Assembly: GCA_015493525.1 (NCBI GenBank)
Contig: WGCY01000001.1
Span: 1 to 64,000 of the forward strand
Origin: Bacteroidales bacterium
GTDB taxonomy: Bacteria > Bacteroidota > Bacteroidia > Bacteroidales > F082
Direction of reading: 5' to 3'
Length of the DNA: 64,000 bases
Part shown: positions 1-64,000 of the stretch, piece by piece
Position numbering within the stretch: position 1 is the first letter of the stretch
Layout of the letters: every line of letters starts with the position of its first letter
Notes under the pieces: generated by a model
Database searches by the model: none
What the model saw: only the letters and a program-made list of their open reading frames with translations
Told to the model about the DNA's origin: nothing
Program-made: the position numbers and the translations under genes

Positions 1-2
1 AC

Positions 3-3000
3 ATGAAAAAATCATTTGAAAATTTCGTCAGGCGTCCTTTTTACTCTCTGGCCATTATCATTGTTTTGATAGCTACCGGTGCCTGGAGCCTGTATAAAAT
101 GCCCGTGGATTATTTTCCCGGAATTAATTATCCTTTGATTAACGTGGTAACGGAATATTCCGGAGTTTCTCCTCACGACATGGAGATTTTGGTAACACGG
201 CCCATAGAAGATGCATTGCAGGGCATTCGTGGTGTGAAGCGTACTTCCTCCGTAACTACCATGGGACATTCCGAAGTTACCGTGGAGTTTAGCGGTGCTT
301 ATTCTGTTATGGATGCGCGTCAACTCACTGCTGCAGCACTTTCTACCTTGTCAGGGCAACTTCCGCAGGGCCTTGTTCCGGTGATTGACAACCTCGGCAG
401 CCGGATGCAGCAGGTAATAGGGTTTACTTTTACCGATCCCAAAATACCTCCTTACAAATTGCGCGATATTATTCAATATCGTGTGAAGCCGGCACTTTTA
501 AGTCTGAAAAATATTTCCAGAATTGATGTGCTTGGAGGAGAACGGCCAGCCTTTATCGTGGAACCCAATGCACAAAAGCTTGGGTTACTTCATCTGAATT
601 TACAGGATGTGGCCAAGGTGTTGAAAGACAACAATATCATTGTCTCAGGCCGTTATCTCGAACGAAATTATTACGATGTGCCTATCCGCGGAAACTGCCA
701 GTACCAGACACTTTCTGATTTGCAAAACCTTAAAGTGGCTACACAAGACAACGGGCTTCCGGTACTGTTAAAAGATATAGCACAAATTAAAAAAGGTGGT
801 TTGCCCAAACACTACATGGTGCGTAGCGGGAAGTATCCTGCCGTGGCCTTGATGGTGCAGAAAACCGAAGGCTCAGGTTCCATAAAAGTGGCCAAATCAG
901 TACAGGAATCCTTGCAATCGCTCAAGAAATTACTGCCTGCCGGCACGCGGGTTCATAAATTTTATGATCAGTCGGAAGTTCTTGGCACTTCCATGTCGGG
1001 TGTTCGCGAGGAGATATACATGGGTGCCGTGCTGGCCATGTTGGTATTGTTACTTTTCCTCCGGCGATGGGCTCCCACGCTCATTGTCTCCATTACCATC
1101 CCGCTGGCTCTGATGTTTGCTGCAACCATTATGTATGCCATCAGTTATACGCTGAATATGATTACGTTGGCTGCTCTCACGTTGTCGCTGGGAATGGTGG
1201 TGGACGATTCGATTATTGTATTGGAAATCATAGAAAAATATCTTGAAAAAGGAAAATCGTTAATCGAATCTATCCGAAAAGGTGTAAGCGAAATTTTTGC
1301 TGCCGACCTGAATGGAACGCTCACCACGGTAATCGTTTTCCTCCCGTTGTTGTTTATTTCCGGGTACATGAAGGATATGATTACGCCTTTTGGTCTCACC
1401 ATCACGCTGACACTTCTTGGCTCTTTTCTGATTTCTATTACGGTGATTCCCGCACTGGTTTATTGGAAGGGAGGCTTGAAAGGTAAAAAGGTACAGGAGC
1501 CTGTATTTTTACAGAAATTCAAAACCATAAATGACCGGTTGCTTCATTTTTCATTGTCGCATAAAACATTGGTTGTGATAGTGTTGACATTGCTGTTTGT
1601 GGTGTGTGGCGGTTTGTTGCCTTTCACAAACAAGGCAGACATGCTTCCTCCCGTGGATGAAGGTGCTTTGTTGTTTGAGTATGTTATGCGCCCCGGGGTT
1701 TCGTTGAAAGAATCGGGGAAAGTAGAGGATGAGCTGATGCAGGTGATTCAACAAAATCCCAACGTGGATAATATTTATTTACGAATAGGTTCTCCTTCAG
1801 ACACTTATTACGTGGAGGGAGTAAACCGTGGTGAAATGTTTATTAAACTGGTGGATAAAAAGCACCGGACAGAAAATGTCACGCAACTGATAGACGGTTT
1901 TAAAAAGCAATTTGCTACTTTTGATGGGATTGTTATGCTGTATCACCAGCCTACGCAGGAAAATATTGATGAAAGTTTCAGCGGACTGCCCGCCTTTTTT
2001 GGCGTTTCTGTTACCGGTCCTAATCTTGACACACTGACCCGCCTCGCTTCTGTGGTGGAGAAAACAGCCGGAAAAACGGGTGATTTCAGTGATATTATTA
2101 ACAATTCCAAATATCTTGTTCCTCAGATAAATGTTACGCCTAACCGTGTGGAAATGTCCCGTTTTGGTGTGAGTGGCTTTGATTTGTACCGGGAACTGGC
2201 ACTGGCCTTCAGAGGTGAGGTGGTGGCCCGTTTTGTGAAAGAACAGATTCCGGTTTCGGTATTTTTACGGTTGCCTCCCGGCGACAGAAACAACCTGAAA
2301 AACCTGGAACACCTGGCCATACGCACATCCGGCGGGAAATATATTCCCTTATATCGCCTGGCGAAAATTAAAAGGGTTAACGCGTTGTCCTCTATCTCGC
2401 ACTTGAATGGTACACGCGAACTTACCGTGGTAGCGGATCCAGAAGGAAACCTTTTTGGAGCGGTTAAAAAACTAAAAACAAGCCTCGGCGATTTCTTGCC
2501 CAATGGTTACAGCCTGCAAATCCGCGGACAGTACCAGACACTGATAGAAACACTGAAATCTTTTTCTTTTGTAATTATTGTGGCCATCGTGCTCATTTAT
2601 CTCATTCTTTACCTGCAATTTAATTCGTTCTGGCAACCCTTCGTCATCCTGCTAAAGATTCCATTGGACTTTATCGGGGTTTTCATTGCTTTGTTGGTTA
2701 CCCATCAGCAACTCAATATCTCTGTTGCTTTGGGATTACTGACACTTATCGGGGTTTCTGTTAACAATGCTATTCTGTTGATAGACAAGGTAAACCGTCT
2801 GCGACTGGAGGAAAATTACAGCTTGCCGGAAGCACTCAAAGTGGCTGTTCATTTGCGGACGCGCCCCATTTTAATGACCGGGTTAACCACCATAATTGCT
2901 TTACTGCCTGCAGCCGTGGGGTTTGGCTCGGCCATTCATCAGCCTTTTGCCATCACCATCATCGGGGGTATGATAACGGGTATTATTTTCTCACTCAATA

Positions 3001-3071
3001 TCATCCCCATGCTTTACAGTGTTTTTGCCCGGAAGTTTGAGAAACAAAAGGTATGGGACTATAGCGGATAG
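3..3071 (+). CDS. RND-family efflux transporter permease subunit
   Basis: Inner-membrane pump of the AcrB/MexB type that exports small molecules using the proton gradient, normally with a periplasmic adaptor and an outer-membrane channel (not in view; they may lie to the left of the window). The 1022 residues have the usual layout: one N-terminal membrane helix with the family's MPVDYFPGI-type motif at residues 33-41, a large periplasmic loop, six helices, a second loop and six more helices. The TM4 motif GMVVDDSIIVLE (about residues 396-407) keeps both proton-relay aspartates. In the second half the motif reads GVSVNNAILL, with Asn where AcrB has its TM10 lysine. The start is two bases into the window and gives a normal N-terminus, so the gene looks complete. 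The substrate cannot be predicted. Confidence 0.93.
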   Translation: MKKSFENFVRRPFYSLAIIIVLIATGAWSLYKMPVDYFPGINYPLINVVTEYSGVSPHDMEILVTRPIEDALQGIRGVKRTSSVTTMGHSEVTVEFSGAYSVMDARQLTAAALSTLSGQLPQGLVPVIDNLGSRMQQVIGFTFTDPKIPPYKLRDIIQYRVKPALLSLKNISRIDVLGGERPAFIVEPNAQKLGLLHLNLQDVAKVLKDNNIIVSGRYLERNYYDVPIRGNCQYQTLSDLQNLKVATQDNGLPVLLKDIAQIKKGGLPKHYMVRSGKYPAVALMVQKTEGSGSIKVAKSVQESLQSLKKLLPAGTRVHKFYDQSEVLGTSMSGVREEIYMGAVLAMLVLLLFLRRWAPTLIVSITIPLALMFAATIMYAISYTLNMITLAALTLSLGMVVDDSIIVLEIIEKYLEKGKSLIESIRKGVSEIFAADLNGTLTTVIVFLPLLFISGYMKDMITPFGLTITLTLLGSFLISITVIPALVYWKGGLKGKKVQEPVFLQKFKTINDRLLHFSLSHKTLVVIVLTLLFVVCGGLLPFTNKADMLPPVDEGALLFEYVMRPGVSLKESGKVEDELMQVIQQNPNVDNIYLRIGSPSDTYYVEGVNRGEMFIKLVDKKHRTENVTQLIDGFKKQFATFDGIVMLYHQPTQENIDESFSGLPAFFGVSVTGPNLDTLTRLASVVEKTAGKTGDFSDIINNSKYLVPQINVTPNRVEMSRFGVSGFDLYRELALAFRGEVVARFVKEQIPVSVFLRLPPGDRNNLKNLEHLAIRTSGGKYIPLYRLAKIKRVNALSSISHLNGTRELTVVADPEGNLFGAVKKLKTSLGDFLPNGYSLQIRGQYQTLIETLKSFSFVIIVAIVLIYLILYLQFNSFWQPFVILLKIPLDFIGVFIALLVTHQQLNISVALGLLTLIGVSVNNAILLIDKVNRLRLEENYSLPEALKVAVHLRTRPILMTGLTTIIALLPAAVGFGSAIHQPFAITIIGGMITGIIFSLNIIPMLYSVFARKFEKQKVWDYSG

Positions 3072-3127
3072 TGCGGTTGCCACCCAAAAGAATCTTCGTT
3101 TTCAGGGTTCGGGGAATAAGTAATCGC

Positions 3128-3135
3128 TATCTTTG
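3128..3135 (+). promoter_or_regulatory. Candidate -7 box for rdgB
   Basis: TATCTTTG matches the Bacteroidota sigma -7 consensus TAnnTTTG and lies 29 bases before the rdgB ATG. No clear -33 TTTG was seen. Confidence 0.5.
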
Positions 3136-3164
3136 CGGGATATTTTATCCAGGTAAATTTCGTT

Positions 3165-3743
3165 ATGAAAAAGATTGTTTTTGCTACCAATAACACTCAT
3201 AAGCTGCGGGAGGCCAGGGCTTTGCTGGGGCGGCAGTTTGAGATTGTGTCGCTGGAGGAACTTGGTTTTGAAGGGGATATTCCGGAAACGGGTACCACGC
3301 TGGCAGAGAATGCTTCGCAAAAGGCACATTTTATTTATGACCGTTATGGCGTGGATTGTTTTGCCGATGACACCGGATTGGAAGTGGATGCATTGGGCGG
3401 TGCACCGGGGGTGTATTCGGCCCGTTATGCCGGCGAAAAGGCGACCTATGACGAGAATGTAACGAAACTTTTGGGCGAATTGGAAGGAAAACAGGAGCGG
3501 TCGGCCCGTTTCAAGACGGTGGTTTCCCTGCTGCTGAACAGTGAAGAGCATCTGTTTGAGGGAATGGTTGAAGGACAGATTCTCCCAAGACGTACGGGTA
3601 GCGATGGCTTTGGTTATGACCCGGTGTTTCAGCCGGTGGGCTATCAGGAAACTTTTGCACAAATGAATTCGGAGTTGAAAAACAGCATCAGCCACAGGGG
3701 AATGGCCATGAGAAAGCTGGTTGCCTTTTTGAAAGAGCGGTAA
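3165..3743 (+). CDS. rdgB: XTP/dITP diphosphatase (RdgB/HAM1 family)
   Basis: Hydrolyses non-canonical purine triphosphates (dITP, XTP) to monophosphates and so keeps them out of DNA and RNA. The 192 residues are the normal family length. Visible motifs are the N-terminal FATNNTHKLREA (substrate-binding T/SxxNxxK signature, residues 5-16), FADDTGLEVDALGGAPGVYSARYAG (metal-binding Asp pair, about residues 66-90) and GSDGFGYDPVF near the C-terminus. It is preceded by its own -7 box, so it is probably transcribed separately from the efflux gene. Confidence 0.96.
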   Translation: MKKIVFATNNTHKLREARALLGRQFEIVSLEELGFEGDIPETGTTLAENASQKAHFIYDRYGVDCFADDTGLEVDALGGAPGVYSARYAGEKATYDENVTKLLGELEGKQERSARFKTVVSLLLNSEEHLFEGMVEGQILPRRTGSDGFGYDPVFQPVGYQETFAQMNSELKNSISHRGMAMRKLVAFLKER

Positions 3744-3773
3744 CCGGAGGCTACCCGGCTTTTATTCAGGTTA

Positions 3774-4553
3774 TTAGTATTTGTTGAACCTTTTTCCCAT
3801 TGAGAAAGAGAGATAGAGTGTGGGATAAACAAGGGTGTTTTTCTGGCCCGACATGATGGTTACGCTTCCGGGAATCACATCCAGCGTGGCACCCACTTCC
3901 AGGGCTTTCACTTTTGTTTGTAATTTCCCAAACTCAAAATTCAGCCCGATTTTCCCATAAAACCCGGGATGAAAAGTCATTTCACCAAATCCTTTGGTAA
4001 AAGGTGCCCGTCCGTAAATGTCGTCCCAGGTATTGTTTCCCGGGTTAAATTTCTCCGTCCGGGTTTCGTAAGTGTATTTGCCGGGGCTAACTTCATGGTA
4101 ATAAATAACGTACAGATAGTAGGGCTTGGCCAGGCCCAGGGTTATTCCGGCCCCGTAGGTAAGCCGTACCTCCACACCTCCGGAATAAGGTTTTTGGTTG
4201 AGCTGTTTTTTCCAGGAGATGCCTGCACGCAGGAAAAACAGGTCGTTTAATTTTCCGTAAACATATCTTTTGGCATAAGGATAATAGGGGTTGAGCAACC
4301 TGATTTGCTTGTAAGAATACATATAGGTGCCTTCAAATTCCCACAAACGGGTTTTGAAAATAGAGAGCCGTTTTCCGGTTTTATATTTAATCCCGTATCC
4401 AAGGTTGGTAACCACAATACTGATGGTATGTATTCTGTTGTATAGGATTTGGTTGGCAATGCTGTCGGGGACTTCTGTATCGAACTGGCTGAAAGCGGGG
4501 GAAATCTGTGCTACTAATAAAAGCAGAAAAAAGTATTTTAAAAGTCGCTTCAT
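3774..4553 (-). CDS. Putative outer-membrane beta-barrel protein
   Basis: A 259-residue secreted protein of unknown function. The chosen start gives a standard signal peptide (MKRLLKYFFLLLLVAQ, then cleavage near SPAFSQ); an in-frame ATG ten codons upstream would bury it. The mature part alternates polar and hydrophobic residues and is rich in Tyr, Gly and Lys, with repeated strand-like segments and an aromatic C-terminus, as in small outer-membrane barrels of Bacteroidota. No catalytic motif is visible. It converges with rdgB. Cell location is inferred from sequence character only. Confidence 0.7.
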   Translation of the reverse strand: MKRLLKYFFLLLLVAQISPAFSQFDTEVPDSIANQILYNRIHTISIVVTNLGYGIKYKTGKRLSIFKTRLWEFEGTYMYSYKQIRLLNPYYPYAKRYVYGKLNDLFFLRAGISWKKQLNQKPYSGGVEVRLTYGAGITLGLAKPYYLYVIYYHEVSPGKYTYETRTEKFNPGNNTWDDIYGRAPFTKGFGEMTFHPGFYGKIGLNFEFGKLQTKVKALEVGATLDVIPGSVTIMSGQKNTLVYPTLYLSFSMGKRFNKY

Positions 4554-4645
4554 TATTCCGGTTAGCTGATTTTGAAAGGCCAAATATAAACAAACCTAAT
4601 CAGCTGAAGTAATGGAGGCTGAAATTTTATTTCTTACACCAATGG

Positions 4646-4774
4646 CTAATATTTTACATCTATTTGGTACTTGTGTACATTACTGTATGAAGAACAGTTA
4701 CTTGTAGTAGAACAGGAAGAAAATAGCATGGCAATAAAGAGAAAGGCAGAAAGGATAATCATTAATTTTTTCAT
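4646..4774 (-). CDS. Small lipoprotein, 42 residues
   Basis: A short gene with a complete lipoprotein signal: MKKLMIILSAFLFIAMLFSS followed by Cys-21, leaving a 22-residue mature peptide rich in Ser, Thr and Asn with a second Cys. A -7 box (TACTTTTG) lies 27 bases upstream of the ATG on the same strand, which makes real expression likely. Very small lipoproteins of this kind are common and mostly uncharacterised in Bacteroidota. No function can be assigned. It fills most of the gap between the outer-membrane protein gene and ung. Confidence 0.6.
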   Translation of the reverse strand: MKKLMIILSAFLFIAMLFSSCSTTSNCSSYSNVHKYQIDVKY

Positions 4775-4801
4775 AACTTGCAAACGATTTATAGAATAGT
4801 A

Positions 4802-4809
4802 CAAAAGTA
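4802..4809 (-). promoter_or_regulatory. Candidate -7 box for the small lipoprotein
   Basis: CAAAAGTA on the + strand reads TACTTTTG on the - strand, an exact TAnnTTTG match, 27 bases before the lipoprotein ATG. Confidence 0.5.
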
Positions 4810-4868
4810 AGACAGATTTTGTTAAGATAACATACCTTTTTTAATTTTATTGTTTAAAAATAAAAATT

Positions 4869-5585
4869 ATGGCAGGACAACCTGCACCGAAAATTGAGGA
4901 GAGTTGGCAATTGGCTTTGTCAGAGGAATTTGATGCGGAATATTTTGCGGAATTAAAAGAATTTTTACATAAGGAGGTGGCCACGCAAACTATTTATCCC
5001 CCCGGAAAACTTATCTTTTCGGCTTTTAACCTGACACCGCTGACGGCAGTGCGAGTGGTGATTATTGGCCAGGATCCCTATCATGGTGCCGGACAGGCGC
5101 AGGGATTGGCTTTTTCTGTTTCCGATGGTATGCGTATCCCGCCTTCGCTGCAGAATATTTATAAAGAATTACATCAGGATTTGGGCATTCCCATTCCGGC
5201 TTCTGGAAATTTAGAGAAGTGGGCACGGCAGGGCGTGCTGTTGCTCAATGCTACGCTGACCGTGCGTGCCGGGCAGGCCGGTTCGCATCAGGGGAGGGGA
5301 TGGGAACAGTTTACCAACGAGGCGATACGGGCAATCTCCGATTTGCGTGCCGGCATTGTATTTTTGTTGTGGGGAAGATTTGCACAGGAAAAGGCAGCAC
5401 TTATTGATACGTCCAAACATTTTATCCTGAAAGCTGCCCATCCATCGCCTTTCTCGGCCCACAAAGGTTTCTTCGGCTGTCGTCATTTCTCAAAGACCAA
5501 TGAGATACTGCGTGCCAACGGCATGGGCGAAATAGACTGGAACCCGGTGGGGGAGATATTTTCAGAGCCCGTTTCCGAAAAGTGA
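4869..5585 (+). CDS. ung: Uracil-DNA glycosylase, family 1
   Basis: Removes uracil from DNA to start base-excision repair. The 238 residues contain the family-1 catalytic motif GQDPYH with the water-activating Asp-69, followed by GLAFSV, and the DNA-intercalation motif HPSPFSA with His-191. The length and the AHKGFFGCRHFSKTN segment are typical. The ATG has no Shine-Dalgarno sequence, as is normal for this group. It ends 14 bases from the end of the convergent ketosynthase gene. Confidence 0.97.
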   Translation: MAGQPAPKIEESWQLALSEEFDAEYFAELKEFLHKEVATQTIYPPGKLIFSAFNLTPLTAVRVVIIGQDPYHGAGQAQGLAFSVSDGMRIPPSLQNIYKELHQDLGIPIPASGNLEKWARQGVLLLNATLTVRAGQAGSHQGRGWEQFTNEAIRAISDLRAGIVFLLWGRFAQEKAALIDTSKHFILKAAHPSPFSAHKGFFGCRHFSKTNEILRANGMGEIDWNPVGEIFSEPVSEK

Positions 5586-5599
5586 ACCAATAACTATTT

Positions 5600-6685
5600 T
5601 TATTCCTCAGGAAACCGGTAAACAATGGCGTTTATGTTGAGCCCGGCACCAACAGAGGCAAAGACAACCTGGTCTCCCGATGTTATTTGCTGCCCTTCCA
5701 TTTCCTTTTTCAGGATAATGTCGAGCAGTGTGGGGACCGTCGCTACAGAACTGTTGCCCAACCACGAAATGGTCATGGGAACCATCTCTTTAGGGTAGCT
5801 TTTCATGCCATAAAGGCGGAAAAGCCGTGTAACAATGGCTTCGTCCATCTTTTCGTTGGCCTGATGAATAAGGATTTTTTGGATGTCGTGGATGTCGAGG
5901 CCGGCTTTGTCAAGGCTTTCTTTTACCGTGGAAGGCACATTGGTCAGGGCGTAGTTGTATAATTTTCGGCCGTACATTTTCAGGTAAACTTCGTTTCCGG
6001 TATATTTCGGGTCGTAGGATTTGTCCATCCACAGCTCAAAGGCATGTTCAACGGTGTCGGAACGGGTAACATGCGACAATATTCCGACCGGTGTTTCACT
6101 TTCAACCGCTTCTATGATGGTAGCTCCGGCACCATCGGCATAAATCATGCTGTCGCGGTCGTGGGGATCGCAGATACGCGAGAGGGTGTCGGCACCAATA
6201 ATCAATGCACGGGAGGCATCCCCTGATTTCAGGAAGTAGTTGGCATGAATCATTCCCTGCACCCAGCCCGGACAGCCAAAAGGCAGGTCGTAGGCCACCG
6301 TTTTGGGGTTTATGATGCCCAGCTTGTGTTTGACGCGGGAAGCCAGTGCCGGAACCAGGTCGGTATGGCGGTTGTGTGCCGGCACATCGCCAAAGTTATG
6401 GGCAAAAATAATGTAATCAAGGCTTTCAGGATCAATGCCGGAAGATTCCAATGCGTCTTTGGCGGCGAAAAAACCCATGTCGGAGGCCACAAGGTCATCG
6501 GTAACATACCGCCGTTCTTTTATGCCTGTAATATTGACGAATTTCTCGACAATCTCCAGGGTATCCGTTTCAAATTTCTCTCCTTTTTCGTCGTAAAATT
6601 TTGCGTTCAGAAAATCATTGTTACGGACAATTTGTGTGGGGATATATTTCCCGGTGCCTTTGATGACAGAATAACGTTGTTTCAT
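5600..6685 (-). CDS. 3-oxoacyl-ACP synthase III family protein (FabH-like)
   Basis: A thiolase-fold condensing enzyme of 361 residues. The active-site triad can be read directly: Cys-138 in FGCPGW, His in ILIHQAN (about residue 273) and Asn in GNSSVA (about residue 311). It is about 40 residues longer than typical FabH, with the extra length before the Cys, as in the second ketosynthase-III paralogue of many Bacteroidota. It could start fatty-acid synthesis or make a specialised ketone or lipid. It has no fab neighbours, so the exact substrate is uncertain. The damaged left end of the CRISPR array begins 132 bases upstream of its start. Confidence 0.88.
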   Translation of the reverse strand: MKQRYSVIKGTGKYIPTQIVRNNDFLNAKFYDEKGEKFETDTLEIVEKFVNITGIKERRYVTDDLVASDMGFFAAKDALESSGIDPESLDYIIFAHNFGDVPAHNRHTDLVPALASRVKHKLGIINPKTVAYDLPFGCPGWVQGMIHANYFLKSGDASRALIIGADTLSRICDPHDRDSMIYADGAGATIIEAVESETPVGILSHVTRSDTVEHAFELWMDKSYDPKYTGNEVYLKMYGRKLYNYALTNVPSTVKESLDKAGLDIHDIQKILIHQANEKMDEAIVTRLFRLYGMKSYPKEMVPMTISWLGNSSVATVPTLLDIILKKEMEGQQITSGDQVVFASVGAGLNINAIVYRFPEE

Positions 6686-6817
6686 GATTTGATAACTTGT
6701 TTACCGGAGAACAAATAAAAGGATTTTTTCTAAGTAATACGAGAATTCTCCTTTAAAAATTATGAACCGCCTTTTCTGTCCGGCTTTAAACTTGAAGACA
6801 CGGACAGGAAAGTCAGC

Positions 6818-6918
6818 GTTGTGAGATTTGTATCTTTGACATGATAAACACAACGATAAGTGATACAGAGTGGCTGATAGGGGGGTGTGAATTGCTTTCG
6901 ATTTGTATCTTTGATATG
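6818..6918 (+). CRISPR. Decayed left end of the CRISPR array (two damaged repeats, one spacer)
   Basis: Positions 6818-6854 match the array repeat except for a clean loss of nine internal bases (ATTGCTTTC), giving 37 bp instead of 46. Positions 6855-6883/4 are a spacer of 29-30 bp. Positions 6884-6918 match repeat bases 1-35 with a changed or missing base near the 5' end and one C-to-T change (GATATG for GACATG), and then homology stops abruptly where the cassette begins. The missing repeat end is found at 8134. The strand and orientation match the main array. Confidence 0.9.
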
Positions 6919-6963
6919 TTACCAACCATGTTGAAAAAGAAAATCGTGCATCATAAAAATGAT

Positions 6964-6971
6964 TAATTTTG
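6964..6971 (+). promoter_or_regulatory. Candidate -7 box inside the cassette
   Basis: TAATTTTG matches TAnnTTTG and lies 24 bases before the nuclease ATG. It is in AT-rich sequence, so a chance match is possible. The other candidate promoter is the TATCTTTG box at 6906-6913 in the interrupted CRISPR repeat. Confidence 0.35.
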
Positions 6972-6995
6972 AATTTTTACCGTTAAAATAATCGA

Positions 6996-8006
6996 ATGAT
7001 TAGCAAAGATTACAAAAGAACACTTGAATTGATAAAACTTGAAATCCAAACTGCAAGATTTCAAGTTGTAAGAACTATCACAAAAGAACATATTGAACTT
7101 TATTGGAAGATAGGAAAAATAATTTTAGAAAAACAAAAAGAACAAGGTTGGGGAAAATCAGTAGTTGAAAAAATATCAACTGACCTTCAAAAAGATTTCC
7201 CGGAAAGTAGTGGATATTCCGCAAGAAATCTTTGGGACATGAGGCGGTTTTATTCCCGTTATTCATCCAATGAAAAACTGCGACAGCTTGTCGCAGAAAT
7301 TCCATGGGGACAAAATTTGTTAATACTTACAAAAATAAAAGACGATAAAGAGGCTGAATATTATCTAAAAGCAACGAAAGAATATGGTTGGAGCAGAAAC
7401 GTTTTATTAAATCAAATTAAGGCAGATGCATACACAAGGGCATTATCTGAGAACAAAACCCATAATTTTCAAACAGCACTTCCTGAATATCTCTCAGAAC
7501 AAGCAGACGAAGCCATAAAAAGTGAATATAACCTTGAATTCCTTGGACTAAAAGAAAGAGTAAAAGAGCGGGAACTTGAAAACAAAATGATTGAAAAAAT
7601 CCGTGATGTAATCATGGAATTTGGTGCTGGGTTTGCTTTTCTTGGAAATCAGTTCAAATTAAAATTAGGAGATAAAGAGTACTTCATTGACCTTTTATTT
7701 TATCATCGGAAACTACAGTGTCTTGTCGCTGTCGAACTAAAAGTTGGAGAATTTAAACCAGAATATGCAGGAAAATTGAATTTCTACCTTGAAGTTTTAG
7801 ATAATACGGAAAAAACAGAAAGTGAAAATCCATCAATTGGAATTTTACTTTGTGCGGAGAAAAACACATTAGAAGTTGAATACGCACTTAGAACGACAAA
7901 TAAACCAATTGGGGTTGCAGAATATCAATTGACAAAAGATTTACCAAAGAAGTACAAAAAATATTTACCAAACAATAAAGTAATAATTGAAAAACTTAAA
8001 GAGTAA
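6996..8006 (+). CDS. DUF1016/YhcG-type PD-(D/E)XK nuclease
   Basis: A 336-residue protein with the DUF1016 architecture: an N-terminal helical domain (about residues 10-150, with the family's WKIGKIILEKQ and SARNLWDMRRFY segments) and a C-terminal YhcG-type nuclease domain (about 175-330). The nuclease core is visible as Asp-232 in YFIDLLFYH and Glu-247/Lys-249 in VELKVGEF, so the active site looks intact. Proteins of this family often travel near restriction systems or mobile elements, but their biological role is not firmly established. Here the gene is the only one in a cassette lodged inside a CRISPR repeat. Its AT-rich codons differ from the flanking housekeeping genes, which supports transfer. 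The ATG chosen follows a 77-base leader within the cassette. Confidence 0.9.
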   Translation: MISKDYKRTLELIKLEIQTARFQVVRTITKEHIELYWKIGKIILEKQKEQGWGKSVVEKISTDLQKDFPESSGYSARNLWDMRRFYSRYSSNEKLRQLVAEIPWGQNLLILTKIKDDKEAEYYLKATKEYGWSRNVLLNQIKADAYTRALSENKTHNFQTALPEYLSEQADEAIKSEYNLEFLGLKERVKERELENKMIEKIRDVIMEFGAGFAFLGNQFKLKLGDKEYFIDLLFYHRKLQCLVAVELKVGEFKPEYAGKLNFYLEVLDNTEKTESENPSIGILLCAEKNTLEVEYALRTTNKPIGVAEYQLTKDLPKKYKKYLPNNKVIIEKLKE

Positions 8007-8011
8007 AACAC

Positions 8012-8133
8012 GGTTGGTAACATCGGCTCATAGTGCATACCGCAATTAGTTGTAGATAAGATGATTAAACATTAAATGAACATACCGGAAATTATAACAT
8101 TGAAATTGCGGCACGCACCATAGCCGCGGAGCG
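8012..8133 (+). repeat. attC-like folded recombination site (cassette 3' end)
   Basis: The outer arm GGTTGGTAAC (8012-8021) pairs perfectly with GTTACCAACC at 6918-6927, the cassette's other end. Inside it, 8024-8046 pairs with 8105-8126. The pairing has a run of seven (CCGCAAT with ATTGCGG), further blocks, three mismatches and one unpaired base (C-8029). The unpaired spacers are 2 and 6 bases and the terminal loop is 58 bases (8047-8104). Paired outer boxes ending in AAC/GTT, unequal spacers, an extrahelical base and a variable loop are the marks of integron attC sites. The outer boxes do not fit the strict RYYYAAC/GTTRRRY consensus, so a different ssDNA-type recombination site remains possible. 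Confidence 0.7.
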
Positions 8134-8174
8134 ATAAACCCAACGGCACTTCAATTGTATTTACCGGGGTTACA
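8134..8174 (+). CRISPR. Displaced 3' end of the interrupted repeat plus one 30-bp spacer
   Basis: ATAAACCCAAC (8134-8144) matches the last 11 bases of the array repeat with one change. It is followed by exactly 30 bases (8145-8174), the array's fixed spacer length, and then the first intact repeat at 8175. Together with 6884-6918 it reconstitutes one 46-bp repeat, showing that the cassette landed within a pre-existing array. Confidence 0.9.
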
Positions 8175-9132
8175 GTTGTGAATTGCTTTCGATTTGTATC
8201 TTTGACATGATAAACACAACTTGTGGGAAAATCTCGGCATGTTGGCAGGTGTTGTGAATTGCTTTCGATTTGTATCTTTGACATGATAAACACAACTTGC
8301 CGATGAACCTGATCACAAAGACAACGGTTGTGAATTGCTTTCGATTTGTATCTTTGACATGATAAACACAACGCGTCCTTGTATTCCAGAAAGGTTACAT
8401 CGGTTGTGAATTGCTTTCGATTTGTATCTTTGACATGATAAACACAACTATCAGCGATGAACGCACCATCGGCATTCTGTTGTGAATTGCTTTCGATTTG
8501 TATCTTTGACATGATAAACACAACAACAAGTCATTCAGCTTGTCACGCTTAGGGGTTGTGAATTGCTTTCGATTTGTATCTTTGACATGATAAACACAAC
8601 AACGATAGAAGCCTCGCGGGGAGTCCATTTGTTGTGAATTGCTTTCGATTTGTATCTTTGACATGATAAACACAACGTAGTGCCTGCAGAGGATATAGTA
8701 ACCTGGGTTGTGAATTGCTTTCGATTTGTATCTTTGACATGATAAACACAACGATTTGGACGAAAAAGACATCAGAGAGAAAGTTGTGAATTGCTTTCGA
8801 TTTGTATCTTTGACATGATAAACACAACAACACCCCCAGGCAGTTCGGGGGATTATGCGTTGTGAATTGCTTTCGATTTGTATCTTTGACATGATAAACA
8901 CAACTCCAGGCGTTGAACCCGGACATTTGAGAGGGTTGTGAATTGCTTTCGATTTGTATCTTTGACATGATAAACACAACGCCGCCGCATAGCTGCATTC
9001 GTTGCGCACAGTTGTGAATTGCTTTCGATTTGTATCTTTGACATGATAAACACAACTTCTCCGTATAACAAAATACCTTGAGTCGGGTTGTGAATTGCTT
9101 TCGATTTGTATCTTTGACATGATAAACACAAC
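8175..9132 (+). CRISPR. Type II-C CRISPR array, 13 repeats and 12 spacers
   Basis: Thirteen identical 46-bp repeats start at 8175 and recur every 76 bases to 9087-9132, so all twelve spacers are exactly 30 bp. The repeat begins GTTGTGAATTGCTTTC and ends GATAAACACAAC, and its general form is that of Bacteroidota type II-C repeats. The reading direction is taken as + because the tracrRNA at 15083 pairs with repeat bases 2-24 only in this sense, and because a terminator lies to the right. Each repeat holds TATCTTTG at bases 23-30, a TAnnTTTG -7 box, with a TTG at bases 2-4. Apparent open frames on the - strand are only translations of the repeats. By eye no spacer matches the rest of this window. 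Confidence 0.98.
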
Positions 9133-9243
9133 ATAGCAGGGTTAATCGGATTGATTACCAGAATGTTGTACTTGTTTTAGAAAAGGAAAAAGTTGTGTTT
9201 TGCGGGGACCACAGAGAATGAAAGTTCCTTTTTGTATTCCTGA
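9133..9243. other. Spacer-proximal flank between array and cas2
   Basis: 111 bases without a gene. They may be the adaptation-end flank of the array, since the repeats next to it are perfect while those at the far end are decayed. The stretch contains one partial echo of the repeat end (AGTTGTGTTTTGCGG near 9190) but no further repeat. Confidence 0.4.
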
Positions 9244-9280
9244 TCCGGTAAAATAAAGAACTTATTTTACCGGATTTTTT

Positions 9281-9282
<2 letters not shown>
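9244..9282 (+). terminator. Intrinsic terminator after the CRISPR array
   Basis: A 13-bp perfect stem (TCCGGTAAAATAA paired with its complement ending ACCGGA), a six-base loop and eight T on the + strand. It would end array transcripts before they run into cas2. The last T bases overlap the cas2 stop codon. Confidence 0.8.
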
Positions 9283-10508
<1,226 letters not shown>

Positions 10509-10512
<4 letters not shown>

Positions 10513-13500
10513 CGGATTATTTGAATAATGTTACCTAATCTGTCTGTTTTGAGTTTCCAACAACGTTCTTTTATTGAAAAACTATTTAAATCAAATTCAA
10601 GTTTATTCAGACTGGAAAACTCAAATTTATTAATGATAGGTTTTGAAATATTGTATTGAATACAATATAAACGATTTCCAGTACAGCTTACCATCTTATA
10701 GATTCGATTAACCTGTTCTTTTTTAAGATGGGTAAAATCAACTAACTGCTGATTTTCTTTTTCTTCATCGGTCGGAACATATACGAGGTCGTTGGGTGAA
10801 AGTGTGAACAACAACGTTCCTTTTTCAGGTTTTGTCGGAATGGGGGTTCTTTCTTCCTTGGATAAATGGGCCACTTGTTTTTGATGCTCAATGACCTCGT
10901 TTAGCGGAACGGTTTCGTAATTACGTTTACCTGTTTCATCTTGGTAAATAGCGAAAAAAAGGTTGGTTCCTTTGGCTGCTTCCACATATTTTTTATTGCG
11001 GTTGCCTTTGATGCCCACGGCAAACTTGTTTCCTTCTTCATACATGCTCACTTTGAAAATAGCATGATGGGCTTTGCCATTATTTAACCGAACTATATTT
11101 TTATTTAGTTCATCTATTCCTTCCGGACTAAAAGCCAGCTCAAAATTTTCTTTTCCTTCCGCATCTCTATAATTCTTAAGATGGTTTTTAAGAATATTTC
11201 TAATTCCGCTATCTGTTACTTTCTCAATATGCTTGTACGTTTTTATTTCAGATAAGGAAGTCCTTACCGCAGTAGCCTCAGTATAAACAAGTACCCGGGT
11301 AATCTTTTTTTTGTTAATGATTACAGGGTTTCTTTTAAAATATGCTATACGCTCTTTTGTGTTTTCTATGTTAGCACTTTCGACAATATCCCTTATTCTT
11401 TGATTGACAATTAACCGTGGGCTTTCAATTGCCTTATTAAAAGAAACTTCTTTTCCTGTATTGATGAAAACTTTTCCTGAAACTGTTTCTTTATGTAATG
11501 GCTTCCTGATAGCCCAATTATCTCCTTTGGTTTGTGGTACGAGTTGTTTCTTAAGTTTTCCTTGTTTTTTAACCCACTGCCATGTTCTGTTGTTGGTTTT
11601 GTTGATTACCCGCAGATTCTGTTTAAAGCTGACAATGGCTTTCTCAAGAGATTCTTTGGCATCTTCGGGGAAAGTCTGCCAGGGTAATTTATAGGCTTTT
11701 GCAATTCTTCTTTTTTCTCTTTCGCCGGTTCTTTTATTGGGAAACTCAACGTCTTCAATCACTCTAAGTTTTGATACAAGACTATAGTTTTTTCTACTGG
11801 TATTAATGGAAGTAATGTAATTAATGTGGTCTTTTGTACAGCAGGCGATGACCAGGGCATCCATTGCATGGTGTCGATGGTCAATTCTTTTTTTGTTAAA
11901 ACCTTTTGATATTTTGTCGGGTACTTTTGTTCGGAAAGCATTTATTTTCCCATCCCACGACCCGTAATCTTCAGATTTTGTCAATTCATTTAGCCTTTTA
12001 AACCGGGGAGCAATTATCTCATTCCATTTGTCATTTAATCCCCAGTTTTGTTTTAACATGGATGTGATTGCACCGGTAACGGGAACTACATTCTTTGCAA
12101 TGGCTTCCTGTTCACCTTCTTCTCTGATAATATTGCTTAACAAATTCTTTATCAGTTTGCTTATATAACGGCTGTCATTCAATTGTCTGTTAATAAAACC
12201 TTCCGGCACCTCTTCACTGAGTAATTTCTTTAGCTTGGAATAATTCTTTTTGAAATACCTGTTACAGTGTTCTTCGTAAGATTCCAGGCTAAAAATTTCC
12301 ACATTTTTCCCCTGTCCTAAAAAAATCCGCTCACCACCATGATGCTTAATGAATTCATAAGCCGTTTGATTGTCTTTTATTTGATTTACTTCGCTTTCGC
12401 AGATTACTTTGTTGCTAAATGAATCATCAAAATAACGGGATTGGGGAATAATATGTTCTATCTGATAATCAGTTGTAAACAATTTGCCCAACGGAATTGT
12501 TTTTCCGGTGTAAGGTGAAGTGTAACCCTGCTCTAACCATAACTTATAGCGTAGTATTTCAGAGGACGTGGGCGAGGAAGATTTTCGTATTTTTTCTATC
12601 TCATTTTCACTGACTTTTGTAAAAATTGTATCGGGATTTTGGTAAATACCTTCTTCATATATTTTTAATATTTCCTGCTGACTGGGAGAATAAGGCTTAA
12701 CAGCTTCTACCCCTTCATTTTTAAGCTCCAGTAAAATTGCCTTTATGCGCTGGTTTGTATTTTCATTTTCTGTATTTTTTTGAGCTATTTGTTTGCGTTT
12801 TGCAGCAGGGTTTTTCATATCCCTTCCTAATTCGATGTGAATTTCGTCAAAGTAATTTTCCTCACTGTTTCCGTAATGTTTCCAGATATCCCTGACTGTT
12901 CGTAATGTTTCGGTAACTATCTGTTCCACAATGGGGTTTCGCAGGCTGTGTTGTTTAAATTTTAAAAGAAATTTATCGATGTCTGCCGGTGTTTTCCAAC
13001 GTTGTATATTTCCGCTTTCAGCATGTCTGTCGTAAACGATGTAGGAAGCCAACCATAATGGTAATCCTTTGAAGTCATCAACCTTTGTCAGGTTTATTGC
13101 TTTTTCACGAACTCTGTCCCGAATCTTTTCGTCAAACTCTCCGGTTAAAATCTTTTCTATTCGTTCACTTGTTTTTGGGTCAATGGCATTCTGGTCCCAA
13201 TATTTCCCCATTCGCATTAATGGTAATAATTTTTTAATGGCTTTTTCCGAAAATGTGCTATATTCATTTCTAAAGGGAGGAAATTTGATAAAATTTTTCA
13301 CGAAAGATGCCTCATCAATATTGTGTTTTCGAGCAAACGTATGGAGTGCTTTTTCGTATTCCTTCAAGTCTTTGATGGAGTAAATAATATGCCATAATGC
13401 TTCCTCAACTTTTTTGGAGAGAAATGCCCCAGCATCTAAATTGTCTGTTTTTTTCAGGCGGGACAGGAAAAGTGCTTTGGTTTCATTGGCAGGATATTCT

Positions 13501-15044
13501 TTGTCTTCTACATAATTCCAACGATAATTACTTTTTTGTCTTTTATCAATTTTTCCTTTTGAAATAAAATACTGTATTACAATTTTCTGGCTGACTTTCT
13601 TATTCTGGTTAAGAAAATCATAGAGTTCAGTTTGCTCCTCATCAGTTTCTATTAAATCGTCAGTTATGTTTTTATCAATAAGATTTCCCTTGTCATCATT
13701 CTTCTGAATAATTTTTAAATTTTTCAGAAACTGCCACAGCCTGAATTCCTGATACAAGGGATGTGATTTTGAAATGGCTTTAATGGGTTCTGCAACTTCA
13801 ATTTCTCTTTCTTCCCCTGTAATTTTGTCTGTTATTGTTTTATTAAAAGTTCTGGATTCAAACTGACAACCTGAAATCGTCGATTTTTTGCTCTTTAACG
13901 GGCGTTGATAAAAGATTATGTCTTCAATAAACAGATAGTCAAATCCTTTGTCGGCAATGTTGTTTTGGTGCGCTTTGTTTCTTGGGTATAATTCGTTTAT
14001 GCAAGCTTTGTATAGGGTCCTGTTTTGTAATTCCGGATGAAAAGTTATCTGCTTTCTCAAAATGGCATACAACTCCTTTTTGTAATATTCTCGTTCGATT
14101 GTTCTGATGAGTTTGCCCCTTATTTTTTGATGGGGATTCATAATCAAAGTATCATAAATATATTCGCCAATATTCTTTTTTGATTCAATAATTTCCTGCT
14201 CTGTCTTCTTCTTTAAAAGATTCCAGTCATCTTCTTTTGGCGACCTAAAACTCCTTTTGGGCTTTCCCTCTTTATCGATAGTAGTTGTAACAATAAATTC
14301 TTTGATTTTTCCAATCCAGCTGTCCAATGGTTCTTTACTCTGCCTTTTATAAATCCAGTCATTTTCTAAAATTACGTTATACCATATCCCTTTGGCGTTT
14401 TTATCTTCGGTTTCTTTGATATCTACAACCTTTAGCGCATAAAACTTTTCATCCTTTTTCTTATTTTCTTCTGTTTCATCCCCCCTTAATTGATAATATC
14501 CACGCTTTTGGTTAAAGTTCAGAATAATCCATGCCAATTCTTCTTTACTGATTTTTTCAGTTAATGCCTTTTTTCGAAGATAATAAATGGTCCAGTCGAA
14601 TGGTATTTTGGAGTTTAATCCATTGGCTTCAAAATCTTTCATCATTTCGGTAAAAGAGTTCAAAAAAATAAACTCATATTTCCCCTGAAAGTTTTCTCGG
14701 TAATTCAATTTTACCTCATTTATAAATTGACCCGGATGATTTTCAAAATCAATTTCTTTTTTATAATGCTCGGGTAGAAATCCTAAAATATTGAGTACCC
14801 TGTGCAATCGATCCCGTCGTAAATTATCTCTTTGATAAAGCCTCCTTATTCCTCTGAAAGCTGTTCTGTCTGCAGTTTGGGAAATAGTATTACCCTGGCT
14901 AAAGTCTGATAATTGAGCTTGATCCATTGGAATAATCCTACTGTTCAGCCCCTGGATACTTCCTTGCTTTTTGTCAAAATCTAAATTAACCAATGCCCAT
15001 CCAATGCTATTGGTTCCCAAATCCAGGCCCAAAATTTTTTTCAT
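10509..15044 (-). CDS. cas9: Type II-C CRISPR RNA-guided endonuclease Cas9
   Basis: An RNA-guided DNA endonuclease of 1511 residues, in the long range for II-C Cas9 of Bacteroidota. RuvC-I is at the N-terminus (GLDLGTNSIGW, Asp-8) and is followed by the Arg-rich bridge helix (FRGIRRLYQRDNLRRDRL, about residues 62-79). RuvC-II carries Glu-738 (HIELGRDM), the HNH domain carries His-864 (IEHIIPQSRYFDDS), and RuvC-III carries Asp-1062 (HRHHAMDALV). The remaining 450 residues would include the PAM-interacting domain. All nuclease residues are present, so the protein looks active. It has a 4-base overlap with cas1. No TAnnTTTG box was found upstream on its strand. It is noticeably AT-rich compared with cas1-cas2. 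Confidence 0.98.
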
Positions 15045-15070
15045 AATATGCTGTGTTTAAAATATTTTCT

Positions 15071-15078
15071 TACCTTTG
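15071..15078 (+). promoter_or_regulatory. -7 box of the tracrRNA
   Basis: TACCTTTG, an exact TAnnTTTG match, ends four bases before the start of the anti-repeat, so the transcript would begin at or just inside the anti-repeat. Confidence 0.7.
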
Positions 15079-15082
15079 TGGT

Positions 15083-15167
15083 ACAAATCGAGCAATTCAC
15101 AATAAGGATTATTCCGTTGTGAAAACATTTGGTACGCCCCTCCGCCATATAAGTGGGGGGCTTTTTT
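15083..15167 (+). ncRNA. tracrRNA
   Basis: Divergent from cas9 and about 85 bases long. Bases 15082-15102 are an anti-repeat: TACAAATCG pairs with repeat bases 16-24 and AGCAATTCACAA with repeat bases 2-13, leaving a two-base bulge in the crRNA. It is followed by a short AAGGATTATTCC hairpin, a GTTGTGAAAACATTTGG linker and a 7-bp G/C stem ending in six T. This is the standard II-C order of anti-repeat, nexus and terminator. The 5' end is inferred from the -7 box and the 3' end from the T-run. Confidence 0.9.
15136..15167 (+). terminator. Terminator of the tracrRNA
   Basis: GCCCCTC pairs with GGGGGGC (15155-15161) with one G-T pair, and TTTTTT follows (15162-15167). The stem probably also forms part of the functional tracrRNA scaffold. 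Confidence 0.8.
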
Positions 15168-15286
15168 CGTTTTAGGAGTTGCCTCAAAAGGGTTACTGTT
15201 TAAATTGACAGCAATTTACTACAAATTTTGTTCGGAACAGGATTTTCTTTTGGTTTTCTGCCAATTTTATACCGTGGTTGGGCTTC

Positions 15287-15421
15287 ATGCAAAAAAAACG
15301 TGTTGAAGCAGAATATGATGCTTTTAAACTTGGTGTTCTGATTCAACAGGCACGTGAAGAAAAAGGGTTTACCCAGGAAATTCTAGTTTCTACAGAAACA
15401 AATTGTCCACTGTCCAGGTAA
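15287..15421 (+). pseudogene. HigA-like XRE antitoxin remnant
   Basis: The frame reads MQKKRVEAEYDAFKLGVLIQ and continues QAREEKGFTQE, very like the middle of HigA-type antitoxins, where an AEYxAFKLG helix precedes the XRE helix-turn-helix. After about 31 residues the similarity stops where the reading frame runs into the ddl 3' end, so most of the DNA-binding domain is missing. No toxin gene is nearby. The function is presumably lost. The alternative is a chance ORF, which is unlikely given the run of family-typical residues. Confidence 0.6.
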
Positions 15422-16364
15422 AAAGTTCTTTTTTGGTTAGCCCGAAAGCTTCGGCTTGTTGGGGAATCAGACTGTGTTCAGACATGCCGGGGATGGAGTT
15501 GAGTTCCAGGAAATAGAGGCCGGTCTCGGTAAGGATATAGTCGAACCGTACAAAGCCATTGCAGTCCATTTGGCGGTAGAGCATGGCCGAGAGGGTTTTG
15601 ATGTCGGTTTCGGCTTCCTGTGGAATGTGGGCCGGTGTAATTTCGCTTGTCTTCCCATGGGTATATTTGGCTTCGTAGTCGAAAAAATCGCTTTGGGTAA
15701 TGACTTCGGTAATGGGAAAAACCAGCAGTTCTTTTCCTTTTTTCATTAAGCCGCAGGCCAGTTCGCGGCCTATAATGGCTTCCTCAACCAGAATACGTTT
15801 GTCGGTCAGGAAAGCATTTTCCACGGCACCGTCAAAGTCTTCCGGTTTGTTTACTTTGGAAACGCCCACACTGGAGCCGCTGGCCGAAGGCTTGATAAAC
15901 AGGGGCAGTTTTAGTTCGTCAATAACCTTTTCCTTGTCAATCGCTTCGCCCCGCAAAAAAGAGAAGGAGGCTGCCGTTTGTATGCCAAAGGAGCGGATAA
16001 ACCGGTTGCACAGAAATTTGTTGAAACTGAGCGAAGAGGCATCCACACCGCAGGATGTGTAGGGCAGACCCAGCAGGTCGAAATAGCCCTGCAGTTTGCC
16101 ATCTTCGCCGGGCGTACCGTGGATGGCATTGAAAACACCATCGAAATGGATGGTTTTTCCCTTTTCGTCCAGGGTGAAATTACTTTTGTTTACCATGACT
16201 TTTCGTCCATCGTCGGTTATCCATTCCCAGTCAGTGCCTTTTATGACGATGAGGAAGGGGCGGTATTTTTCACGGTCGATGGCTTCATAAGCCACTTTTC
16301 CGCTGGCCATAGATATTTCAAATTCCCCGGAGCGGCCTCCGCATACAACTGCTATATTTTTCAT
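15390..16364 (-). CDS. ddl: D-alanine--D-alanine ligase
   Basis: Makes D-Ala-D-Ala for peptidoglycan in the cytoplasm. The start at MKNIAVVCGGRSGEFEIS gives the normal 324-residue length; the upstream in-frame extension lacks family similarity. ATP-grasp features are visible: LPLFIKPSASGSSVGVSKV, the EEAIIGRELACG segment, and the C-terminal metal-binding FVRFDYILTETGLYFLELNSIPGMSEHSLIPQ split across the last third. It is divergent from the PASTA-protein operon. The gene end abuts the HigA remnant. Confidence 0.96.
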   Translation of the reverse strand: MKNIAVVCGGRSGEFEISMASGKVAYEAIDREKYRPFLIVIKGTDWEWITDDGRKVMVNKSNFTLDEKGKTIHFDGVFNAIHGTPGEDGKLQGYFDLLGLPYTSCGVDASSLSFNKFLCNRFIRSFGIQTAASFSFLRGEAIDKEKVIDELKLPLFIKPSASGSSVGVSKVNKPEDFDGAVENAFLTDKRILVEEAIIGRELACGLMKKGKELLVFPITEVITQSDFFDYEAKYTHGKTSEITPAHIPQEAETDIKTLSAMLYRQMDCNGFVRFDYILTETGLYFLELNSIPGMSEHSLIPQQAEAFGLTKKELFTWTVDNLFL

Positions 16365-16423
16365 GTGTGTTTTGTTTTTGATTCGGGGAACGGGAAATTC
16401 TGTTTTCCCTTCCCAATAATTTT

Positions 16424-16431
16424 TACCTTTG
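16424..16431 (+). promoter_or_regulatory. Candidate -7 box for the PASTA-protein operon
   Basis: TACCTTTG matches TAnnTTTG and lies 82 bases before the ATG at 16514. Confidence 0.5.
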
Positions 16432-16460
16432 TCGCTGGCTATACAATAATATTTACAGAA

Positions 16461-16468
16461 CAAAGTTA
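16461..16468 (-). promoter_or_regulatory. Candidate -7 box for ddl
   Basis: CAAAGTTA on + reads TAACTTTG on -, an exact TAnnTTTG match. It gives a leader of about 90 bases and overlaps the divergent control region. Confidence 0.5.
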
Positions 16469-16513
16469 AAGTTTAAAGCCAATATTGCACACACTTTGCT
16501 AAAAAAATCAAAC

Positions 16514-17383
16514 ATGGGTTTTTTTTATTTTTTAGGGCAAAAGAAATTCTATCTTCATCTGCTGATTTCCATTGTGTTGACACTGGTTATTATATGGGGC
16601 GTTTTCAAATTTCTGAATGTCTTCACGCGTCATGGCAAGGTTTTTCTGGTCCCGAATTTTATTGGGCAAACGCTTCCGGAGTTGGAACAGAAAGGTTTTA
16701 ACCAGTATTTTGATTTTATCGTGATTGACTCAATATACGATGTGCGCCATGCTCCCGGCTCCATTGTTATCCAAAACCCCTTGTCGGGAGCAAAGGTGAA
16801 GCGGGGCCGCCATGTTTATCTGACCATTGTGGCCAAAACACCGGAAATGGTTGACATGCCTGATTTGCGCAACCTTTCTTTGCGACAGGCTTTGGTGTTG
16901 CTGGAAGGTGATGGGCTGGAGGTTCAGGATTTAAAATATGTTGACTATTTTGCCAAAAATGCGGTGGTGGACCAGCTTCTTAACAATGAACCGGTGGAAA
17001 CGGGCACACGTATTCCCAAAGGTACGGCCATTCGTCTTGTTGTGGGAAGAGGGGAGCATCCTGTACCGGTACCGCTTCCGTTTTTGATTGGGAAAAAGAG
17101 GAAAGGTGCCCATGCCTCCCTTCATTACTCTTCGCTGAATGTGGGCAAAGAGTATTTTCTTGACGGGAGCGACACTACCCATGCCCGTGTGTATAAAATG
17201 AAGCCTTCCTACCACAGCCATTCGCTTCTCGATTTGGGAAGTCCGGTGGATTTATGGTACCGTTCGGATGAAAATTTCAATTTCAAAGATTATATTCAGC
17301 AAATGCTGGCCGATACCCTGCAGCAGGATTCTGTCCAGCGCAACATATCCCGGAAGGTGCAACCACAAACTCCATCACCATGA
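16514..17383 (+). CDS. PASTA-domain membrane protein
   Basis: 289 residues with a short cytoplasmic N-terminus, one membrane helix (LHLLISIVLTLVIIWGVFKF, about residues 14-33) and three PASTA-like modules outside (beginning near VPNFIGQTLPELEQKG, VDMPDLRNLSLRQALVLL and VPLPFLIGKKRKGAHASL). PASTA modules bind peptidoglycan fragments and usually sit on kinases or penicillin-binding proteins; neither is attached here. The divergent ddl and the downstream T9SS and RluD genes form an arrangement that recurs in Bacteroidota. The ATG was preferred over an upstream TTG. The stop overlaps the next start as ATGA. Confidence 0.85.
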   Translation: MGFFYFLGQKKFYLHLLISIVLTLVIIWGVFKFLNVFTRHGKVFLVPNFIGQTLPELEQKGFNQYFDFIVIDSIYDVRHAPGSIVIQNPLSGAKVKRGRHVYLTIVAKTPEMVDMPDLRNLSLRQALVLLEGDGLEVQDLKYVDYFAKNAVVDQLLNNEPVETGTRIPKGTAIRLVVGRGEHPVPVPLPFLIGKKRKGAHASLHYSSLNVGKEYFLDGSDTTHARVYKMKPSYHSHSLLDLGSPVDLWYRSDENFNFKDYIQQMLADTLQQDSVQRNISRKVQPQTPSP

Positions 17384-19512
17384 GGCGACAATGGCTTACC
17401 ATAGCGTTTTTCTGGCTTATGGCCATTCCGGTTTTGTCGGCCCAGGAGGCATTGACCGGCCTTGCTTTCAATAATGTGGTACGGCAGAAATTTCTTAGCA
17501 ATAAACATCTTTCTGCTTTTAAGTCATCCCGGCTACCGGTGTTGCTGAACCTTCCTTTTTTTGACGATTTTACCACATCCCGGGTTTTCCCCGACGGCCA
17601 TCGTTGGGTTGAGAGAGCGGTTTTTGTGAACAACAGCTTTGGTTATCTGCCGCCTGACCAGTGGGTTGCAACGTTTGATGCGCTTGACTCCACGGGCAAT
17701 ATTTACGGCTCGGCCCTTTCGGTGCCTTTCAAAGCGGACCGGCTTACCTCACAGCCCCTTCGCCTTGATTCTGTTTTTACACCGGTGGCCGCGAAATTAA
17801 GTCCGGCCGATTCGGTATACCTGAGTTTTTATTATCAGCCGCAGGGCATGGGCGATGCCCCTGAGCCGGGCGATTCGCTGGTTTTGGCTTTTCGTGTGCT
17901 CACGGGGGACACGGTGTTTTCACACATCGATTCGGCCTGGGTTTCCGTAAACAGTTATCTGGGAAGCCCGCACGATACGCTGCACCCGCAGGATACTTTA
18001 TGGGCAAAGCCTCCTTGTGATACAAATTTTTATGTGGTCAATTACGGTACGTTGGTGTGGGGCGACAGTGTGCTGTTTCCCTGCGACTCGGTTTTTGTGC
18101 CCGGCACAAAGTGGGAAACAGTTTGGAAAACACCGGGGATGACCTTAAAAGCGTTTCAGAAAAAAACAGGCAAAGATTTTCTGCAGGTTATGGTTCCCGT
18201 GCGCCGGCAGGATTGTTTTTATAAAGGCTTTCAGTTTCGGTTTTTCAACTATGCCAGTATTGCCAATGACATTAACCCCGGTTGGCAAAGTAATGTGGAT
18301 GAGTGGAATGTGGATTATGTTTATCTGAATGCAGGCCGGTCAGCGGGCGATACTACTTTTCGGGCCATTGCCTTTTCGGGCACGCATCCGAATTTTCTGA
18401 AACATTACACCGAGATGCCCTACAGGCAATATCGTTCCGACCCGACAAATTCACTGATTCCCGACTTTCACGTTTATATTGATAACCTCGACCGTGTGGG
18501 CCACAATATTCATTATTACTACAAGGTTAGCCAGGTAAATGGTCCGTTTGCCTATGGTTATGATGGCGGGAGCTGTGTGCTGAAACCGTTTTATCAGGTT
18601 GGTTTTCAGAATTGTAACAGCAGTTGTGGCGCAGCCCAGGCCTGTCCGCCGGTAAACAGCCTGTTTTCGCTGGATTATGATCGCGACACGACCTCTTATG
18701 TTATCAAGCACTTCATTAGTGATTCTTCCGTCTCCCCGCCGTTGGTCGATTCCATGGTTTACCGTCAGGCATTTTACAACGAGTATGCCTTCGATGATGG
18801 TGTTCCCGAATTGGGATATACGCTGGAGCCTGCCGGTGCGGAACTGGCTTACCGGTTTAAGATAAATGTTCCCGACACGCTGCGTGCCGTGCGTATTTAT
18901 TTCAATAAGATGAAGAATTCCTCTTCGCAATTTTTTGATTTGGTGGTTTGGCGCGACAATAATGGCAAGCCCGGTGAAGAAATCTACAGGCAGCGGAACC
19001 TAAAAGTGCATTGGGACAAAGGGTTATATCCTTTTGCCACTTATGTGCTCGATACTGCCCGGCTTATTTCGGGAACGTTTTATGTGGGCTATCAGCAACA
19101 AAACCAGAGCCTGAATGTGGGTTTTGACACACAACATGATGTGGGCAAAAACATTTTTTATTTTGCTGAAAATGTTTGGTATAACACCAGTTTTAAAGGG
19201 GCTTTGCTGATACGTCCCGTGATTGGCGGGCAGGAGATGGTTACGGGGACAGGCAGGTTTCATGCGCGGGAAGAGAAGACTTTGGATGTCTATCCCAATC
19301 CGGCACAAAGCCAGTTGCGTTTTACCGCCCGTGGTTTGGTACCGGGCACTGCAATGGAGGCGGGCGTTTACAACCTTTTCGGGCAGATGGTCAGCCACAG
19401 TGTACTTCACCGGAACTTTTTGAATATCCGCTTTCTCAGCAATGGGATGTACCTGCTGCGGATTTCTTCCAACCATCGGGTTTATTCCACAAAATTTATC
19501 GTAAAACATTAG
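17380..19512 (+). CDS. Large secreted protein with a T9SS type A sorting domain
   Basis: 710 residues with a signal peptide (RRQWLTIAFFWLMAIPVLSAQ), a long beta-rich region without a recognised enzyme motif, and a C-terminal Por-secretion domain. The sorting domain is visible as LDVYPNPAQSQLRF, GVYNLFGQMVS, NIRFLSNGMYLLRISS and a final FIVKH. The protein should pass the outer membrane by the type IX system and be anchored or released. It is translationally coupled to the PASTA gene (ATGA overlap), which may link it to envelope assembly; that is inference. Confidence 0.88.
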   Translation: MRRQWLTIAFFWLMAIPVLSAQEALTGLAFNNVVRQKFLSNKHLSAFKSSRLPVLLNLPFFDDFTTSRVFPDGHRWVERAVFVNNSFGYLPPDQWVATFDALDSTGNIYGSALSVPFKADRLTSQPLRLDSVFTPVAAKLSPADSVYLSFYYQPQGMGDAPEPGDSLVLAFRVLTGDTVFSHIDSAWVSVNSYLGSPHDTLHPQDTLWAKPPCDTNFYVVNYGTLVWGDSVLFPCDSVFVPGTKWETVWKTPGMTLKAFQKKTGKDFLQVMVPVRRQDCFYKGFQFRFFNYASIANDINPGWQSNVDEWNVDYVYLNAGRSAGDTTFRAIAFSGTHPNFLKHYTEMPYRQYRSDPTNSLIPDFHVYIDNLDRVGHNIHYYYKVSQVNGPFAYGYDGGSCVLKPFYQVGFQNCNSSCGAAQACPPVNSLFSLDYDRDTTSYVIKHFISDSSVSPPLVDSMVYRQAFYNEYAFDDGVPELGYTLEPAGAELAYRFKINVPDTLRAVRIYFNKMKNSSSQFFDLVVWRDNNGKPGEEIYRQRNLKVHWDKGLYPFATYVLDTARLISGTFYVGYQQQNQSLNVGFDTQHDVGKNIFYFAENVWYNTSFKGALLIRPVIGGQEMVTGTGRFHAREEKTLDVYPNPAQSQLRFTARGLVPGTAMEAGVYNLFGQMVSHSVLHRNFLNIRFLSNGMYLLRISSNHRVYSTKFIVKH

Positions 19513-19514
19513 AA

Positions 19515-20558
19515 ATGAAAGAAAAAGAGCCTTATCTCGTTACGGAGGATGGCCAGGAGTTATATGAACACCACCGCATCGTTGTTGATCCGGGACAGGA
19601 GGCACTGCGTATAGATAAATTTTTGTTCAACCGGATTGTAAATGTTTCCCGAAACAAAATCCAGACGGCGGCAAAAGCCGGAAACATCCTGATTGACAAC
19701 AAGCCTGTCAAATCCAATTATAAAGTTCGCCCGGGCGATGTTATTTCTGTTGTGTTGTCGCACCCGCCACGCGATGTGGAAATCCTGCCAGAAGATTTGC
19801 CGCTGAACATCGTGTACGAAGACAAGGATGTGATAGTGGTGAACAAAGCTGCCGGCATGGTGGTACATCCTGCCCATGCCAATTATACAGGGACTTTATT
19901 AAATGCCCTGGCAGGATATTTTCAAAAAAAGAATGCCAAAGAGGTGGAGAATGGTTTCGGCTATCTGGTGCACCGTATTGATAAGGATACCAGCGGGTTG
20001 TTGCTGGTGGCGAAAAATGAATTGGCCCAGACAAAACTGGCCAAACAGTTTTTTGACCATTCCGTCGAACGCAGGTACCAGGCATTGGTCTGGGGCGATT
20101 TTGATGAAGATGAAGGAACGATTGAAGGAAATATTGGCCGCCATCCCAAAGACCGGCGGCAGATGACCGTTTTTCCGGATGGTGCATACGGGAAACCGGC
20201 CATTACCCATTTTGAAGTGGTTGAACGCCTGGGATATGTTACCCTTGTGGCGTGCCGCCTTGAAACGGGCCGTACCCATCAAATCAGGGCGCATTTTCGG
20301 TATTTGCGCCATCCGTTGTTTAATGATGCCCGATATGGTGGCGACATGATTTTGAAAGGGACCACTTTTACAAAATACAAGCAGTTTGTCCAGAATTGCT
20401 TTAAAATTCTGCCACGACAGGCCTTACATGCCATGACACTGGGATTTGTACATCCGGTTTCAGGAAAAATGTTGCGGTTTTCTTCGGTTTTGCCGGATGA
20501 TATGCAAACGGTACTTTCAAAATGGCGGGCATATGCCGAAAATAGCTCGGGCAGATAG
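19515..20558 (+). CDS. RluA/RluD-family 23S rRNA pseudouridine synthase
   Basis: 347 residues: an S4 RNA-binding domain (LRIDKFLFNRIVNVSRNKIQ, about residues 31-90) and the catalytic domain with HRIDKDTSGLLLVAKNE, whose Asp-156 is the catalytic residue. Later motifs such as CRLETGRTHQIRAHF and HPLFNDARYGG are those of RluD-like enzymes. It isomerises uridines in 23S rRNA; the exact positions cannot be told. It lies two bases after the T9SS gene, in the same operon. Confidence 0.93.
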   Translation: MKEKEPYLVTEDGQELYEHHRIVVDPGQEALRIDKFLFNRIVNVSRNKIQTAAKAGNILIDNKPVKSNYKVRPGDVISVVLSHPPRDVEILPEDLPLNIVYEDKDVIVVNKAAGMVVHPAHANYTGTLLNALAGYFQKKNAKEVENGFGYLVHRIDKDTSGLLLVAKNELAQTKLAKQFFDHSVERRYQALVWGDFDEDEGTIEGNIGRHPKDRRQMTVFPDGAYGKPAITHFEVVERLGYVTLVACRLETGRTHQIRAHFRYLRHPLFNDARYGGDMILKGTTFTKYKQFVQNCFKILPRQALHAMTLGFVHPVSGKMLRFSSVLPDDMQTVLSKWRAYAENSSGR

Positions 20559-20629
20559 AAAACCTTACTACTCAGTAGCTTAAATTAAGTAGATACAGGT
20601 AGTTACAGGAAATCATTTTTAAAATTTAT

Positions 20630-21337
20630 TTATCGGCTGATGAGCGTTCCGATTTTTTCGCCGGAGACTACTTTTCCCAAATTGCCTTGTGTGTTCATGT
20701 CAAAAACCAAAATGGGCAGGCTGTTCTCTTTGCAGAGGGTAAATGCGGTCATGTCCATGATACGCAGGTTTTTTTCGTAAGCCTGGTCAAATGTCAGGGC
20801 ATCATATTTTACGGCAGTAGGGTCTTTTTCGGGATCTGCGGTATAAACGCCATCCACACGGGTCCCTTTCAACAGCACATCGGCATGTATTTCGACGGCA
20901 CGCAATGCGGAAGCCGAGTCTGTGGTAAAAAACGGATTACCTGTCCCGCCGGCAATAACCACAACATAACCTTTTTCCAGATAATCCATGGCTTTTCTGC
21001 CGCTGGTGGTCTCCGTAATCGGGTCAATAAACAGCCCGGAAAGTAGTTTGACCTTCAGTCCCTGTTTCTCCAGTTCTGCCTGCAATGCCATGGAATTGAT
21101 GACCGTGGCCAGCATGCCCATATAATCGCCCTGCACACGGTCGAAACCTTCGGCAGCCCCTTGCAGTCCGCGAAAGATATTCCCTCCGCCAATGACGATA
21201 GCCGTCTGGACCCCCTTGTTGACAATGGAAACAATGTCGTTGCAGTAAGTGGTCAGTGTTTCGGGGTCAATGCCGTATTTTTTGTTGCCCATGAGGGCTT
21301 CCCCACTTAATTTCAAGAGAATCCTGTTGTATTTCAT
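20630..21337 (-). CDS. pyrH: UMP kinase
   Basis: Phosphorylates UMP to UDP in pyrimidine synthesis. 235 residues of the amino-acid-kinase fold: RILLKLSGEALMG at the N-terminus, AIVIGGGNIFRG, GDYMGMLATVINSMALQ (the bacterial UMP-kinase signature) and VIAGGTGNPFFTTDSAS. Its own -7 box lies 36 bases upstream. The usual partner frr is not adjacent. Confidence 0.97.
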   Translation of the reverse strand: MKYNRILLKLSGEALMGNKKYGIDPETLTTYCNDIVSIVNKGVQTAIVIGGGNIFRGLQGAAEGFDRVQGDYMGMLATVINSMALQAELEKQGLKVKLLSGLFIDPITETTSGRKAMDYLEKGYVVVIAGGTGNPFFTTDSASALRAVEIHADVLLKGTRVDGVYTADPEKDPTAVKYDALTFDQAYEKNLRIMDMTAFTLCKENSLPILVFDMNTQGNLGKVVSGEKIGTLISR

Positions 21338-21373
21338 AAGAAAAAAAGTTGTGTTTCAATTTTTATTGATACG

Positions 21374-21381
21374 CAAAAATA
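21374..21381 (-). promoter_or_regulatory. Candidate -7 box for pyrH
   Basis: CAAAAATA on + reads TATTTTTG on -, matching TAnnTTTG, 36 bases before the ATG. Confidence 0.5.
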
Positions 21382-21429
21382 AGCATTATCCATCAAAAGC
21401 TTTTTCTTATTTTCTGGCTGTATTAAAAT

Positions 21430-22551
21430 TTATTCAATCTCTTTGATAAAACAGCGTCTGCGTTTGTGTTGGATGTGGTCAAAATTTTTCCAGTTGGAGA
21501 TGGCGTGTTGGTTGGTTTCAAAAATACCGGTGGTTTCTATGGTGTCGATGCCGTCCTTCAGCATTTGATTTTGCACGGCAGCATACAGCATGATGGCTAC
21601 GCCCTGGCTTTCATACTTTGGTAAGACCCCACTCAGGAAGAAATCAATCACTTTGGGATGTTTCATATCCTTCATAATGTGGTAGAAGCCAAAGGGGAAC
21701 AGTCGCCCATTGGCTTTTTGCATGGCTTTGGACAGAGAGGGGACAGTTATCATGAAACCCAAGACGTTGTCCTCTTTTTTTACCAGAAAGACATATTTTG
21801 GGTTGATGACCTTGAAATATTTTTTGGTATACATATCGCGCATCTCTTTGTCAAAGGGAGTTACAAAAGGTAATTTGCCAAAAGCCTGGTTCAAAACATT
21901 AAAGACGGTGGCAGCATGGGGGATAAGCTCTTTGGTTTTTTTAAAGCTGACAATTTCAAAACCAAATCTTTTTTTCAGCAGTTCGGCTCCGCGGTTTGCT
22001 TTTTCAATGTTCTTTTTCCCGATTTGCAGCCTGAATTCCACCCAGTCAATTTCTTTTTTGAAGCCATAGTCCTCAATATGTTTCTGGTAGTACGGATGAT
22101 GGTAGACCGAGGCGATAGAGGGCAGATAGTCAAATCCTTCAACGAGCAGTCCCTGGGTGTCGAGGTTGGTAAATCCCAACGGGCCATGAATGGTTTTCAT
22201 TCCTTTTTCTTTGAGCCAGGCGACGGCTGTGTCCATGAGTGCCTGAAACGTTTCTTTGTCATCGAAAAATTCCAGTTTGAAGAAACGTCCCAGCTTTTTC
22301 CCTGTTTTTTCGTTGTATTTTCTATTGATGATGGCTGCCAGTCGTCCAACCGGTTTACCATCGCGGTAAGCAACCCAAAACCGGGAATCGCAAAAGCGCA
22401 TGGCCGGGTTGTGTTTGGGGCCCATGGCTTTTTTTTCATCACATTTCAGCGGGGGTACCCAGTAAGGATTTCCTTTGTATACCTCAAAGGGCAGATGAAC
22501 AAAATCTTTTTTCTCCTGATTGCTTTTAACTACTTTAACGTTGATTCCCAT
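21430..22551 (-). CDS. GNAT-like acyltransferase family protein, copy 1
   Basis: 373 residues of a family widespread in Bacteroidota and usually annotated as a GNAT-fold protein of unknown substrate. The N-terminal half carries FVHLPFEVYKGNPYWVPPL and HGPLGFTNLDTQGLLVEGF. The C-terminal half resembles an acetyltransferase core (FLVKKEDNVLGFMITVPSLS) and ends NWKNFDHIQHKRRRCFIKEI. The start at 22551 was chosen because the longer in-frame start lies within the -7 box. It is a clear paralogue of the next gene upstream (about 60% identity by eye). Acyl donor and acceptor are unknown. Confidence 0.75.
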   Translation of the reverse strand: MGINVKVVKSNQEKKDFVHLPFEVYKGNPYWVPPLKCDEKKAMGPKHNPAMRFCDSRFWVAYRDGKPVGRLAAIINRKYNEKTGKKLGRFFKLEFFDDKETFQALMDTAVAWLKEKGMKTIHGPLGFTNLDTQGLLVEGFDYLPSIASVYHHPYYQKHIEDYGFKKEIDWVEFRLQIGKKNIEKANRGAELLKKRFGFEIVSFKKTKELIPHAATVFNVLNQAFGKLPFVTPFDKEMRDMYTKKYFKVINPKYVFLVKKEDNVLGFMITVPSLSKAMQKANGRLFPFGFYHIMKDMKHPKVIDFFLSGVLPKYESQGVAIMLYAAVQNQMLKDGIDTIETTGIFETNQHAISNWKNFDHIQHKRRRCFIKEIE

Positions 22552-22572
22552 GTCCGGATTTTTTCTCAGGCA

Positions 22573-22580
22573 CAAACTTA
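22573..22580 (-). promoter_or_regulatory. Candidate -7 box for GNAT-like copy 1
   Basis: CAAACTTA on + reads TAAGTTTG on -, matching TAnnTTTG, 21 bases before the ATG at 22551. It rules against the longer start at 22575. Confidence 0.5.
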
Positions 22581-22634
22581 AAGGTTTTTACCATAGCCTT
22601 ACATATTTAACCGGTTTAATTATGAAAAGCTTTC

Positions 22635-23753
22635 TTAAATATTCTTAATAAAGCAGCGCCGGCGTTTGTGCTGGATGTGGTCGAAATTTTTCCAGTTGGC
22701 GATGACATGGCGGTTTGTCTCAAAATTACCGGTGGTTTCAACAATGTGCAGGCCATCTTTCAGCATTTGGTTTTGAATTTCCGCGTACAAAACAACGGCA
22801 ATACCTTCACGGTCATATTCCGGTTTTACACCTCCCAGGAAGAAATCAATTACTTCGGGGTTTTTAATGGCTTTTTTAATATGATAAAAGCCAAACGGAA
22901 ACAGCTTGCCGTTGCCTTTCTGCATAGCTCTTGACAAAGAAGGGACAGCAAGAAAAAAGCCCGCCAATTCGTCTCCTTTTTTGACAAAGTAAACATATTT
23001 GGGGTTAATAATTTTAAAATACTTTTCTACGTACATGTCCACCATCTCCTTGTCGAATGGGATAACGAACGGCAGCGAAGCAAAGGCATCGTTTACTACC
23101 TCGAAAAGGGCTTTGGCGTGTGGAAGGACATCGCTGGCTTTTTTGAACCTAATCACCTCTAAACCAAATCGTTTCTTCAATAGTTTAGCTCCACGCATGG
23201 ATTTATTTATGGCTTTGGCCCCGATGTTTAAACGAAATTCCAGCCAGTCGATTTCTTTTTCAAAACCATAGTCTTCAAGATACTTCTGGTAGTATGGGAG
23301 ATGATAAACCGATGCCACTGAAGGCAGGTAATCGAACCCTTCAATGAGCAGTCCCTGGTTATCGAGGTTGGTAAATCCCAATGGGCCGTGAACCGTTTTC
23401 ATCCCTTTTTGTTTCATCCAGGCAATGGCCTTGTCCATGAGGGCTACAAAAACTTCTTTGTTGTCGAAAAACTCCAGTTTGGAGAAACGCCCCAGTTTTT
23501 TTCCTACTTTTTCATTGTATTTGTGGTTGATGATGGCTGCTATCCGTCCTGCTGGTTTCCCGTTTTGGTAGGCTATCCAATATTCGGCATCGCAAAACCG
23601 CATGGCTGGATTGTGTCCGGCATCCATGCTTTTCAGTTCGTCTGATTTTAAGGGCGGAACCCAGTAGGCATTTTTTTTATAAATTTCAAAAGGCAGGTTG
23701 ACAAAATCATTTTTCTGTTTTTTGCTTTGGATAGTTTGTAACGTAACGGACAT
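22635..23753 (-). CDS. GNAT-like acyltransferase family protein, copy 2
   Basis: 372 residues, collinear with copy 1 from end to end: FVNLPFEIYKKNAYWVPPLK, HNPAMRFCDAEYWIAYQNGK, KTVHGPLGFTNLDNQGLL and the closing NWKNFDHIQHKRRRCFIKNI. The two genes lie head to tail with an 83-base gap, indicating a tandem duplication followed by divergence. The conserved Lys/Arg-rich C-terminus and the conserved YWVPPL segment are shared. Function is unknown beyond a probable acyltransferase fold. Confidence 0.75.
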   Translation of the reverse strand: MSVTLQTIQSKKQKNDFVNLPFEIYKKNAYWVPPLKSDELKSMDAGHNPAMRFCDAEYWIAYQNGKPAGRIAAIINHKYNEKVGKKLGRFSKLEFFDNKEVFVALMDKAIAWMKQKGMKTVHGPLGFTNLDNQGLLIEGFDYLPSVASVYHLPYYQKYLEDYGFEKEIDWLEFRLNIGAKAINKSMRGAKLLKKRFGLEVIRFKKASDVLPHAKALFEVVNDAFASLPFVIPFDKEMVDMYVEKYFKIINPKYVYFVKKGDELAGFFLAVPSLSRAMQKGNGKLFPFGFYHIKKAIKNPEVIDFFLGGVKPEYDREGIAVVLYAEIQNQMLKDGLHIVETTGNFETNRHVIANWKNFDHIQHKRRRCFIKNI

Positions 23754-23873
23754 TTATGTATTGGTGTTAATTTGATTTAAAATGATAACGGTTTTTCTAC
23801 CCTCTTATTTCATATCTGCATTTTACTTTCCGGCAGGGGAGGGAAGTTATACAACCTGAGTTCGGTATAAGAT

Positions 23874-26522
23874 TTACATGCTAAAGCGGTAAGAGAATTT
23901 GAGCAGGAAAACATTGGTCGGGTGCGCCTGAAAAAGGGAATGGAAGCCATTGCCAAAGTCAAAATCGCCGTTGCCGTTGTAATCGTTGCGTTCCTGCGAC
24001 CAGACGAAGAAAAAGGTGGACCCGGGAACAAACTCCCAGCGGAGCACCATGTTTGAACGGAATTCCATAAAGCTAAAATCGGGATTGGCCAGTGTGAAAT
24101 CCGTATTTCCGTCGCCATTGTCATCCACCAGATACTGGTTTGCTGTTTCATCGTAGCTTATCTCGTTGGGAGTATATTCGTGAAACTGTGCATCAAAATC
24201 TTTGTCGTTGGGATGAATTACTTTTTTAAACCCGGAATAATCTCCTGAAAAAAGAAAGGGCTGGCCCCAGTATTCCAGAGAAAGGTCGGGCGTAAAGGAG
24301 AAGTTTACGCGTACACTGGTGGAAAAGACCGTTTGCTCGATGCTGGAAACGACGTATAAATCCTGGTTGTTTAACTCTTCTTTGGAAACATATTTAAAAT
24401 CTTTATAACTGTTGGAGTAGCTCGGGCTGATAGAGAGTTTTAGTGCCGGAATGGGCCGGTAGGAGAGGCGAAAATTCAATCCGTATGATTTGCTGAATTG
24501 ATGGTCTCCTTTGTCTGTGCTGAAGCTAAACCCGGCGACAAGCTTCTTCCTGCCATCGGTACTCACACTCGTCCAGAAGTTCCATTCGGCAGGGGTGAGG
24601 ATGGAGGGGCCGCCCCTCAGTTCGTGCCTGTCCAGGTCGCGGCCGCTGCGGTAAGTTCCCAAACTAAACCCCCAGTAATTTTTAAACTGGGTGTTGAAAT
24701 GAAAACTGTAGCCTGAAAACGTCTTTCGTCCGAGGAAGTCATATCCGCTATGCTGCCCCAATCCAAGGTTCATGGATCGAAAAATGCTAAAGGGTGTCCA
24801 GAAATTGTAACTTGTTGATATCCCCTGTTTTATCATATCAGCGATACGCATGTAGCCCTGGTCGTTTAGCTCCAGCCCCGGGCTGTACATGGTGGCACTT
24901 ACCCCGAATTGCCAGTGTCCGCCGATTTTGGAAAACTCTGTACTGGCACCTGTTCCCTGAAGAATGCGCAGCGTGGTGTCCAGCTTACGGGTGCCATCCG
25001 GTTTTTGGTAGTAACGCCTCGAAGATTCCTGCTCACTGGTTATGGCTTCCGTACTTCCCGAAAGGTGGCTGCCATAGGCTTTTGCACTCAGCCGGTAGGT
25101 TTTGTCCTTCCAGTATGTCTGAAAGTCGATGCCGGCCGAATAGGCTGCAGATGGAAGGTACATCAGGCTGCTGTCTTTGATAAACCGGTTGGTGGCGGTT
25201 ACCATGCCGCCAATAATCGTCTTGCCTTTGTTGATGTCTTTTTGGATACGGGTGTTGAAATAATTGGTCATGGGTTCGATGGACTGCTTGCTCCGGTCGC
25301 CGGCACTGTCAATGGTCGCTTTTGCGTTTTGTGTCAGGCTTTCGAGAACACCGATGGACCAACCGTTGCGCGTTTTGCCGGAAAGTTTAAAAGCCCCCAG
25401 GATACGGGTGGCTTCTGGAACTTTGGCATATTCGCCTGGTGCCAATTCGGGATAATTGTGGGGCCTTCTGCCAATCCGCCGCGAGTAGAACAGGTTGTCA
25501 ATTCCGAAATCGCCCCCGGCAGCGAGGGGAAAATTGAAAATGTTGTTCTCTTCCACGAAAAAGGGCCTTCTCTCCGAGAAATAACTCTCAAAAGCGGAGA
25601 GGTTTACCTCTGATGGGTCGGCTTCTACCTGGCCAAAATCGGGGTTGATGGTGAAATTGAGCGTCAGGTCGTTGGTAACGGCAATTTTTCCATCCAGTCC
25701 GAGGGAGTAACCGGGGGTTACCCCTGTGGCAAAGGGGTTTCCTTTTTCTTTTTCGGAAGTGGTGAGTTTACCGAGGGCGTAAGGTGTCAGGGCAATCTCT
25801 TTTTTCGGATGAATATTGTCGATGCCGGTCAGTTCGCCCCAGTGGCTCACCCATCCCGATTCGGATTTGGATTGCGGCGACCACAGGTCCATCTCCTGAA
25901 GACGGTATATTTTGCGGATAACCTGGAGGCCCCAGACGTGGTTTTTTGTTTTGGCAAAGCGCAACTGCGACAACGGGATACGCATTTCGGCCACCCATCC
26001 GAGGGAGTCGATGGATGTTTTAACGTACCAGACCGGGTTCCAGGTGTCATCCATGTTGTCGTCGTTGGTGAATTTCCCATCCCATTTAACCCCAACGGCG
26101 TTGGCCGAGAAAACAAATCCGGTAAGCTTATCGTGGTAGCTGTCAATGCCAACGCCAATCCAGTCGCCATCGGTTTTGTCGCGCCTGGAAAGGATTTTCT
26201 CTATTTTGGAAGGGTCCGTATCAAAACAACGAATGCCCACGTACAGGTTGTTGTTGTCGTACAATATTTTAAAAGCTGTTTTTTGAGACGGGGCTTTGCT
26301 GTCGTATGGCTCAAACTGTGTAAAATCATTATCCCATTTTGCTGCTTGCCAGGCTTTGTCTTTCAAATGGCCATCAATTACCGGCGGTTTTCCCTGCACT
26401 TCCACGGCTTTGTAGGTAACTTTTCGTGTTTGTGCAGAGGCAGGAGCATTTAAAAGTAAAAAAAACAATAGGCTTGTACCGAAAACAAGGATGGCGGTAA
26501 TATTGCTTTTGGGTTGTGTCAT
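23874..26522 (-). CDS. DUF5916 outer-membrane protein with CBM9-like N-terminal domain
   Basis: 882 residues. A signal peptide (ILVFGTSLLFFLLLNAPASA) is followed by a carbohydrate-binding-family-9-like domain (about residues 35-220: PPVIDGHLKDKAWQAA, YVGIRCFDTDP) and then DUF5916, which reads as an outer-membrane beta-barrel (YSRRIGRRPHNYPE near residue 345, many Tyr/Phe strands, final FLLKFSYRFSM). Members are often called hydrolases without proof. A surface carbohydrate-binding role is possible. The start immediately follows the plsC-like stop, so these two are co-transcribed. Confidence 0.85.
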   Translation of the reverse strand: MTQPKSNITAILVFGTSLLFFLLLNAPASAQTRKVTYKAVEVQGKPPVIDGHLKDKAWQAAKWDNDFTQFEPYDSKAPSQKTAFKILYDNNNLYVGIRCFDTDPSKIEKILSRRDKTDGDWIGVGIDSYHDKLTGFVFSANAVGVKWDGKFTNDDNMDDTWNPVWYVKTSIDSLGWVAEMRIPLSQLRFAKTKNHVWGLQVIRKIYRLQEMDLWSPQSKSESGWVSHWGELTGIDNIHPKKEIALTPYALGKLTTSEKEKGNPFATGVTPGYSLGLDGKIAVTNDLTLNFTINPDFGQVEADPSEVNLSAFESYFSERRPFFVEENNIFNFPLAAGGDFGIDNLFYSRRIGRRPHNYPELAPGEYAKVPEATRILGAFKLSGKTRNGWSIGVLESLTQNAKATIDSAGDRSKQSIEPMTNYFNTRIQKDINKGKTIIGGMVTATNRFIKDSSLMYLPSAAYSAGIDFQTYWKDKTYRLSAKAYGSHLSGSTEAITSEQESSRRYYQKPDGTRKLDTTLRILQGTGASTEFSKIGGHWQFGVSATMYSPGLELNDQGYMRIADMIKQGISTSYNFWTPFSIFRSMNLGLGQHSGYDFLGRKTFSGYSFHFNTQFKNYWGFSLGTYRSGRDLDRHELRGGPSILTPAEWNFWTSVSTDGRKKLVAGFSFSTDKGDHQFSKSYGLNFRLSYRPIPALKLSISPSYSNSYKDFKYVSKEELNNQDLYVVSSIEQTVFSTSVRVNFSFTPDLSLEYWGQPFLFSGDYSGFKKVIHPNDKDFDAQFHEYTPNEISYDETANQYLVDDNGDGNTDFTLANPDFSFMEFRSNMVLRWEFVPGSTFFFVWSQERNDYNGNGDFDFGNGFHSLFQAHPTNVFLLKFSYRFSM

Positions 26523-27095
26523 TTACGCTGTCTTTTTCAGGTTTGTTTCGCTCAGGTTGTAACGTTCGGGATGCTTTGCGTGAAACTGCCGGTAATAGGT
26601 TTCTATTTCCATTATATCGGCTTCATAATTGCCTGTGGGATGAAAAATGGGGCCGATACCTCCTTTTTTGTCGCGGTAATCAATAAAGGCCATGGCAATG
26701 GGTACCTCGTTTTGCAAAGCAATCTGGTAGAACCCCCTTTTCCAGCGGTGGACAAGCTCACGTGTCCCTTCGGGGGTAATCACAAGAAAGAAGGTGTCGT
26801 TATTTTTAAAATGGTCAAAAACCTCCAGCAGCACCCGTGTCGGCCGGGTTTGTTTTACCGGATGCCCTCCCAATAGTTTAAGTAATCCTCCCAATGGCCA
26901 GAAAAAATATTTTTCGTTAATCATAAAACGAACATCAATATGGAGCACCCAAAAAGCGAGCCGTCCGTACACAAAATCCCACAAGGAGGTGTGCGGGGCT
27001 ACGGTGATGACCGCTTTGTTTACGGAATCGGGTAATTTGCCTGATATCTCCCAACCCAGCAAACGGCATAAAATAAAATGAGCAATCTTTTGCAT
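26523..27095 (-). CDS. PlsC-type 1-acyl-glycerol-3-phosphate acyltransferase family protein, copy 1
   Basis: 190 residues. The acyltransferase motifs are APHTSLWDF (the catalytic HxxxxD, about residues 32-37) and TPEGTRELVHRWKRGFY. It adds an acyl chain to a lipid precursor at the inner membrane. It is short for PlsC and resembles the small glycerol-acyltransferase group rather than canonical PlsC. It lies directly upstream of the DUF5916 gene and next to a second copy. Confidence 0.85.
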   Translation of the reverse strand: MQKIAHFILCRLLGWEISGKLPDSVNKAVITVAPHTSLWDFVYGRLAFWVLHIDVRFMINEKYFFWPLGGLLKLLGGHPVKQTRPTRVLLEVFDHFKNNDTFFLVITPEGTRELVHRWKRGFYQIALQNEVPIAMAFIDYRDKKGGIGPIFHPTGNYEADIMEIETYYRQFHAKHPERYNLSETNLKKTA

Positions 27096-27114
27096 GTCCG
27101 TTTTTTGAGGAGCG

Positions 27115-27122
27115 CAAATTTA
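27115..27122 (-). promoter_or_regulatory. Candidate -7 box for plsC-like copy 1
   Basis: CAAATTTA on + reads TAAATTTG on -, matching TAnnTTTG, 19 bases before the ATG. It overlaps the stop codon of copy 2, so copy 1 may have its own promoter inside the operon. Confidence 0.45.
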
Positions 27123-27713
27123 GGAAATATTCTGGTTTTTGCCGGCCCCTTTTTCCTTTAGATACTGTGGGCTGAGGTTGAAATTCTCAGGATACTTTGC
27201 CACAACGCCTTTGTAGAAATCTTCAATAATTTTGAAGTCTTCTTCGTAATTGCCTGAGGGGAACAAAAGTTTTCCGAAAGTGCCTGTTTTCTTCTCATAA
27301 TCCAGGGCGGTGAGCAAAATGGGAACGCCTGCTTTCACGGCAATGTAATAGTACCCTTTTTTCCAATGGGTACTCAGCGAGCGGGTCCCTTCGGGCGTAA
27401 TGGCGAGGTTTAAAGCCTTTTTTTCTTTAAACAAATGGGCCAGGGCATCCACTTTGCTCAGGTTTCCGCTGCGGTCCAGCGGAATTCCGCCAATCCATTT
27501 CAAAAAAACACCGAGGGGCCAGAAAAAAAGTTCCTTTTTGATGATGACATTTACCTTCACCCCTATGGAGGTGATGGCCAGCATGCCGAGCAGATAATCC
27601 CAGTTGGAGGTGTGCGGGGCTTCCACAATAAGGAGTTTTTTGTGCTCTCCGGGCACTTCTCCCACCGTTTTCCATCCCAACAGGTTAAAAAGCCATTTTG
27701 ATAGTTTTCTCAT
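27120..27713 (-). CDS. PlsC-type acyltransferase family protein, copy 2
   Basis: 197 residues, with EAPHTSNWDYLLG (HxxxxD) and TPEGTRSLSTHWKKGYYYIA. It is similar to copy 1 throughout, including FFWPLGVFLKWIGGIPLDR matched to FFWPLGGLLKLLGGHPVKQ. The start at 27713 gives the paralogue's N-terminus (MRKLSKWLFNLLGW), and the -7 box lies only four bases upstream, so the longer frame cannot be the start. It probably has the same class of lipid-acylation role with a different acceptor or donor. Confidence 0.85.
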   Translation of the reverse strand: MRKLSKWLFNLLGWKTVGEVPGEHKKLLIVEAPHTSNWDYLLGMLAITSIGVKVNVIIKKELFFWPLGVFLKWIGGIPLDRSGNLSKVDALAHLFKEKKALNLAITPEGTRSLSTHWKKGYYYIAVKAGVPILLTALDYEKKTGTFGKLLFPSGNYEEDFKIIEDFYKGVVAKYPENFNLSPQYLKEKGAGKNQNIS

Positions 27714-27717
27714 GGGG

Positions 27718-27725
27718 CAAAAGTA
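27718..27725 (-). promoter_or_regulatory. Candidate -7 box for plsC-like copy 2
   Basis: CAAAAGTA on + reads TACTTTTG on -. It ends four bases before the ATG, so the transcript would be leaderless. Confidence 0.5.
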
Positions 27726-27762
27726 AGCATTTTGATGGGGATTTTCAAAAAAACAGGACAAT

Positions 27763-27798
27763 AAAAAAACGGCTATAATATTAATTTATAGCCGTTTT
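27763..27798 (-). terminator. Terminator of the M13 peptidase gene
   Basis: On the - strand ACGGCTATA pairs with TATAGCCGT across a short AT loop and is followed by seven T. Confidence 0.75.
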
Positions 27799-27821
27799 CA
27801 GTTGAAAAATCAAACCGTAAG

Positions 27822-29876
27822 TTACCAGATATAAGCCCTTTTGTCTTTGGGTATATAAAGTTTGTCGCCCGGCTTAATATTGAACGCTTTGATGAACGGC
27901 GTCATGTTAAACGGGGGAATGTTGACCCTTGCTTCGCCCGGGCTGTGAACATCGGTTTTCAGGCGTTTGGCCATCTCTTTGGGACGGATATTTTGTCTCC
28001 AGACCTGTGCAAAAGCCATGAAAAAACGCTGTGTCCCGGTAAAGCCATCGATTTTCTTTGGTGTTTTCCCGTTCAGCGATTTCAGATAGGCCTGGTAGGA
28101 GATATTGAGCCCGCCGAGGTCGGCAATGTTTTCGCCCATGGTCAGCTGTCCGTTGACGTGCAGCGAATCGAGAACCGTGTAATGGTCATAAAGTGCGGCC
28201 AGTTTGGCGGTTTTGGCTTTGAAACGTTTGGCATCGGCAGATGTCCACCAGTTGTTCATGTTTCCTTCTTTGTCGTATTTCCGGCCCTGGTCATCAAAGC
28301 CGTGGGTCATTTCGTGGCCGATGACCACGCCAATGGCACCATAGTTGACGGCATCGTCGGCATCTTTGTTGAAAAACGGCGGTTGCAGGATTCCTGCCGG
28401 AAAGACAATCTCATTGTTTGATGGGTTGTAGTAGGCGTTGACTGTTTGCGGTGTCATGCCCCATTCGGTTTTGTCCACCGGTTTGCCCACTTTGTTGAGG
28501 TTGTAGTTGAAAGCAAATTTGCTGGCATTGGTAATGTTCTGGAAATAGTTGTCGGGAACCACTTCGAGTTTGGAATAATCTTTCCATTTGTCGGGATAGC
28601 CCACTTTTACCGTAATGGCTTTCAGCTTTGCGATGGCTTTTTTCTTGGTGGTATCGCTCATCCAATCCAGTTTGTTGATCCGTTCGGCAAAAGCCAGTTT
28701 CAGGTTGCCCACCAGTTGTACCATGCGTTTTTTGGATTCGGGCGGGAAATATTTGGCTACATAAAGCTCACCGAGTGCTTCTCCGAGGCTTCCCGAAGTA
28801 GCTCCCATAACCCGTTTCCAGCGGGGGCGCATTTTCTGTTGTCCCGACATGGTTTTGCCGTAAAAGTTAAAATTCTCCTGAACGAATTTCTTGCTTAAAT
28901 AAGGTGCTGCATCGTCCAGCAGGTTCCATTCGAGATAAGCTTTCCAGACACTTACAGGCGTTTCACCGATAATTTTGCTCATTCCGGTGAAGAAACGGGG
29001 CTGGCCCACGTTGATTTCTCCCGGATTTTTAAGGCCGATGTTGGCAAAATAGGCTTTCCAGTTGAAGTTGTGTGATATTTTCTGTAACTGTGCAAGGGAC
29101 ATTTTGTTGTAATTGTTCTCAGGACTTCTGCGTTCAAGCCTTGTGAATGAAGTTTTGGCCAATGCAGTTTCCAGTTTTAGGACTTCCTGTGCCTTTTTAT
29201 TGGCAACTTTATTGTTGTCACCTTTGAGCTCAAACATTTTGGCAATGTGCTGTACATACTCTTCCCGAAGCTTTTTGGAAGCGGGGTCATCTTTTGTGTA
29301 GTAAGAGACGTCCGGCAGTCCCAAGCCACCCTGGTATAAGTTGGCAATTTCCATGGAGCTGTTTTTTTCGTCGGCACCGGCATAGAAATAGAAAAGCGGA
29401 TGTACGCCAATGGTGTGCATGTGTGCCAGCTCTTGCTGAACCATTTTCAGGTTGGTGATGGCATCAACCTTTTTCATCTCCGGCAGTATCGGCGTAATCC
29501 CCTGTTTTTCAATACGGGCTGTGTCCATACCACTGTTGTAGAAATCGCGAATCTTCTGTTCGACACTTCCCTGTTTTACCTCTTTCTTTTTGGCTATTTC
29601 GTTTACCAGTGCTTTCAGCTCTTTCTGGTTGTTTTCATAGAGTACGGTGAAAGCTCCGTATTGGCTGTACTCGGGCGGTATGGGATGGCTTTTTATCCAT
29701 CCGCCGTTTACATACTCATAAAAGTTGTTTCCCGGTTTTACACTTTTGTCCATGTTGGCCGGGTTGATGGCTTCTGTCATTTTTTTGTTTTTGGTTTCTT
29801 TTTTCTTACTCTGATTACATGCGCCTAAGGCAAAGGCAACAAAGGCAATCAGCGCAATTGATACATGTTTTTTCAT
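27822..29876 (-). CDS. M13-family zinc metallopeptidase lipoprotein (neprilysin-like)
   Basis: 684 residues. The start at MKKHVSIALIAFVAFALGAC gives a lipoprotein signal ending LGAC, so the enzyme is probably tethered in the envelope. The peptidase domain carries VIGHEMTHGFDD (zinc-binding HExxH), the third-ligand motif ENIADLGGL, and the M13 segment NAYYNPSNNEIVFPAGILQPPFF. It cleaves oligopeptides in the periplasm or outside. The length and ordering are normal. Both a promoter box and a terminator bracket it, so it is likely a single-gene unit. Confidence 0.94.
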   Translation of the reverse strand: MKKHVSIALIAFVAFALGACNQSKKKETKNKKMTEAINPANMDKSVKPGNNFYEYVNGGWIKSHPIPPEYSQYGAFTVLYENNQKELKALVNEIAKKKEVKQGSVEQKIRDFYNSGMDTARIEKQGITPILPEMKKVDAITNLKMVQQELAHMHTIGVHPLFYFYAGADEKNSSMEIANLYQGGLGLPDVSYYTKDDPASKKLREEYVQHIAKMFELKGDNNKVANKKAQEVLKLETALAKTSFTRLERRSPENNYNKMSLAQLQKISHNFNWKAYFANIGLKNPGEINVGQPRFFTGMSKIIGETPVSVWKAYLEWNLLDDAAPYLSKKFVQENFNFYGKTMSGQQKMRPRWKRVMGATSGSLGEALGELYVAKYFPPESKKRMVQLVGNLKLAFAERINKLDWMSDTTKKKAIAKLKAITVKVGYPDKWKDYSKLEVVPDNYFQNITNASKFAFNYNLNKVGKPVDKTEWGMTPQTVNAYYNPSNNEIVFPAGILQPPFFNKDADDAVNYGAIGVVIGHEMTHGFDDQGRKYDKEGNMNNWWTSADAKRFKAKTAKLAALYDHYTVLDSLHVNGQLTMGENIADLGGLNISYQAYLKSLNGKTPKKIDGFTGTQRFFMAFAQVWRQNIRPKEMAKRLKTDVHSPGEARVNIPPFNMTPFIKAFNIKPGDKLYIPKDKRAYIW

Positions 29877-29897
29877 GGATTGTTTTTTGAATTTGTG

Positions 29898-29905
29898 CAA
29901 AGTTA
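29898..29905 (-). promoter_or_regulatory. Candidate -7 box for the M13 peptidase gene
   Basis: CAAAGTTA on + reads TAACTTTG on -, matching TAnnTTTG, 21 bases before the ATG. Confidence 0.5.
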
Positions 29906-29951
29906 AGAAAATGCCAGGCTCTCCATGGCCTGGAAAGAATATTTATGATGG

Positions 29952-31760
29952 TTAGAATCCCAGTTCAAGGTCTAATTCGTTTTTGAGCCGGTTCAGTTTT
30001 GGGAAATCTTTGGACAATTTCTCAAAGCGTTCGCGGTCGGTGTAGGCTTCCTGCTGCCGCTTATGTGTATCCACAATGGCTTCCAGCGTAATTTGGTTGT
30101 TGTTTAGCTCTTTCTTGAGATAATCGAGCAGGATGTTGACATTCAGCTTGTCATCTTTGATGATGGAGTTGGGGACGTGGTATTCTATTTTGAAATTTTC
30201 TTTCAGTCGCGGTTGTCCTTTGCTCAGCGTCAATACAAAACTGGGAGATTTTACTTTGTAGCTTTTCACAAAGCCATCCCAGGCATGTTCCAGTTTTTCC
30301 TGTGTAAATTCGTTGATGATAACCGGCTCGGGTTCATCAACCACGTTGCTTTTTGCTTTGAGTGCATTCAGCGTGTCTTTAATGGAAATATTCCGGACAG
30401 CCTGCCGGTTACCGTTTTTTCGGGTCGTGGTTACTGTTGTCTTGCGGTGGGGGTTGTTAACCGGTTCGGCCTGAGGTTTTTTTACAGTTGTTTCACTTGT
30501 GGTTTTGCCGGGTGCTGTTGTCCCGGATGTTTCGGGTGTGGTTTCCGGTTTTTCCGTTTTTACAGGCTCTTGCGGAATCTTTTTCGGGGCTGGAGCCGGT
30601 TTTTTATAAACAGGTTTGCTCTCTGTGGTGGTGGGGACCGGTTCAACTTTGTCTGTGCCGGGCACTTTCTGCGTAAGTGAAATGAGCTGTGTGAGGGCTA
30701 TTTCCACATGCAACCGTTTGTTGTTACTGGTTTTATAATCCAGGTCGAAAGTGTTGCAGGTGCTGAGTGCCTTAAACAAAAAATCTGTACTGCAAAGTTT
30801 CGCCTGTTCCCTGTAATGATTAAATAAAGAGGGGCTGGTTTGCAGAAGTTTCTCTGTCTGCGGATTTTTGGCCACAAGTAATTTTCGGAAATGATCGTTT
30901 AACCCGCTGAGAAAATCCTGTCCGTCAAAGCCATTTTGAAGAATCTCATCGAAGACAAGCAACAATGTGGGGAAATCTCCCCGGAGGATGGCTTGGGTCA
31001 TTCGGAAATAATATTCGTAATCAAGAATATTCAGGTTTTCAATGACATCCTTGTAGGTGATTTTTTTCCCGCTGTAACTGACGATCTGATCAAAAGTGGA
31101 GAGGGCGTCGCGCAAGGCACCATCAACTTTTTGGGCTATGATATGCAGGGCTTCTTCTTCCGCTTCAATACCTTCATTTTTGGCTACATATGCAAGGTGT
31201 TGCGCTATGTCGCCCACACCGATTCTCCGGAAGTCAAAAATCTGGCAACGCGATAAAATGGTGGGGATAATCTTGTGTTTCTCGGTGGTGGCCAGGATAA
31301 ATTTGGCGTATGCAGGCGGTTCTTCCAGCGTTTTCAGAAAGGCGTTGAAGGCGGCCGTCGAGAGCATGTGCACCTCATCGATGATATAGACTTTGTATTT
31401 TCCGGATTGGGGCGGGATACGTACCTGGTTGACCAGTGCACGGATGTCGTCTACCGAGTTGTTGGAAGCGGCATCCAGTTCGTGGATATTGAAAGAACCG
31501 TTTTCGTTAAAAGCTTTACACGATGCACATTCGTTGCAAGGCTCTCCTTCGGGAGTCGGGTTCATGCAGTTGATGGTTTTGGCCATAATCCGTGCACAGG
31601 TGGTTTTGCCGACACCCCGCGGGCCGGTAAACAAAAATGCCTGTGCCAAATGTCCTGTAACAATGGCATTTTTCAATGTGGAGGTGATGGCATCCTGTCC
31701 CACAACCTGGGCAAAGGTGGATGGACGGTATTTTCTCGCCGAAACAATATAATTATCCAT
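29952..31760 (-). CDS. dnaX: DNA polymerase III subunit gamma/tau
   Basis: Clamp-loader ATPase, 602 residues. The N-terminal AAA+ module has the Walker A GPRGVGKTTCARIMAK (about residues 45-60), the zinc-binding cysteines CMNPTPEGEPCNECASC, the Walker B VYIIDEVHMLS and the sensor FILATTEKHKIIPTILSRC. Residues about 375-460 are a Pro/Thr/Lys-rich linker, and the C-terminal domain is probably tau-like. No slippery run for a programmed frameshift to gamma was noticed. Confidence 0.96.
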   Translation of the reverse strand: MDNYIVSARKYRPSTFAQVVGQDAITSTLKNAIVTGHLAQAFLFTGPRGVGKTTCARIMAKTINCMNPTPEGEPCNECASCKAFNENGSFNIHELDAASNNSVDDIRALVNQVRIPPQSGKYKVYIIDEVHMLSTAAFNAFLKTLEEPPAYAKFILATTEKHKIIPTILSRCQIFDFRRIGVGDIAQHLAYVAKNEGIEAEEEALHIIAQKVDGALRDALSTFDQIVSYSGKKITYKDVIENLNILDYEYYFRMTQAILRGDFPTLLLVFDEILQNGFDGQDFLSGLNDHFRKLLVAKNPQTEKLLQTSPSLFNHYREQAKLCSTDFLFKALSTCNTFDLDYKTSNNKRLHVEIALTQLISLTQKVPGTDKVEPVPTTTESKPVYKKPAPAPKKIPQEPVKTEKPETTPETSGTTAPGKTTSETTVKKPQAEPVNNPHRKTTVTTTRKNGNRQAVRNISIKDTLNALKAKSNVVDEPEPVIINEFTQEKLEHAWDGFVKSYKVKSPSFVLTLSKGQPRLKENFKIEYHVPNSIIKDDKLNVNILLDYLKKELNNNQITLEAIVDTHKRQQEAYTDRERFEKLSKDFPKLNRLKNELDLELGF

Positions 31761-31778
31761 GAATTAATTTTTGAGGTT

Positions 31779-31786
31779 CAAAAATA
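31779..31786 (-). promoter_or_regulatory. Candidate -7 box for dnaX
   Basis: CAAAAATA on + reads TATTTTTG on -, matching TAnnTTTG, 18 bases before the ATG. Confidence 0.5.
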
Positions 31787-31862
31787 CATCAATTTTCGGC
31801 TCCTTTGAACACCGACAAACAGGAATTAGCCAGGTAAGCCTTATCTCAGGCCCGGGTTTATA

Positions 31863-31899
31863 CAAAAAAATCCGGACACTGTTAAGTACCCGGATTTTT
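31863..31899 (-). terminator. Terminator of rpsT
   Basis: AAAAATCCGG pairs with CCGGATTTTT over a 14-base loop. T-runs lie on both strands, so it could stop transcription either way. It lies 21 bases past the rpsT stop. Confidence 0.75.
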
Positions 31900-31919
31900 C
31901 GTTGTAAGTTTTTAACAAC

Positions 31920-32174
31920 CTATGCTAATGTATTGGCATGTTTGGTAATCTTTGATTTTAAATTACCGGCTTTGTTTTTGTGGATAATATTCTTTTTAGC
32001 CAATTTGTCAATCATCGCATACAAAGCGGGCATTTGCCCGATGGCTTCTTTCTTATCAGTAAGCGACCTGAATTTCTTTACAGCGTTGCGTACTGTTTTG
32101 GCATAATAACGGTTATGCACCCTTCTTGTTTCGTTTTGTCTGATTCTCTTGAGAGCCGATTTATGATTAGCCAT
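31920..32174 (-). CDS. rpsT: 30S ribosomal protein S20
   Basis: 84 residues, Lys/Arg-rich and helical: [15 protein letters not shown], the classic S20 N-terminus, ending [12 protein letters not shown]. It binds 16S rRNA in the small subunit. The longer in-frame start at 32216 falls on the -7 box and is rejected. It is a single-gene unit with its own promoter and terminator. Confidence 0.97.
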
Positions 32175-32213
32175 AATTCTAATTATTGTTTTAATATATT
32201 CCTTTTGGGGCTG

Positions 32214-32221
32214 CAAAATTA
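32214..32221 (-). promoter_or_regulatory. Candidate -7 box for rpsT
   Basis: CAAAATTA on + reads TAATTTTG on -, matching TAnnTTTG, 39 bases before the ATG. Confidence 0.5.
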
Positions 32222-32265
32222 AATAAACTTTTAATATAAAAAAGTCTTAGCCCGATTTTTTTAAT

Positions 32266-33558
32266 TTATTGCCTTTTTAATGTCCCACTGAGTACAGGTT
32301 CGTCCTGCATCTCTATCGCGTCAAGCAGTACGGTATAAAATTTATTCTTTTCCAGCCCCTTTTGCCGGATAACAACCGGAACGTAATGCTCCCCATAGCC
32401 GGTGGCAAAACCACGTTTGTCAAATTGTTCCACCAAAACGGTCTGCTCTTTGCCCACAAAGGATTTTCTGTAGTCCAGTTTCATTTTATCCGAAAGGTTA
32501 CGAATGATTTCCGAACGGCGGGTTTTTTCTTTTTCGGGAAGCTGCTCCGGCATGCGTTCAGCCCGTGTTCCGTGCCGTACGCTGTATTTGAAGGTATGGA
32601 TGTGCCCAAATTGCAAACGCCGGGCCATGGTCAGGCTTTCCCTGAAATCCTCTTCCGTTTCGCCCGGGAAACCCACGATAATGTCGGTGGTGAGGTTGAA
32701 CCCCGGATAACGCCGGCGCAGCTCGTTGGCCATTTCTTCAAAGAGCTTGGCGGTGTACATGCGCCGCATCCTGAGCAATATCTCTTCAGAACCGCTTTGC
32801 AGGCACAGATGCAAATGGGGGGTCAGTTTGGGATGGGCAAAAAGGCGGAAGAAACTGTCGGTAAAGCCATCCGGTTCCATGGAGGAGATGCGCAGACGGA
32901 AGTCGCCGGGAAGCTCCAGGATGTTCTCCACCAGTTTCTCAAAATCGGTCTTCCCATCCCGGTAACGGCCAATGTTTACACCGGTCAATACAATCTCTTT
33001 GTACCCAAAACCGATAACCTGTCGTATGTTTTCATAAACGGCTTTGGCCGGCCGGCTAACGGCACGTCCCCGTACTTTGGGAATGATACAGAATGTGCAG
33101 AAGTTGTTGCACCCGTCCTGGATTTTAATCAGGCTGCGGGTGTGCAACGTGGTGTCGGCAGGGTCATAGCCGAACAAATCCTTTTCGTAATGGTCGGGGG
33201 AGGTTATTTCGCCATTAAAATAGGCTTCCACCAGCGGGGCGATGGCCGTTTTGTGGTCGTTGTCGACCACATAATCCACTTGGCCACTTTGCTCCAGCTC
33301 TTCTTTGTAATTGGTTGCCATACAGCCCGTAACGATTTTCAGCGCACCGGGATGCAGGCGTTTCACCTGGTTCATCACCTGCTTCGACTTGTGGTCGCTT
33401 TGGTTGGTAACGGTACAGGTGTTGACCACATACACATCGGCCTTTTCGCCAAAATCTACCACCTCGTAGTTCATTTTGGTGAATTCGGATACCAGGGCAT
33501 CGGTTTCAAACAGGTTGAGCCGGCAGCCGAGGGTCTTAAAAGCGATTTTTTTTGTCAT
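32266..33558 (-). CDS. mtaB: tRNA (N6-threonylcarbamoyladenosine-37-C2)-methylthiotransferase
   Basis: Radical-SAM enzyme that adds a methylthio group to t6A37 of tRNA. 430 residues with three modules: the N-terminal UPF0004 domain (KTLGCRLNLFETD, with further Cys in VNTCTVTN and VTGCMATN), the radical-SAM core with CNNFCTFCIIPKVRGR (CxxxCxxC cluster, about residues 150-165) and a C-terminal TRAM domain. TLGCRLNxxET favours MtaB over MiaB or RimO. It lies three bases downstream of miaB, in the same operon. Confidence 0.93.
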   Translation of the reverse strand: MTKKIAFKTLGCRLNLFETDALVSEFTKMNYEVVDFGEKADVYVVNTCTVTNQSDHKSKQVMNQVKRLHPGALKIVTGCMATNYKEELEQSGQVDYVVDNDHKTAIAPLVEAYFNGEITSPDHYEKDLFGYDPADTTLHTRSLIKIQDGCNNFCTFCIIPKVRGRAVSRPAKAVYENIRQVIGFGYKEIVLTGVNIGRYRDGKTDFEKLVENILELPGDFRLRISSMEPDGFTDSFFRLFAHPKLTPHLHLCLQSGSEEILLRMRRMYTAKLFEEMANELRRRYPGFNLTTDIIVGFPGETEEDFRESLTMARRLQFGHIHTFKYSVRHGTRAERMPEQLPEKEKTRRSEIIRNLSDKMKLDYRKSFVGKEQTVLVEQFDKRGFATGYGEHYVPVVIRQKGLEKNKFYTVLLDAIEMQDEPVLSGTLKRQ

Positions 33559-33561
33559 TTT

Positions 33562-35013
33562 TCAGGCATTTACCGGATGTTCAACGTCTTTGGTTATCAG
33601 CTCGCCTTCAGTAGAAAAGGGAACGGCACTGTGGATTTTCACTTTTGCAAACTTCCCGATAAGGCTTTCGTTTGCCGAGGGGAAACGGACAATAATTTTT
33701 CCTTCGGTCAACGCAGAAAGGTAGCCGGGTTTTCTATCTTTTCCCCTGACGAGCACGTCCATGGTTTTCCCGATAAGGTCCTGGTTGTAAGCCAGTGAAT
33801 GTTTCATCAGCTCTTCGGTGAGCCTGTGGTAACGTGCCTTTTTTACCTCTTTGGGAATGTCGTCTATCCAGCGGGAACTGACGGCTCCCGGACGGGGTGA
33901 ATATTGTGCAATGTAAGCCATGTTGTAACGGAATTCCTCTATGGCTTTTCGGGTATTCTCGACCTGTTCTTCCGTTTCGCCTGTAAAACCGACGATGATG
34001 TCCGTAAAAAGGGTGGCTTCGGGGAGAAGCCTGCGAATGGTACGGACGATACTCCGGTATTTTTCTATTGTATGGTTGCGGTTCATGTGTTGCAACATGG
34101 CATCGTCGCCCGACTGGACAGGCAAATGAATTTGTTTGGCCAGGCAGGGATATTGAGCAATGACTTCAATGACTTCGTCAGTCATGTCGCGCGGATGGGG
34201 CGAAGTGAAGTAGAGCCAGAATTTCTCTTTTCTGCTGTTCCCGAATTTGCCAATCATGTCCAGCAGCCCGGCAAAAGAGACCTCTTCGCCTTTTTTGTCC
34301 AGCCCGTAGGAGTTGACATTTTGTCCCAGCAGGGTGATGCTTTTGTAGCCTCTTTTCACGAGGTCTTCAAGCTCTTTCATAATTTCACCGGAAGGCCTGG
34401 AGACTTCACGTCCGCGGGTGTACGGGACGGCACAATAAGTGCAGAATTTGTTGCATCCGTTTTGGATGGGGATGTAAGCTTCATAGCCCGAGCCGTATTT
34501 GGGCGTGATGTGCCAGAATTCTTCGATGCCCTTTTCCGGATGGGGAATGTTTGCTTTGTCCTGCGGCAGGACAGCATTCTTCAGCCTGAAAGCCGCTTCG
34601 TTGCGGCCCTCATTCTTGGGAAGTTCCATTTCCTGCAACCCCTTGTCCAGACTTTGCATGCCTGCCGGCGTAACGATGCCGTATTGCTGAATCATCTCCG
34701 GTAGTCCGGGCAATTCGCTCATGGTGAAAACCATGTCGAACTGTTTCAGGAATTTTTCCCTGTCAGCCGGCAGCACACATCCGGTAACGAAAGTGATAAG
34801 GTTTTTTTTGTTTTTCCATTTGTTCCACTTCTGAATCCGCGAATAGACTTTGTCGATGGCTTTCTGGCGTACAGAGCAGGCAATGACTCCCAGCAGGTTG
34901 GCTTCCTCTTCCCTGTCTGTAGGAACAAACCCCATTTTATCCAGCATGTTCTGCACCCGCTCTCCATCGGAAATGTTCATTTGGCATCCCAGCTGTACGA
35001 TATGATATTTCAT
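33562..35013 (-). CDS. miaB: tRNA (N6-isopentenyladenosine-37-C2)-methylthiotransferase
   Basis: Radical-SAM enzyme converting i6A37 to ms2i6A37 in tRNA. 483 residues: QLGCQMNISDGERV and ACSVRQKA in the UPF0004 domain, CNKFCTYCAVPYTRGRE in the radical-SAM core (about residues 188-204), IVGFTGETEEQ, and a TRAM domain at the end. The cluster cysteines are all present. A -7 box lies about 55 bases upstream. It is co-transcribed with mtaB. Confidence 0.95.
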   Translation of the reverse strand: MKYHIVQLGCQMNISDGERVQNMLDKMGFVPTDREEEANLLGVIACSVRQKAIDKVYSRIQKWNKWKNKKNLITFVTGCVLPADREKFLKQFDMVFTMSELPGLPEMIQQYGIVTPAGMQSLDKGLQEMELPKNEGRNEAAFRLKNAVLPQDKANIPHPEKGIEEFWHITPKYGSGYEAYIPIQNGCNKFCTYCAVPYTRGREVSRPSGEIMKELEDLVKRGYKSITLLGQNVNSYGLDKKGEEVSFAGLLDMIGKFGNSRKEKFWLYFTSPHPRDMTDEVIEVIAQYPCLAKQIHLPVQSGDDAMLQHMNRNHTIEKYRSIVRTIRRLLPEATLFTDIIVGFTGETEEQVENTRKAIEEFRYNMAYIAQYSPRPGAVSSRWIDDIPKEVKKARYHRLTEELMKHSLAYNQDLIGKTMDVLVRGKDRKPGYLSALTEGKIIVRFPSANESLIGKFAKVKIHSAVPFSTEGELITKDVEHPVNA

Positions 35014-35068
35014 CTGTTTCTTTTTCTAACCACCGGATTTCCGGTTTGCAGGCAATTTTTCGGGGCTG

Positions 35069-35076
35069 CAAAAATA
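35069..35076 (-). promoter_or_regulatory. Candidate -7 box for miaB-mtaB
   Basis: CAAAAATA on + reads TATTTTTG on -, matching TAnnTTTG, 55 bases before the miaB ATG. Confidence 0.5.
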
Positions 35077-35103
35077 CATATTTTTTTCCTGTGGCGTGGA
35101 TGT

Positions 35104-35136
35104 AAAAAAAGGCTGCCCACAAAGCGAACAGCCTTT
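35104..35136 (-). terminator. Terminator of gyrB
   Basis: AAAGGCTG pairs with CAGCCTTT across a 13-base loop, and a T-run follows on the - strand. It lies 22 bases past the gyrB stop. Confidence 0.75.
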
Positions 35137-35158
35137 CCTTTTAAATTCAGATTATGAA

Positions 35159-37150
<1,992 letters not shown>

Positions 37151-37158
37151 TTAACGTG

Positions 37159-37166
37159 CAAAGGTA
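37159..37166 (-). promoter_or_regulatory. Candidate -7 box for gyrB
   Basis: CAAAGGTA on + reads TACCTTTG on -, matching TAnnTTTG, 41 bases before the ATG. Confidence 0.5.
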
Positions 37167-37243
37167 CGAAAAAATGAAGTTTGCACGAACTCCTTTCACC
37201 ACCTTTTACAGGAAGTTATTAACCGAATAAAACAGCCTGTTTG

Positions 37244-39043
37244 TTAAAAACGATACCTTACGCCGACCATAACTTCTATTCCTGCAACAGGATAGCCATC
37301 ATAGCGAAAATATTGCTTGTTCAGCAGGTTGGTTACCCGGATAAAACCGGAAAGTTGTTTGTCAATGCGGTATTCGGCACCGAGGTTAATATCGAAATAG
37401 CTGTCAAGTTTGTAGTTGAGGCTTTGTGGCCCGGCGGTAACAAACCAATGTCCCGTCCATATTTGCTCTTTCGTTGCCCAGCGGCTGCCCATAAAGTATA
37501 TCTCCGCCCATGGCTTGATGTTTTTTATCCGGTACGAAGCCCCGAGGTGCATGCTGAAAAGCGGTTTGTACAATGGCTTAAGGTCGTATTCCAAAGTGTA
37601 ATTATGGTATTCGCCTTTCAGCCAAAGGTCCAGGTTCGGGGTGCTGGAATAGGTCAGGCTTCCACTCAGGTCAAAAACATGGCCATTGGCATAGTAGAGG
37701 TAAAAATCATTTTTTGGAGGAATGTGGGTACCCGGGCTGGTTTGGCCGGTTCCCGAAGCCGAATTGAGCAGGTACCAATAATGGGGATGGTCAAAATAGG
37801 CCATGTCAGAAAACTTACGGTAACTTGCCCTGAACTCAAAGCCGAAACGCCGGGCAATGTTTCCACGAAATCCGCCGTAAGCCTCAAACAAGGTGTTTTC
37901 CCAACGAAAATCGTTCTGTGAAGAGCTGAGATAAGGATTTTCACGGCTCAAATCAAGATAAGAATTTTTCTTCAGCCCTCCGTCAAGTCCGGCGAAGAAA
38001 GAAAAAATTCCGGGAGCGACATTCACATTGACATGCAGATAAGGATAAAAATGTAGTTTCCCCTCAGCTTGTTTCAGCCATTCAAAATTTAAGCCGGTCC
38101 TGAAAGAAAAAATACCATAGCGTGCATCAAAATAGGGGAGTATCCGGGCGTAATGGTTTTCGATGAGCTGATGATTCATGTAGGGAGCAGTACTTTTATT
38201 CCCGAAATAATCAAAAGCACCTTCCAGCCCTAGCTGCTGGTGGTTAAATATGTCACTGACCTTAAAGCCTTTGTGCAGGTCAAAATCAAAATGTGCGTTA
38301 ATCTCTGACATGCCGTGTTTGTCGGAAAGATAATAGCCATTTACCCTGAAAAGATGGTTTAGTCTGTATTCCGAACGGTAATTACTGGCAAATTTCACCC
38401 CCACGGAAGCCACCTGATAATATTGTTTCAGGCTGGCGTCATTTTTGTCATAATTCAACGTGTCGCCTTTGGTGTTGTATCCATAGTAACGGTTGGAGCT
38501 TAAGCGATAACTACCCCGGACAGACAGTACGTGATAGGCGAAATATTTGTCGTAGTGGATGCCGGCTTTTGAATAAGTATAAGGCGACGGCAGGTAGTTT
38601 TTAATGTTCAAAAACGAGGAGTGATGCAGCAAATGGACTGTCAGCAAATAGTGCCTTGATTTCCCGCCGGAGTAAAAATATTCCAGTAAAGGGCTGATAC
38701 GGCTGCCCAGACCCAATGTCAGCAGGCTTTTCCACGATGGTACCTGTCGGGCAGCCTGAATATGGGCAGACGGCTTTATCTCTTTCAGCTGAATGGATGT
38801 GGGGGCTTTCAGGTCAGCAAAATGAAAAGCAGCTGAAATCTTTGGCATTTCCAGCGATGGTAATTGCGGATGGCTTTTTATTTTGAGGGCTTTTCCCGTT
38901 ACCGGACGACTGCTGCCGTATATGGTGATACTTTCGTTGTGTTTCGTATTTAACGTATCGGCTTTGTTCTGTCCGAGGACATTTACTGAAACCAGCAAAA
39001 TTCCAATAATGAAAAATAAGAGTTTATTTTGAATGATTTTCAT
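37244..39043 (-). CDS. TonB-receptor-like outer-membrane barrel protein
   Basis: 599 residues from the ATG at 39043, which gives a signal peptide (NKLLFFIIGILLVSVNVLGQ). The upstream in-frame extension overlaps the previous gene and is not credible. The body is a long series of aromatic-rich strands. The end RVTNLLNKQYFRYDGYPVAG and the final VRYRF are those of TonB-dependent receptors. No plug domain is obvious, so it may be a porin-like or plugless relative. It lies five bases after a TPR protein gene, suggesting a pair acting together at the envelope. Confidence 0.8.
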   Translation of the reverse strand: MKIIQNKLLFFIIGILLVSVNVLGQNKADTLNTKHNESITIYGSSRPVTGKALKIKSHPQLPSLEMPKISAAFHFADLKAPTSIQLKEIKPSAHIQAARQVPSWKSLLTLGLGSRISPLLEYFYSGGKSRHYLLTVHLLHHSSFLNIKNYLPSPYTYSKAGIHYDKYFAYHVLSVRGSYRLSSNRYYGYNTKGDTLNYDKNDASLKQYYQVASVGVKFASNYRSEYRLNHLFRVNGYYLSDKHGMSEINAHFDFDLHKGFKVSDIFNHQQLGLEGAFDYFGNKSTAPYMNHQLIENHYARILPYFDARYGIFSFRTGLNFEWLKQAEGKLHFYPYLHVNVNVAPGIFSFFAGLDGGLKKNSYLDLSRENPYLSSSQNDFRWENTLFEAYGGFRGNIARRFGFEFRASYRKFSDMAYFDHPHYWYLLNSASGTGQTSPGTHIPPKNDFYLYYANGHVFDLSGSLTYSSTPNLDLWLKGEYHNYTLEYDLKPLYKPLFSMHLGASYRIKNIKPWAEIYFMGSRWATKEQIWTGHWFVTAGPQSLNYKLDSYFDINLGAEYRIDKQLSGFIRVTNLLNKQYFRYDGYPVAGIEVMVGVRYRF

Positions 39044-39048
39044 GCCCG

Positions 39049-42000
39049 TTATTTCTTCTGTTTGTTCTGTTTTTTTGCGCCGGATGACTTTTCTGCCGGC
39101 AATGCGGCCAGTTTTTTCCCGGCCAGTTGTTTCAGGTCGTTTCCCGGATAATTGGCCACAATGCTTTTTAATGTTTGGCGTGCCTGAAAAATATTTCCCC
39201 GTTTCACATAAACGTCTGCCAGCAAAATAAATCCTTTGGCAACCCAATAAGGTTCGGCAGAATATTTGTCGGACAGCGCGTAAACCAGCTTTTCCGTTGT
39301 GTCGTATTTTTTGTTGTCAAAGCTCATCAAAGCGAGGTAATATTTTGATTCGGCACCACGGTATCCCTTGCTTAAATTGTCTGTGATGGTAAATTCCCGT
39401 TTTGCCGTTTCCCTGTTTCCGGCTTTCCAGGCTGCTTTCGCCAACACATAATGTGCGTAAACTGTCTGGTCTTCGCTCACTTCCGGCATGCGGATAAGTT
39501 CTTCCGCAGCCCGGGCGGCATGGCTGAGGTTTCCCGAAAGGAAAGCAGCCCGCATTTGCCCATCTACGGCCTCCAGTTTTAACGAGGGATCATCGGTTAT
39601 TGCCTGTACTTTCTGATAGTTGTCGGCTGCTTTCACAAACTCCCTGCGGGCATATTCCATGCGTGCAGTTTTTACCAGTGCGGGCAAGGTGTAGTCATTC
39701 TCAGGCCAGGCGATAATCTTTCCAAAATAACTGAGTGCCTGCGTTGTGTCTTTCTGCCGGGCATAACATTCGGCAAGGTAGTGCCACGATTTAAGCAGAA
39801 AACCACCTTTGGGGTACTGCCGAAGGTAGTTTTTCAGGGCAGTTTCGGCTTTGGGGCAGTTTCCGGCAAGGTAAGCATCTTCGCCTGCCGAGAATGTGAG
39901 TGAATCCTCCTGGCTTTGAGAAATCTGGACAAAATTCAGTGTGCGGGCGTAAGCAATGTAAGCCGAAAGATTTCCCTGGTCCTTGTATATACTTTCGAGC
40001 GTGCCGAGGGCCACACGTGCTTCCCCGGAAGCCGGGTAGTCGGCAATGACCTTTTTCAACTCGCTTATGGCCAGGTCGTATTGGTCGTTTTTGTAATAAA
40101 GCAGCCCCATTTTTATCCTCGCCATACGGGCATAACTGCTGGCAGGTTTTTCCCGGACAATACGCCTGAAAAAGGCAATTCCCTCGCGGGGCTGGTTCAG
40201 TGTTGTGGCATAGGTAGTCGCCATGTCATACAACGCTTTGGTATAGTAATACGATTGAGGATATTGATTAATAAGCTGTTGTAAAACCTTGATTTTTTTG
40301 GCAAATTGTGTTTGTGCGCCATAACAAAAAGCCTCTTCGTATAAGGCATAGTCGGCATTTCGGCCTGATGCTGCAATAACTTTTTGGTACCACGGATGGG
40401 CTTGGGCATATTTTTCCATGAGTGTGTAGCTGTCGGCAATACGCAGTTGCGCATCTGATGTCATGGAAGGATTGTTGAAATGCCGGTTCAGAAACCGTTT
40501 GAACCAAAGGATGGCCTGCGGATAATTTCTCTGTTTGAAATAGGTGTAAGCCAAATCGTAATAAGCGCGTGGGTAGAGATTTATTGTGGTTGCCCCCCGG
40601 TTTGTCAGGAAAACCTTGTACATCTTTGATGCTAGGGGATATTGTTTCAGCTGGTAGTAACAACTGGCTTCCCAATAGAGGCTTTTCAAGCGTATTTCGG
40701 GGTCGCTGCTGTATTTCGCCGCTTTTTTAAAATAGGTTAAGGCCCTGCCAAAATTTTTCCGGTTGAAAAAATCGGTAGCCTGTGTGAAAGCCAGTTTCTG
40801 ATAAGCTACCTGTAAACTTTTCTGCTGGACACCCGATTTTTCGATGGACACAAGGGCGGCCATATTGTTGTGCGTATTCACATAAAGCTGTGCCAGCAGT
40901 GCAGCCGCTTCGCTGCGCCACGATTGGTTTACTTCCGGGTTATTTACAAAACCCTGCACCAGGGCAATGGCATCGTGGTTACGGTCGCCTTTCTGCCGTA
41001 TGCTCACACGGGCGTAGGCCAGCATGGATTGCGCCCCGGTTTCATTGGCTTTCCCCATTTTATAAGCCGAAACAAAGGCATTTTGGGCAGCTGCAGGCCG
41101 GGCTGTTTTCAGATAACACTGTCCGAGATAATACGAGGCATTTTGTGCCACCGGCCCTCCCGCATCGACAGTACGCTGGAAATTATAAATCGCTTCGGCG
41201 TATTTCTGATTTTTAAAATAGGTATATCCCAGCCGGTAAGCCTCCTCCGGTTTGATGCTGCTGCGTGCCAGATTTTCATAGGCCATGAAGTAGGGCAGGG
41301 CTGATCCGAAGTTGTTCAGGTTATAGAAACTGTTGGCTATCAACCTGTTCATTTCCGGTTTGATTTTATATTTGGCCAATGGCAGGTATTTCTTCCCCAG
41401 TTCAATTACTTTGTTATAGGCTTTCTGCTGGTAATAAATGTGCATCAGATAGATAGGAATAGTTTTCCGGAAACGCGGGTCGTCTTTTATGAGTGAAAAA
41501 GCTTTCAGTGCCCCTTTGTAGTTTTTCAGCTCATACTGCGTGTAGCCGTAATAATAAGCCGCCGGCACAGCATACGGGCCTTTCGTGCCCATGACCTTTT
41601 GGAAAAGGGCCATGGCTTCATCGGCCTTCTTTCGCTTCAGCAGGCAGTAGCCTTTTTTGTAGTCATATTCCAGCCTTTGGTGTGCATTCAGGTCCTCTTC
41701 CCCGATATTTTCAAATACCTTTAACGCCTGGCTGTAAAACCGGTTGTCGAAATAGGAAACGCCCATGGAGAATTTCACGGAAGGCAGCCAAACACTTTCC
41801 GGGTAATCGCTGAGGAAGCGGCTGAGGCGTACCATGGCATCCGTTTCGTTCATCTTTACGGCTGAGGAGGCAGCATAATAAGCGGCATTTTCTGCTTTCA
41901 GGTTTTGTTTCTCCGGCGACCGGCTTAAATAAAGGTCAAACATTTGTCCGGCAGCACCGTAGTTTTCTTTCTGATAAAGCTCCATGGCTTTGCGGTAAAT

Positions 42001-42105
42001 GTTGTCCGGCGATTGATAAAAATCGGTTTCCTGTGCCCATGCCCCTCCAAGCATTCCAAGAAAAAGAAGAAGGAAAAATACTGGTTTACAGTGGTTTATT
42101 TTCAT
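39049..42105 (-). CDS. Large periplasmic tetratricopeptide-repeat protein
   Basis: 1018 residues with a signal peptide (FFLLLFLGMLGGAWAQ) and then TPR units along almost the whole length: repeats with the W/L-G-Y-A-F-A-P-like pattern such as AEAIYNFQRTVDAG, GRALTYFKKAAKY and DLAISELKKVIADYPASG. It resembles YbgF/BamD-like scaffold proteins but is far longer. It probably holds envelope partners together. It is co-transcribed with the downstream barrel protein. The partners are unknown. Confidence 0.88.
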   Translation of the reverse strand: MKINHCKPVFFLLLFLGMLGGAWAQETDFYQSPDNIYRKAMELYQKENYGAAGQMFDLYLSRSPEKQNLKAENAAYYAASSAVKMNETDAMVRLSRFLSDYPESVWLPSVKFSMGVSYFDNRFYSQALKVFENIGEEDLNAHQRLEYDYKKGYCLLKRKKADEAMALFQKVMGTKGPYAVPAAYYYGYTQYELKNYKGALKAFSLIKDDPRFRKTIPIYLMHIYYQQKAYNKVIELGKKYLPLAKYKIKPEMNRLIANSFYNLNNFGSALPYFMAYENLARSSIKPEEAYRLGYTYFKNQKYAEAIYNFQRTVDAGGPVAQNASYYLGQCYLKTARPAAAQNAFVSAYKMGKANETGAQSMLAYARVSIRQKGDRNHDAIALVQGFVNNPEVNQSWRSEAAALLAQLYVNTHNNMAALVSIEKSGVQQKSLQVAYQKLAFTQATDFFNRKNFGRALTYFKKAAKYSSDPEIRLKSLYWEASCYYQLKQYPLASKMYKVFLTNRGATTINLYPRAYYDLAYTYFKQRNYPQAILWFKRFLNRHFNNPSMTSDAQLRIADSYTLMEKYAQAHPWYQKVIAASGRNADYALYEEAFCYGAQTQFAKKIKVLQQLINQYPQSYYYTKALYDMATTYATTLNQPREGIAFFRRIVREKPASSYARMARIKMGLLYYKNDQYDLAISELKKVIADYPASGEARVALGTLESIYKDQGNLSAYIAYARTLNFVQISQSQEDSLTFSAGEDAYLAGNCPKAETALKNYLRQYPKGGFLLKSWHYLAECYARQKDTTQALSYFGKIIAWPENDYTLPALVKTARMEYARREFVKAADNYQKVQAITDDPSLKLEAVDGQMRAAFLSGNLSHAARAAEELIRMPEVSEDQTVYAHYVLAKAAWKAGNRETAKREFTITDNLSKGYRGAESKYYLALMSFDNKKYDTTEKLVYALSDKYSAEPYWVAKGFILLADVYVKRGNIFQARQTLKSIVANYPGNDLKQLAGKKLAALPAEKSSGAKKQNKQKK

Positions 42106-42403
42106 GCGGTTGAGTCAATAATAATATTTTAAAAATAGATAGAATCCTGTTTTTAACATACTCGAAAAACAGAACTTATCAACATGCAATAGTGAAACGT
42201 TTGAAAGCCGGAAATGTTATTTGTGCCGGAAATAATTGCCCGTAGATTTCATTGGGGGGAGCCACGAATGCACGATTTTTTCTTTTCGGATAAAAAAGCT
42301 TCTTCAATTTCATTCGTGAATTTGTAGCTGTTATAATTTGTGGCACTAAATAACAGATAAGAATATTGAAAATCACGTGGCTGTTGTTAATTTTCTATTT
42401 TTC
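42106..42403. other. Gene-free stretch with an imperfect inverted repeat
   Basis: About 300 bases between divergent units. GCCACGAATGCACGA (42260-42274) faces CATTCGTGAATTTGTAGC (near 42312-42330), an imperfect palindrome that may be a dispersed repeat or structured DNA. A smaller pair, CTGTTTTT and AAAAACAG (42148-42174), lies nearby. A 65-codon frame here has no coding character and is rejected. Confidence 0.3.
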
Positions 42404-42411
42404 TACCTTTG
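42404..42411 (+). promoter_or_regulatory. Candidate -7 box for lplA
   Basis: TACCTTTG matches TAnnTTTG and ends 12 bases before the ATG at 42424. It covers the TTG at 42409, which therefore cannot be the start. Confidence 0.55.
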
Positions 42412-42423
42412 TCCGCAAATAGA

Positions 42424-43380
42424 ATGGCCATGATTTTTATCCGGCGACCACAGACTGATCCTTATTTTAACCTTGCTGCCGAGGAGTATTTCCTGAAGAA
42501 CAGTCGTCAGGATGTGCTTATGCTGTGGCGAAGTGAGCCTTCGGTGGTGGTGGGCAAACATCAGAATGTAATGGCTGAGGTAAATATGGATTTTGTGCAC
42601 GAAAACGATATTCCGGTCATCCGGCGTATCTCCGGCGGCGGCACGGTTTACCACGATTTGGGAAACATTAACCTGACGCATATCTCCGTTTCCCGCAAGA
42701 CGGACCGGCTCGTTGATTTCCATGAATTTACAAAGCCTGTTGTTGATTTCCTGAAACAGTTTCATCTCGAAGTACAATTTGAAGGGAAAAATAACCTCAC
42801 GCTCCATGGCAAAAAATTCTCCGGCAATGCGGCACATGTCTTCAAAAACAGGGTCGTGCATCACGGCACATTTCTTTACAAAACGGATTTGGACAGGCTG
42901 GAAAATGTGGTTCATCCCGGCAACAGCCACATTACCGACAAATCCATAAAGTCTGTCCGTGCCTCGGTGGGAAATATCTCCGACTGTATGGAAAATCCAA
43001 TGACTACGGAAAAATTTATGCAGCAATGGGAACTGTTTTTAAAGGACTTTTATCATATCGGCACAACGGTTGATATGACAGCAGGGGAGAGGCGGCCCAT
43101 CGAAAAACTTGTGCGGGAAAAATACAGCCAATGGGAATGGAACCGGGGCTATTCTCCAAAGTATCGCATTGACCAGGAGCGGAATACGGAATATGGAAAA
43201 TTTCAGGTAGCTTTGGAGGTAAAAGAGGGAAAAATAGACTTCATAAAGTTGGTTTTTGAAGGTAAACAGCTGCTTAAAATTGAGCAAAAATTACTGGGCC
43301 GCAAACATGATAAACCTGACTTACGAAAAGCACTGGCGGAAAACCGTTTTTCGGAAGTCATCATCAATACATTATTTTAA
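42424..43380 (+). CDS. lplA: Lipoate--protein ligase
   Basis: Attaches lipoate to the E2 and H proteins of 2-oxoacid dehydrogenases and the glycine-cleavage system. 318 residues (an ATG two codons later is an alternative start). Motifs: DPYFNLAAEEYFLKN, RISGGGTVYHDLGNINL (the lipoyl-AMP binding RRSGGGTVYHD-like motif) and GKKFSGNAAHV with the catalytic Lys. The C-terminal domain of LplA is also present (FEGKQLLKIEQ). The next gene starts at the base after its stop. Confidence 0.93.
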   Translation: MAMIFIRRPQTDPYFNLAAEEYFLKNSRQDVLMLWRSEPSVVVGKHQNVMAEVNMDFVHENDIPVIRRISGGGTVYHDLGNINLTHISVSRKTDRLVDFHEFTKPVVDFLKQFHLEVQFEGKNNLTLHGKKFSGNAAHVFKNRVVHHGTFLYKTDLDRLENVVHPGNSHITDKSIKSVRASVGNISDCMENPMTTEKFMQQWELFLKDFYHIGTTVDMTAGERRPIEKLVREKYSQWEWNRGYSPKYRIDQERNTEYGKFQVALEVKEGKIDFIKLVFEGKQLLKIEQKLLGRKHDKPDLRKALAENRFSEVIINTLF

Positions 43381-46362
43381 ATGAAAGAAGAAGAGATGCG
43401 CATATTGGAAAAACTCACTGTTTTTCAACGGGATTTTCAGGGCGAAATATTGGCCGATGATGCCATTCGGCTTATGTATGCCACCGATGCATCGGCTTAT
43501 CGCGAGGTACCGCTGGCGGTAACCTACCCCAAAAACAACGATGACCTGAAAAAGCTTATCCTGTTTGCCCGGGAAAATCACACTTCGCTTATCCCGCGAA
43601 CCGCAGGGACATCCCTTGCCGGGCAGGTAGTTGGTTCGGGAATTGTGGTAGATATTTCCAAACATTTTGGTAAAATACTGGAAATCAATGTGAAAGAACA
43701 TTGGGTTCGGGTGCAGCCCGGTGTTGTCCTTGATGAGCTGAACAAAATTCTGGCTCCCAAAGGGTTGTTTTTTGGGCCGGAGACTTCCACCTCCAGCCGC
43801 TGCATGATGAGCGGTATGTTGGGAAATAATTCCTGTGGTGCCCACGCGCTGGTGTATGGTAGCACACGCGACCATACTTTGGAGGTAAAAACGTTGCTGA
43901 GCGATGGCAGCGAAGCTGTTTTCGGGCCACTTACCCCGGAGCAATTTAAACAAAAATGCGAACTTCCCTCTTTCGAAGGGAAGCTTTATCGCCAGATGAA
44001 AGAGATGCTGGGGGATGAAAAAGTCCGTGAAGAGATTATCCGCCAGTTTCCCCATCCTGAATTGAAAAGGCGCAACACGGGATATGCACTGGACTTGCTG
44101 TTGCAAACGGACCCGTTTGTACATAATAAAGTCCCGTTCAACTTTTCGCGGCTGCTTGCCGGTTCGGAAGGGACGCTGGCCCTGACCACGGAGATAAAGC
44201 TAAACCTTGTCCCGCTTCCTTTGCCGGCGAAAGCACTTGTGTGCGTACATCTCGACACGGTGGCCGAATCGCTGAAAGCCAATCTTATAGCTTTGAAATT
44301 TGCGCCTTATTCCATTGAGCTGATGGACCGTACCATCCTGGAACTTACCCGTGAAAATATTGAGCAACGGAAAAACCGGTTTTTTGTTAAAGGCAGTCCG
44401 GGTGCCATCCTGATTGTGGAATTTGCGGAAGCTGACATGGCCGAAACAGACAAAAAGGCGAAAGCGTTGGAAGCTGCCCTGAAAGAGCAAAAACTGGGTT
44501 ATCATTTTCCGGTGGTTAAAGGCCGGCAGATGGATCTTGTGTGGGATTTGCGGAAAGCAGGCCTGGGTATCCTCAACAACATGCCGGGCGATGCCAAACC
44601 TGTTCCCGTGACGGAAGATACGGCTGTCCTGCCTGAGGTGCTCCCCGATTATATTGCTGAGTTTGAAGAGACAATTCTTCATAAATATGGCAAAGAGGTG
44701 GTCTATTACGCCCATATCTCTACCGGAGAGTTGCACATTCGTCCGGTTTTGAACCTGAAAAATCCGGATGATGTGGAGCTTTTCTATAAAATAGGCAGGG
44801 AAACGGCTTTGCTCGTCAAGAAATACCGTGGCTCGCTAAGCGGCGAGCATGGCGATGGACGGCTGCGGGGCGAATTTATCCCGCTCATGGTGGGCGACAA
44901 GGTGTATGGCCTTTTTAAGGAGGTAAAGAGAAACTGGGATCCGCAAAATATCTTTAACCCGGGTAAGATTACGGATACGCCGCGCATGAATACCAGCCTG
45001 CGCTATGAACCCGGACAGGAAACACCGGAAATAAAAACATGGTTTGATTTCTCTAAAGACCTTGGTGTCGTGCGTGCTGCTGAAAAATGCAATGGCACAG
45101 GGCTTTGCCGTAAATCGGCAGTCATGGGCGGAACCATGTGCCCCAGCTATATGGCCACCCGCGACGAAGACAAAACCACCCGCGCCCGCGCCAATATTTT
45201 GCGGGAGTTCATCAGCAAGCCGGGGCAGAAAAATCCGTTTGACCACGAAGAGATATACCATGCCCTGGACCTTTGCCTCATGTGTAAGGCCTGTAAATCG
45301 GAATGTCCTTCAAGTGTGGACATGACCAAGCTGAAAGCCGAGTTTCTGCAACATTACTACGATGCACATGGCGTTCCGCTGCGTTCGCGGCTCATCGCCA
45401 ATATTGCCAAAGTGAACCGCCTGGGCAGCCTGATGCCCCCAGTGTATAATTTCGTCCAGAAAAATAAATTTATTTCGCGGCTTAATGCCAAAATACTGGG
45501 CTTTGCACCCCAACGCCATTTCCCGTTGTTGTCGAGAATTCCGTTGGACAAATGGTTTCAGAAAAATAACGGCCAATGGAATAACCACCCTTTTCCCAAT
45601 GGCAAAGTCTATCTGTTCAATGATGAATTTACCCGTTTTAACGATACCGATACGGGCATTAAAGCCATTATGCTGCTGACCAAACTGGGCTATCAGGTAG
45701 TACTCCCGCATCATTTGGAGAGTGCCCGGACCTATCTTTCCAAGGGGTTGGTGAAGAAAGCCAAGGCCATTGCCGACGCCAACATCCGGTTGTTGAAAGA
45801 CAAAATCACGGCAGAAACGCCACTTGTGGGTATCGAACCTTCGGCCATTCTTACTTTTCGTGACGAATATCTGGAACTGTCCGACAAAAATCTACGGGAA
45901 CCGGCCAAAAAACTGGCAGAAAACTCGCTGATGATAGACGAATTTCTGGAAAAAGAAATGAAAAAAGGAAAAATTCAAAAAGAGCAGTTTACCACGGCGA
46001 AGAAACACATTAAGCTCCACGGACATTGTCACCAAAAATCGCTGGCTTCCACCAAGCCCACACTTTTTGTGTTAGGTTTCCCGGAAAATTACACGGTGGA
46101 AGAGATCCCCTCGGGATGTTGTGGCATGGCGGGTGCTTTTGGCTACGAAAAAGAGCATTATGACCTTTCCATGAAAGTGGGCGAACTGGTGTTGTTTCCG
46201 GCAGTGAGGAACAGCAGCCAGGAGACGCTGATTGCTGCACCGGGTACCTCCTGCCGCCATCAAATTAAGGATGGAACCAACAGGACGGCTTTGCATCCCG
46301 TTGAGATACTGTACGATGCACTTGTGGAAACAGAAAAGATAAAAAGTACGTTGTATGAATAG
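43381..46362 (+). CDS. Fused FAD-linked oxidase and Fe-S oxidoreductase (GlcD/GlcF- or Dld-like)
   Basis: 993 residues. The N-terminal FAD_binding_4 domain (about 40-200: LIPRTAGTSLAGQVVGSG, GNNSCGAHALVYG) and FAD-oxidase C domain (about 230-530, with SGEHGDGRLRGEF) match D-lactate/glycolate dehydrogenases. Ferredoxin-type Cys clusters follow (CNGTGLCRKSAVMGGTMCP and CLMCKACKSECP), then a CCG domain (HGHCHQKSL, SGCCGMAGAFG). Such one-chain fusions oxidise 2-hydroxy acids and pass electrons to quinone or other carriers. The exact substrate is not predictable. It overlaps the HypD-like gene by eight bases and is coupled to lplA. Confidence 0.92.
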   Translation: MKEEEMRILEKLTVFQRDFQGEILADDAIRLMYATDASAYREVPLAVTYPKNNDDLKKLILFARENHTSLIPRTAGTSLAGQVVGSGIVVDISKHFGKILEINVKEHWVRVQPGVVLDELNKILAPKGLFFGPETSTSSRCMMSGMLGNNSCGAHALVYGSTRDHTLEVKTLLSDGSEAVFGPLTPEQFKQKCELPSFEGKLYRQMKEMLGDEKVREEIIRQFPHPELKRRNTGYALDLLLQTDPFVHNKVPFNFSRLLAGSEGTLALTTEIKLNLVPLPLPAKALVCVHLDTVAESLKANLIALKFAPYSIELMDRTILELTRENIEQRKNRFFVKGSPGAILIVEFAEADMAETDKKAKALEAALKEQKLGYHFPVVKGRQMDLVWDLRKAGLGILNNMPGDAKPVPVTEDTAVLPEVLPDYIAEFEETILHKYGKEVVYYAHISTGELHIRPVLNLKNPDDVELFYKIGRETALLVKKYRGSLSGEHGDGRLRGEFIPLMVGDKVYGLFKEVKRNWDPQNIFNPGKITDTPRMNTSLRYEPGQETPEIKTWFDFSKDLGVVRAAEKCNGTGLCRKSAVMGGTMCPSYMATRDEDKTTRARANILREFISKPGQKNPFDHEEIYHALDLCLMCKACKSECPSSVDMTKLKAEFLQHYYDAHGVPLRSRLIANIAKVNRLGSLMPPVYNFVQKNKFISRLNAKILGFAPQRHFPLLSRIPLDKWFQKNNGQWNNHPFPNGKVYLFNDEFTRFNDTDTGIKAIMLLTKLGYQVVLPHHLESARTYLSKGLVKKAKAIADANIRLLKDKITAETPLVGIEPSAILTFRDEYLELSDKNLREPAKKLAENSLMIDEFLEKEMKKGKIQKEQFTTAKKHIKLHGHCHQKSLASTKPTLFVLGFPENYTVEEIPSGCCGMAGAFGYEKEHYDLSMKVGELVLFPAVRNSSQETLIAAPGTSCRHQIKDGTNRTALHPVEILYDALVETEKIKSTLYE

Positions 46363-47440
46363 CCAGGGTTCGGTTTATGCGGATGAAAAACAGCGGGCAT
46401 TGCTAACCGGAATAGAAAAGGGCCTTCACGATCCGATACACATTTTGGCAGCTTGCAGTGGGTACAAAGTTTCCGTGCAGAAACATCATCTCCAACGGCT
46501 GTTGCCGCCATTGGCCCATATTCATTATGGCCCGGGATGTTCGGCATGCCTTGTGCTTCCCACCTTTGTCGATAAACTGCTTGCCTATGCCAAAAGGAGC
46601 AACGTCATTGTTGCCACTTATGCTGATTTGCTGGGTATTCCGGGTTCTGTGTCTACTTTGGAAAAGGCACGAACCGCCGGTGCGGACATTCGGGTGATTA
46701 ACAGCGTTTGGGATGCGTTGCTGCTGGCGAAGAAAAACCGCAGAAAGCGCATTGTGTTTCCGGCAACGGGCTTCGAGTCGGCGGCATCGGCTACGGCAGC
46801 AGGAATTCTGCAAGCCAAAGTGGCTGGAATATTTAATGTTCAGGTGCTTTCAGGCCATAAACGTATCCTTGCCGGGATGGAGGCCCTGTTACAACGCGAT
46901 AATATTGCTGTTGATGGCATAATGAGTTCGGGAAGGGTGGCAGCCAGTATGGGAGCTGATTATTTTCGTGTGGTTACCGAGAAGTATCATAAGCCTCAGG
47001 TAATCAGTGGTTATGAACCTGATGAGATACTGGGGGCCATTCTCCACCTTGTTCAGCAGAGGAATGGTAAATCGGCTGTTACGGAAAATTTGTTTCCTGC
47101 AGCGGTAACATCGCAAGGCAATTTGAAATCGCACGAACTCCTGGAGGAGGTTTTTGAACCTGTGGAAACGGAATGGGCCGGCTTTGGCAAGTTAGAGAAA
47201 AGCGGGTTAAGCATCAAAGAAGCCTACCGGATGTTTGATGCCGAAAAAGTTTTTTTTGATGTGGAAACATCCAAACCGGTTTTGCCGGAAGGATGCCTTT
47301 GCGGCGAAATAATGCGGGGTGAGAAGTTGCCATCAGATTGTCCTTTTTTTTGCAAAAGCTGTAACCCCGTTAATGCTGTCGGTGCCTGCATGTATTCGCA
47401 GGAAGGCCCGTGCCGGGTAGATTTTCTTTACCGGCAATAA
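46355..47440 (+). CDS. HypD-like protein
   Basis: 361 residues related to HypD, which with HypC assembles the Fe(CN)2CO group of [NiFe]-hydrogenases. Retained are GPGCSACL (the HypD GPGCxxC pair), FPATGFESAASATA, SGRVAASMGADYF, and a C-terminal cluster-binding set CPFFCKSCNPVNAVGACMYS followed by one more Cys. The usual CG(T/G)H catalytic motif is replaced by CSGYK: the Cys stays but the conserved His is gone. No hydrogenase or other hyp gene is in the window. It may be a HypD paralogue with another task, perhaps linked to the overlapping oxidoreductase. Confidence 0.82.
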   Translation: MNSQGSVYADEKQRALLTGIEKGLHDPIHILAACSGYKVSVQKHHLQRLLPPLAHIHYGPGCSACLVLPTFVDKLLAYAKRSNVIVATYADLLGIPGSVSTLEKARTAGADIRVINSVWDALLLAKKNRRKRIVFPATGFESAASATAAGILQAKVAGIFNVQVLSGHKRILAGMEALLQRDNIAVDGIMSSGRVAASMGADYFRVVTEKYHKPQVISGYEPDEILGAILHLVQQRNGKSAVTENLFPAAVTSQGNLKSHELLEEVFEPVETEWAGFGKLEKSGLSIKEAYRMFDAEKVFFDVETSKPVLPEGCLCGEIMRGEKLPSDCPFFCKSCNPVNAVGACMYSQEGPCRVDFLYRQ

Positions 47441-47446
47441 GCATGA

Positions 47447-48916
47447 TTATTCAAAGCTAAACCATTTTTTAATCAACGCATCCCGATTTTCCTCTTCGCG
47501 ATGGTAAAATTCATTGGTGATGGCATCATAATGATAGTCTTTTGCCCATTCTTTATGGTTTTCGGCAATCTGTTTTACCGCATCGATAATAATATCCAAT
47601 TCGTCATCTTTCATGGTAGGGTGGAGGGAGACACGGACAAACCCCGGTTTTTTGGAGTGGTCACCGGCATTAATCATGGCAGTAATACGGTGTGATTCTT
47701 CTTTTCCTATGCCAAGCAAGATATGGCCGTAAGTGCCGGCACAGGCACAACCGCCGCGTACCTGAACGCCAAAACGGTCGTTCAATAGTTTCACCACCAG
47801 GTTGTAATGCACGTTGTCCATGTAAAATGAGAATATGCCCAGCCGTTCTTTGATATTTTCGGCCAGGATATGCACTCCGGGTATCCCTTCAAAACCCTCG
47901 AAAGCTTTTTTTACCAGTTGAAGTTCCCGTTCACGGATAAGGTCAGTGTCCATTTGTTCTTTTACCTCTATGGCCATTGCTGCACGCATGGCTTGCAGGA
48001 ATCCCGGTGTTCCGCCATCTTCGCGTAATTCTATATCGTCAAAATACATGTGCTCGCCCCACGGGTTTGTCCATTCCACTGTCCCGCCGCCCGGCTGGTC
48101 AGGTGCTTTGCGGTTGTACATCTTTTTGTTGAAAACAAGAACGCCGGGGCCACCCGGGCCGCCAAGAAATTTATGGGGAGAAAAGAAAACAGCATCAAGG
48201 TATTCCAAGGTATTTTCCGGATGCATGTCAATGTTTACATAAGGTGCCGAACCGGCGAAATCTACAAATGCCAGTCCGCCGTGTTCGTGCATAATTCCTG
48301 CCAGCTGGTGATAAGGTGGCTCAACACCGGTAATATTGGAACAGGCTGAAAATGAGCCGATTTTTACTTTCCGGTCAGCATATTTGGCCAACTGTTTACG
48401 CAATTCTTCAGGATTGACCCGGTTATTTTCATCCTGCTGCAGCAGAACCACATCGGCGATGGTCTCCAGCCAGGAGGTTTGGTTAGAATGGTGTTCCATG
48501 TGGGTGATGAAAACCACCGGCTTCTCTTTTTTGGGAATGCATTTCCTCTCTTCAAACGTAGCACAGTTTTTGAACCCGAGAATACGCTGGAGCTTGTTAA
48601 CTACTTCGGTCATGCCGAAACCGGCAGTGATAATGACATCGTCAGGCCCGGCATGGACATGCGCTTTTATTTTTGCGTGTGCGTACTGATAAGCTTTGGT
48701 CATCAAGGTGCCTGTTTCCGAAGTTTCGGTATGCGTATTGCCTACATAAGGCCCGATGACCTTGGCAATTTTCTCTTCAATGGGTGCATAGAGCCTCCCG
48801 CTGGCAACCCAGTCGGCATAAATCATTTTTTTTCTGCCGTAAGGCGTTTCAAAATACTGCTCGTTGCCGATGGTGTTTTTTCTGAATTTCTCAAAATATT
48901 CTTCCAGATTTTTCAT
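47447..48916 (-). CDS. Class V aminotransferase-fold PLP enzyme (cysteine-desulfurase-like)
   Basis: 489 residues (an ATG three codons upstream is possible). Features of the fold: THMEHHSNQTSW (near residue 140), FVDFAGSAPYVNIDMHP with the PLP-binding Asp, SPHKFLGGPGGPG with the Schiff-base Lys at about residue 249, and QVRGGCACAGTYGH with a Cys where cysteine desulfurases have their active-site loop. It is longer than SufS/IscS. A sulfur-transfer role is suggested by the Cys-rich leader peptide and terminator upstream, but an epimerase or lyase of the same fold cannot be excluded. It converges with the HypD-like gene. Confidence 0.85.
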   Translation of the reverse strand: MKNLEEYFEKFRKNTIGNEQYFETPYGRKKMIYADWVASGRLYAPIEEKIAKVIGPYVGNTHTETSETGTLMTKAYQYAHAKIKAHVHAGPDDVIITAGFGMTEVVNKLQRILGFKNCATFEERKCIPKKEKPVVFITHMEHHSNQTSWLETIADVVLLQQDENNRVNPEELRKQLAKYADRKVKIGSFSACSNITGVEPPYHQLAGIMHEHGGLAFVDFAGSAPYVNIDMHPENTLEYLDAVFFSPHKFLGGPGGPGVLVFNKKMYNRKAPDQPGGGTVEWTNPWGEHMYFDDIELREDGGTPGFLQAMRAAMAIEVKEQMDTDLIRERELQLVKKAFEGFEGIPGVHILAENIKERLGIFSFYMDNVHYNLVVKLLNDRFGVQVRGGCACAGTYGHILLGIGKEESHRITAMINAGDHSKKPGFVRVSLHPTMKDDELDIIIDAVKQIAENHKEWAKDYHYDAITNEFYHREEENRDALIKKWFSFE

Positions 48917-48953
48917 GCGCGTCATTTATTTTATGTTCAGGTAACAGCAGTAA

Positions 48954-48988
48954 ACAAAAAAACAGCCTTTTCCGGGGAAAAAGCTGTT
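48954..48988 (-). terminator. Putative attenuator terminator between leader peptide and PLP-enzyme gene
   Basis: On the - strand AACAGC plus a T-rich arm pairs with GGAAAA-GGCTGTT and is followed by at least five further T. It lies 12 bases past the stop of the 19-codon leader peptide and about 30 bases before the enzyme start, on the same strand, so it would end transcripts that do not read through. Confidence 0.7.
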
Positions 48989-49000
48989 TAAAATGATATA

Positions 49001-49060
49001 TCAGGTGTCAAAAAAAGATATCTGACAACAACAAGTGCCGTTACAACAACAGTGGTTCAT
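49001..49060 (-). CDS. Cys-rich leader peptide, 19 residues
   Basis: The frame reads MNHCCCNGTCCCQISFFDT then TGA: six Cys in two runs of three, all TGT. A TAnnTTTG box lies 20 bases upstream of the ATG, and a terminator follows 12 bases after the stop, before the gene of a cysteine-desulfurase-like enzyme. The pattern fits attenuation by cysteine supply: ribosomes stalling at the Cys codons would change folding of the downstream RNA. No clear anti-terminator pairing was found by eye, so the mechanism is inferred. An alternative is a small metal-binding peptide. Confidence 0.65.
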   Translation of the reverse strand: MNHCCCNGTCCCQISFFDT

Positions 49061-49080
49061 GTGCTTTATTTATTAAAGGA

Positions 49081-49088
49081 CAAAGATA
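49081..49088 (-). promoter_or_regulatory. -7 box for the Cys-rich leader and PLP-enzyme gene
   Basis: CAAAGATA on + reads TATCTTTG on -, an exact TAnnTTTG match, 20 bases before the leader-peptide ATG. A TTG lies about 16 bases farther upstream as a weak -33 candidate. Confidence 0.6.
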
Positions 49089-49146
49089 CATTTTTGTCTG
49101 ATTTCAATTGTCTGAATTCTAATTTGGAAAGGTTTAAAATGATAAG

Positions 49147-49800
49147 TTACGAAGGTTTATGTGCCACCATTAACCGGCCATAACCGTGAAAATAGAGATG
49201 TTCTTTAAAATCGCCAAAGCCGGAACCTGCAAGCATGTCTTTTAAATCACGTTCAATAAAGTCGAAGGCATAAGGGCATTCGCCTTTTTGGAAGGGAATA
49301 CGGTAATAAAACGGCATGGCATGCATGTCGAACTCACCAAAATCGAGGATATTAAAATTGCCTCCGGGCTTCAGGTGGCTGAATGCGTTTTTGATAATGT
49401 TTTCGCGAATGTTTTGGGGAAAACCGTGCAACACAAAACTGATGAAAACCTTGTCGTAGGTTTTCTCGAGCTTAAACGGCTGGTCAATACGCCTGTTGAT
49501 AAATTCAACATTTGGGTGTTGCCGGCAGTTTTCGGTAAATTGTTTCTCCATGGTTTCGGAAATGTCCATACCCGTTATAAAACCCTTATCGCCAAGATAA
49601 TGCATCATCAGGCAGGCATTGCGGCCGGTGCCGCAGCCAAAGTCAAGGATGGTATCCTCTTTTCGGATTTGCATATCGCTGATGGCACGGTGAATAAAGC
49701 TTTTGTATTTGCCAAAAGAGATAATGTTCATCAGCTTATCATAATGCTTTGAGACAAACGGGTTGAGTTCCACGCCCGATTCGGGATACAGTTTTTCCAT
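49147..49800 (-). CDS. Class I SAM-dependent methyltransferase
   Basis: 217 residues from the ATG at 49800; the upstream frame extension is low-complexity and unlikely. The SAM-binding motif I is DTILDFGCGTGRNACLMM, motif II is GFITGMDISETM, and NFNILDFGEFDMHAM follows. The substrate is unknown. It resembles small-molecule or quinone-type methyltransferases. It lies 10 bases from the TPR gene upstream and is probably co-transcribed with it. Confidence 0.88.
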   Translation of the reverse strand: MEKLYPESGVELNPFVSKHYDKLMNIISFGKYKSFIHRAISDMQIRKEDTILDFGCGTGRNACLMMHYLGDKGFITGMDISETMEKQFTENCRQHPNVEFINRRIDQPFKLEKTYDKVFISFVLHGFPQNIRENIIKNAFSHLKPGGNFNILDFGEFDMHAMPFYYRIPFQKGECPYAFDFIERDLKDMLAGSGFGDFKEHLYFHGYGRLMVAHKPS

Positions 49801-49810
49801 TTTTTTGTTT

Positions 49811-50158
49811 TTATTCCAGCCAGGGATCCATATCGGTATTGGGATTGGCGTAAATATCCGTATTGTTATACCGTAAAATTGTTTTGATGATGTCAATTTT
49901 CCCGGCGGCTTCTTTATTCTCCGGATTTAATTCCACTACCTTGTTATAATCGTTGATGGCAGTGCCATAACGGTTTAGCTTATAGAAAAACTCAGCCCGC
50001 ATAAAGTATAATCTTTCATCTTCGGGACGGGCTTTAATGGCATCATCCAGTTTTTTGACCGCTTCAAGAATATTTTCTACGCCTTCAATACCCCGAAGCT
50101 GTCCAAGCAATTTCTCTGTTTCCAATTTGACAGGATTCTTAATTATTCGTAGAAGCAA
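49811..50158 (-). CDS. Small TPR protein
   Basis: 115 residues. A helix pair is followed by a recognisable TPR unit (RLYFMRAEFFYKLNRYGTAI then NDYNKVVELNPENKEA). There is no signal peptide, so it is likely cytoplasmic. The start overlaps the end of ppnP by 16 bases. No partner is known; it probably mediates a protein contact. Confidence 0.7.
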   Translation of the reverse strand: MLLRIIKNPVKLETEKLLGQLRGIEGVENILEAVKKLDDAIKARPEDERLYFMRAEFFYKLNRYGTAINDYNKVVELNPENKEAAGKIDIIKTILRYNNTDIYANPNTDMDPWLE

Positions 50159-50424
50159 ATATACGAACTTGTTTCACTTACTTTAAATTTAAAATTTTTG
50201 TGTTCGGGAATTGTAAATTCTCCAAAGGCCGAATACGCCTGCCATTGTTCTTCTCCTTCAACCCAAACGTTGATTTTTCCGGATGTTACGGTGGTAATTT
50301 CTTTTTTAATGGCACCAAATTCGTATTCGCCGGGAGTGATAATGCCTACGGAGAAAGGTTTTTCTCCATCATCGTAGGTCAGCGACTGAACGCGTTCACC
50401 ATGATATTTTTTTAATTGAAACAT
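50143..50424 (-). CDS. ppnP: Pyrimidine/purine nucleoside phosphorylase PpnP
   Basis: 93 residues, the full length of the PpnP/YaiE (DUF1255) cupin family, which phosphorolyses a broad set of nucleosides. FSVGIITPGEYEFG, the EEQWQAYSAFGEFTIPEH region and the closing SSYICFYE align with E. coli PpnP. It is the first gene of a leftward group with the TPR and methyltransferase genes. Confidence 0.9.
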   Translation of the reverse strand: MFQLKKYHGERVQSLTYDDGEKPFSVGIITPGEYEFGAIKKEITTVTSGKINVWVEGEEQWQAYSAFGEFTIPEHKNFKFKVSETSSYICFYE

Positions 50425-50512
50425 AAGGCTGAATTTTTGGTTATTAATGACGTAAATATAGACAAAATATCAATATAAAACAACTGCCATTTTTTGTGCT
50501 ATCATAAATAGG

Positions 50513-50845
50513 TTACTTTTTTGAGATGCTTTTGTATTTCTCAACAGCTTGTTTTACGCTGATATCCCCTGCGTAATCAATAAGTTTTGCGCCTGTTTTT
50601 TGTAAAACTTCTCCGGCTTTGGGGCCGAAGTTTCCTCCGGTTATTACCAGGTCGGCCTGTAAGGTGGCGGCAAGTTGTGATGCCTGAATGCCAACGCCAT
50701 GTTCAGCCTGTTTGTTTTCGGCATTGGAATGCCAGCTCAGGTTACCGGTTTCATCGTCGTAAAGGCTAAAGCCTGCTGCACGGCCAAAGCGGTCGCTAAC
50801 GGGAGCATCCCATCCTTCTCTTTTGGCTGCGATTAAAATTTTCAT
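50513..50845 (-). CDS. NifX/NafY-type dinitrogenase-cofactor-like protein
   Basis: 110 residues of the dinitrogenase Fe-Mo cofactor biosynthesis fold: MKILIAAKREGWDAPVSDRFG, then QADLVITGGNFGPKAGEVL. Family members bind Fe-S or Fe-Mo clusters but are found in many organisms without nitrogenase, frequently beside ferredoxin-bearing MinD-type ATPases, as here. No nif structural gene is in the window. It is probably an Fe-S or metal-cluster carrier. It is 41 bases downstream of the ATPase gene. Confidence 0.85.
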   Translation of the reverse strand: MKILIAAKREGWDAPVSDRFGRAAGFSLYDDETGNLSWHSNAENKQAEHGVGIQASQLAATLQADLVITGGNFGPKAGEVLQKTGAKLIDYAGDISVKQAVEKYKSISKK

Positions 50846-50886
50846 TTTTTCTTTTTTTTGAATGGTTAAACATTTGATAAACGATT

Positions 50887-51765
50887 CTATTTTGATACGA
50901 TTGTTTTTACCTTTTCCCAGGAAGAAATAATCTTATCTTTCAGGGGGCCATCATCGTATTCCACAATGGTTTTGCCCTGTGAGATGGCTTCTGTAAAGCG
51001 GATATTATAAGGAATCTCGCAAAGGGTTTCTACATTTTTCGATTTCAGGAAATCGCTGATTTTCAGGGTTATCTTTTTGTTCAGATCAGCTTTGTTAATG
51101 ATGCACCCGCTTTTGAGATGCAATTTTTCAATCATTTCATATACCCGCGACAAATCGTGAAGCCCTGAAACCGTGGGCTCTGTTACCATGACCACATAAT
51201 CGGCACCGGTGAGCGAAGCTACCACCGGACAGCCAATGCCGGGCGAAGCATCCACAAGGACATAGTCCAGTTGTTCTGCTTCGGCTATCTTTTTGGCCTC
51301 TTCCCGGACTTTTGTTACCAGTTTCCCCGAATTATCGGCGGCGATACCCAGCCGTGCATGAACCAACGTATTGTTAAAGCGTGTTTTAGATACGTAAAAC
51401 TTCCCGGCTAACCGTGGCAACATTTTTATGGTGTGTGTGGGACAAACATGATAGCAGTAACTGCATCCCTCACACTCCATCGGGTCAATGACAAATTCCC
51501 CTTCCTGATGGAGTACTGCATCAAAATGGCAAACATCCATGCATTTAAAACAGTGAACGCATCCTTCGGTAATGACTTTGCCTGTTTTCCCGCTGTAAAA
51601 ATCCTCTTCGCGTTGAATCTGTGGGGCGGTAAGCAGGTGCATGTCGGCAGCGTCCACATCGCAATCGGCCAGCACAAGATGCTTTGCTCCCAGGGCTGCA
51701 AACCCTGCCGTAATGGAGGTCTTTCCCGTTCCTCCTTTTCCCGAAAGTACAACAATCTCTTTCAT
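50887..51765 (-). CDS. MinD-type P-loop ATPase with inserted ferredoxin domain, copy A
   Basis: 292 residues. The N-terminal deviant Walker A VLSGKGGTGKTSITAGFA is followed by an inserted 2x[4Fe-4S] ferredoxin (CVHCFKCMDVCHFDAV and CEGCSYCYHVCPTHTI), then YVLVDASPGIGCPVVASLTGAD and TEPTVSGLHDL. These proteins occur in anaerobes as pairs next to NifX-like and DUF5320 proteins and are thought to handle Fe-S clusters. The start at 51765 overlaps the stop of copy B as ATGA, so a longer frame to 51789 is unlikely. Confidence 0.92.
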   Translation of the reverse strand: MKEIVVLSGKGGTGKTSITAGFAALGAKHLVLADCDVDAADMHLLTAPQIQREEDFYSGKTGKVITEGCVHCFKCMDVCHFDAVLHQEGEFVIDPMECEGCSYCYHVCPTHTIKMLPRLAGKFYVSKTRFNNTLVHARLGIAADNSGKLVTKVREEAKKIAEAEQLDYVLVDASPGIGCPVVASLTGADYVVMVTEPTVSGLHDLSRVYEMIEKLHLKSGCIINKADLNKKITLKISDFLKSKNVETLCEIPYNIRFTEAISQGKTIVEYDDGPLKDKIISSWEKVKTIVSK

Positions 51766-52643
51766 GCTTTTTCTTTTGTTAATTGACAAATCCTGCTGTA
51801 GACGTGCTCTATTTCATTTCTTATTTCGGGAAGTTCACCGACCATGGTTTTTCCTTTTGAATACAGCTTTGCCGCTTCTACCAGATGTGGAATCTTCCCA
51901 ATAACAGGGATGCCTTTTTCCAGGCAATAATTCAATACATCATCATTGCCGATGCCATATTTATTGATAACCACAGCTATCTTTTTTCTGAGTTCTTTCA
52001 TAGTGTCAATGGCCAGTTTTAAATCGTGGAACCCGAATGGCGTAGGCTCTGTTATCAGGACGACAAGGTCAGCATCTTTCACGGCTTCCATCACCGGACA
52101 AGAGGTGCCGGGAGGTGCGTCTAATATGGTAAACCATGTTTTGTCATAGTTTTCTTTAATGAATTTGCGGGTTTGTTCGATGAGCGGGGTAGCCTGTTCC
52201 ACGCCAATATCGATGCGGCTTTCCATAAACTCCAGGTTGTCGTTTAAAAGAAACCTTTTTGTTACGCCCATGCGATGTTTTACCATGGGAAGTGCATCCT
52301 CGGGACAGAGGTCAGAGCAGGCATAGCACGAATGGCAGAGCTCCGGGAAAATCATTACGCTGATTCCCAGAAAGGCCAGTGCATTGTATTCGCAAATGTT
52401 GGCACAGCGTTTACACAGCGTGCATTTGTCTTCTTTCCATTCGGGAACGAGGCGGTATTTTATCTCTTCAGACAGTAATTCCCCCTGAAGAAATAAGCCC
52501 GAATTGGGTTCTTCCACGTCCATGTCCGTCAATAAAACCTTTTGGCCGGTTCCGGCAAATTTTTCTGAAAGGAGTACTGCCAGATTGACAGCAAGCGTGG
52601 TTTTTCCTGTCCCTCCTTTCCCACTTGCAATGGCTATTTGCAT
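51762..52643 (-). CDS. MinD-type P-loop ATPase with inserted ferredoxin domain, copy B
   Basis: 293 residues, paralogous to copy A: IASGKGGTGKTTLAVNLAVL, ferredoxin Cys motifs CTLCKRCANICEYNAL and CHSCYACSDLCPEDAL, then FTILDAPPGTSCPVMEAVKDAD and TEPTPFGFHDL. It probably forms a heterodimer with copy A, because the two genes are overlapped and their products similar in length. The DUF5320 gene upstream is separated by a terminator. Confidence 0.92.
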   Translation of the reverse strand: MQIAIASGKGGTGKTTLAVNLAVLLSEKFAGTGQKVLLTDMDVEEPNSGLFLQGELLSEEIKYRLVPEWKEDKCTLCKRCANICEYNALAFLGISVMIFPELCHSCYACSDLCPEDALPMVKHRMGVTKRFLLNDNLEFMESRIDIGVEQATPLIEQTRKFIKENYDKTWFTILDAPPGTSCPVMEAVKDADLVVLITEPTPFGFHDLKLAIDTMKELRKKIAVVINKYGIGNDDVLNYCLEKGIPVIGKIPHLVEAAKLYSKGKTMVGELPEIRNEIEHVYSRICQLTKEKA

Positions 52644-52663
52644 AGTCTTGTGTTTTGAATCGT

Positions 52664-52710
52664 TAAAAAAAGCAAAGGTGCAAAATCATTGCGCGAAATT
52701 ACACCTTTGC
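52664..52710 (-). terminator. Terminator after the DUF5320 gene
   Basis: On the - strand GCAAAGGTG (from 52710) pairs perfectly with CACCTTTGC (to 52672) and is followed by seven T. It separates DUF5320 from the ATPase pair, so part of the transcripts should stop here. Confidence 0.65.
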
Positions 52711-52738
52711 CCTGTTTCTGGCGTTTATTGTCCGGATA

Positions 52739-53035
52739 TTATTTGTCCAGATCGGTACGCCTTTTTTCCAAAGCCTGTAACTGATTTTTCAGCGCATCAA
52801 TGGCTGTTTCAATCCAGCTTTTTTCTGAAGTCCCAGCGTAAGGGGCCTGGTTAAAAGCACCAAAACCGGCACCTCTTCCAAAACCGGTCCCTCGTCCGGG
52901 TCCCCTTGCAAAGCCAAAACCCCTGCCAAAAAATCCGTTACCATAACCGGGAACGTCGTTTCCTGCACAACGTCCTGCACCTCTGCCTGTCAGCGGGCCT
53001 TGCCCGGCAGGTCCTGTTCCATCACCTCGTGGCAT
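52739..53035 (-). CDS. DUF5320 glycine-rich protein
   Basis: 98 residues from the ATG at 53035: MPRGDGTGPAGQGPLTGRGA, a Gly/Arg/Phe-rich low-complexity middle, and a coiled C-terminal helix (WIETAIDALKNQLQALEKRR). This is the DUF5320 pattern, seen almost only next to MinD-ferredoxin/NifX-like genes in anaerobes. The start is set by a strong Shine-Dalgarno five bases upstream, which is unusual for this phylum and suggests transfer from another group. The molecular role is unknown. Confidence 0.85.
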   Translation of the reverse strand: MPRGDGTGPAGQGPLTGRGAGRCAGNDVPGYGNGFFGRGFGFARGPGRGTGFGRGAGFGAFNQAPYAGTSEKSWIETAIDALKNQLQALEKRRTDLDK

Positions 53036-53038
53036 TTT

Positions 53039-53046
53039 CACCTCCT
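53039..53046 (-). promoter_or_regulatory. Strong Shine-Dalgarno of the DUF5320 gene
   Basis: AGGAGGTG on the - strand, five bases from the ATG at 53035. Such a site is exceptional here: the other starts in the window have none. Confidence 0.75.
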
Positions 53047-53081
53047 TTTTTATAGTTAATAATTTATTTTTCATTTTCATT

Positions 53082-53097
53082 ATGAACTTATGTTCAT
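53082..53097. promoter_or_regulatory. Palindromic operator at the DUF5320 promoter
   Basis: ATGAAC-TTAT-GTTCAT, a perfect 6-4-6 palindrome located directly after the -7 box and over the expected transcription start. It is suited to a dimeric repressor. The half site resembles ArsR/SmtB-type operators; the regulator is not in the window. Confidence 0.5.
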
Positions 53098-53101
53098 TTT
53101 G

Positions 53102-53109
53102 CAAATGTA
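53102..53109 (-). promoter_or_regulatory. Candidate -7 box for DUF5320
   Basis: CAAATGTA on + reads TACATTTG on -, matching TAnnTTTG. It is next to the palindromic operator. Confidence 0.5.
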
Positions 53110-53182
53110 TTTCAAATTTTATGCCATGTCAAGTATTTTCTAATAATTTTTTCAATTTTTGAAAACACCTAAGGGGAACCCT

Positions 53183-53190
53183 TAAATTTG
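53183..53190 (+). promoter_or_regulatory. Candidate -7 box for the branched-chain aminotransferase
   Basis: TAAATTTG matches TAnnTTTG, 74 bases before the ATG at 53265. Confidence 0.4.
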
Positions 53191-53264
53191 GTTAATTTGT
53201 TTCCATATTGTGCAGGGGGCAGCGTGAAAAATGTTTAAATTCGCAGCAAGAAAAAATTACTGAT

Positions 53265-54293
53265 ATGGATGATTTAAAGAACATGGACTGGGGCAATTTG
53301 CCTTTTGGATATTTTAAAACGGATTACAATGTACGTTGTTATTTTCGGGAAGGACAATGGGGCGAACTTGAAATAAGTTCCTCTGAATATATTCCTTTGC
53401 ATATGGCGGCTACGGCCCTGCATTATGGGCAGGAGGCTTTTGAAGGGCTGAAAGCATACCGTGGCAAAGACGGTAAAGTGCGCCTGTTTCGATGGGAGGA
53501 AAATGCCAAACGGATGCGCAGTTCTGCACAGGGCATTATGATGGCGGAAGTTCCCGATGAGCTGTTTTTCAGGGCGATAGAAACTGCCGTAAAGATGAAT
53601 GCGCGGTTTATCCCGCCTTACGGTACGGGCGCAACGCTTTATATCAGGCCGTTGCTGATAGGCAGCGGGCCGCAGGTGGGCGTAAAACCGGCTACGGAAT
53701 ATATGTTTATGGTATTTGTTACCCCGGTTGGCCCTTATTTTAAAGAGGGCTTTAAGCCGGTGGCCATTGAGGTAGTCCGGGATATGGACCGTGCTGCGCC
53801 GCTGGGAACTGGAAAATACAAAGTGGGTGGCAACTATGCTGCCGGTATGCTTTCCAGCGAAAGGGCCCATCAGGGTGGTTTTGCTTCGGTGCTTTTTCTC
53901 GATGCACTGGAGAAGAAATATATCGATGAAGCCGGACCGGCCAACTTTTTCGCCATTAAGGATAATACTTACATTACCCCGAAATCCGACAGCATCCTGC
54001 CATCGATTACCAACATGAGCCTGTTGCAGATTGCCGAAGATATCGGACTGAAAGTAGAACGGCGTAAAGTGCCTTTTGACGAACTGGATTCGTTTGAAGA
54101 AGCCGGTGCCTGCGGAACGGCGGCCATAATTTCACCGATAAAAAAGATAAAAGACCATTCCACAGGGAAAACGGTAGAGTATGGCGACGAGCCGGGCCCT
54201 GTTTCTACTAAACTTTATCACTACCTGCGCGGTATTCAGGAGGGAACCATTGAAGATGCGCATGGCTGGATAACTTTGGTTGATGGCATTTAA
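53265..54293 (+). CDS. ilvE: Branched-chain amino acid aminotransferase
   Basis: PLP enzyme for the last step of valine, leucine and isoleucine synthesis, or the first of their breakdown. 342 residues of fold type IV: HYGQEAFEGLKAYRGKDGKV near residues 52-71, YIRPLLIGSGPQVGVKPA, GTGKYKVGGNYAAGM with the Schiff-base Lys, FLDALEKKYIDEAGPANFF and CGTAAIISPI. This is the long bacterial IlvE type. The ATG was preferred over the upstream TTG at 53208. Confidence 0.95.
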   Translation: MDDLKNMDWGNLPFGYFKTDYNVRCYFREGQWGELEISSSEYIPLHMAATALHYGQEAFEGLKAYRGKDGKVRLFRWEENAKRMRSSAQGIMMAEVPDELFFRAIETAVKMNARFIPPYGTGATLYIRPLLIGSGPQVGVKPATEYMFMVFVTPVGPYFKEGFKPVAIEVVRDMDRAAPLGTGKYKVGGNYAAGMLSSERAHQGGFASVLFLDALEKKYIDEAGPANFFAIKDNTYITPKSDSILPSITNMSLLQIAEDIGLKVERRKVPFDELDSFEEAGACGTAAIISPIKKIKDHSTGKTVEYGDEPGPVSTKLYHYLRGIQEGTIEDAHGWITLVDGI

Positions 54294-54322
54294 TACGGAT
54301 TGTCTTTGAACAGGATAATATA

Positions 54323-54360
54323 GCCACAAGTTTACGAATAAAAGTTCGTGAACTTGTGGC
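54323..54360. terminator. Long hairpin between convergent genes
   Basis: A 16-base arm beginning GCCACAAGTT pairs with its complement ending AACTTGTGGC, with one G-T pair and a six-base loop. There is no good T-run, but its place between the convergent ilvE and rubrerythrin-like genes fits a two-way stop or RNA-end stabiliser. Confidence 0.5.
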
Positions 54361-54431
54361 CGTTTAGTTTATAACCGAAAGGCTAAAGAAGAGCCTTAAG
54401 GACTTGGGATGGCGATGGCTTCAACTTAAAA

Positions 54432-54932
54432 TTAAAACGGCCAAAAGTTGTTGTCGTTCCAGATTTCTTCTTTCAAGTCCTCATTGAGGCGAAACAGCAG
54501 GTGGTGATGCCCTTTTTCCCAGTCGGCCAGCATTTGATACATCTCTTTTTCAACAGGATCGGTAGCCTGTTCTGCCCGGTCGGAATAAACTTTTATGGCG
54601 CGGTTCTCAAAATCAATGGCTGCTGAAATGGCAGCGGCTTCAAAACCGGCGGCATTAATCTCCTTTTTTATCTGCCCGGTCAGAATTTCCACGTTCGAAT
54701 CATCTTCTTCGTGGGGCTCGGGGTGCACAAAAGTGTGATCCTTTACATAATTTTTTGCCTGTTTTGTGAGAAAATCGATGTGCTCATCTTCTTCTTCGGC
54801 CATCATTTCAAAAATCTTTTTTGCCGATTTGCTTTCGCTGTTGCGGGCAGCCTGTGTGTAAAATGCTTTCCCCCTTCTTTCCAGCAGGATAGCTGTTTTC
54901 AAAATATCCAGTGCGGTGTCTTTTTTATCCAT
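54432..54932 (-). CDS. Rubrerythrin-like ferritin-family protein
   Basis: 166 residues, a four-helix di-iron protein: ILLERRGKAFYTQAA, MMAEEEDEHIDFL, DFENRAIKVYSDRAEQA and MLADWEKGHHHLLFRL supply the Glu/His ligands. There is no rubredoxin tail, so it is not a full rubrerythrin. It probably reduces peroxide or stores iron under oxidative stress. It has its own -7 box and is convergent with ilvE. Confidence 0.9.
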   Translation of the reverse strand: MDKKDTALDILKTAILLERRGKAFYTQAARNSESKSAKKIFEMMAEEEDEHIDFLTKQAKNYVKDHTFVHPEPHEEDDSNVEILTGQIKKEINAAGFEAAAISAAIDFENRAIKVYSDRAEQATDPVEKEMYQMLADWEKGHHHLLFRLNEDLKEEIWNDNNFWPF

Positions 54933-54948
54933 AGCTTTGTTTTTTTTA

Positions 54949-54956
54949 CAAAGATA
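54949..54956 (-). promoter_or_regulatory. Candidate -7 box for the rubrerythrin-like gene
   Basis: CAAAGATA on + reads TATCTTTG on -, matching TAnnTTTG, 16 bases before the ATG. Confidence 0.55.
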
Positions 54957-55109
54957 GGGCTTTTTTTCTTGTAAAAGAGGGGGCTCTTGTCTGTGGATTA
55001 TACAACTTTTTACCGGCTGGTAAAGAGATAGAAACGGATAAAATCAGTGCTGTTTTGGGGGGCCAAAAGAAAAACACTTTTCAGTGTGCTGAAATAAAAG
55101 AAAAATACC

Positions 55110-55117
55110 TATTTTTG
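55110..55117 (+). promoter_or_regulatory. -7 box for rpsA
   Basis: TATTTTTG matches TAnnTTTG. It gives a leader of about 130 bases before the ATG at 55251. Confidence 0.55.
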
Positions 55118-55122
55118 CAGCC

Positions 55123-55179
55123 CTGTTTTAAGAGGTCCGAAGTTGGGATAAATCTTTATTCATCAATTTTTTAAAACAG
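55123..55179 (+). promoter_or_regulatory. Structured rpsA leader
   Basis: CTGTTTTAA (55123-55131), right at the expected transcript start, pairs perfectly with TTAAAACAG (55171-55179), closing a 39-base loop. It could be an S1 autoregulatory leader; this is inference from position only. Confidence 0.35.
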
Positions 55180-55250
55180 ATAATTTATTGTTAAATCCGT
55201 TTCATGTTCACGTGTGTCGGACGGTTGAAATGAAACACAAGAATTTTTTA

Positions 55251-57272
55251 ATGTCAGAAAACGAAAAGAACATCGACGAAACGCCTGAAACTAAGGCAAA
55301 CGTGGATGAAGTAAAAGCAACTGAGGCAAAAGCTGAAAAAGAAGCCGTTGCTGAAGAACCAAAAGCAGAAACTACTGAAGATGTGGTGGCTGAGCCGAAA
55401 GCAGAAGCTGCTGCAGAAGAAACTGCCAAAGAAGAACCTGCTACTGAAGAAGTTGCAAAAGAAGAACCGGTTGCTGAAGAACCTGTTACTGCAAAAGCAG
55501 AACCTGAAGAGTTTGACTGGGATGCCCTTAACACCAAACAGGACAGCTATTCGAAAGAAGACCGTGCCAAGTTGGAAGGCATTTATGCGGATACACTCAG
55601 CTCCATTGTGGAACATGAGGTGATTGAAGGGAAAGTGGTTTCCATGAATTCACGCGAAGTGGTGGTCAATATTGGCTATAAATCAGACGGTGTATTGCCT
55701 TTCAACGAGTTTCGTTACAACCCCGATTTAAAAGTGGGGGATGTTGTTGAAATTTATGTTGAAAACCAGGAAGATGCTTCCGGTCAGATGATCCTTTCCC
55801 ATAAAAAAGCCCGTATCCTCAAATCGTGGGAACGTATCAATAAGGCTTACGAAAAAGAAGAAGTCATCAATGGTTATGTTAAAAGTCGTACCAAAGGCGG
55901 CCTTATTGTGGATGTATTTGGTATTGAGGCTTTCCTGCCCGGTTCACAGATTGATGTGAAGCCCATCCGCGACTACGATATCTTCGTAAACAAAACCATG
56001 GAATTCAAAGTGGTGAAAATCAATCAGGAATACAAAAACGTGGTTGTTTCTCATAAAGCATTGATAGAAGCAGAGCTGGAAGCCCAGAAAGTGGAAATCA
56101 TTGCCAAACTTGAAAAAGGACAGGTGCTGGAAGGAACCGTTAAAAACATCACGTCTTACGGCGTCTTTATTGACCTCGGTGGTGTTGATGGGCTGGTGCA
56201 TATTACCGACCTTTCCTGGGGACGTATTAACCATCCTTCGGAAATAGTTGATTTGGACCAGAAACTGAAAGTGGTTATCCTTGACTTTGACGAAAATAAA
56301 AAACGAATTGCCCTTGGCCTGAAGCAGCTTACACCTCACCCGTGGGATTCGCTTGACGAAAACCTGAAGGTGGGCGATAAAGTGAAAGGCAAAGTGGTTG
56401 TTATTGCCGATTACGGTGCCTTCATTGAAATTTCTCCCGGAGTGGAAGGCCTGATTCATGTTTCCGAAATGTCATGGTCACAACATTTGCGTACAGCACA
56501 GGATTTCCTGAAAGTGGGCGATGAAGTGGAGGCAGTTATCCTTACCCTCGACCGTGAAGACCGTAAAATGTCCCTCGGTATGCGCCAGTTGATTCCGGAT
56601 CCGTGGAAAGATATCCGCGACAGGTATCCTGTTGGTTCCAAACATTCGGCCACCGTTCGTAACTTTACCAACTTTGGTATTTTTGTGGAGATTGAAGAAG
56701 GTGTGGATGGTTTGATCCATATCAGCGACCTTTCCTGGTCGAAGAAAATCAAACATCCGGCTGAATTTACCAAAATCGGTGAGAAAATTGATGTGGTTGT
56801 CCTGGATGTAGATGAAGAAAACCGTCGTTTGAGCCTTGGCCATAAACAGTTAGAGGAAAATCCATGGGATGTCTTCGAAACTGTATTTACTGTCGGCTCG
56901 GTTCACGAAGGAACGATTATTACTGTCCTTGACCGCGGTGCTGTGGTTTCTTTGCCTTATGGTGTGGAAGGGTTTGTTCCTTCACGTCACATGAAGAAAG
57001 CGGATGGAACAACGGCTAAAATCGAAGAAAAACTCGATTTTAAAGTGATTGAATTTTCCAAGGACAATAAAAAGATTATTCTTTCGCATGTTGAAACTTA
57101 TCAGGAGCCTGAGAAACGCAAAGGCGCAGGATCGAAGTCTGCTGATACCAAAAGCACCAAACGTGCGGTGAAAAACCTGAATGAGAAAATGGAGAAAACC
57201 ACGCTTGGTGACCTCGATGTACTCGCAAACCTGAAATCAGACCTTGAAAAAGAAGAAAAGAAAAATAAATAA
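55251..57272 (+). CDS. rpsA: 30S ribosomal protein S1
   Basis: 673 residues. An acidic Glu/Ala/Lys-rich N-terminal extension (about residues 5-90), usual for Bacteroidota S1, precedes six S1 RNA-binding domains starting near VIEGKVVSMNSREVV, VINGYVKSRTKGGLI, VLEGTVKNITSYGVF, KVKGKVVVIADYGAF, KHSATVRNFTNFGIF and VHEGTIITVLDRGAV. It binds mRNA and helps it onto the ribosome, especially where Shine-Dalgarno sequences are missing. The start MSENEKN was preferred to an upstream in-frame codon. A terminator follows. Confidence 0.96.
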   Translation: MSENEKNIDETPETKANVDEVKATEAKAEKEAVAEEPKAETTEDVVAEPKAEAAAEETAKEEPATEEVAKEEPVAEEPVTAKAEPEEFDWDALNTKQDSYSKEDRAKLEGIYADTLSSIVEHEVIEGKVVSMNSREVVVNIGYKSDGVLPFNEFRYNPDLKVGDVVEIYVENQEDASGQMILSHKKARILKSWERINKAYEKEEVINGYVKSRTKGGLIVDVFGIEAFLPGSQIDVKPIRDYDIFVNKTMEFKVVKINQEYKNVVVSHKALIEAELEAQKVEIIAKLEKGQVLEGTVKNITSYGVFIDLGGVDGLVHITDLSWGRINHPSEIVDLDQKLKVVILDFDENKKRIALGLKQLTPHPWDSLDENLKVGDKVKGKVVVIADYGAFIEISPGVEGLIHVSEMSWSQHLRTAQDFLKVGDEVEAVILTLDREDRKMSLGMRQLIPDPWKDIRDRYPVGSKHSATVRNFTNFGIFVEIEEGVDGLIHISDLSWSKKIKHPAEFTKIGEKIDVVVLDVDEENRRLSLGHKQLEENPWDVFETVFTVGSVHEGTIITVLDRGAVVSLPYGVEGFVPSRHMKKADGTTAKIEEKLDFKVIEFSKDNKKIILSHVETYQEPEKRKGAGSKSADTKSTKRAVKNLNEKMEKTTLGDLDVLANLKSDLEKEEKKNK

Positions 57273-57290
57273 TTTCTTTTTTCATTGAGT

Positions 57291-57327
57291 AAAAAATCCT
57301 TTCCCTTTGCGGAGAGGATTTTTTTTT
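57291..57327 (+). terminator. Terminator of rpsA
   Basis: AATCCTTTCC pairs with GGAGAGGATT (one G-T pair), followed by seven further T. It lies 18 bases past the rpsA stop. Confidence 0.8.
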
Positions 57328-57353
57328 GTTACTTTGAAAAGCAAAAGGTTGTT

Positions 57354-58271
57354 ATGACAGATTTTCAGGTTACCATACTGGGAAACGGCTCAGCTGTGCC
57401 AACAGCATACCAGAACCTTTCGGCGCAGTTGGTACAGTACGGACATCGCCGTTTTTTGGTTGACTGTGGTGAGGGTACCCAAATGCAAATGATAAAATAT
57501 CAGGTCTCCCGTAAGAACCTGTCGCATATTTTTATCAGCCATTTGCACGGCGACCATTATTTCGGGTTGGTTGGCCTGGTTTCTACAATGCATCTTTTTG
57601 GGCGCGAACAGCCCTTGCATATTTACGGCCCGGAGCCGCTGGAAGAAATTATTCAGCGGCAGATGGATGCCTCTGATACACGATTGAAGTTTCCGCTCGT
57701 TTTTCATGTATTACAAAAAGCCGGAAAAATATATTCCGATAATAATTTGGAAATCAGTTGCTTCCCCTTGAACCACCGGATAGCAACCTTTGGATTTGTG
57801 TTTCGTGAAAAAGAAAGGGAACGGAACCTGCAGAAGGATTTTGTAAGACGTTATTCTCCCGGGGTTGAGCAAATGCACCGGATAAAACAAGGGGCGGATT
57901 TTTTACTTCCGGATGGGGACGTTCTCAGAAATGAAGACATTACGCTCGATCCGCCTTTGTCCCGAAGTTATGCTTATTGTTCCGATACATTGTTTGACCC
58001 GGACATTGTCCCTTTTGTCCGGTCGGTAGATTTGCTTTATCACGAAGCTACTTTTGATGATGCCATGGCTGATATTGCTGCCGAAAAATACCACGCGACG
58101 GCGCGTCAGGCGGCACAGATAGCCAAAGCGGCCTCTGTGGGGGAGCTGCTGCTGGGCCATTTCTCGGCCCGTTTTTCGGATACTGCCCACTTGCTGGAAG
58201 AGGCCCGTGGGGTGTTCAAAAACACAAGAAAAAGTGGGGAGGGCATGACCTATAAACTGAGTACGAGATAA
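57354..58271 (+). CDS. rnz: Ribonuclease Z
   Basis: Metallo-beta-lactamase-fold endonuclease that matures tRNA 3' ends. 305 residues from the ATG at 57354: TILGNGSAVPTAYQNLSAQ, VDCGEGTQMQM, the zinc motif SHLHGDHYFGLVGL, HEATFDD and the late LLLGHFSARFSD with its His. The upstream frame extension runs through the rpsA terminator and is rejected. Confidence 0.95.
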   Translation: MTDFQVTILGNGSAVPTAYQNLSAQLVQYGHRRFLVDCGEGTQMQMIKYQVSRKNLSHIFISHLHGDHYFGLVGLVSTMHLFGREQPLHIYGPEPLEEIIQRQMDASDTRLKFPLVFHVLQKAGKIYSDNNLEISCFPLNHRIATFGFVFREKERERNLQKDFVRRYSPGVEQMHRIKQGADFLLPDGDVLRNEDITLDPPLSRSYAYCSDTLFDPDIVPFVRSVDLLYHEATFDDAMADIAAEKYHATARQAAQIAKAASVGELLLGHFSARFSDTAHLLEEARGVFKNTRKSGEGMTYKLSTR

Positions 58272-58315
58272 GTCTCAGGTTAAAACCGAACGCAGCGGAT
58301 TATCCGTGCAGAATC

Positions 58316-58873
58316 TTATTTCTTTTGTGTATGCATCCCGTTTTTTCCCTGTTCTTCAGCTACTGCTTTGAGATGGTTAAGGCCTTTTTCCAAAACGGGT
58401 TTCATCATTTTTTTCAAAACTGTTCCCACCCATCTTCCCAGGGGATAATTTAATTTTAGGATATGCAATTGCCATTGTACGGTTGTATGCCCGTTGTTAT
58501 CTGCAAAAGTCCAGTGTCCTTCTACGGTTCCTGGTGTCCCGAAGTCGAGTTTCGTTTCTATGAGCCGGTCAGGGATGCAATTGGTGATGGCCATGTGCCC
58601 TTTTCCAAGCCGTTCACTGACCCATGTTCGTTGGGCACCCACACCTTTTACCGGCCCGGAATACGTATTCTTCATGGTTGAGTCGTTTTCAAAAGGCGAC
58701 CACGCTTTCCGTTTTTTCAAAGTGTTCACCTGAAGAAAGACAACATGGACAGGTGCATTTATTTCTGTGGAGGATTTTATGGTAACGTTGTCGGGCAGAA
58801 AAATCGGTATGGCGAGGAAAAGAACAATAACCACCGCAATAATTTGAACGGTAAGGCGCAGAGAAGCTTTCAT
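58316..58873 (-). CDS. SRPBCC-fold membrane-anchored protein
   Basis: 185 residues. An N-terminal helix (LTVQIIAVVIVLFLAIPIFL) is followed by a START/polyketide-cyclase-like domain: STEINAPVHVVFLQVNTL, WSPFENDSTMKNTYSG and HWTFADNNGHTTVQWQLHI. The domain probably binds a hydrophobic ligand outside the membrane. No catalytic motif is obvious. It lies 10 bases downstream of the MalY-like gene and is likely co-transcribed with it. Confidence 0.8.
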   Translation of the reverse strand: MKASLRLTVQIIAVVIVLFLAIPIFLPDNVTIKSSTEINAPVHVVFLQVNTLKKRKAWSPFENDSTMKNTYSGPVKGVGAQRTWVSERLGKGHMAITNCIPDRLIETKLDFGTPGTVEGHWTFADNNGHTTVQWQLHILKLNYPLGRWVGTVLKKMMKPVLEKGLNHLKAVAEEQGKNGMHTQKK

Positions 58874-58883
58874 TTTTTTGTTT

Positions 58884-60053
58884 TTAATGTCCAAAAACCT
58901 TTTTCATACGCTGGCAGGCTTCTTCCACAATACTCCGGGGTGCTGCCAGGTTCATCCGCTGAAAACCTTGTCCGCCCTGCCCGAATACAGGCCCGTGGCT
59001 GAATCCCAGTTTTGCTTCGAGGATTAACTTATCTTTAATTTGTTTGTCGGAAAGTCCTGTCTCCCGAAAATCGAGCCAGGCAAGATAAGTTGCCTCCGGG
59101 TGGGTAAGCTTGATGTCGGGAAGCTCTTTTTTCAGAAATTCGGAGAGAAAGGTGAAATTGCCCTGTACGTATTGCATGAGCTCATCTACCCATTTCCCGC
59201 CCTGTTGATAACCTGCGGTGGAAGCGATGGCCCCGAAAAAGTTCCCTTTGAGGATATGTAGCTGCTGTAATGTTTTTTGAAAACGTTTTCGCAGTTCCTT
59301 ATTGGGAATAATAACGGAGGAAGTAGAAAGCCCGGCAATGTTAAAAGTCTTGCTGGGGGCAAGGCAGGTTATGGTAATGTCGGCTATTTCTTCAGAAAGC
59401 GTTGCCATGGGATGATGTTTGAATCCCGGAAGGATAAGGTCGTTGTGTATTTCATCCGAGACGATAATTACCCTGTTGCGTACACAAATCTCACCAATGG
59501 TTTTCAATTCATCTTTTGTCCAGCATCTGCCGGTAGGATTGTGCGGGTGGGACAATAAGATCATCTTGGCTTTCTTTGCCTTTTCTTCCAGATCGTTGAA
59601 ATCAATCTTGTAATGACCTTTATCATTGATTAACAGATTGTTGAACTGCTTACGCTTATTGTTGCCAATGGCTTCAAAGAAAGGGAAATAGACAGGTGGC
59701 TGTACAATGATGCCATCGTTTTCAGTCGTATAACTCAATACGGAAAAGTTGATGGCCGGTACGATGCCCGGTGAAAAACTAATCCATTCTTTTCTGATGC
59801 CCCATTGATGGCGTGTTTTCACCCAGTTGATAATGGCCTGAAAGTATGCGTCGGACATAAAAGAATAACCGTAAACGGGATGATTGGCTCTTTTTACGAC
59901 AGCATTTTGGATGAAGTCAGGAACTTCAAAATCCATATCGGCAACCCACATGGGGAGCACATCGGCCCGCCCGAAAATAGCCTCTCTGCCATCGTATTTT
60001 ACACAATCGGTATTTTCCCGTTGAATAATCTTATCGAAGTTGTATTGACTCAT
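58884..60053 (-). CDS. MalY/PatB-type aminotransferase (probable cystathionine beta-lyase)
   Basis: 389-residue PLP enzyme of fold type I: LPMWVADMDFEVPDF at the N-terminus, LLSHPHNPTGRCWTKDEL, VSDEIHNDLI and the Schiff-base Lys-235 in APSKTFNIAGLSTS. MalY/PatB proteins cleave cystathionine or cysteine S-conjugates. The substrate is not certain here. A promoter box lies 37 bases upstream. Confidence 0.92.
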   Translation of the reverse strand: MSQYNFDKIIQRENTDCVKYDGREAIFGRADVLPMWVADMDFEVPDFIQNAVVKRANHPVYGYSFMSDAYFQAIINWVKTRHQWGIRKEWISFSPGIVPAINFSVLSYTTENDGIIVQPPVYFPFFEAIGNNKRKQFNNLLINDKGHYKIDFNDLEEKAKKAKMILLSHPHNPTGRCWTKDELKTIGEICVRNRVIIVSDEIHNDLILPGFKHHPMATLSEEIADITITCLAPSKTFNIAGLSTSSVIIPNKELRKRFQKTLQQLHILKGNFFGAIASTAGYQQGGKWVDELMQYVQGNFTFLSEFLKKELPDIKLTHPEATYLAWLDFRETGLSDKQIKDKLILEAKLGFSHGPVFGQGGQGFQRMNLAAPRSIVEEACQRMKKVFGH

Positions 60054-60090
60054 CTGTTTCTGTTTGTATTGCTTTAACAGCTTGCGAATT

Positions 60091-60098
60091 CAAAAGTA
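60091..60098 (-). promoter_or_regulatory. Candidate -7 box for the MalY-like gene
   Basis: CAAAAGTA on + reads TACTTTTG on -, matching TAnnTTTG, 37 bases before the ATG. Confidence 0.5.
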
Positions 60099-60238
60099 CA
60101 TCTTTTTTATCTCCTGTGCGGGCTTTTTTTAAGGAGGCTATCTGTATCCCTGAAAAATAAGGAATTCAGGATGGTTATCGCGAAAATTTTTCGACCTTTG
60201 TTCACCGTTTTTCAGAAACGTAACGCAAAATAAAGCAG

Positions 60239-60682
60239 ATGAAACAGGAAACAATAGAGGACAGGAAAAACCTGGCGATGTTGAAAGAAGTTATCCAGCA
60301 TGTGATGCCGGTGAATAAATTGCTCGGTATCGAGATTTTGAAATTGAAAAAAGGATATGCCGAGGTGCGTGTTCCTTTTCAGGAAATGTTTGTGGGCGAT
60401 TTTCAACGTGGTTTGTGGCATGGCGGAATTCTTGCGAGTGTGGCCGATACTACCGGCGGACTGGTGGCACTGAGTATGGCAAAGCCTTCGGACCAGGTAA
60501 ATACGGTAGATATGCGGATCGATTACCTTCACGGTGCCATAGAAGCCGATGTGTACGGGGAGGCTGAACTGGTCAAGTCGGGCAAGCGGATTATCCTGGC
60601 CGATGTGAAACTTTTTCAGAAACACCAGAAAGAACCGGTTGTGGTAGCGCGCTGTGCTTTTAGTATTTTAAGAAAGCAATAA
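60239..60682 (+). CDS. PaaI-type hotdog thioesterase
   Basis: 147 residues of the hotdog fold with the family motif LWHGGILASVADTTGGLVAL (HGG, and the Asp of the active helix) and VDMRIDYLHGA. It hydrolyses acyl-CoA thioesters, preferred acyl group unknown. No operon partner; it converges with dnaN. Confidence 0.9.
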   Translation: MKQETIEDRKNLAMLKEVIQHVMPVNKLLGIEILKLKKGYAEVRVPFQEMFVGDFQRGLWHGGILASVADTTGGLVALSMAKPSDQVNTVDMRIDYLHGAIEADVYGEAELVKSGKRIILADVKLFQKHQKEPVVVARCAFSILRKQ

Positions 60683-60683
60683 C

Positions 60684-60732
60684 AAAAAACAGCCATTAAA
60701 CCCCGAAACAGGAATTCGTGGTTTAATGGCTG
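60684..60732 (-). terminator. Terminator of dnaN
   Basis: CAGCCATTAAACC and GGTTTAATGGCTG form a perfect 13-bp stem with a 17-base loop, followed by six T on the - strand. It lies 30 bases past the dnaN stop. Confidence 0.75.
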
Positions 60733-60762
60733 CAAAATGATTTGTATCCGTGATTTCTTTGG

Positions 60763-61893
60763 CTACTGCGTGAGCATCACCGGCATAATGAGCATGAGGA
60801 TATCCTCCGCTTCATTGCTGTTGGTATCGGGAAGAATGATTCCTGCACGGTTGGGGGCCGACAATTCCAAATCAATATTTTCCGCTTCCAGCGTGCTGAG
60901 CATCTCCTGCATGAACTTGGAGTTAAAGCCTATTTCAATGTCTTCTCCGGAGTAGTTGCAGGTCAGGCGTTCCTTGGCATTGCTCGAATAGTCAATATCT
61001 TCGGCTGTAAGCACCAACTCCTGGCCGGATATCTTGAACCGTACCTGATGTGTGGATTTGCTTCCGAAAATGGCCACACGGCGCAACGAGTCCAGCAGGT
61101 TTTTCCTGTTTATCACCAGCTTGAACGGGTTTTGCGTGGGAATAACTGCTTCGTAATTAGGGTATTTCCCATCGATAAGCCGGCAAACCATGGTGGCATC
61201 ATCAAACTGGAAGACAGCATTGGTATCGTTGTACTCCATTTTTACTTCCATTTCGGTATCATCGGGCATAATGTTTTTCAAATGGTTTAAAGGCTTCTTG
61301 GGCAGGATAAAAGAAGCGTTTTTTTCTGATTTTACATCATGGCGGCGGTAGCGGACCAGTTTATGGGCATCGGTGGCAACAAAATTCATGTGATCCTGTT
61401 CTATTTCGCAAAATACACCTGACATCACCGGACGAAGTTCGTCGGTACCGGTGGCAAAAAGTGTTTTTCCAAATGCGTTCACCAACATAGAAGCGTTCAG
61501 GTCAACAGTAACCGTGTTTTCCAGTTTGGGAATTTGCGGAAATTCATCACTGTTATGGCCAATCAGTTTATATTTTCCTTCACCGGCAAGCAACTGTATC
61601 TCTTGTGAGCCCATGTCTACAGAAAAAGTAACAGGAATGTTTGGGAAAGTCTTGGTAATGTCCAGCAACATACGGGCAGGAATAGCAATTTTTCCCGGGT
61701 TTTCGGCCATGTCAACCTGAACAACAACCGAAATGGTGGTTTCGAGGTCGGAGGCGGTTATTTTCAACGATTTCTCTTCCGAGAGTTCAAATAAAAAATC
61801 ATCGAGAATGGGAAGGGTGTTGCTGTTGCTCATTACGCCGCTGATTTTTTGCAAACTCTTCAGCAGGCTTGTACTTGATATGATAAATTTCAT
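60763..61893 (-). CDS. dnaN: DNA polymerase III beta sliding clamp
   Basis: 376 residues of the DnaN family: three repeated clamp domains with MKFIISSTSLLKSLQKISG at the start, TDELRPVMSGVFCEI, VATDAHKLVRYRR and the closing LIMPVMLTQ. It holds polymerase on DNA. dnaA is not beside it and no cluster of DnaA boxes was noticed, so this is not evidently the origin. Confidence 0.97.
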   Translation of the reverse strand: MKFIISSTSLLKSLQKISGVMSNSNTLPILDDFLFELSEEKSLKITASDLETTISVVVQVDMAENPGKIAIPARMLLDITKTFPNIPVTFSVDMGSQEIQLLAGEGKYKLIGHNSDEFPQIPKLENTVTVDLNASMLVNAFGKTLFATGTDELRPVMSGVFCEIEQDHMNFVATDAHKLVRYRRHDVKSEKNASFILPKKPLNHLKNIMPDDTEMEVKMEYNDTNAVFQFDDATMVCRLIDGKYPNYEAVIPTQNPFKLVINRKNLLDSLRRVAIFGSKSTHQVRFKISGQELVLTAEDIDYSSNAKERLTCNYSGEDIEIGFNSKFMQEMLSTLEAENIDLELSAPNRAGIILPDTNSNEAEDILMLIMPVMLTQ

Positions 61894-62023
61894 GGTGTTA
61901 AAATTTTCTTTATCTGTAATAAATGTTTGAAAAGGTAAAAGTAAAAATTTCTATTGAGTTTTTACCGCTCCGGTCAAATAAGTTTTCCACAATTATTGCT
62001 GTAAAATTATTGCGAATTAATAA

Positions 62024-62031
62024 TACTTTTG
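62024..62031 (+). promoter_or_regulatory. Candidate -7 box for the first glycosyltransferase gene
   Basis: TACTTTTG matches TAnnTTTG, 17 bases before the ATG at 62049. Confidence 0.5.
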
Positions 62032-62048
62032 CAATTTAAGATAATACA

Positions 62049-62858
62049 ATGGCAAGAGACATAGAGATATCGGTAATTATCCCGTTTTATAAAAAGATTG
62101 ATTTTCTCAGGTTGATATTTCAGGGGCTTTCCCGGCAGAGTTTTAGAAACTTTGAAGTAATTGTTGCTGAAGACGACGATGCCCGGGAGACGATAGATTT
62201 TTTGGAAACGGTAAAAAAAAGGGCGTCATTTCCTTTGCAACATGTTTTTCATAAAGACAATGGATTTCAAAAAAGCAAGATTATGAATAAAGCGATTGCT
62301 GTGGCAAGAGCTGAGTTCCTTGTTTTTCTTGATGGAGACTGTATTCCTCACCGGCATTTTCTGAAAGAATATCATAAAAACAGGGCAGGTGACCTTGCCT
62401 TGTTTGGGCGAAGGGTGAAGTTGAGCGAAAAAATTACACGGAAATTAATTGCCGAGAATTCAATAAAGAAGATAAAATTACTCAACCTTGTATTGTCCGG
62501 TTCTGACCGGATAGAGGATGGGCTGTACCTCCCGTTCAGGTCGTACAAAAATGCCTACCGGGGCATTTGTGGCTGTAACTGGGGCGTCGAAAAAAGATAC
62601 CTAATGGCCATAAACGGGCATGATGAAGATTATGTCCATGCTGGTGTTGCTGAAGATGTTGATATTGAATGGCGGCTGATAAAGTATGGCTTAAAATTAA
62701 AGAAGATGAAAAATAAAGCCATTGTCTATCATTTGCACCACGAAGCAAATTATACTCATGAGCAGGAGCTTATCAACTTAAAATTACTGGATAAAAAGAA
62801 AGAAACAGGAGAGGTTTTTTGCAAAAACGGGATAACCAAACGGGGAGGTTTAGTTTAA
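62049..62858 (+). CDS. Family 2 glycosyltransferase, first
   Basis: 269 residues with the GT-A fold: ISVIIPFYKKIDFLRLIFQG, EVIVAEDDDARE, FLVFLDGDCIPHRHF (the DxD-like metal site, about residue 97) and the acceptor region GCNWGVEKRYLMAINGHDED followed by AEDVDIEWRL. It probably adds a sugar to a surface polysaccharide or lipid. The donor is unknown. It converges with a second enzyme of the same family. Confidence 0.9.
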   Translation: MARDIEISVIIPFYKKIDFLRLIFQGLSRQSFRNFEVIVAEDDDARETIDFLETVKKRASFPLQHVFHKDNGFQKSKIMNKAIAVARAEFLVFLDGDCIPHRHFLKEYHKNRAGDLALFGRRVKLSEKITRKLIAENSIKKIKLLNLVLSGSDRIEDGLYLPFRSYKNAYRGICGCNWGVEKRYLMAINGHDEDYVHAGVAEDVDIEWRLIKYGLKLKKMKNKAIVYHLHHEANYTHEQELINLKLLDKKKETGEVFCKNGITKRGGLV

Positions 62859-62886
62859 GGCTGCCGAATATTTTCAACAGGCCTGG

Positions 62887-63777
62887 CTATTGCCGGTAAT
62901 GTTGATGAATTCCATTTTCACAATACTTTAATTTTTGTTTTATCGTTTTTTGGAGCAACGCAACATTTTCACTGTTTGCATTCCCTTCTTTGTGGTATAG
63001 ATGGTATTGTATCGCCCTGAATGTAAGGTTTCTCCTTTTTACACCTGCATTAAACAACCGTTCGGCAAATTCACTGTCTTCTTTGCCCCAGGTATTAAAA
63101 TCTTCATTAAACCCATTCACTTTTAAGATATCACTTTTGAACAATGAAAAATTACATCCCCTGATTCCACTATGGCTTCTACTTCTGCGGATACAGTAAA
63201 TTTTGGATGCTATTGGAATATAAAAACCTTTTGAACGGTTTTTTATATTTGCAGAGAAAACGATATTCTGAATTTTTTTGATTTTATTGTTTAAAAGTTG
63301 TTCTGTTAGCTCTTTGCTAAGAATTACGCGTGAACCTTGGATGTAGTTCTTCTCTTTGGCACAAGCCAGATGATCTTTCACAAATGATTTATGCAATAAC
63401 AAATCCCCATCAATGACTATGATGTAATCACAATCGGACTTTGCTATTGCAATATTGCGGGAGCGGGCTATGCGAAATCCCTTGTCTTCCTGCCATAAAT
63501 GTTTAACGGGAATGAAACTATGTTTTGCAAACGCTTTTATTACTTCCCTTGTCTCCTCCCCCGAACCATCATCGGCGACAATAATTTCATCCGGCGGTAC
63601 CTCCTGCTGAAGTACGCTTTCCAGGGATTTTAGCAATGCATCGGGACGATTGTACGTTGTGATGATTAAACTGCACGTTAAGCCATTATTTAAACCTGTT
63701 TTCTGGTCGGAACCTGAATTATTATGAAATTGATAATATTTTAACGCTCCTTTCAAATGTTTCTTTTTTATTGCCAT
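62887..63777 (-). CDS. Family 2 glycosyltransferase, second
   Basis: 296 residues: CSLIITTYNRPDALLKSLES, EIIVADDGSGEETRE, DYIIVIDGDLLLHKSF (DxD) and GCNFSLFKSDILKVNGFNED then WGKEDSEFAERLF. It is built like the convergent neighbour and differs mainly in a Lys-rich N-terminal extension. Both likely belong to a cell-surface glycan locus that continues to the right. Confidence 0.9.
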   Translation of the reverse strand: MAIKKKHLKGALKYYQFHNNSGSDQKTGLNNGLTCSLIITTYNRPDALLKSLESVLQQEVPPDEIIVADDGSGEETREVIKAFAKHSFIPVKHLWQEDKGFRIARSRNIAIAKSDCDYIIVIDGDLLLHKSFVKDHLACAKEKNYIQGSRVILSKELTEQLLNNKIKKIQNIVFSANIKNRSKGFYIPIASKIYCIRRSRSHSGIRGCNFSLFKSDILKVNGFNEDFNTWGKEDSEFAERLFNAGVKRRNLTFRAIQYHLYHKEGNANSENVALLQKTIKQKLKYCENGIHQHYRQ

Positions 63778-63818
63778 AGGGCCATGCGTACTTTTTTGAA
63801 ATGTTTTGTTCTCAGGTT

Positions 63819-64000
63819 TTACGGTATTCCTGTTGTAAAGGCGGTTAACGATTTTTTCCCCCGACCATAAAAACGCACGCGCCGCTTTCTGTCATAGTTG
63901 GTCCTTTCAAAGCTGTATATGGTATCATCGCTAAGGTTTTCTTTTTCTAATGCCGATAATAATTGGGGCGATACTACCTCATTACTTTCAATAGATAATA
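63819..64000 (-). CDS. Partial gene at the right edge, C-terminal end only
   Basis: An open frame enters from beyond the window and ends at TAA 63819-63821. The visible 59 or so residues include LLSALEKENLSDDTIYSFER and end RVRFYGRGKKSLTAFTTGIP. No family is recognisable from this piece. It lies 41 bases upstream of the second glycosyltransferase gene on the same strand, so it is perhaps in the same surface-glycan operon. Confidence 0.5.
   Translation of the reverse strand, partial: LSIESNEVVSPQLLSALEKENLSDDTIYSFERTNYDRKRRVRFYGRGKKSLTAFTTGIP

Follow-up and report, generated by a model that had tools for sequence, protein, structure and literature searches.

In the 64,000-nucleotide stretch analyzed here (the window), a type II-C CRISPR array is interrupted inside one of its repeats by a 1,215-bp segment that encodes a nuclease, which raises the questions of what kind of unit this insert is, how it entered the repeat and which enzyme could have carried it there. 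The sequence comes from one metagenome-assembled genome of 53 contigs, and the split repeat is known from this assembly alone. The relevant features of the window are the following:

6818–6854, plus strand, oldest, degenerate CRISPR repeat with a 9-nt internal deletion, assigned by its sequence to the repeat family
6884–6918, plus strand, 5′ portion of the split repeat (repeat bases 1–35, 2 mismatches)
6919–8133, plus strand, the 1,215-bp insert, interpreted as an integron cassette
6918–6927, plus strand, R′ end of the cassette, GTTACCAACC, with the crossover G|TTACCAACC; exact complement of 8012–8021
6996–8006, plus strand, DUF1016/YhcG PD-(D/E)XK nuclease, 336 aa (DUF1016_N, E 1.7e-43; YhcG_C, E 3e-62)
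8012–8133, minus strand, attC site with R″ at 8012–8021, an imperfect hairpin, an extrahelical base and the crossover G at 8133
8134–8144, plus strand, 3′ portion of the split repeat (repeat bases 36–46, 1 mismatch)
8145–8174, plus strand, 30-bp spacer directly after the split repeat
8175–9132, plus strand, intact type II-C array of 13 identical 46-bp repeats and 12 spacers of 30 bp
9281–9622, minus strand, cas2 (PF09827, E 4.2e-19)
9625–10512, minus strand, cas1 (PF01867, E 3.9e-32)
10509–15044, minus strand, type II-C cas9, 1511 aa (RuvC_III, E 1.8e-57; HNH_4, E 1.8e-21)

The interrupted repeat and its array

The array has a period of 76 bp (a 46-bp repeat plus a 30-bp spacer), and this register is kept both upstream and downstream of the insert. 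The degenerate repeat is followed by a 29-bp spacer and then by the split repeat, which, as the first-pass annotation had described, is cut after base 35, while its last 11 bases reappear beyond the insert, followed by 30 spacer bases and the undisturbed array; this anatomy was confirmed base for base, and the rejoined repeat has three mismatches to the consensus (43/46). The description of the insert as a single DUF1016-type gene lacking a target duplication also held: its product contains both DUF1016_N and YhcG_C, no duplication flanks the 1,215 bp, and the crossover G (6918/8133) is the sole base common to insert and target at the junctions. The insertion step in the repeat reads G|ATAAAC, for which the intact paralogous repeats represent empty sites, and homologous arrays free of the insert, a search for which had been proposed, were found in four relatives (G004, G011, G013 and G014). 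The insert is co-oriented with the array and sits at its oldest end, leaving the 13 repeats and the cas genes unharmed.

The locus was assigned to type II-C by the presence of cas9–cas1–cas2, with cas9 and cas1 overlapping; csn2, cas4 or any further cas gene was not seen among the window ORFs. Comparison of the spacers with all loci retrieved gave matches only to copies of the same CRISPR locus, and an Rfam scan of the window gave no matches. Just outside the array, the segment 9186–9204 (AAAAGTTGTGTTTTGC) is complementary to the repeat end and is a possible tracrRNA anti-repeat. A remnant array in G011 (contig C210, L087:7040-7160) contains one repeat 100% identical to that of the window; its neighbour is a ddl-like gene and no adjoining cas gene was seen, and we take this remnant as CRISPR loss in a close relative.

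The insert as a gene cassette

The joined ends of the insert had been proposed to form an attC-like folded site, and the analysis bore this out. The two end sequences, GTTACCAACC (6918–6927) and GGTTGGTAAC (8012–8021), pair at 10 of 10 bases, and the bottom strand, which is the folded strand of this attC, showed after joining spacers of 2 and 6 bases, one extrahelical base and a folding energy of −24.4 kcal/mol as compared with −12.2 ± 2.6 in 500 shuffled sequences, none of which was lower. The suggested covariance test was equally clear: a model built from 32 sites of the relatives' set, with the window site left out, detected exactly one site in the window (8142–8013, 97.5 bits, E 5.9e-17), the runner-up having an E value of 9.8. 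The insert has the anatomy of an integron cassette, with a single gene and an attC at its 3′ side, a bottom-strand hairpin with an extrahelical base, a 5′ start (TT...) complementary to its own R″, and a crossover after G.

Further copies of the site, which the first-pass annotation had advised looking for, occur in the same genome on contigs C11 (two), C22, C9, C29, C15 and C48, with halves on C27 and C44; the window attC matched the C11 site with a BLAST E value of 7e-32. On C11, two attC sites separate a Fic gene and a YefM/YoeB pair and have the canonical ends GCCTAAC and GTTATGC. This locus (L009:5234-6960, minus strand) is a second integron of the genome, devoid of an integrase, in which an attI (GGATATAAGAAG|TTAG) adjoining ruvC is followed by the Fic cassette and then by the YefM/YoeB cassette. 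The other dispersed cassettes of the genome had junctions too decayed or no empty relative, hence no target consensus was derived from them.

About 70 attC sites of the same type were read in relatives. In 32 tandem cassettes, whose start positions were set by the preceding attC, R″ and R′ paired on average at 5.6 of the 7 variable positions (4–10) as compared with 2.5 with shuffled partners (maximum 3.3 in 1000 shuffles), so the pairing holds though the letters vary from cassette to cassette. The bottom strand was more stable than the top one at all 42 attC sites examined (42/42, mean −4.0 kcal/mol) because A–C mismatches of the top strand turn into G–T pairs. This covariation and the bottom-strand stability both argue that recombination uses a folded bottom strand. 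In contrast to the joined ends, the hybrid site now present in the repeat brings together GATAAACCC and GGTTGGTAAC, which pair poorly in the outer box; excision should consequently be rare, and the cassette is probably locked in and now fixed in the repeat.

In a survey of the family, attC sites were found in 56 of 80 genomes and the integrase described below in 41 of 80, and their occurrence is correlated (Fisher p 6e-5, without correction for kinship). Neither was present in any of the nine genomes of genus g14. At the threshold used, 19 of the 56 attC-bearing genomes had no integrase, which may reflect losses, contig breaks or other enzymes. Outside the family, only 3 of 295 other genomes of the phylum reached an attC E value of 1e-8, so the system belongs chiefly to this family. 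No attC core was found in the viral contigs searched, and the same search for the integrase gave only two distant relatives with 22% identity.

The nuclease gene carried by the insert looks intact, and its product matched the candidate phage-defence family PDC-S02 of PADLOC with an E value of 1.5e-136. It resembles the DUF1016/YhcG nucleases of this family in having DUF1016_N and YhcG_C across its full length, and differs from them in being the cargo of an integron cassette within a CRISPR array; its defence role is that of a candidate only, and a functional tie to Cas9 has no support. A 93% identical nuclease is present in genus g2 (G012, contig C82), where the DNA similarity extends from about 6986 to just beyond R″ and then ends, the attC hairpin behind R″ being gone. 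This supports the view that the gene together with R″ is one unit, present at different places.

The integron platform and its XerA-like integrase

Arrays of such cassettes occur in integrons of the same genus. In G004, a complete genome, the order is integrase, attI and about 40 attC sites, all but one co-oriented, in an array spanning 80 kb. After the gene of a 387-aa tyrosine recombinase come GGATACAAGGAG|TTATGCCC and the attC array, the first cassette of which starts with TTATGCCC and ends with GGGCATAAC. The conserved attI crossover motif is GGATAYAAGRAG|TT with TGTTATCC[TG]G upstream, and both motifs are found again at the second array of G004, in G003 and on C11 of the window's genome. 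G012 and G034 likewise have an integrase with attC sites just downstream, and an integrase adjoining attI and a cassette array was found in G004, G012 and G034; XerA-like integrases adjoin attI and arrays in three genera. In the genome of the window, contig C23 encodes a 457-aa integrase directly before an attI (...AAAGGAG|TTA) at the contig end; the contig stops there, with no cassette assembled behind the attI. The first-pass term "integron-like" was consequently right about the cassette nature of the insert but understated the case, as the genus contains true integron arrays complete with attI and integrase. The array-linked integrases compared are these:

G004, L081:2152-3315
Genome of the window, contig C23, L021:76-1449
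G012, L096:2477-4240

Several other loci of G004 were recorded. At 2.69 Mb (L130:2860-4922), a second, integrase-less attI precedes two cassette-like units, of which the one that follows the attC contains a reverse transcriptase gene (YVDD motif); this array had been considered as a dispersed cassette, which was rejected when its own attI was found. Gene-poor cassettes, each about 519 bp long and with near-identical attC sites, recur at L081:10089-11265, 12464-12602 and 18053-18191, and three of them stand in tandem. The target GTATCTTTGATATG resembles the G004 attI element GTACATTTGATACG at 11 of 14 bases but in another crossover register, and this candidate was discarded as a probable coincidence.

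The first-pass annotation had asked for an IntI-type integrase in the genome. An integrase was indeed found (C23), but it proved to be XerA-like and lacks the IntI domain. The best matches of the array-linked integrase among solved structures were XerA proteins, and the alignment to the solved IntI4 structure skips more than 40 residues. The distance from KGRKDR to RHSFATH is about 65 residues in the array-linked integrase, as compared with about 107 in the IntI of G102 and 73 in the XerD-like protein of the window's genome, and the region around patch III, where the IntI-specific domain lies, is about 40 residues shorter than in IntI4 (2a3v) and in the G102 IntI. TIGR02249 was matched in two pieces only, skipping 178–239, and under its cut-off. 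The NCBIfam XerA model (NF040815, cut-off 220) gave 240.2 for G004 and 198.7 for the C23 integrase, which scored 167.8 against the IntI model (cut-off 265). No canonical IntI above cut-off was found in the genome of the window or in the 80 family genomes; the only near-canonical one in the family is that of G102 (259 bits over the full model; contig C376, L092:1116-2051). This protein has GLSVSE in place of the GLRxSE of tyrosine recombinases and thus appears to lack the box-I arginine. The array-linked integrases bear an N-terminal extension with a GxRWxxxxKxW-like motif, which matched DUF5710 in C23 (E 3.4e-6) and weakly HARP in G012 (E 0.12). This extension could be an ssDNA-binding stand-in for the IntI domain.

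The IntI-specific domain has been called unique and necessary (PMC9668308, PMC4792948), and the IntegronFinder 2.0 survey listed, within Bacteroidetes proper, a single complete integron, that of Salinibacter (PMC9024848). Our literature search, which covered few subscription journals, found no report of integrons like these in Bacteroidales or of a CRISPR repeat that holds a cassette. Judged from sequence, the insert is a gene cassette from a family of chromosomal integrons that resides in this genus and family of Bacteroidales, and it belongs to a hitherto unreported integron group whose integrase lacks a domain thought essential in all integron integrases. Like the chromosomal integrons of Vibrio and Xanthomonas, this family has imperfect-hairpin attC sites with R″/R′ complementarity, a G|TT crossover, an extrahelical base and a more stable bottom strand, an array behind integrase and attI, and toxin–antitoxin, Fic, caspase and ATPase cargo. 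It differs from them in the integrase, which is XerA-like without the IntI domain, has an N-terminal DUF5710/HARP-like extension, and reads in the direction of the array, attI lying at its 3′-end; a canonical intI usually points away from the array.

Route into the repeat and its alternatives

The first-pass annotation took the junctions G|TT and G|AT as fitting cassette insertion at a secondary GAT site, an interpretation that the analysis supported, each of the proposed checks speaking for it. The attG consensus is a G|WT-like step. The insert shares with attG insertion a non-attI position, such a step and the lack of a duplication; it differs from it in its target, a CRISPR repeat, and in the resident integrase, which is not an IntI. 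Recombination of cassettes into genomic attG sites by IntI was described by Loot et al. (2024, Nat Microbiol), as cited in PMC12901181 and PMC11023631. For the window, we propose that a cassette in circular form, its ends joined as GGTTGGTAAC...hairpin...G|TTACCAACC, would present its folded bottom strand to an integron integrase, which would recombine it with the double-stranded non-attI site (G|AT) of the repeat. The acting enzyme would be the XerA-like integrase that adjoins attI and the arrays, the genome's own copy being on C23. That the event was a cassette insertion is almost certain, and the lodging of the cassette in the repeat by the integron route is, as the best overall explanation, very probable; that the XerA-like integrase did it is likely, to judge from its adjacency to attI and arrays and from the lack of IntI in G004.

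The insertion point could have served as a substitute attI and as a promoter for the nuclease. All 13 intact repeats carry TTG-N18-TATCTTTG, a promoter motif of the Bacteroidota type. Repeat-borne promoters have been reported in Flavobacterium II-C arrays (PMC10309648), and repeat-encoded promoters are described for II-C in general, where new spacers are added at the repeat that is transcribed last (PMC12080349). The TATCTTTG box is five bases upstream of the crossover and the cassette gene has the same direction, so the split repeat could drive the nuclease. However, while the 5′ portion of the split repeat (6884–6918) retains the −7-like box, its −33-like TTG is mutated to GTG, which makes present use of the promoter doubtful. 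Expression of the nuclease from the repeat is therefore only tentatively suggested.

The alternatives differ in the agent they assume. Insertion by an IntI-type integrase, since lost or only transiently present, would keep the cassette and change the enzyme; to our knowledge, no enzyme but IntI recombines attC with genomic sites, and the family does contain the near-canonical IntI of G102. Nevertheless, this protein seems to have lost its box-I arginine, the complete genome G004 has about 40 attC sites and no IntI, and it is the XerA-like integrases that adjoin attI and arrays in three genera, thus we consider an IntI unlikely, though the least improbable of the rival agents. A transposon or IS derivative, mobilized in trans by a transposase and resembling attC only incidentally, would account for the single gene, the short terminal inverted repeats (GTTACCAACC/GGTTGGTAAC) and the nuclease cargo. 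It is nonetheless highly improbable: both a target duplication and a transposase are absent, 112 bp, with a conserved hairpin among them, separate the second inverted repeat from the right end, and the same hairpin separates dozens of tandem genes behind an integrase and attI. A related known case is an IS256 that interrupts the type II-C array of Flavobacterium psychrophilum CN46, both parts of which are transcribed (PMC10309648). There too a mobile element breaks a Bacteroidota II-C array, but it is transposase-borne and left a target duplication, unlike the cassette with its site-specific crossover.

Misjoining of a cassette contig into the repetitive array was also considered, given a metagenome-assembled genome of 53 contigs and the fact that CRISPR and attC arrays are both difficult to assemble. 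The one-base identity at the junctions, however, offers an assembler no overlap to mislead it, the cut falls exactly at the canonical crossover G, and the split repeat has three private mutations between flanks in the 76-bp register. With these mutations and a junction homology of a single G, a chance chimera is very unlikely. As for capture of the cassette by Cas1–Cas2 as an oversized spacer, the location in the array beside cas1 and cas2 might suggest it, but such uptake would duplicate a whole repeat and place the DNA between repeats, whereas here the insert lies within a repeat, after its base 35, at the array's oldest end, and nothing is duplicated; this anatomy refutes the idea, to which we give practically no weight. 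Cassette insertion by the integron route remains the preferred explanation.

It is a meeting of two systems not known to meet, integron cassette capture and an adaptive-immune array, in which a CRISPR repeat can serve as a recombination target for a cassette with a candidate defence gene. The event was seen once (n = 1) and so gives no basis for a CRISPR preference. In general terms, there may be a Bacteroidales integron lineage in which a XerA-like recombinase without the IntI domain moves cassettes both to attI and to sites in the genome, among them a CRISPR repeat with a promoter, which would become attI and promoter for a candidate phage-defence nuclease; we hold this wider model to be a serious possibility, at somewhat less than even chances. 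Such integrons would count as integrase-less in standard IntI searches. They make it testable whether the extra IntI domain is needed for recombination of folded attC sites or whether the XerA-like enzyme found another route, perhaps via its own N-terminal extension.
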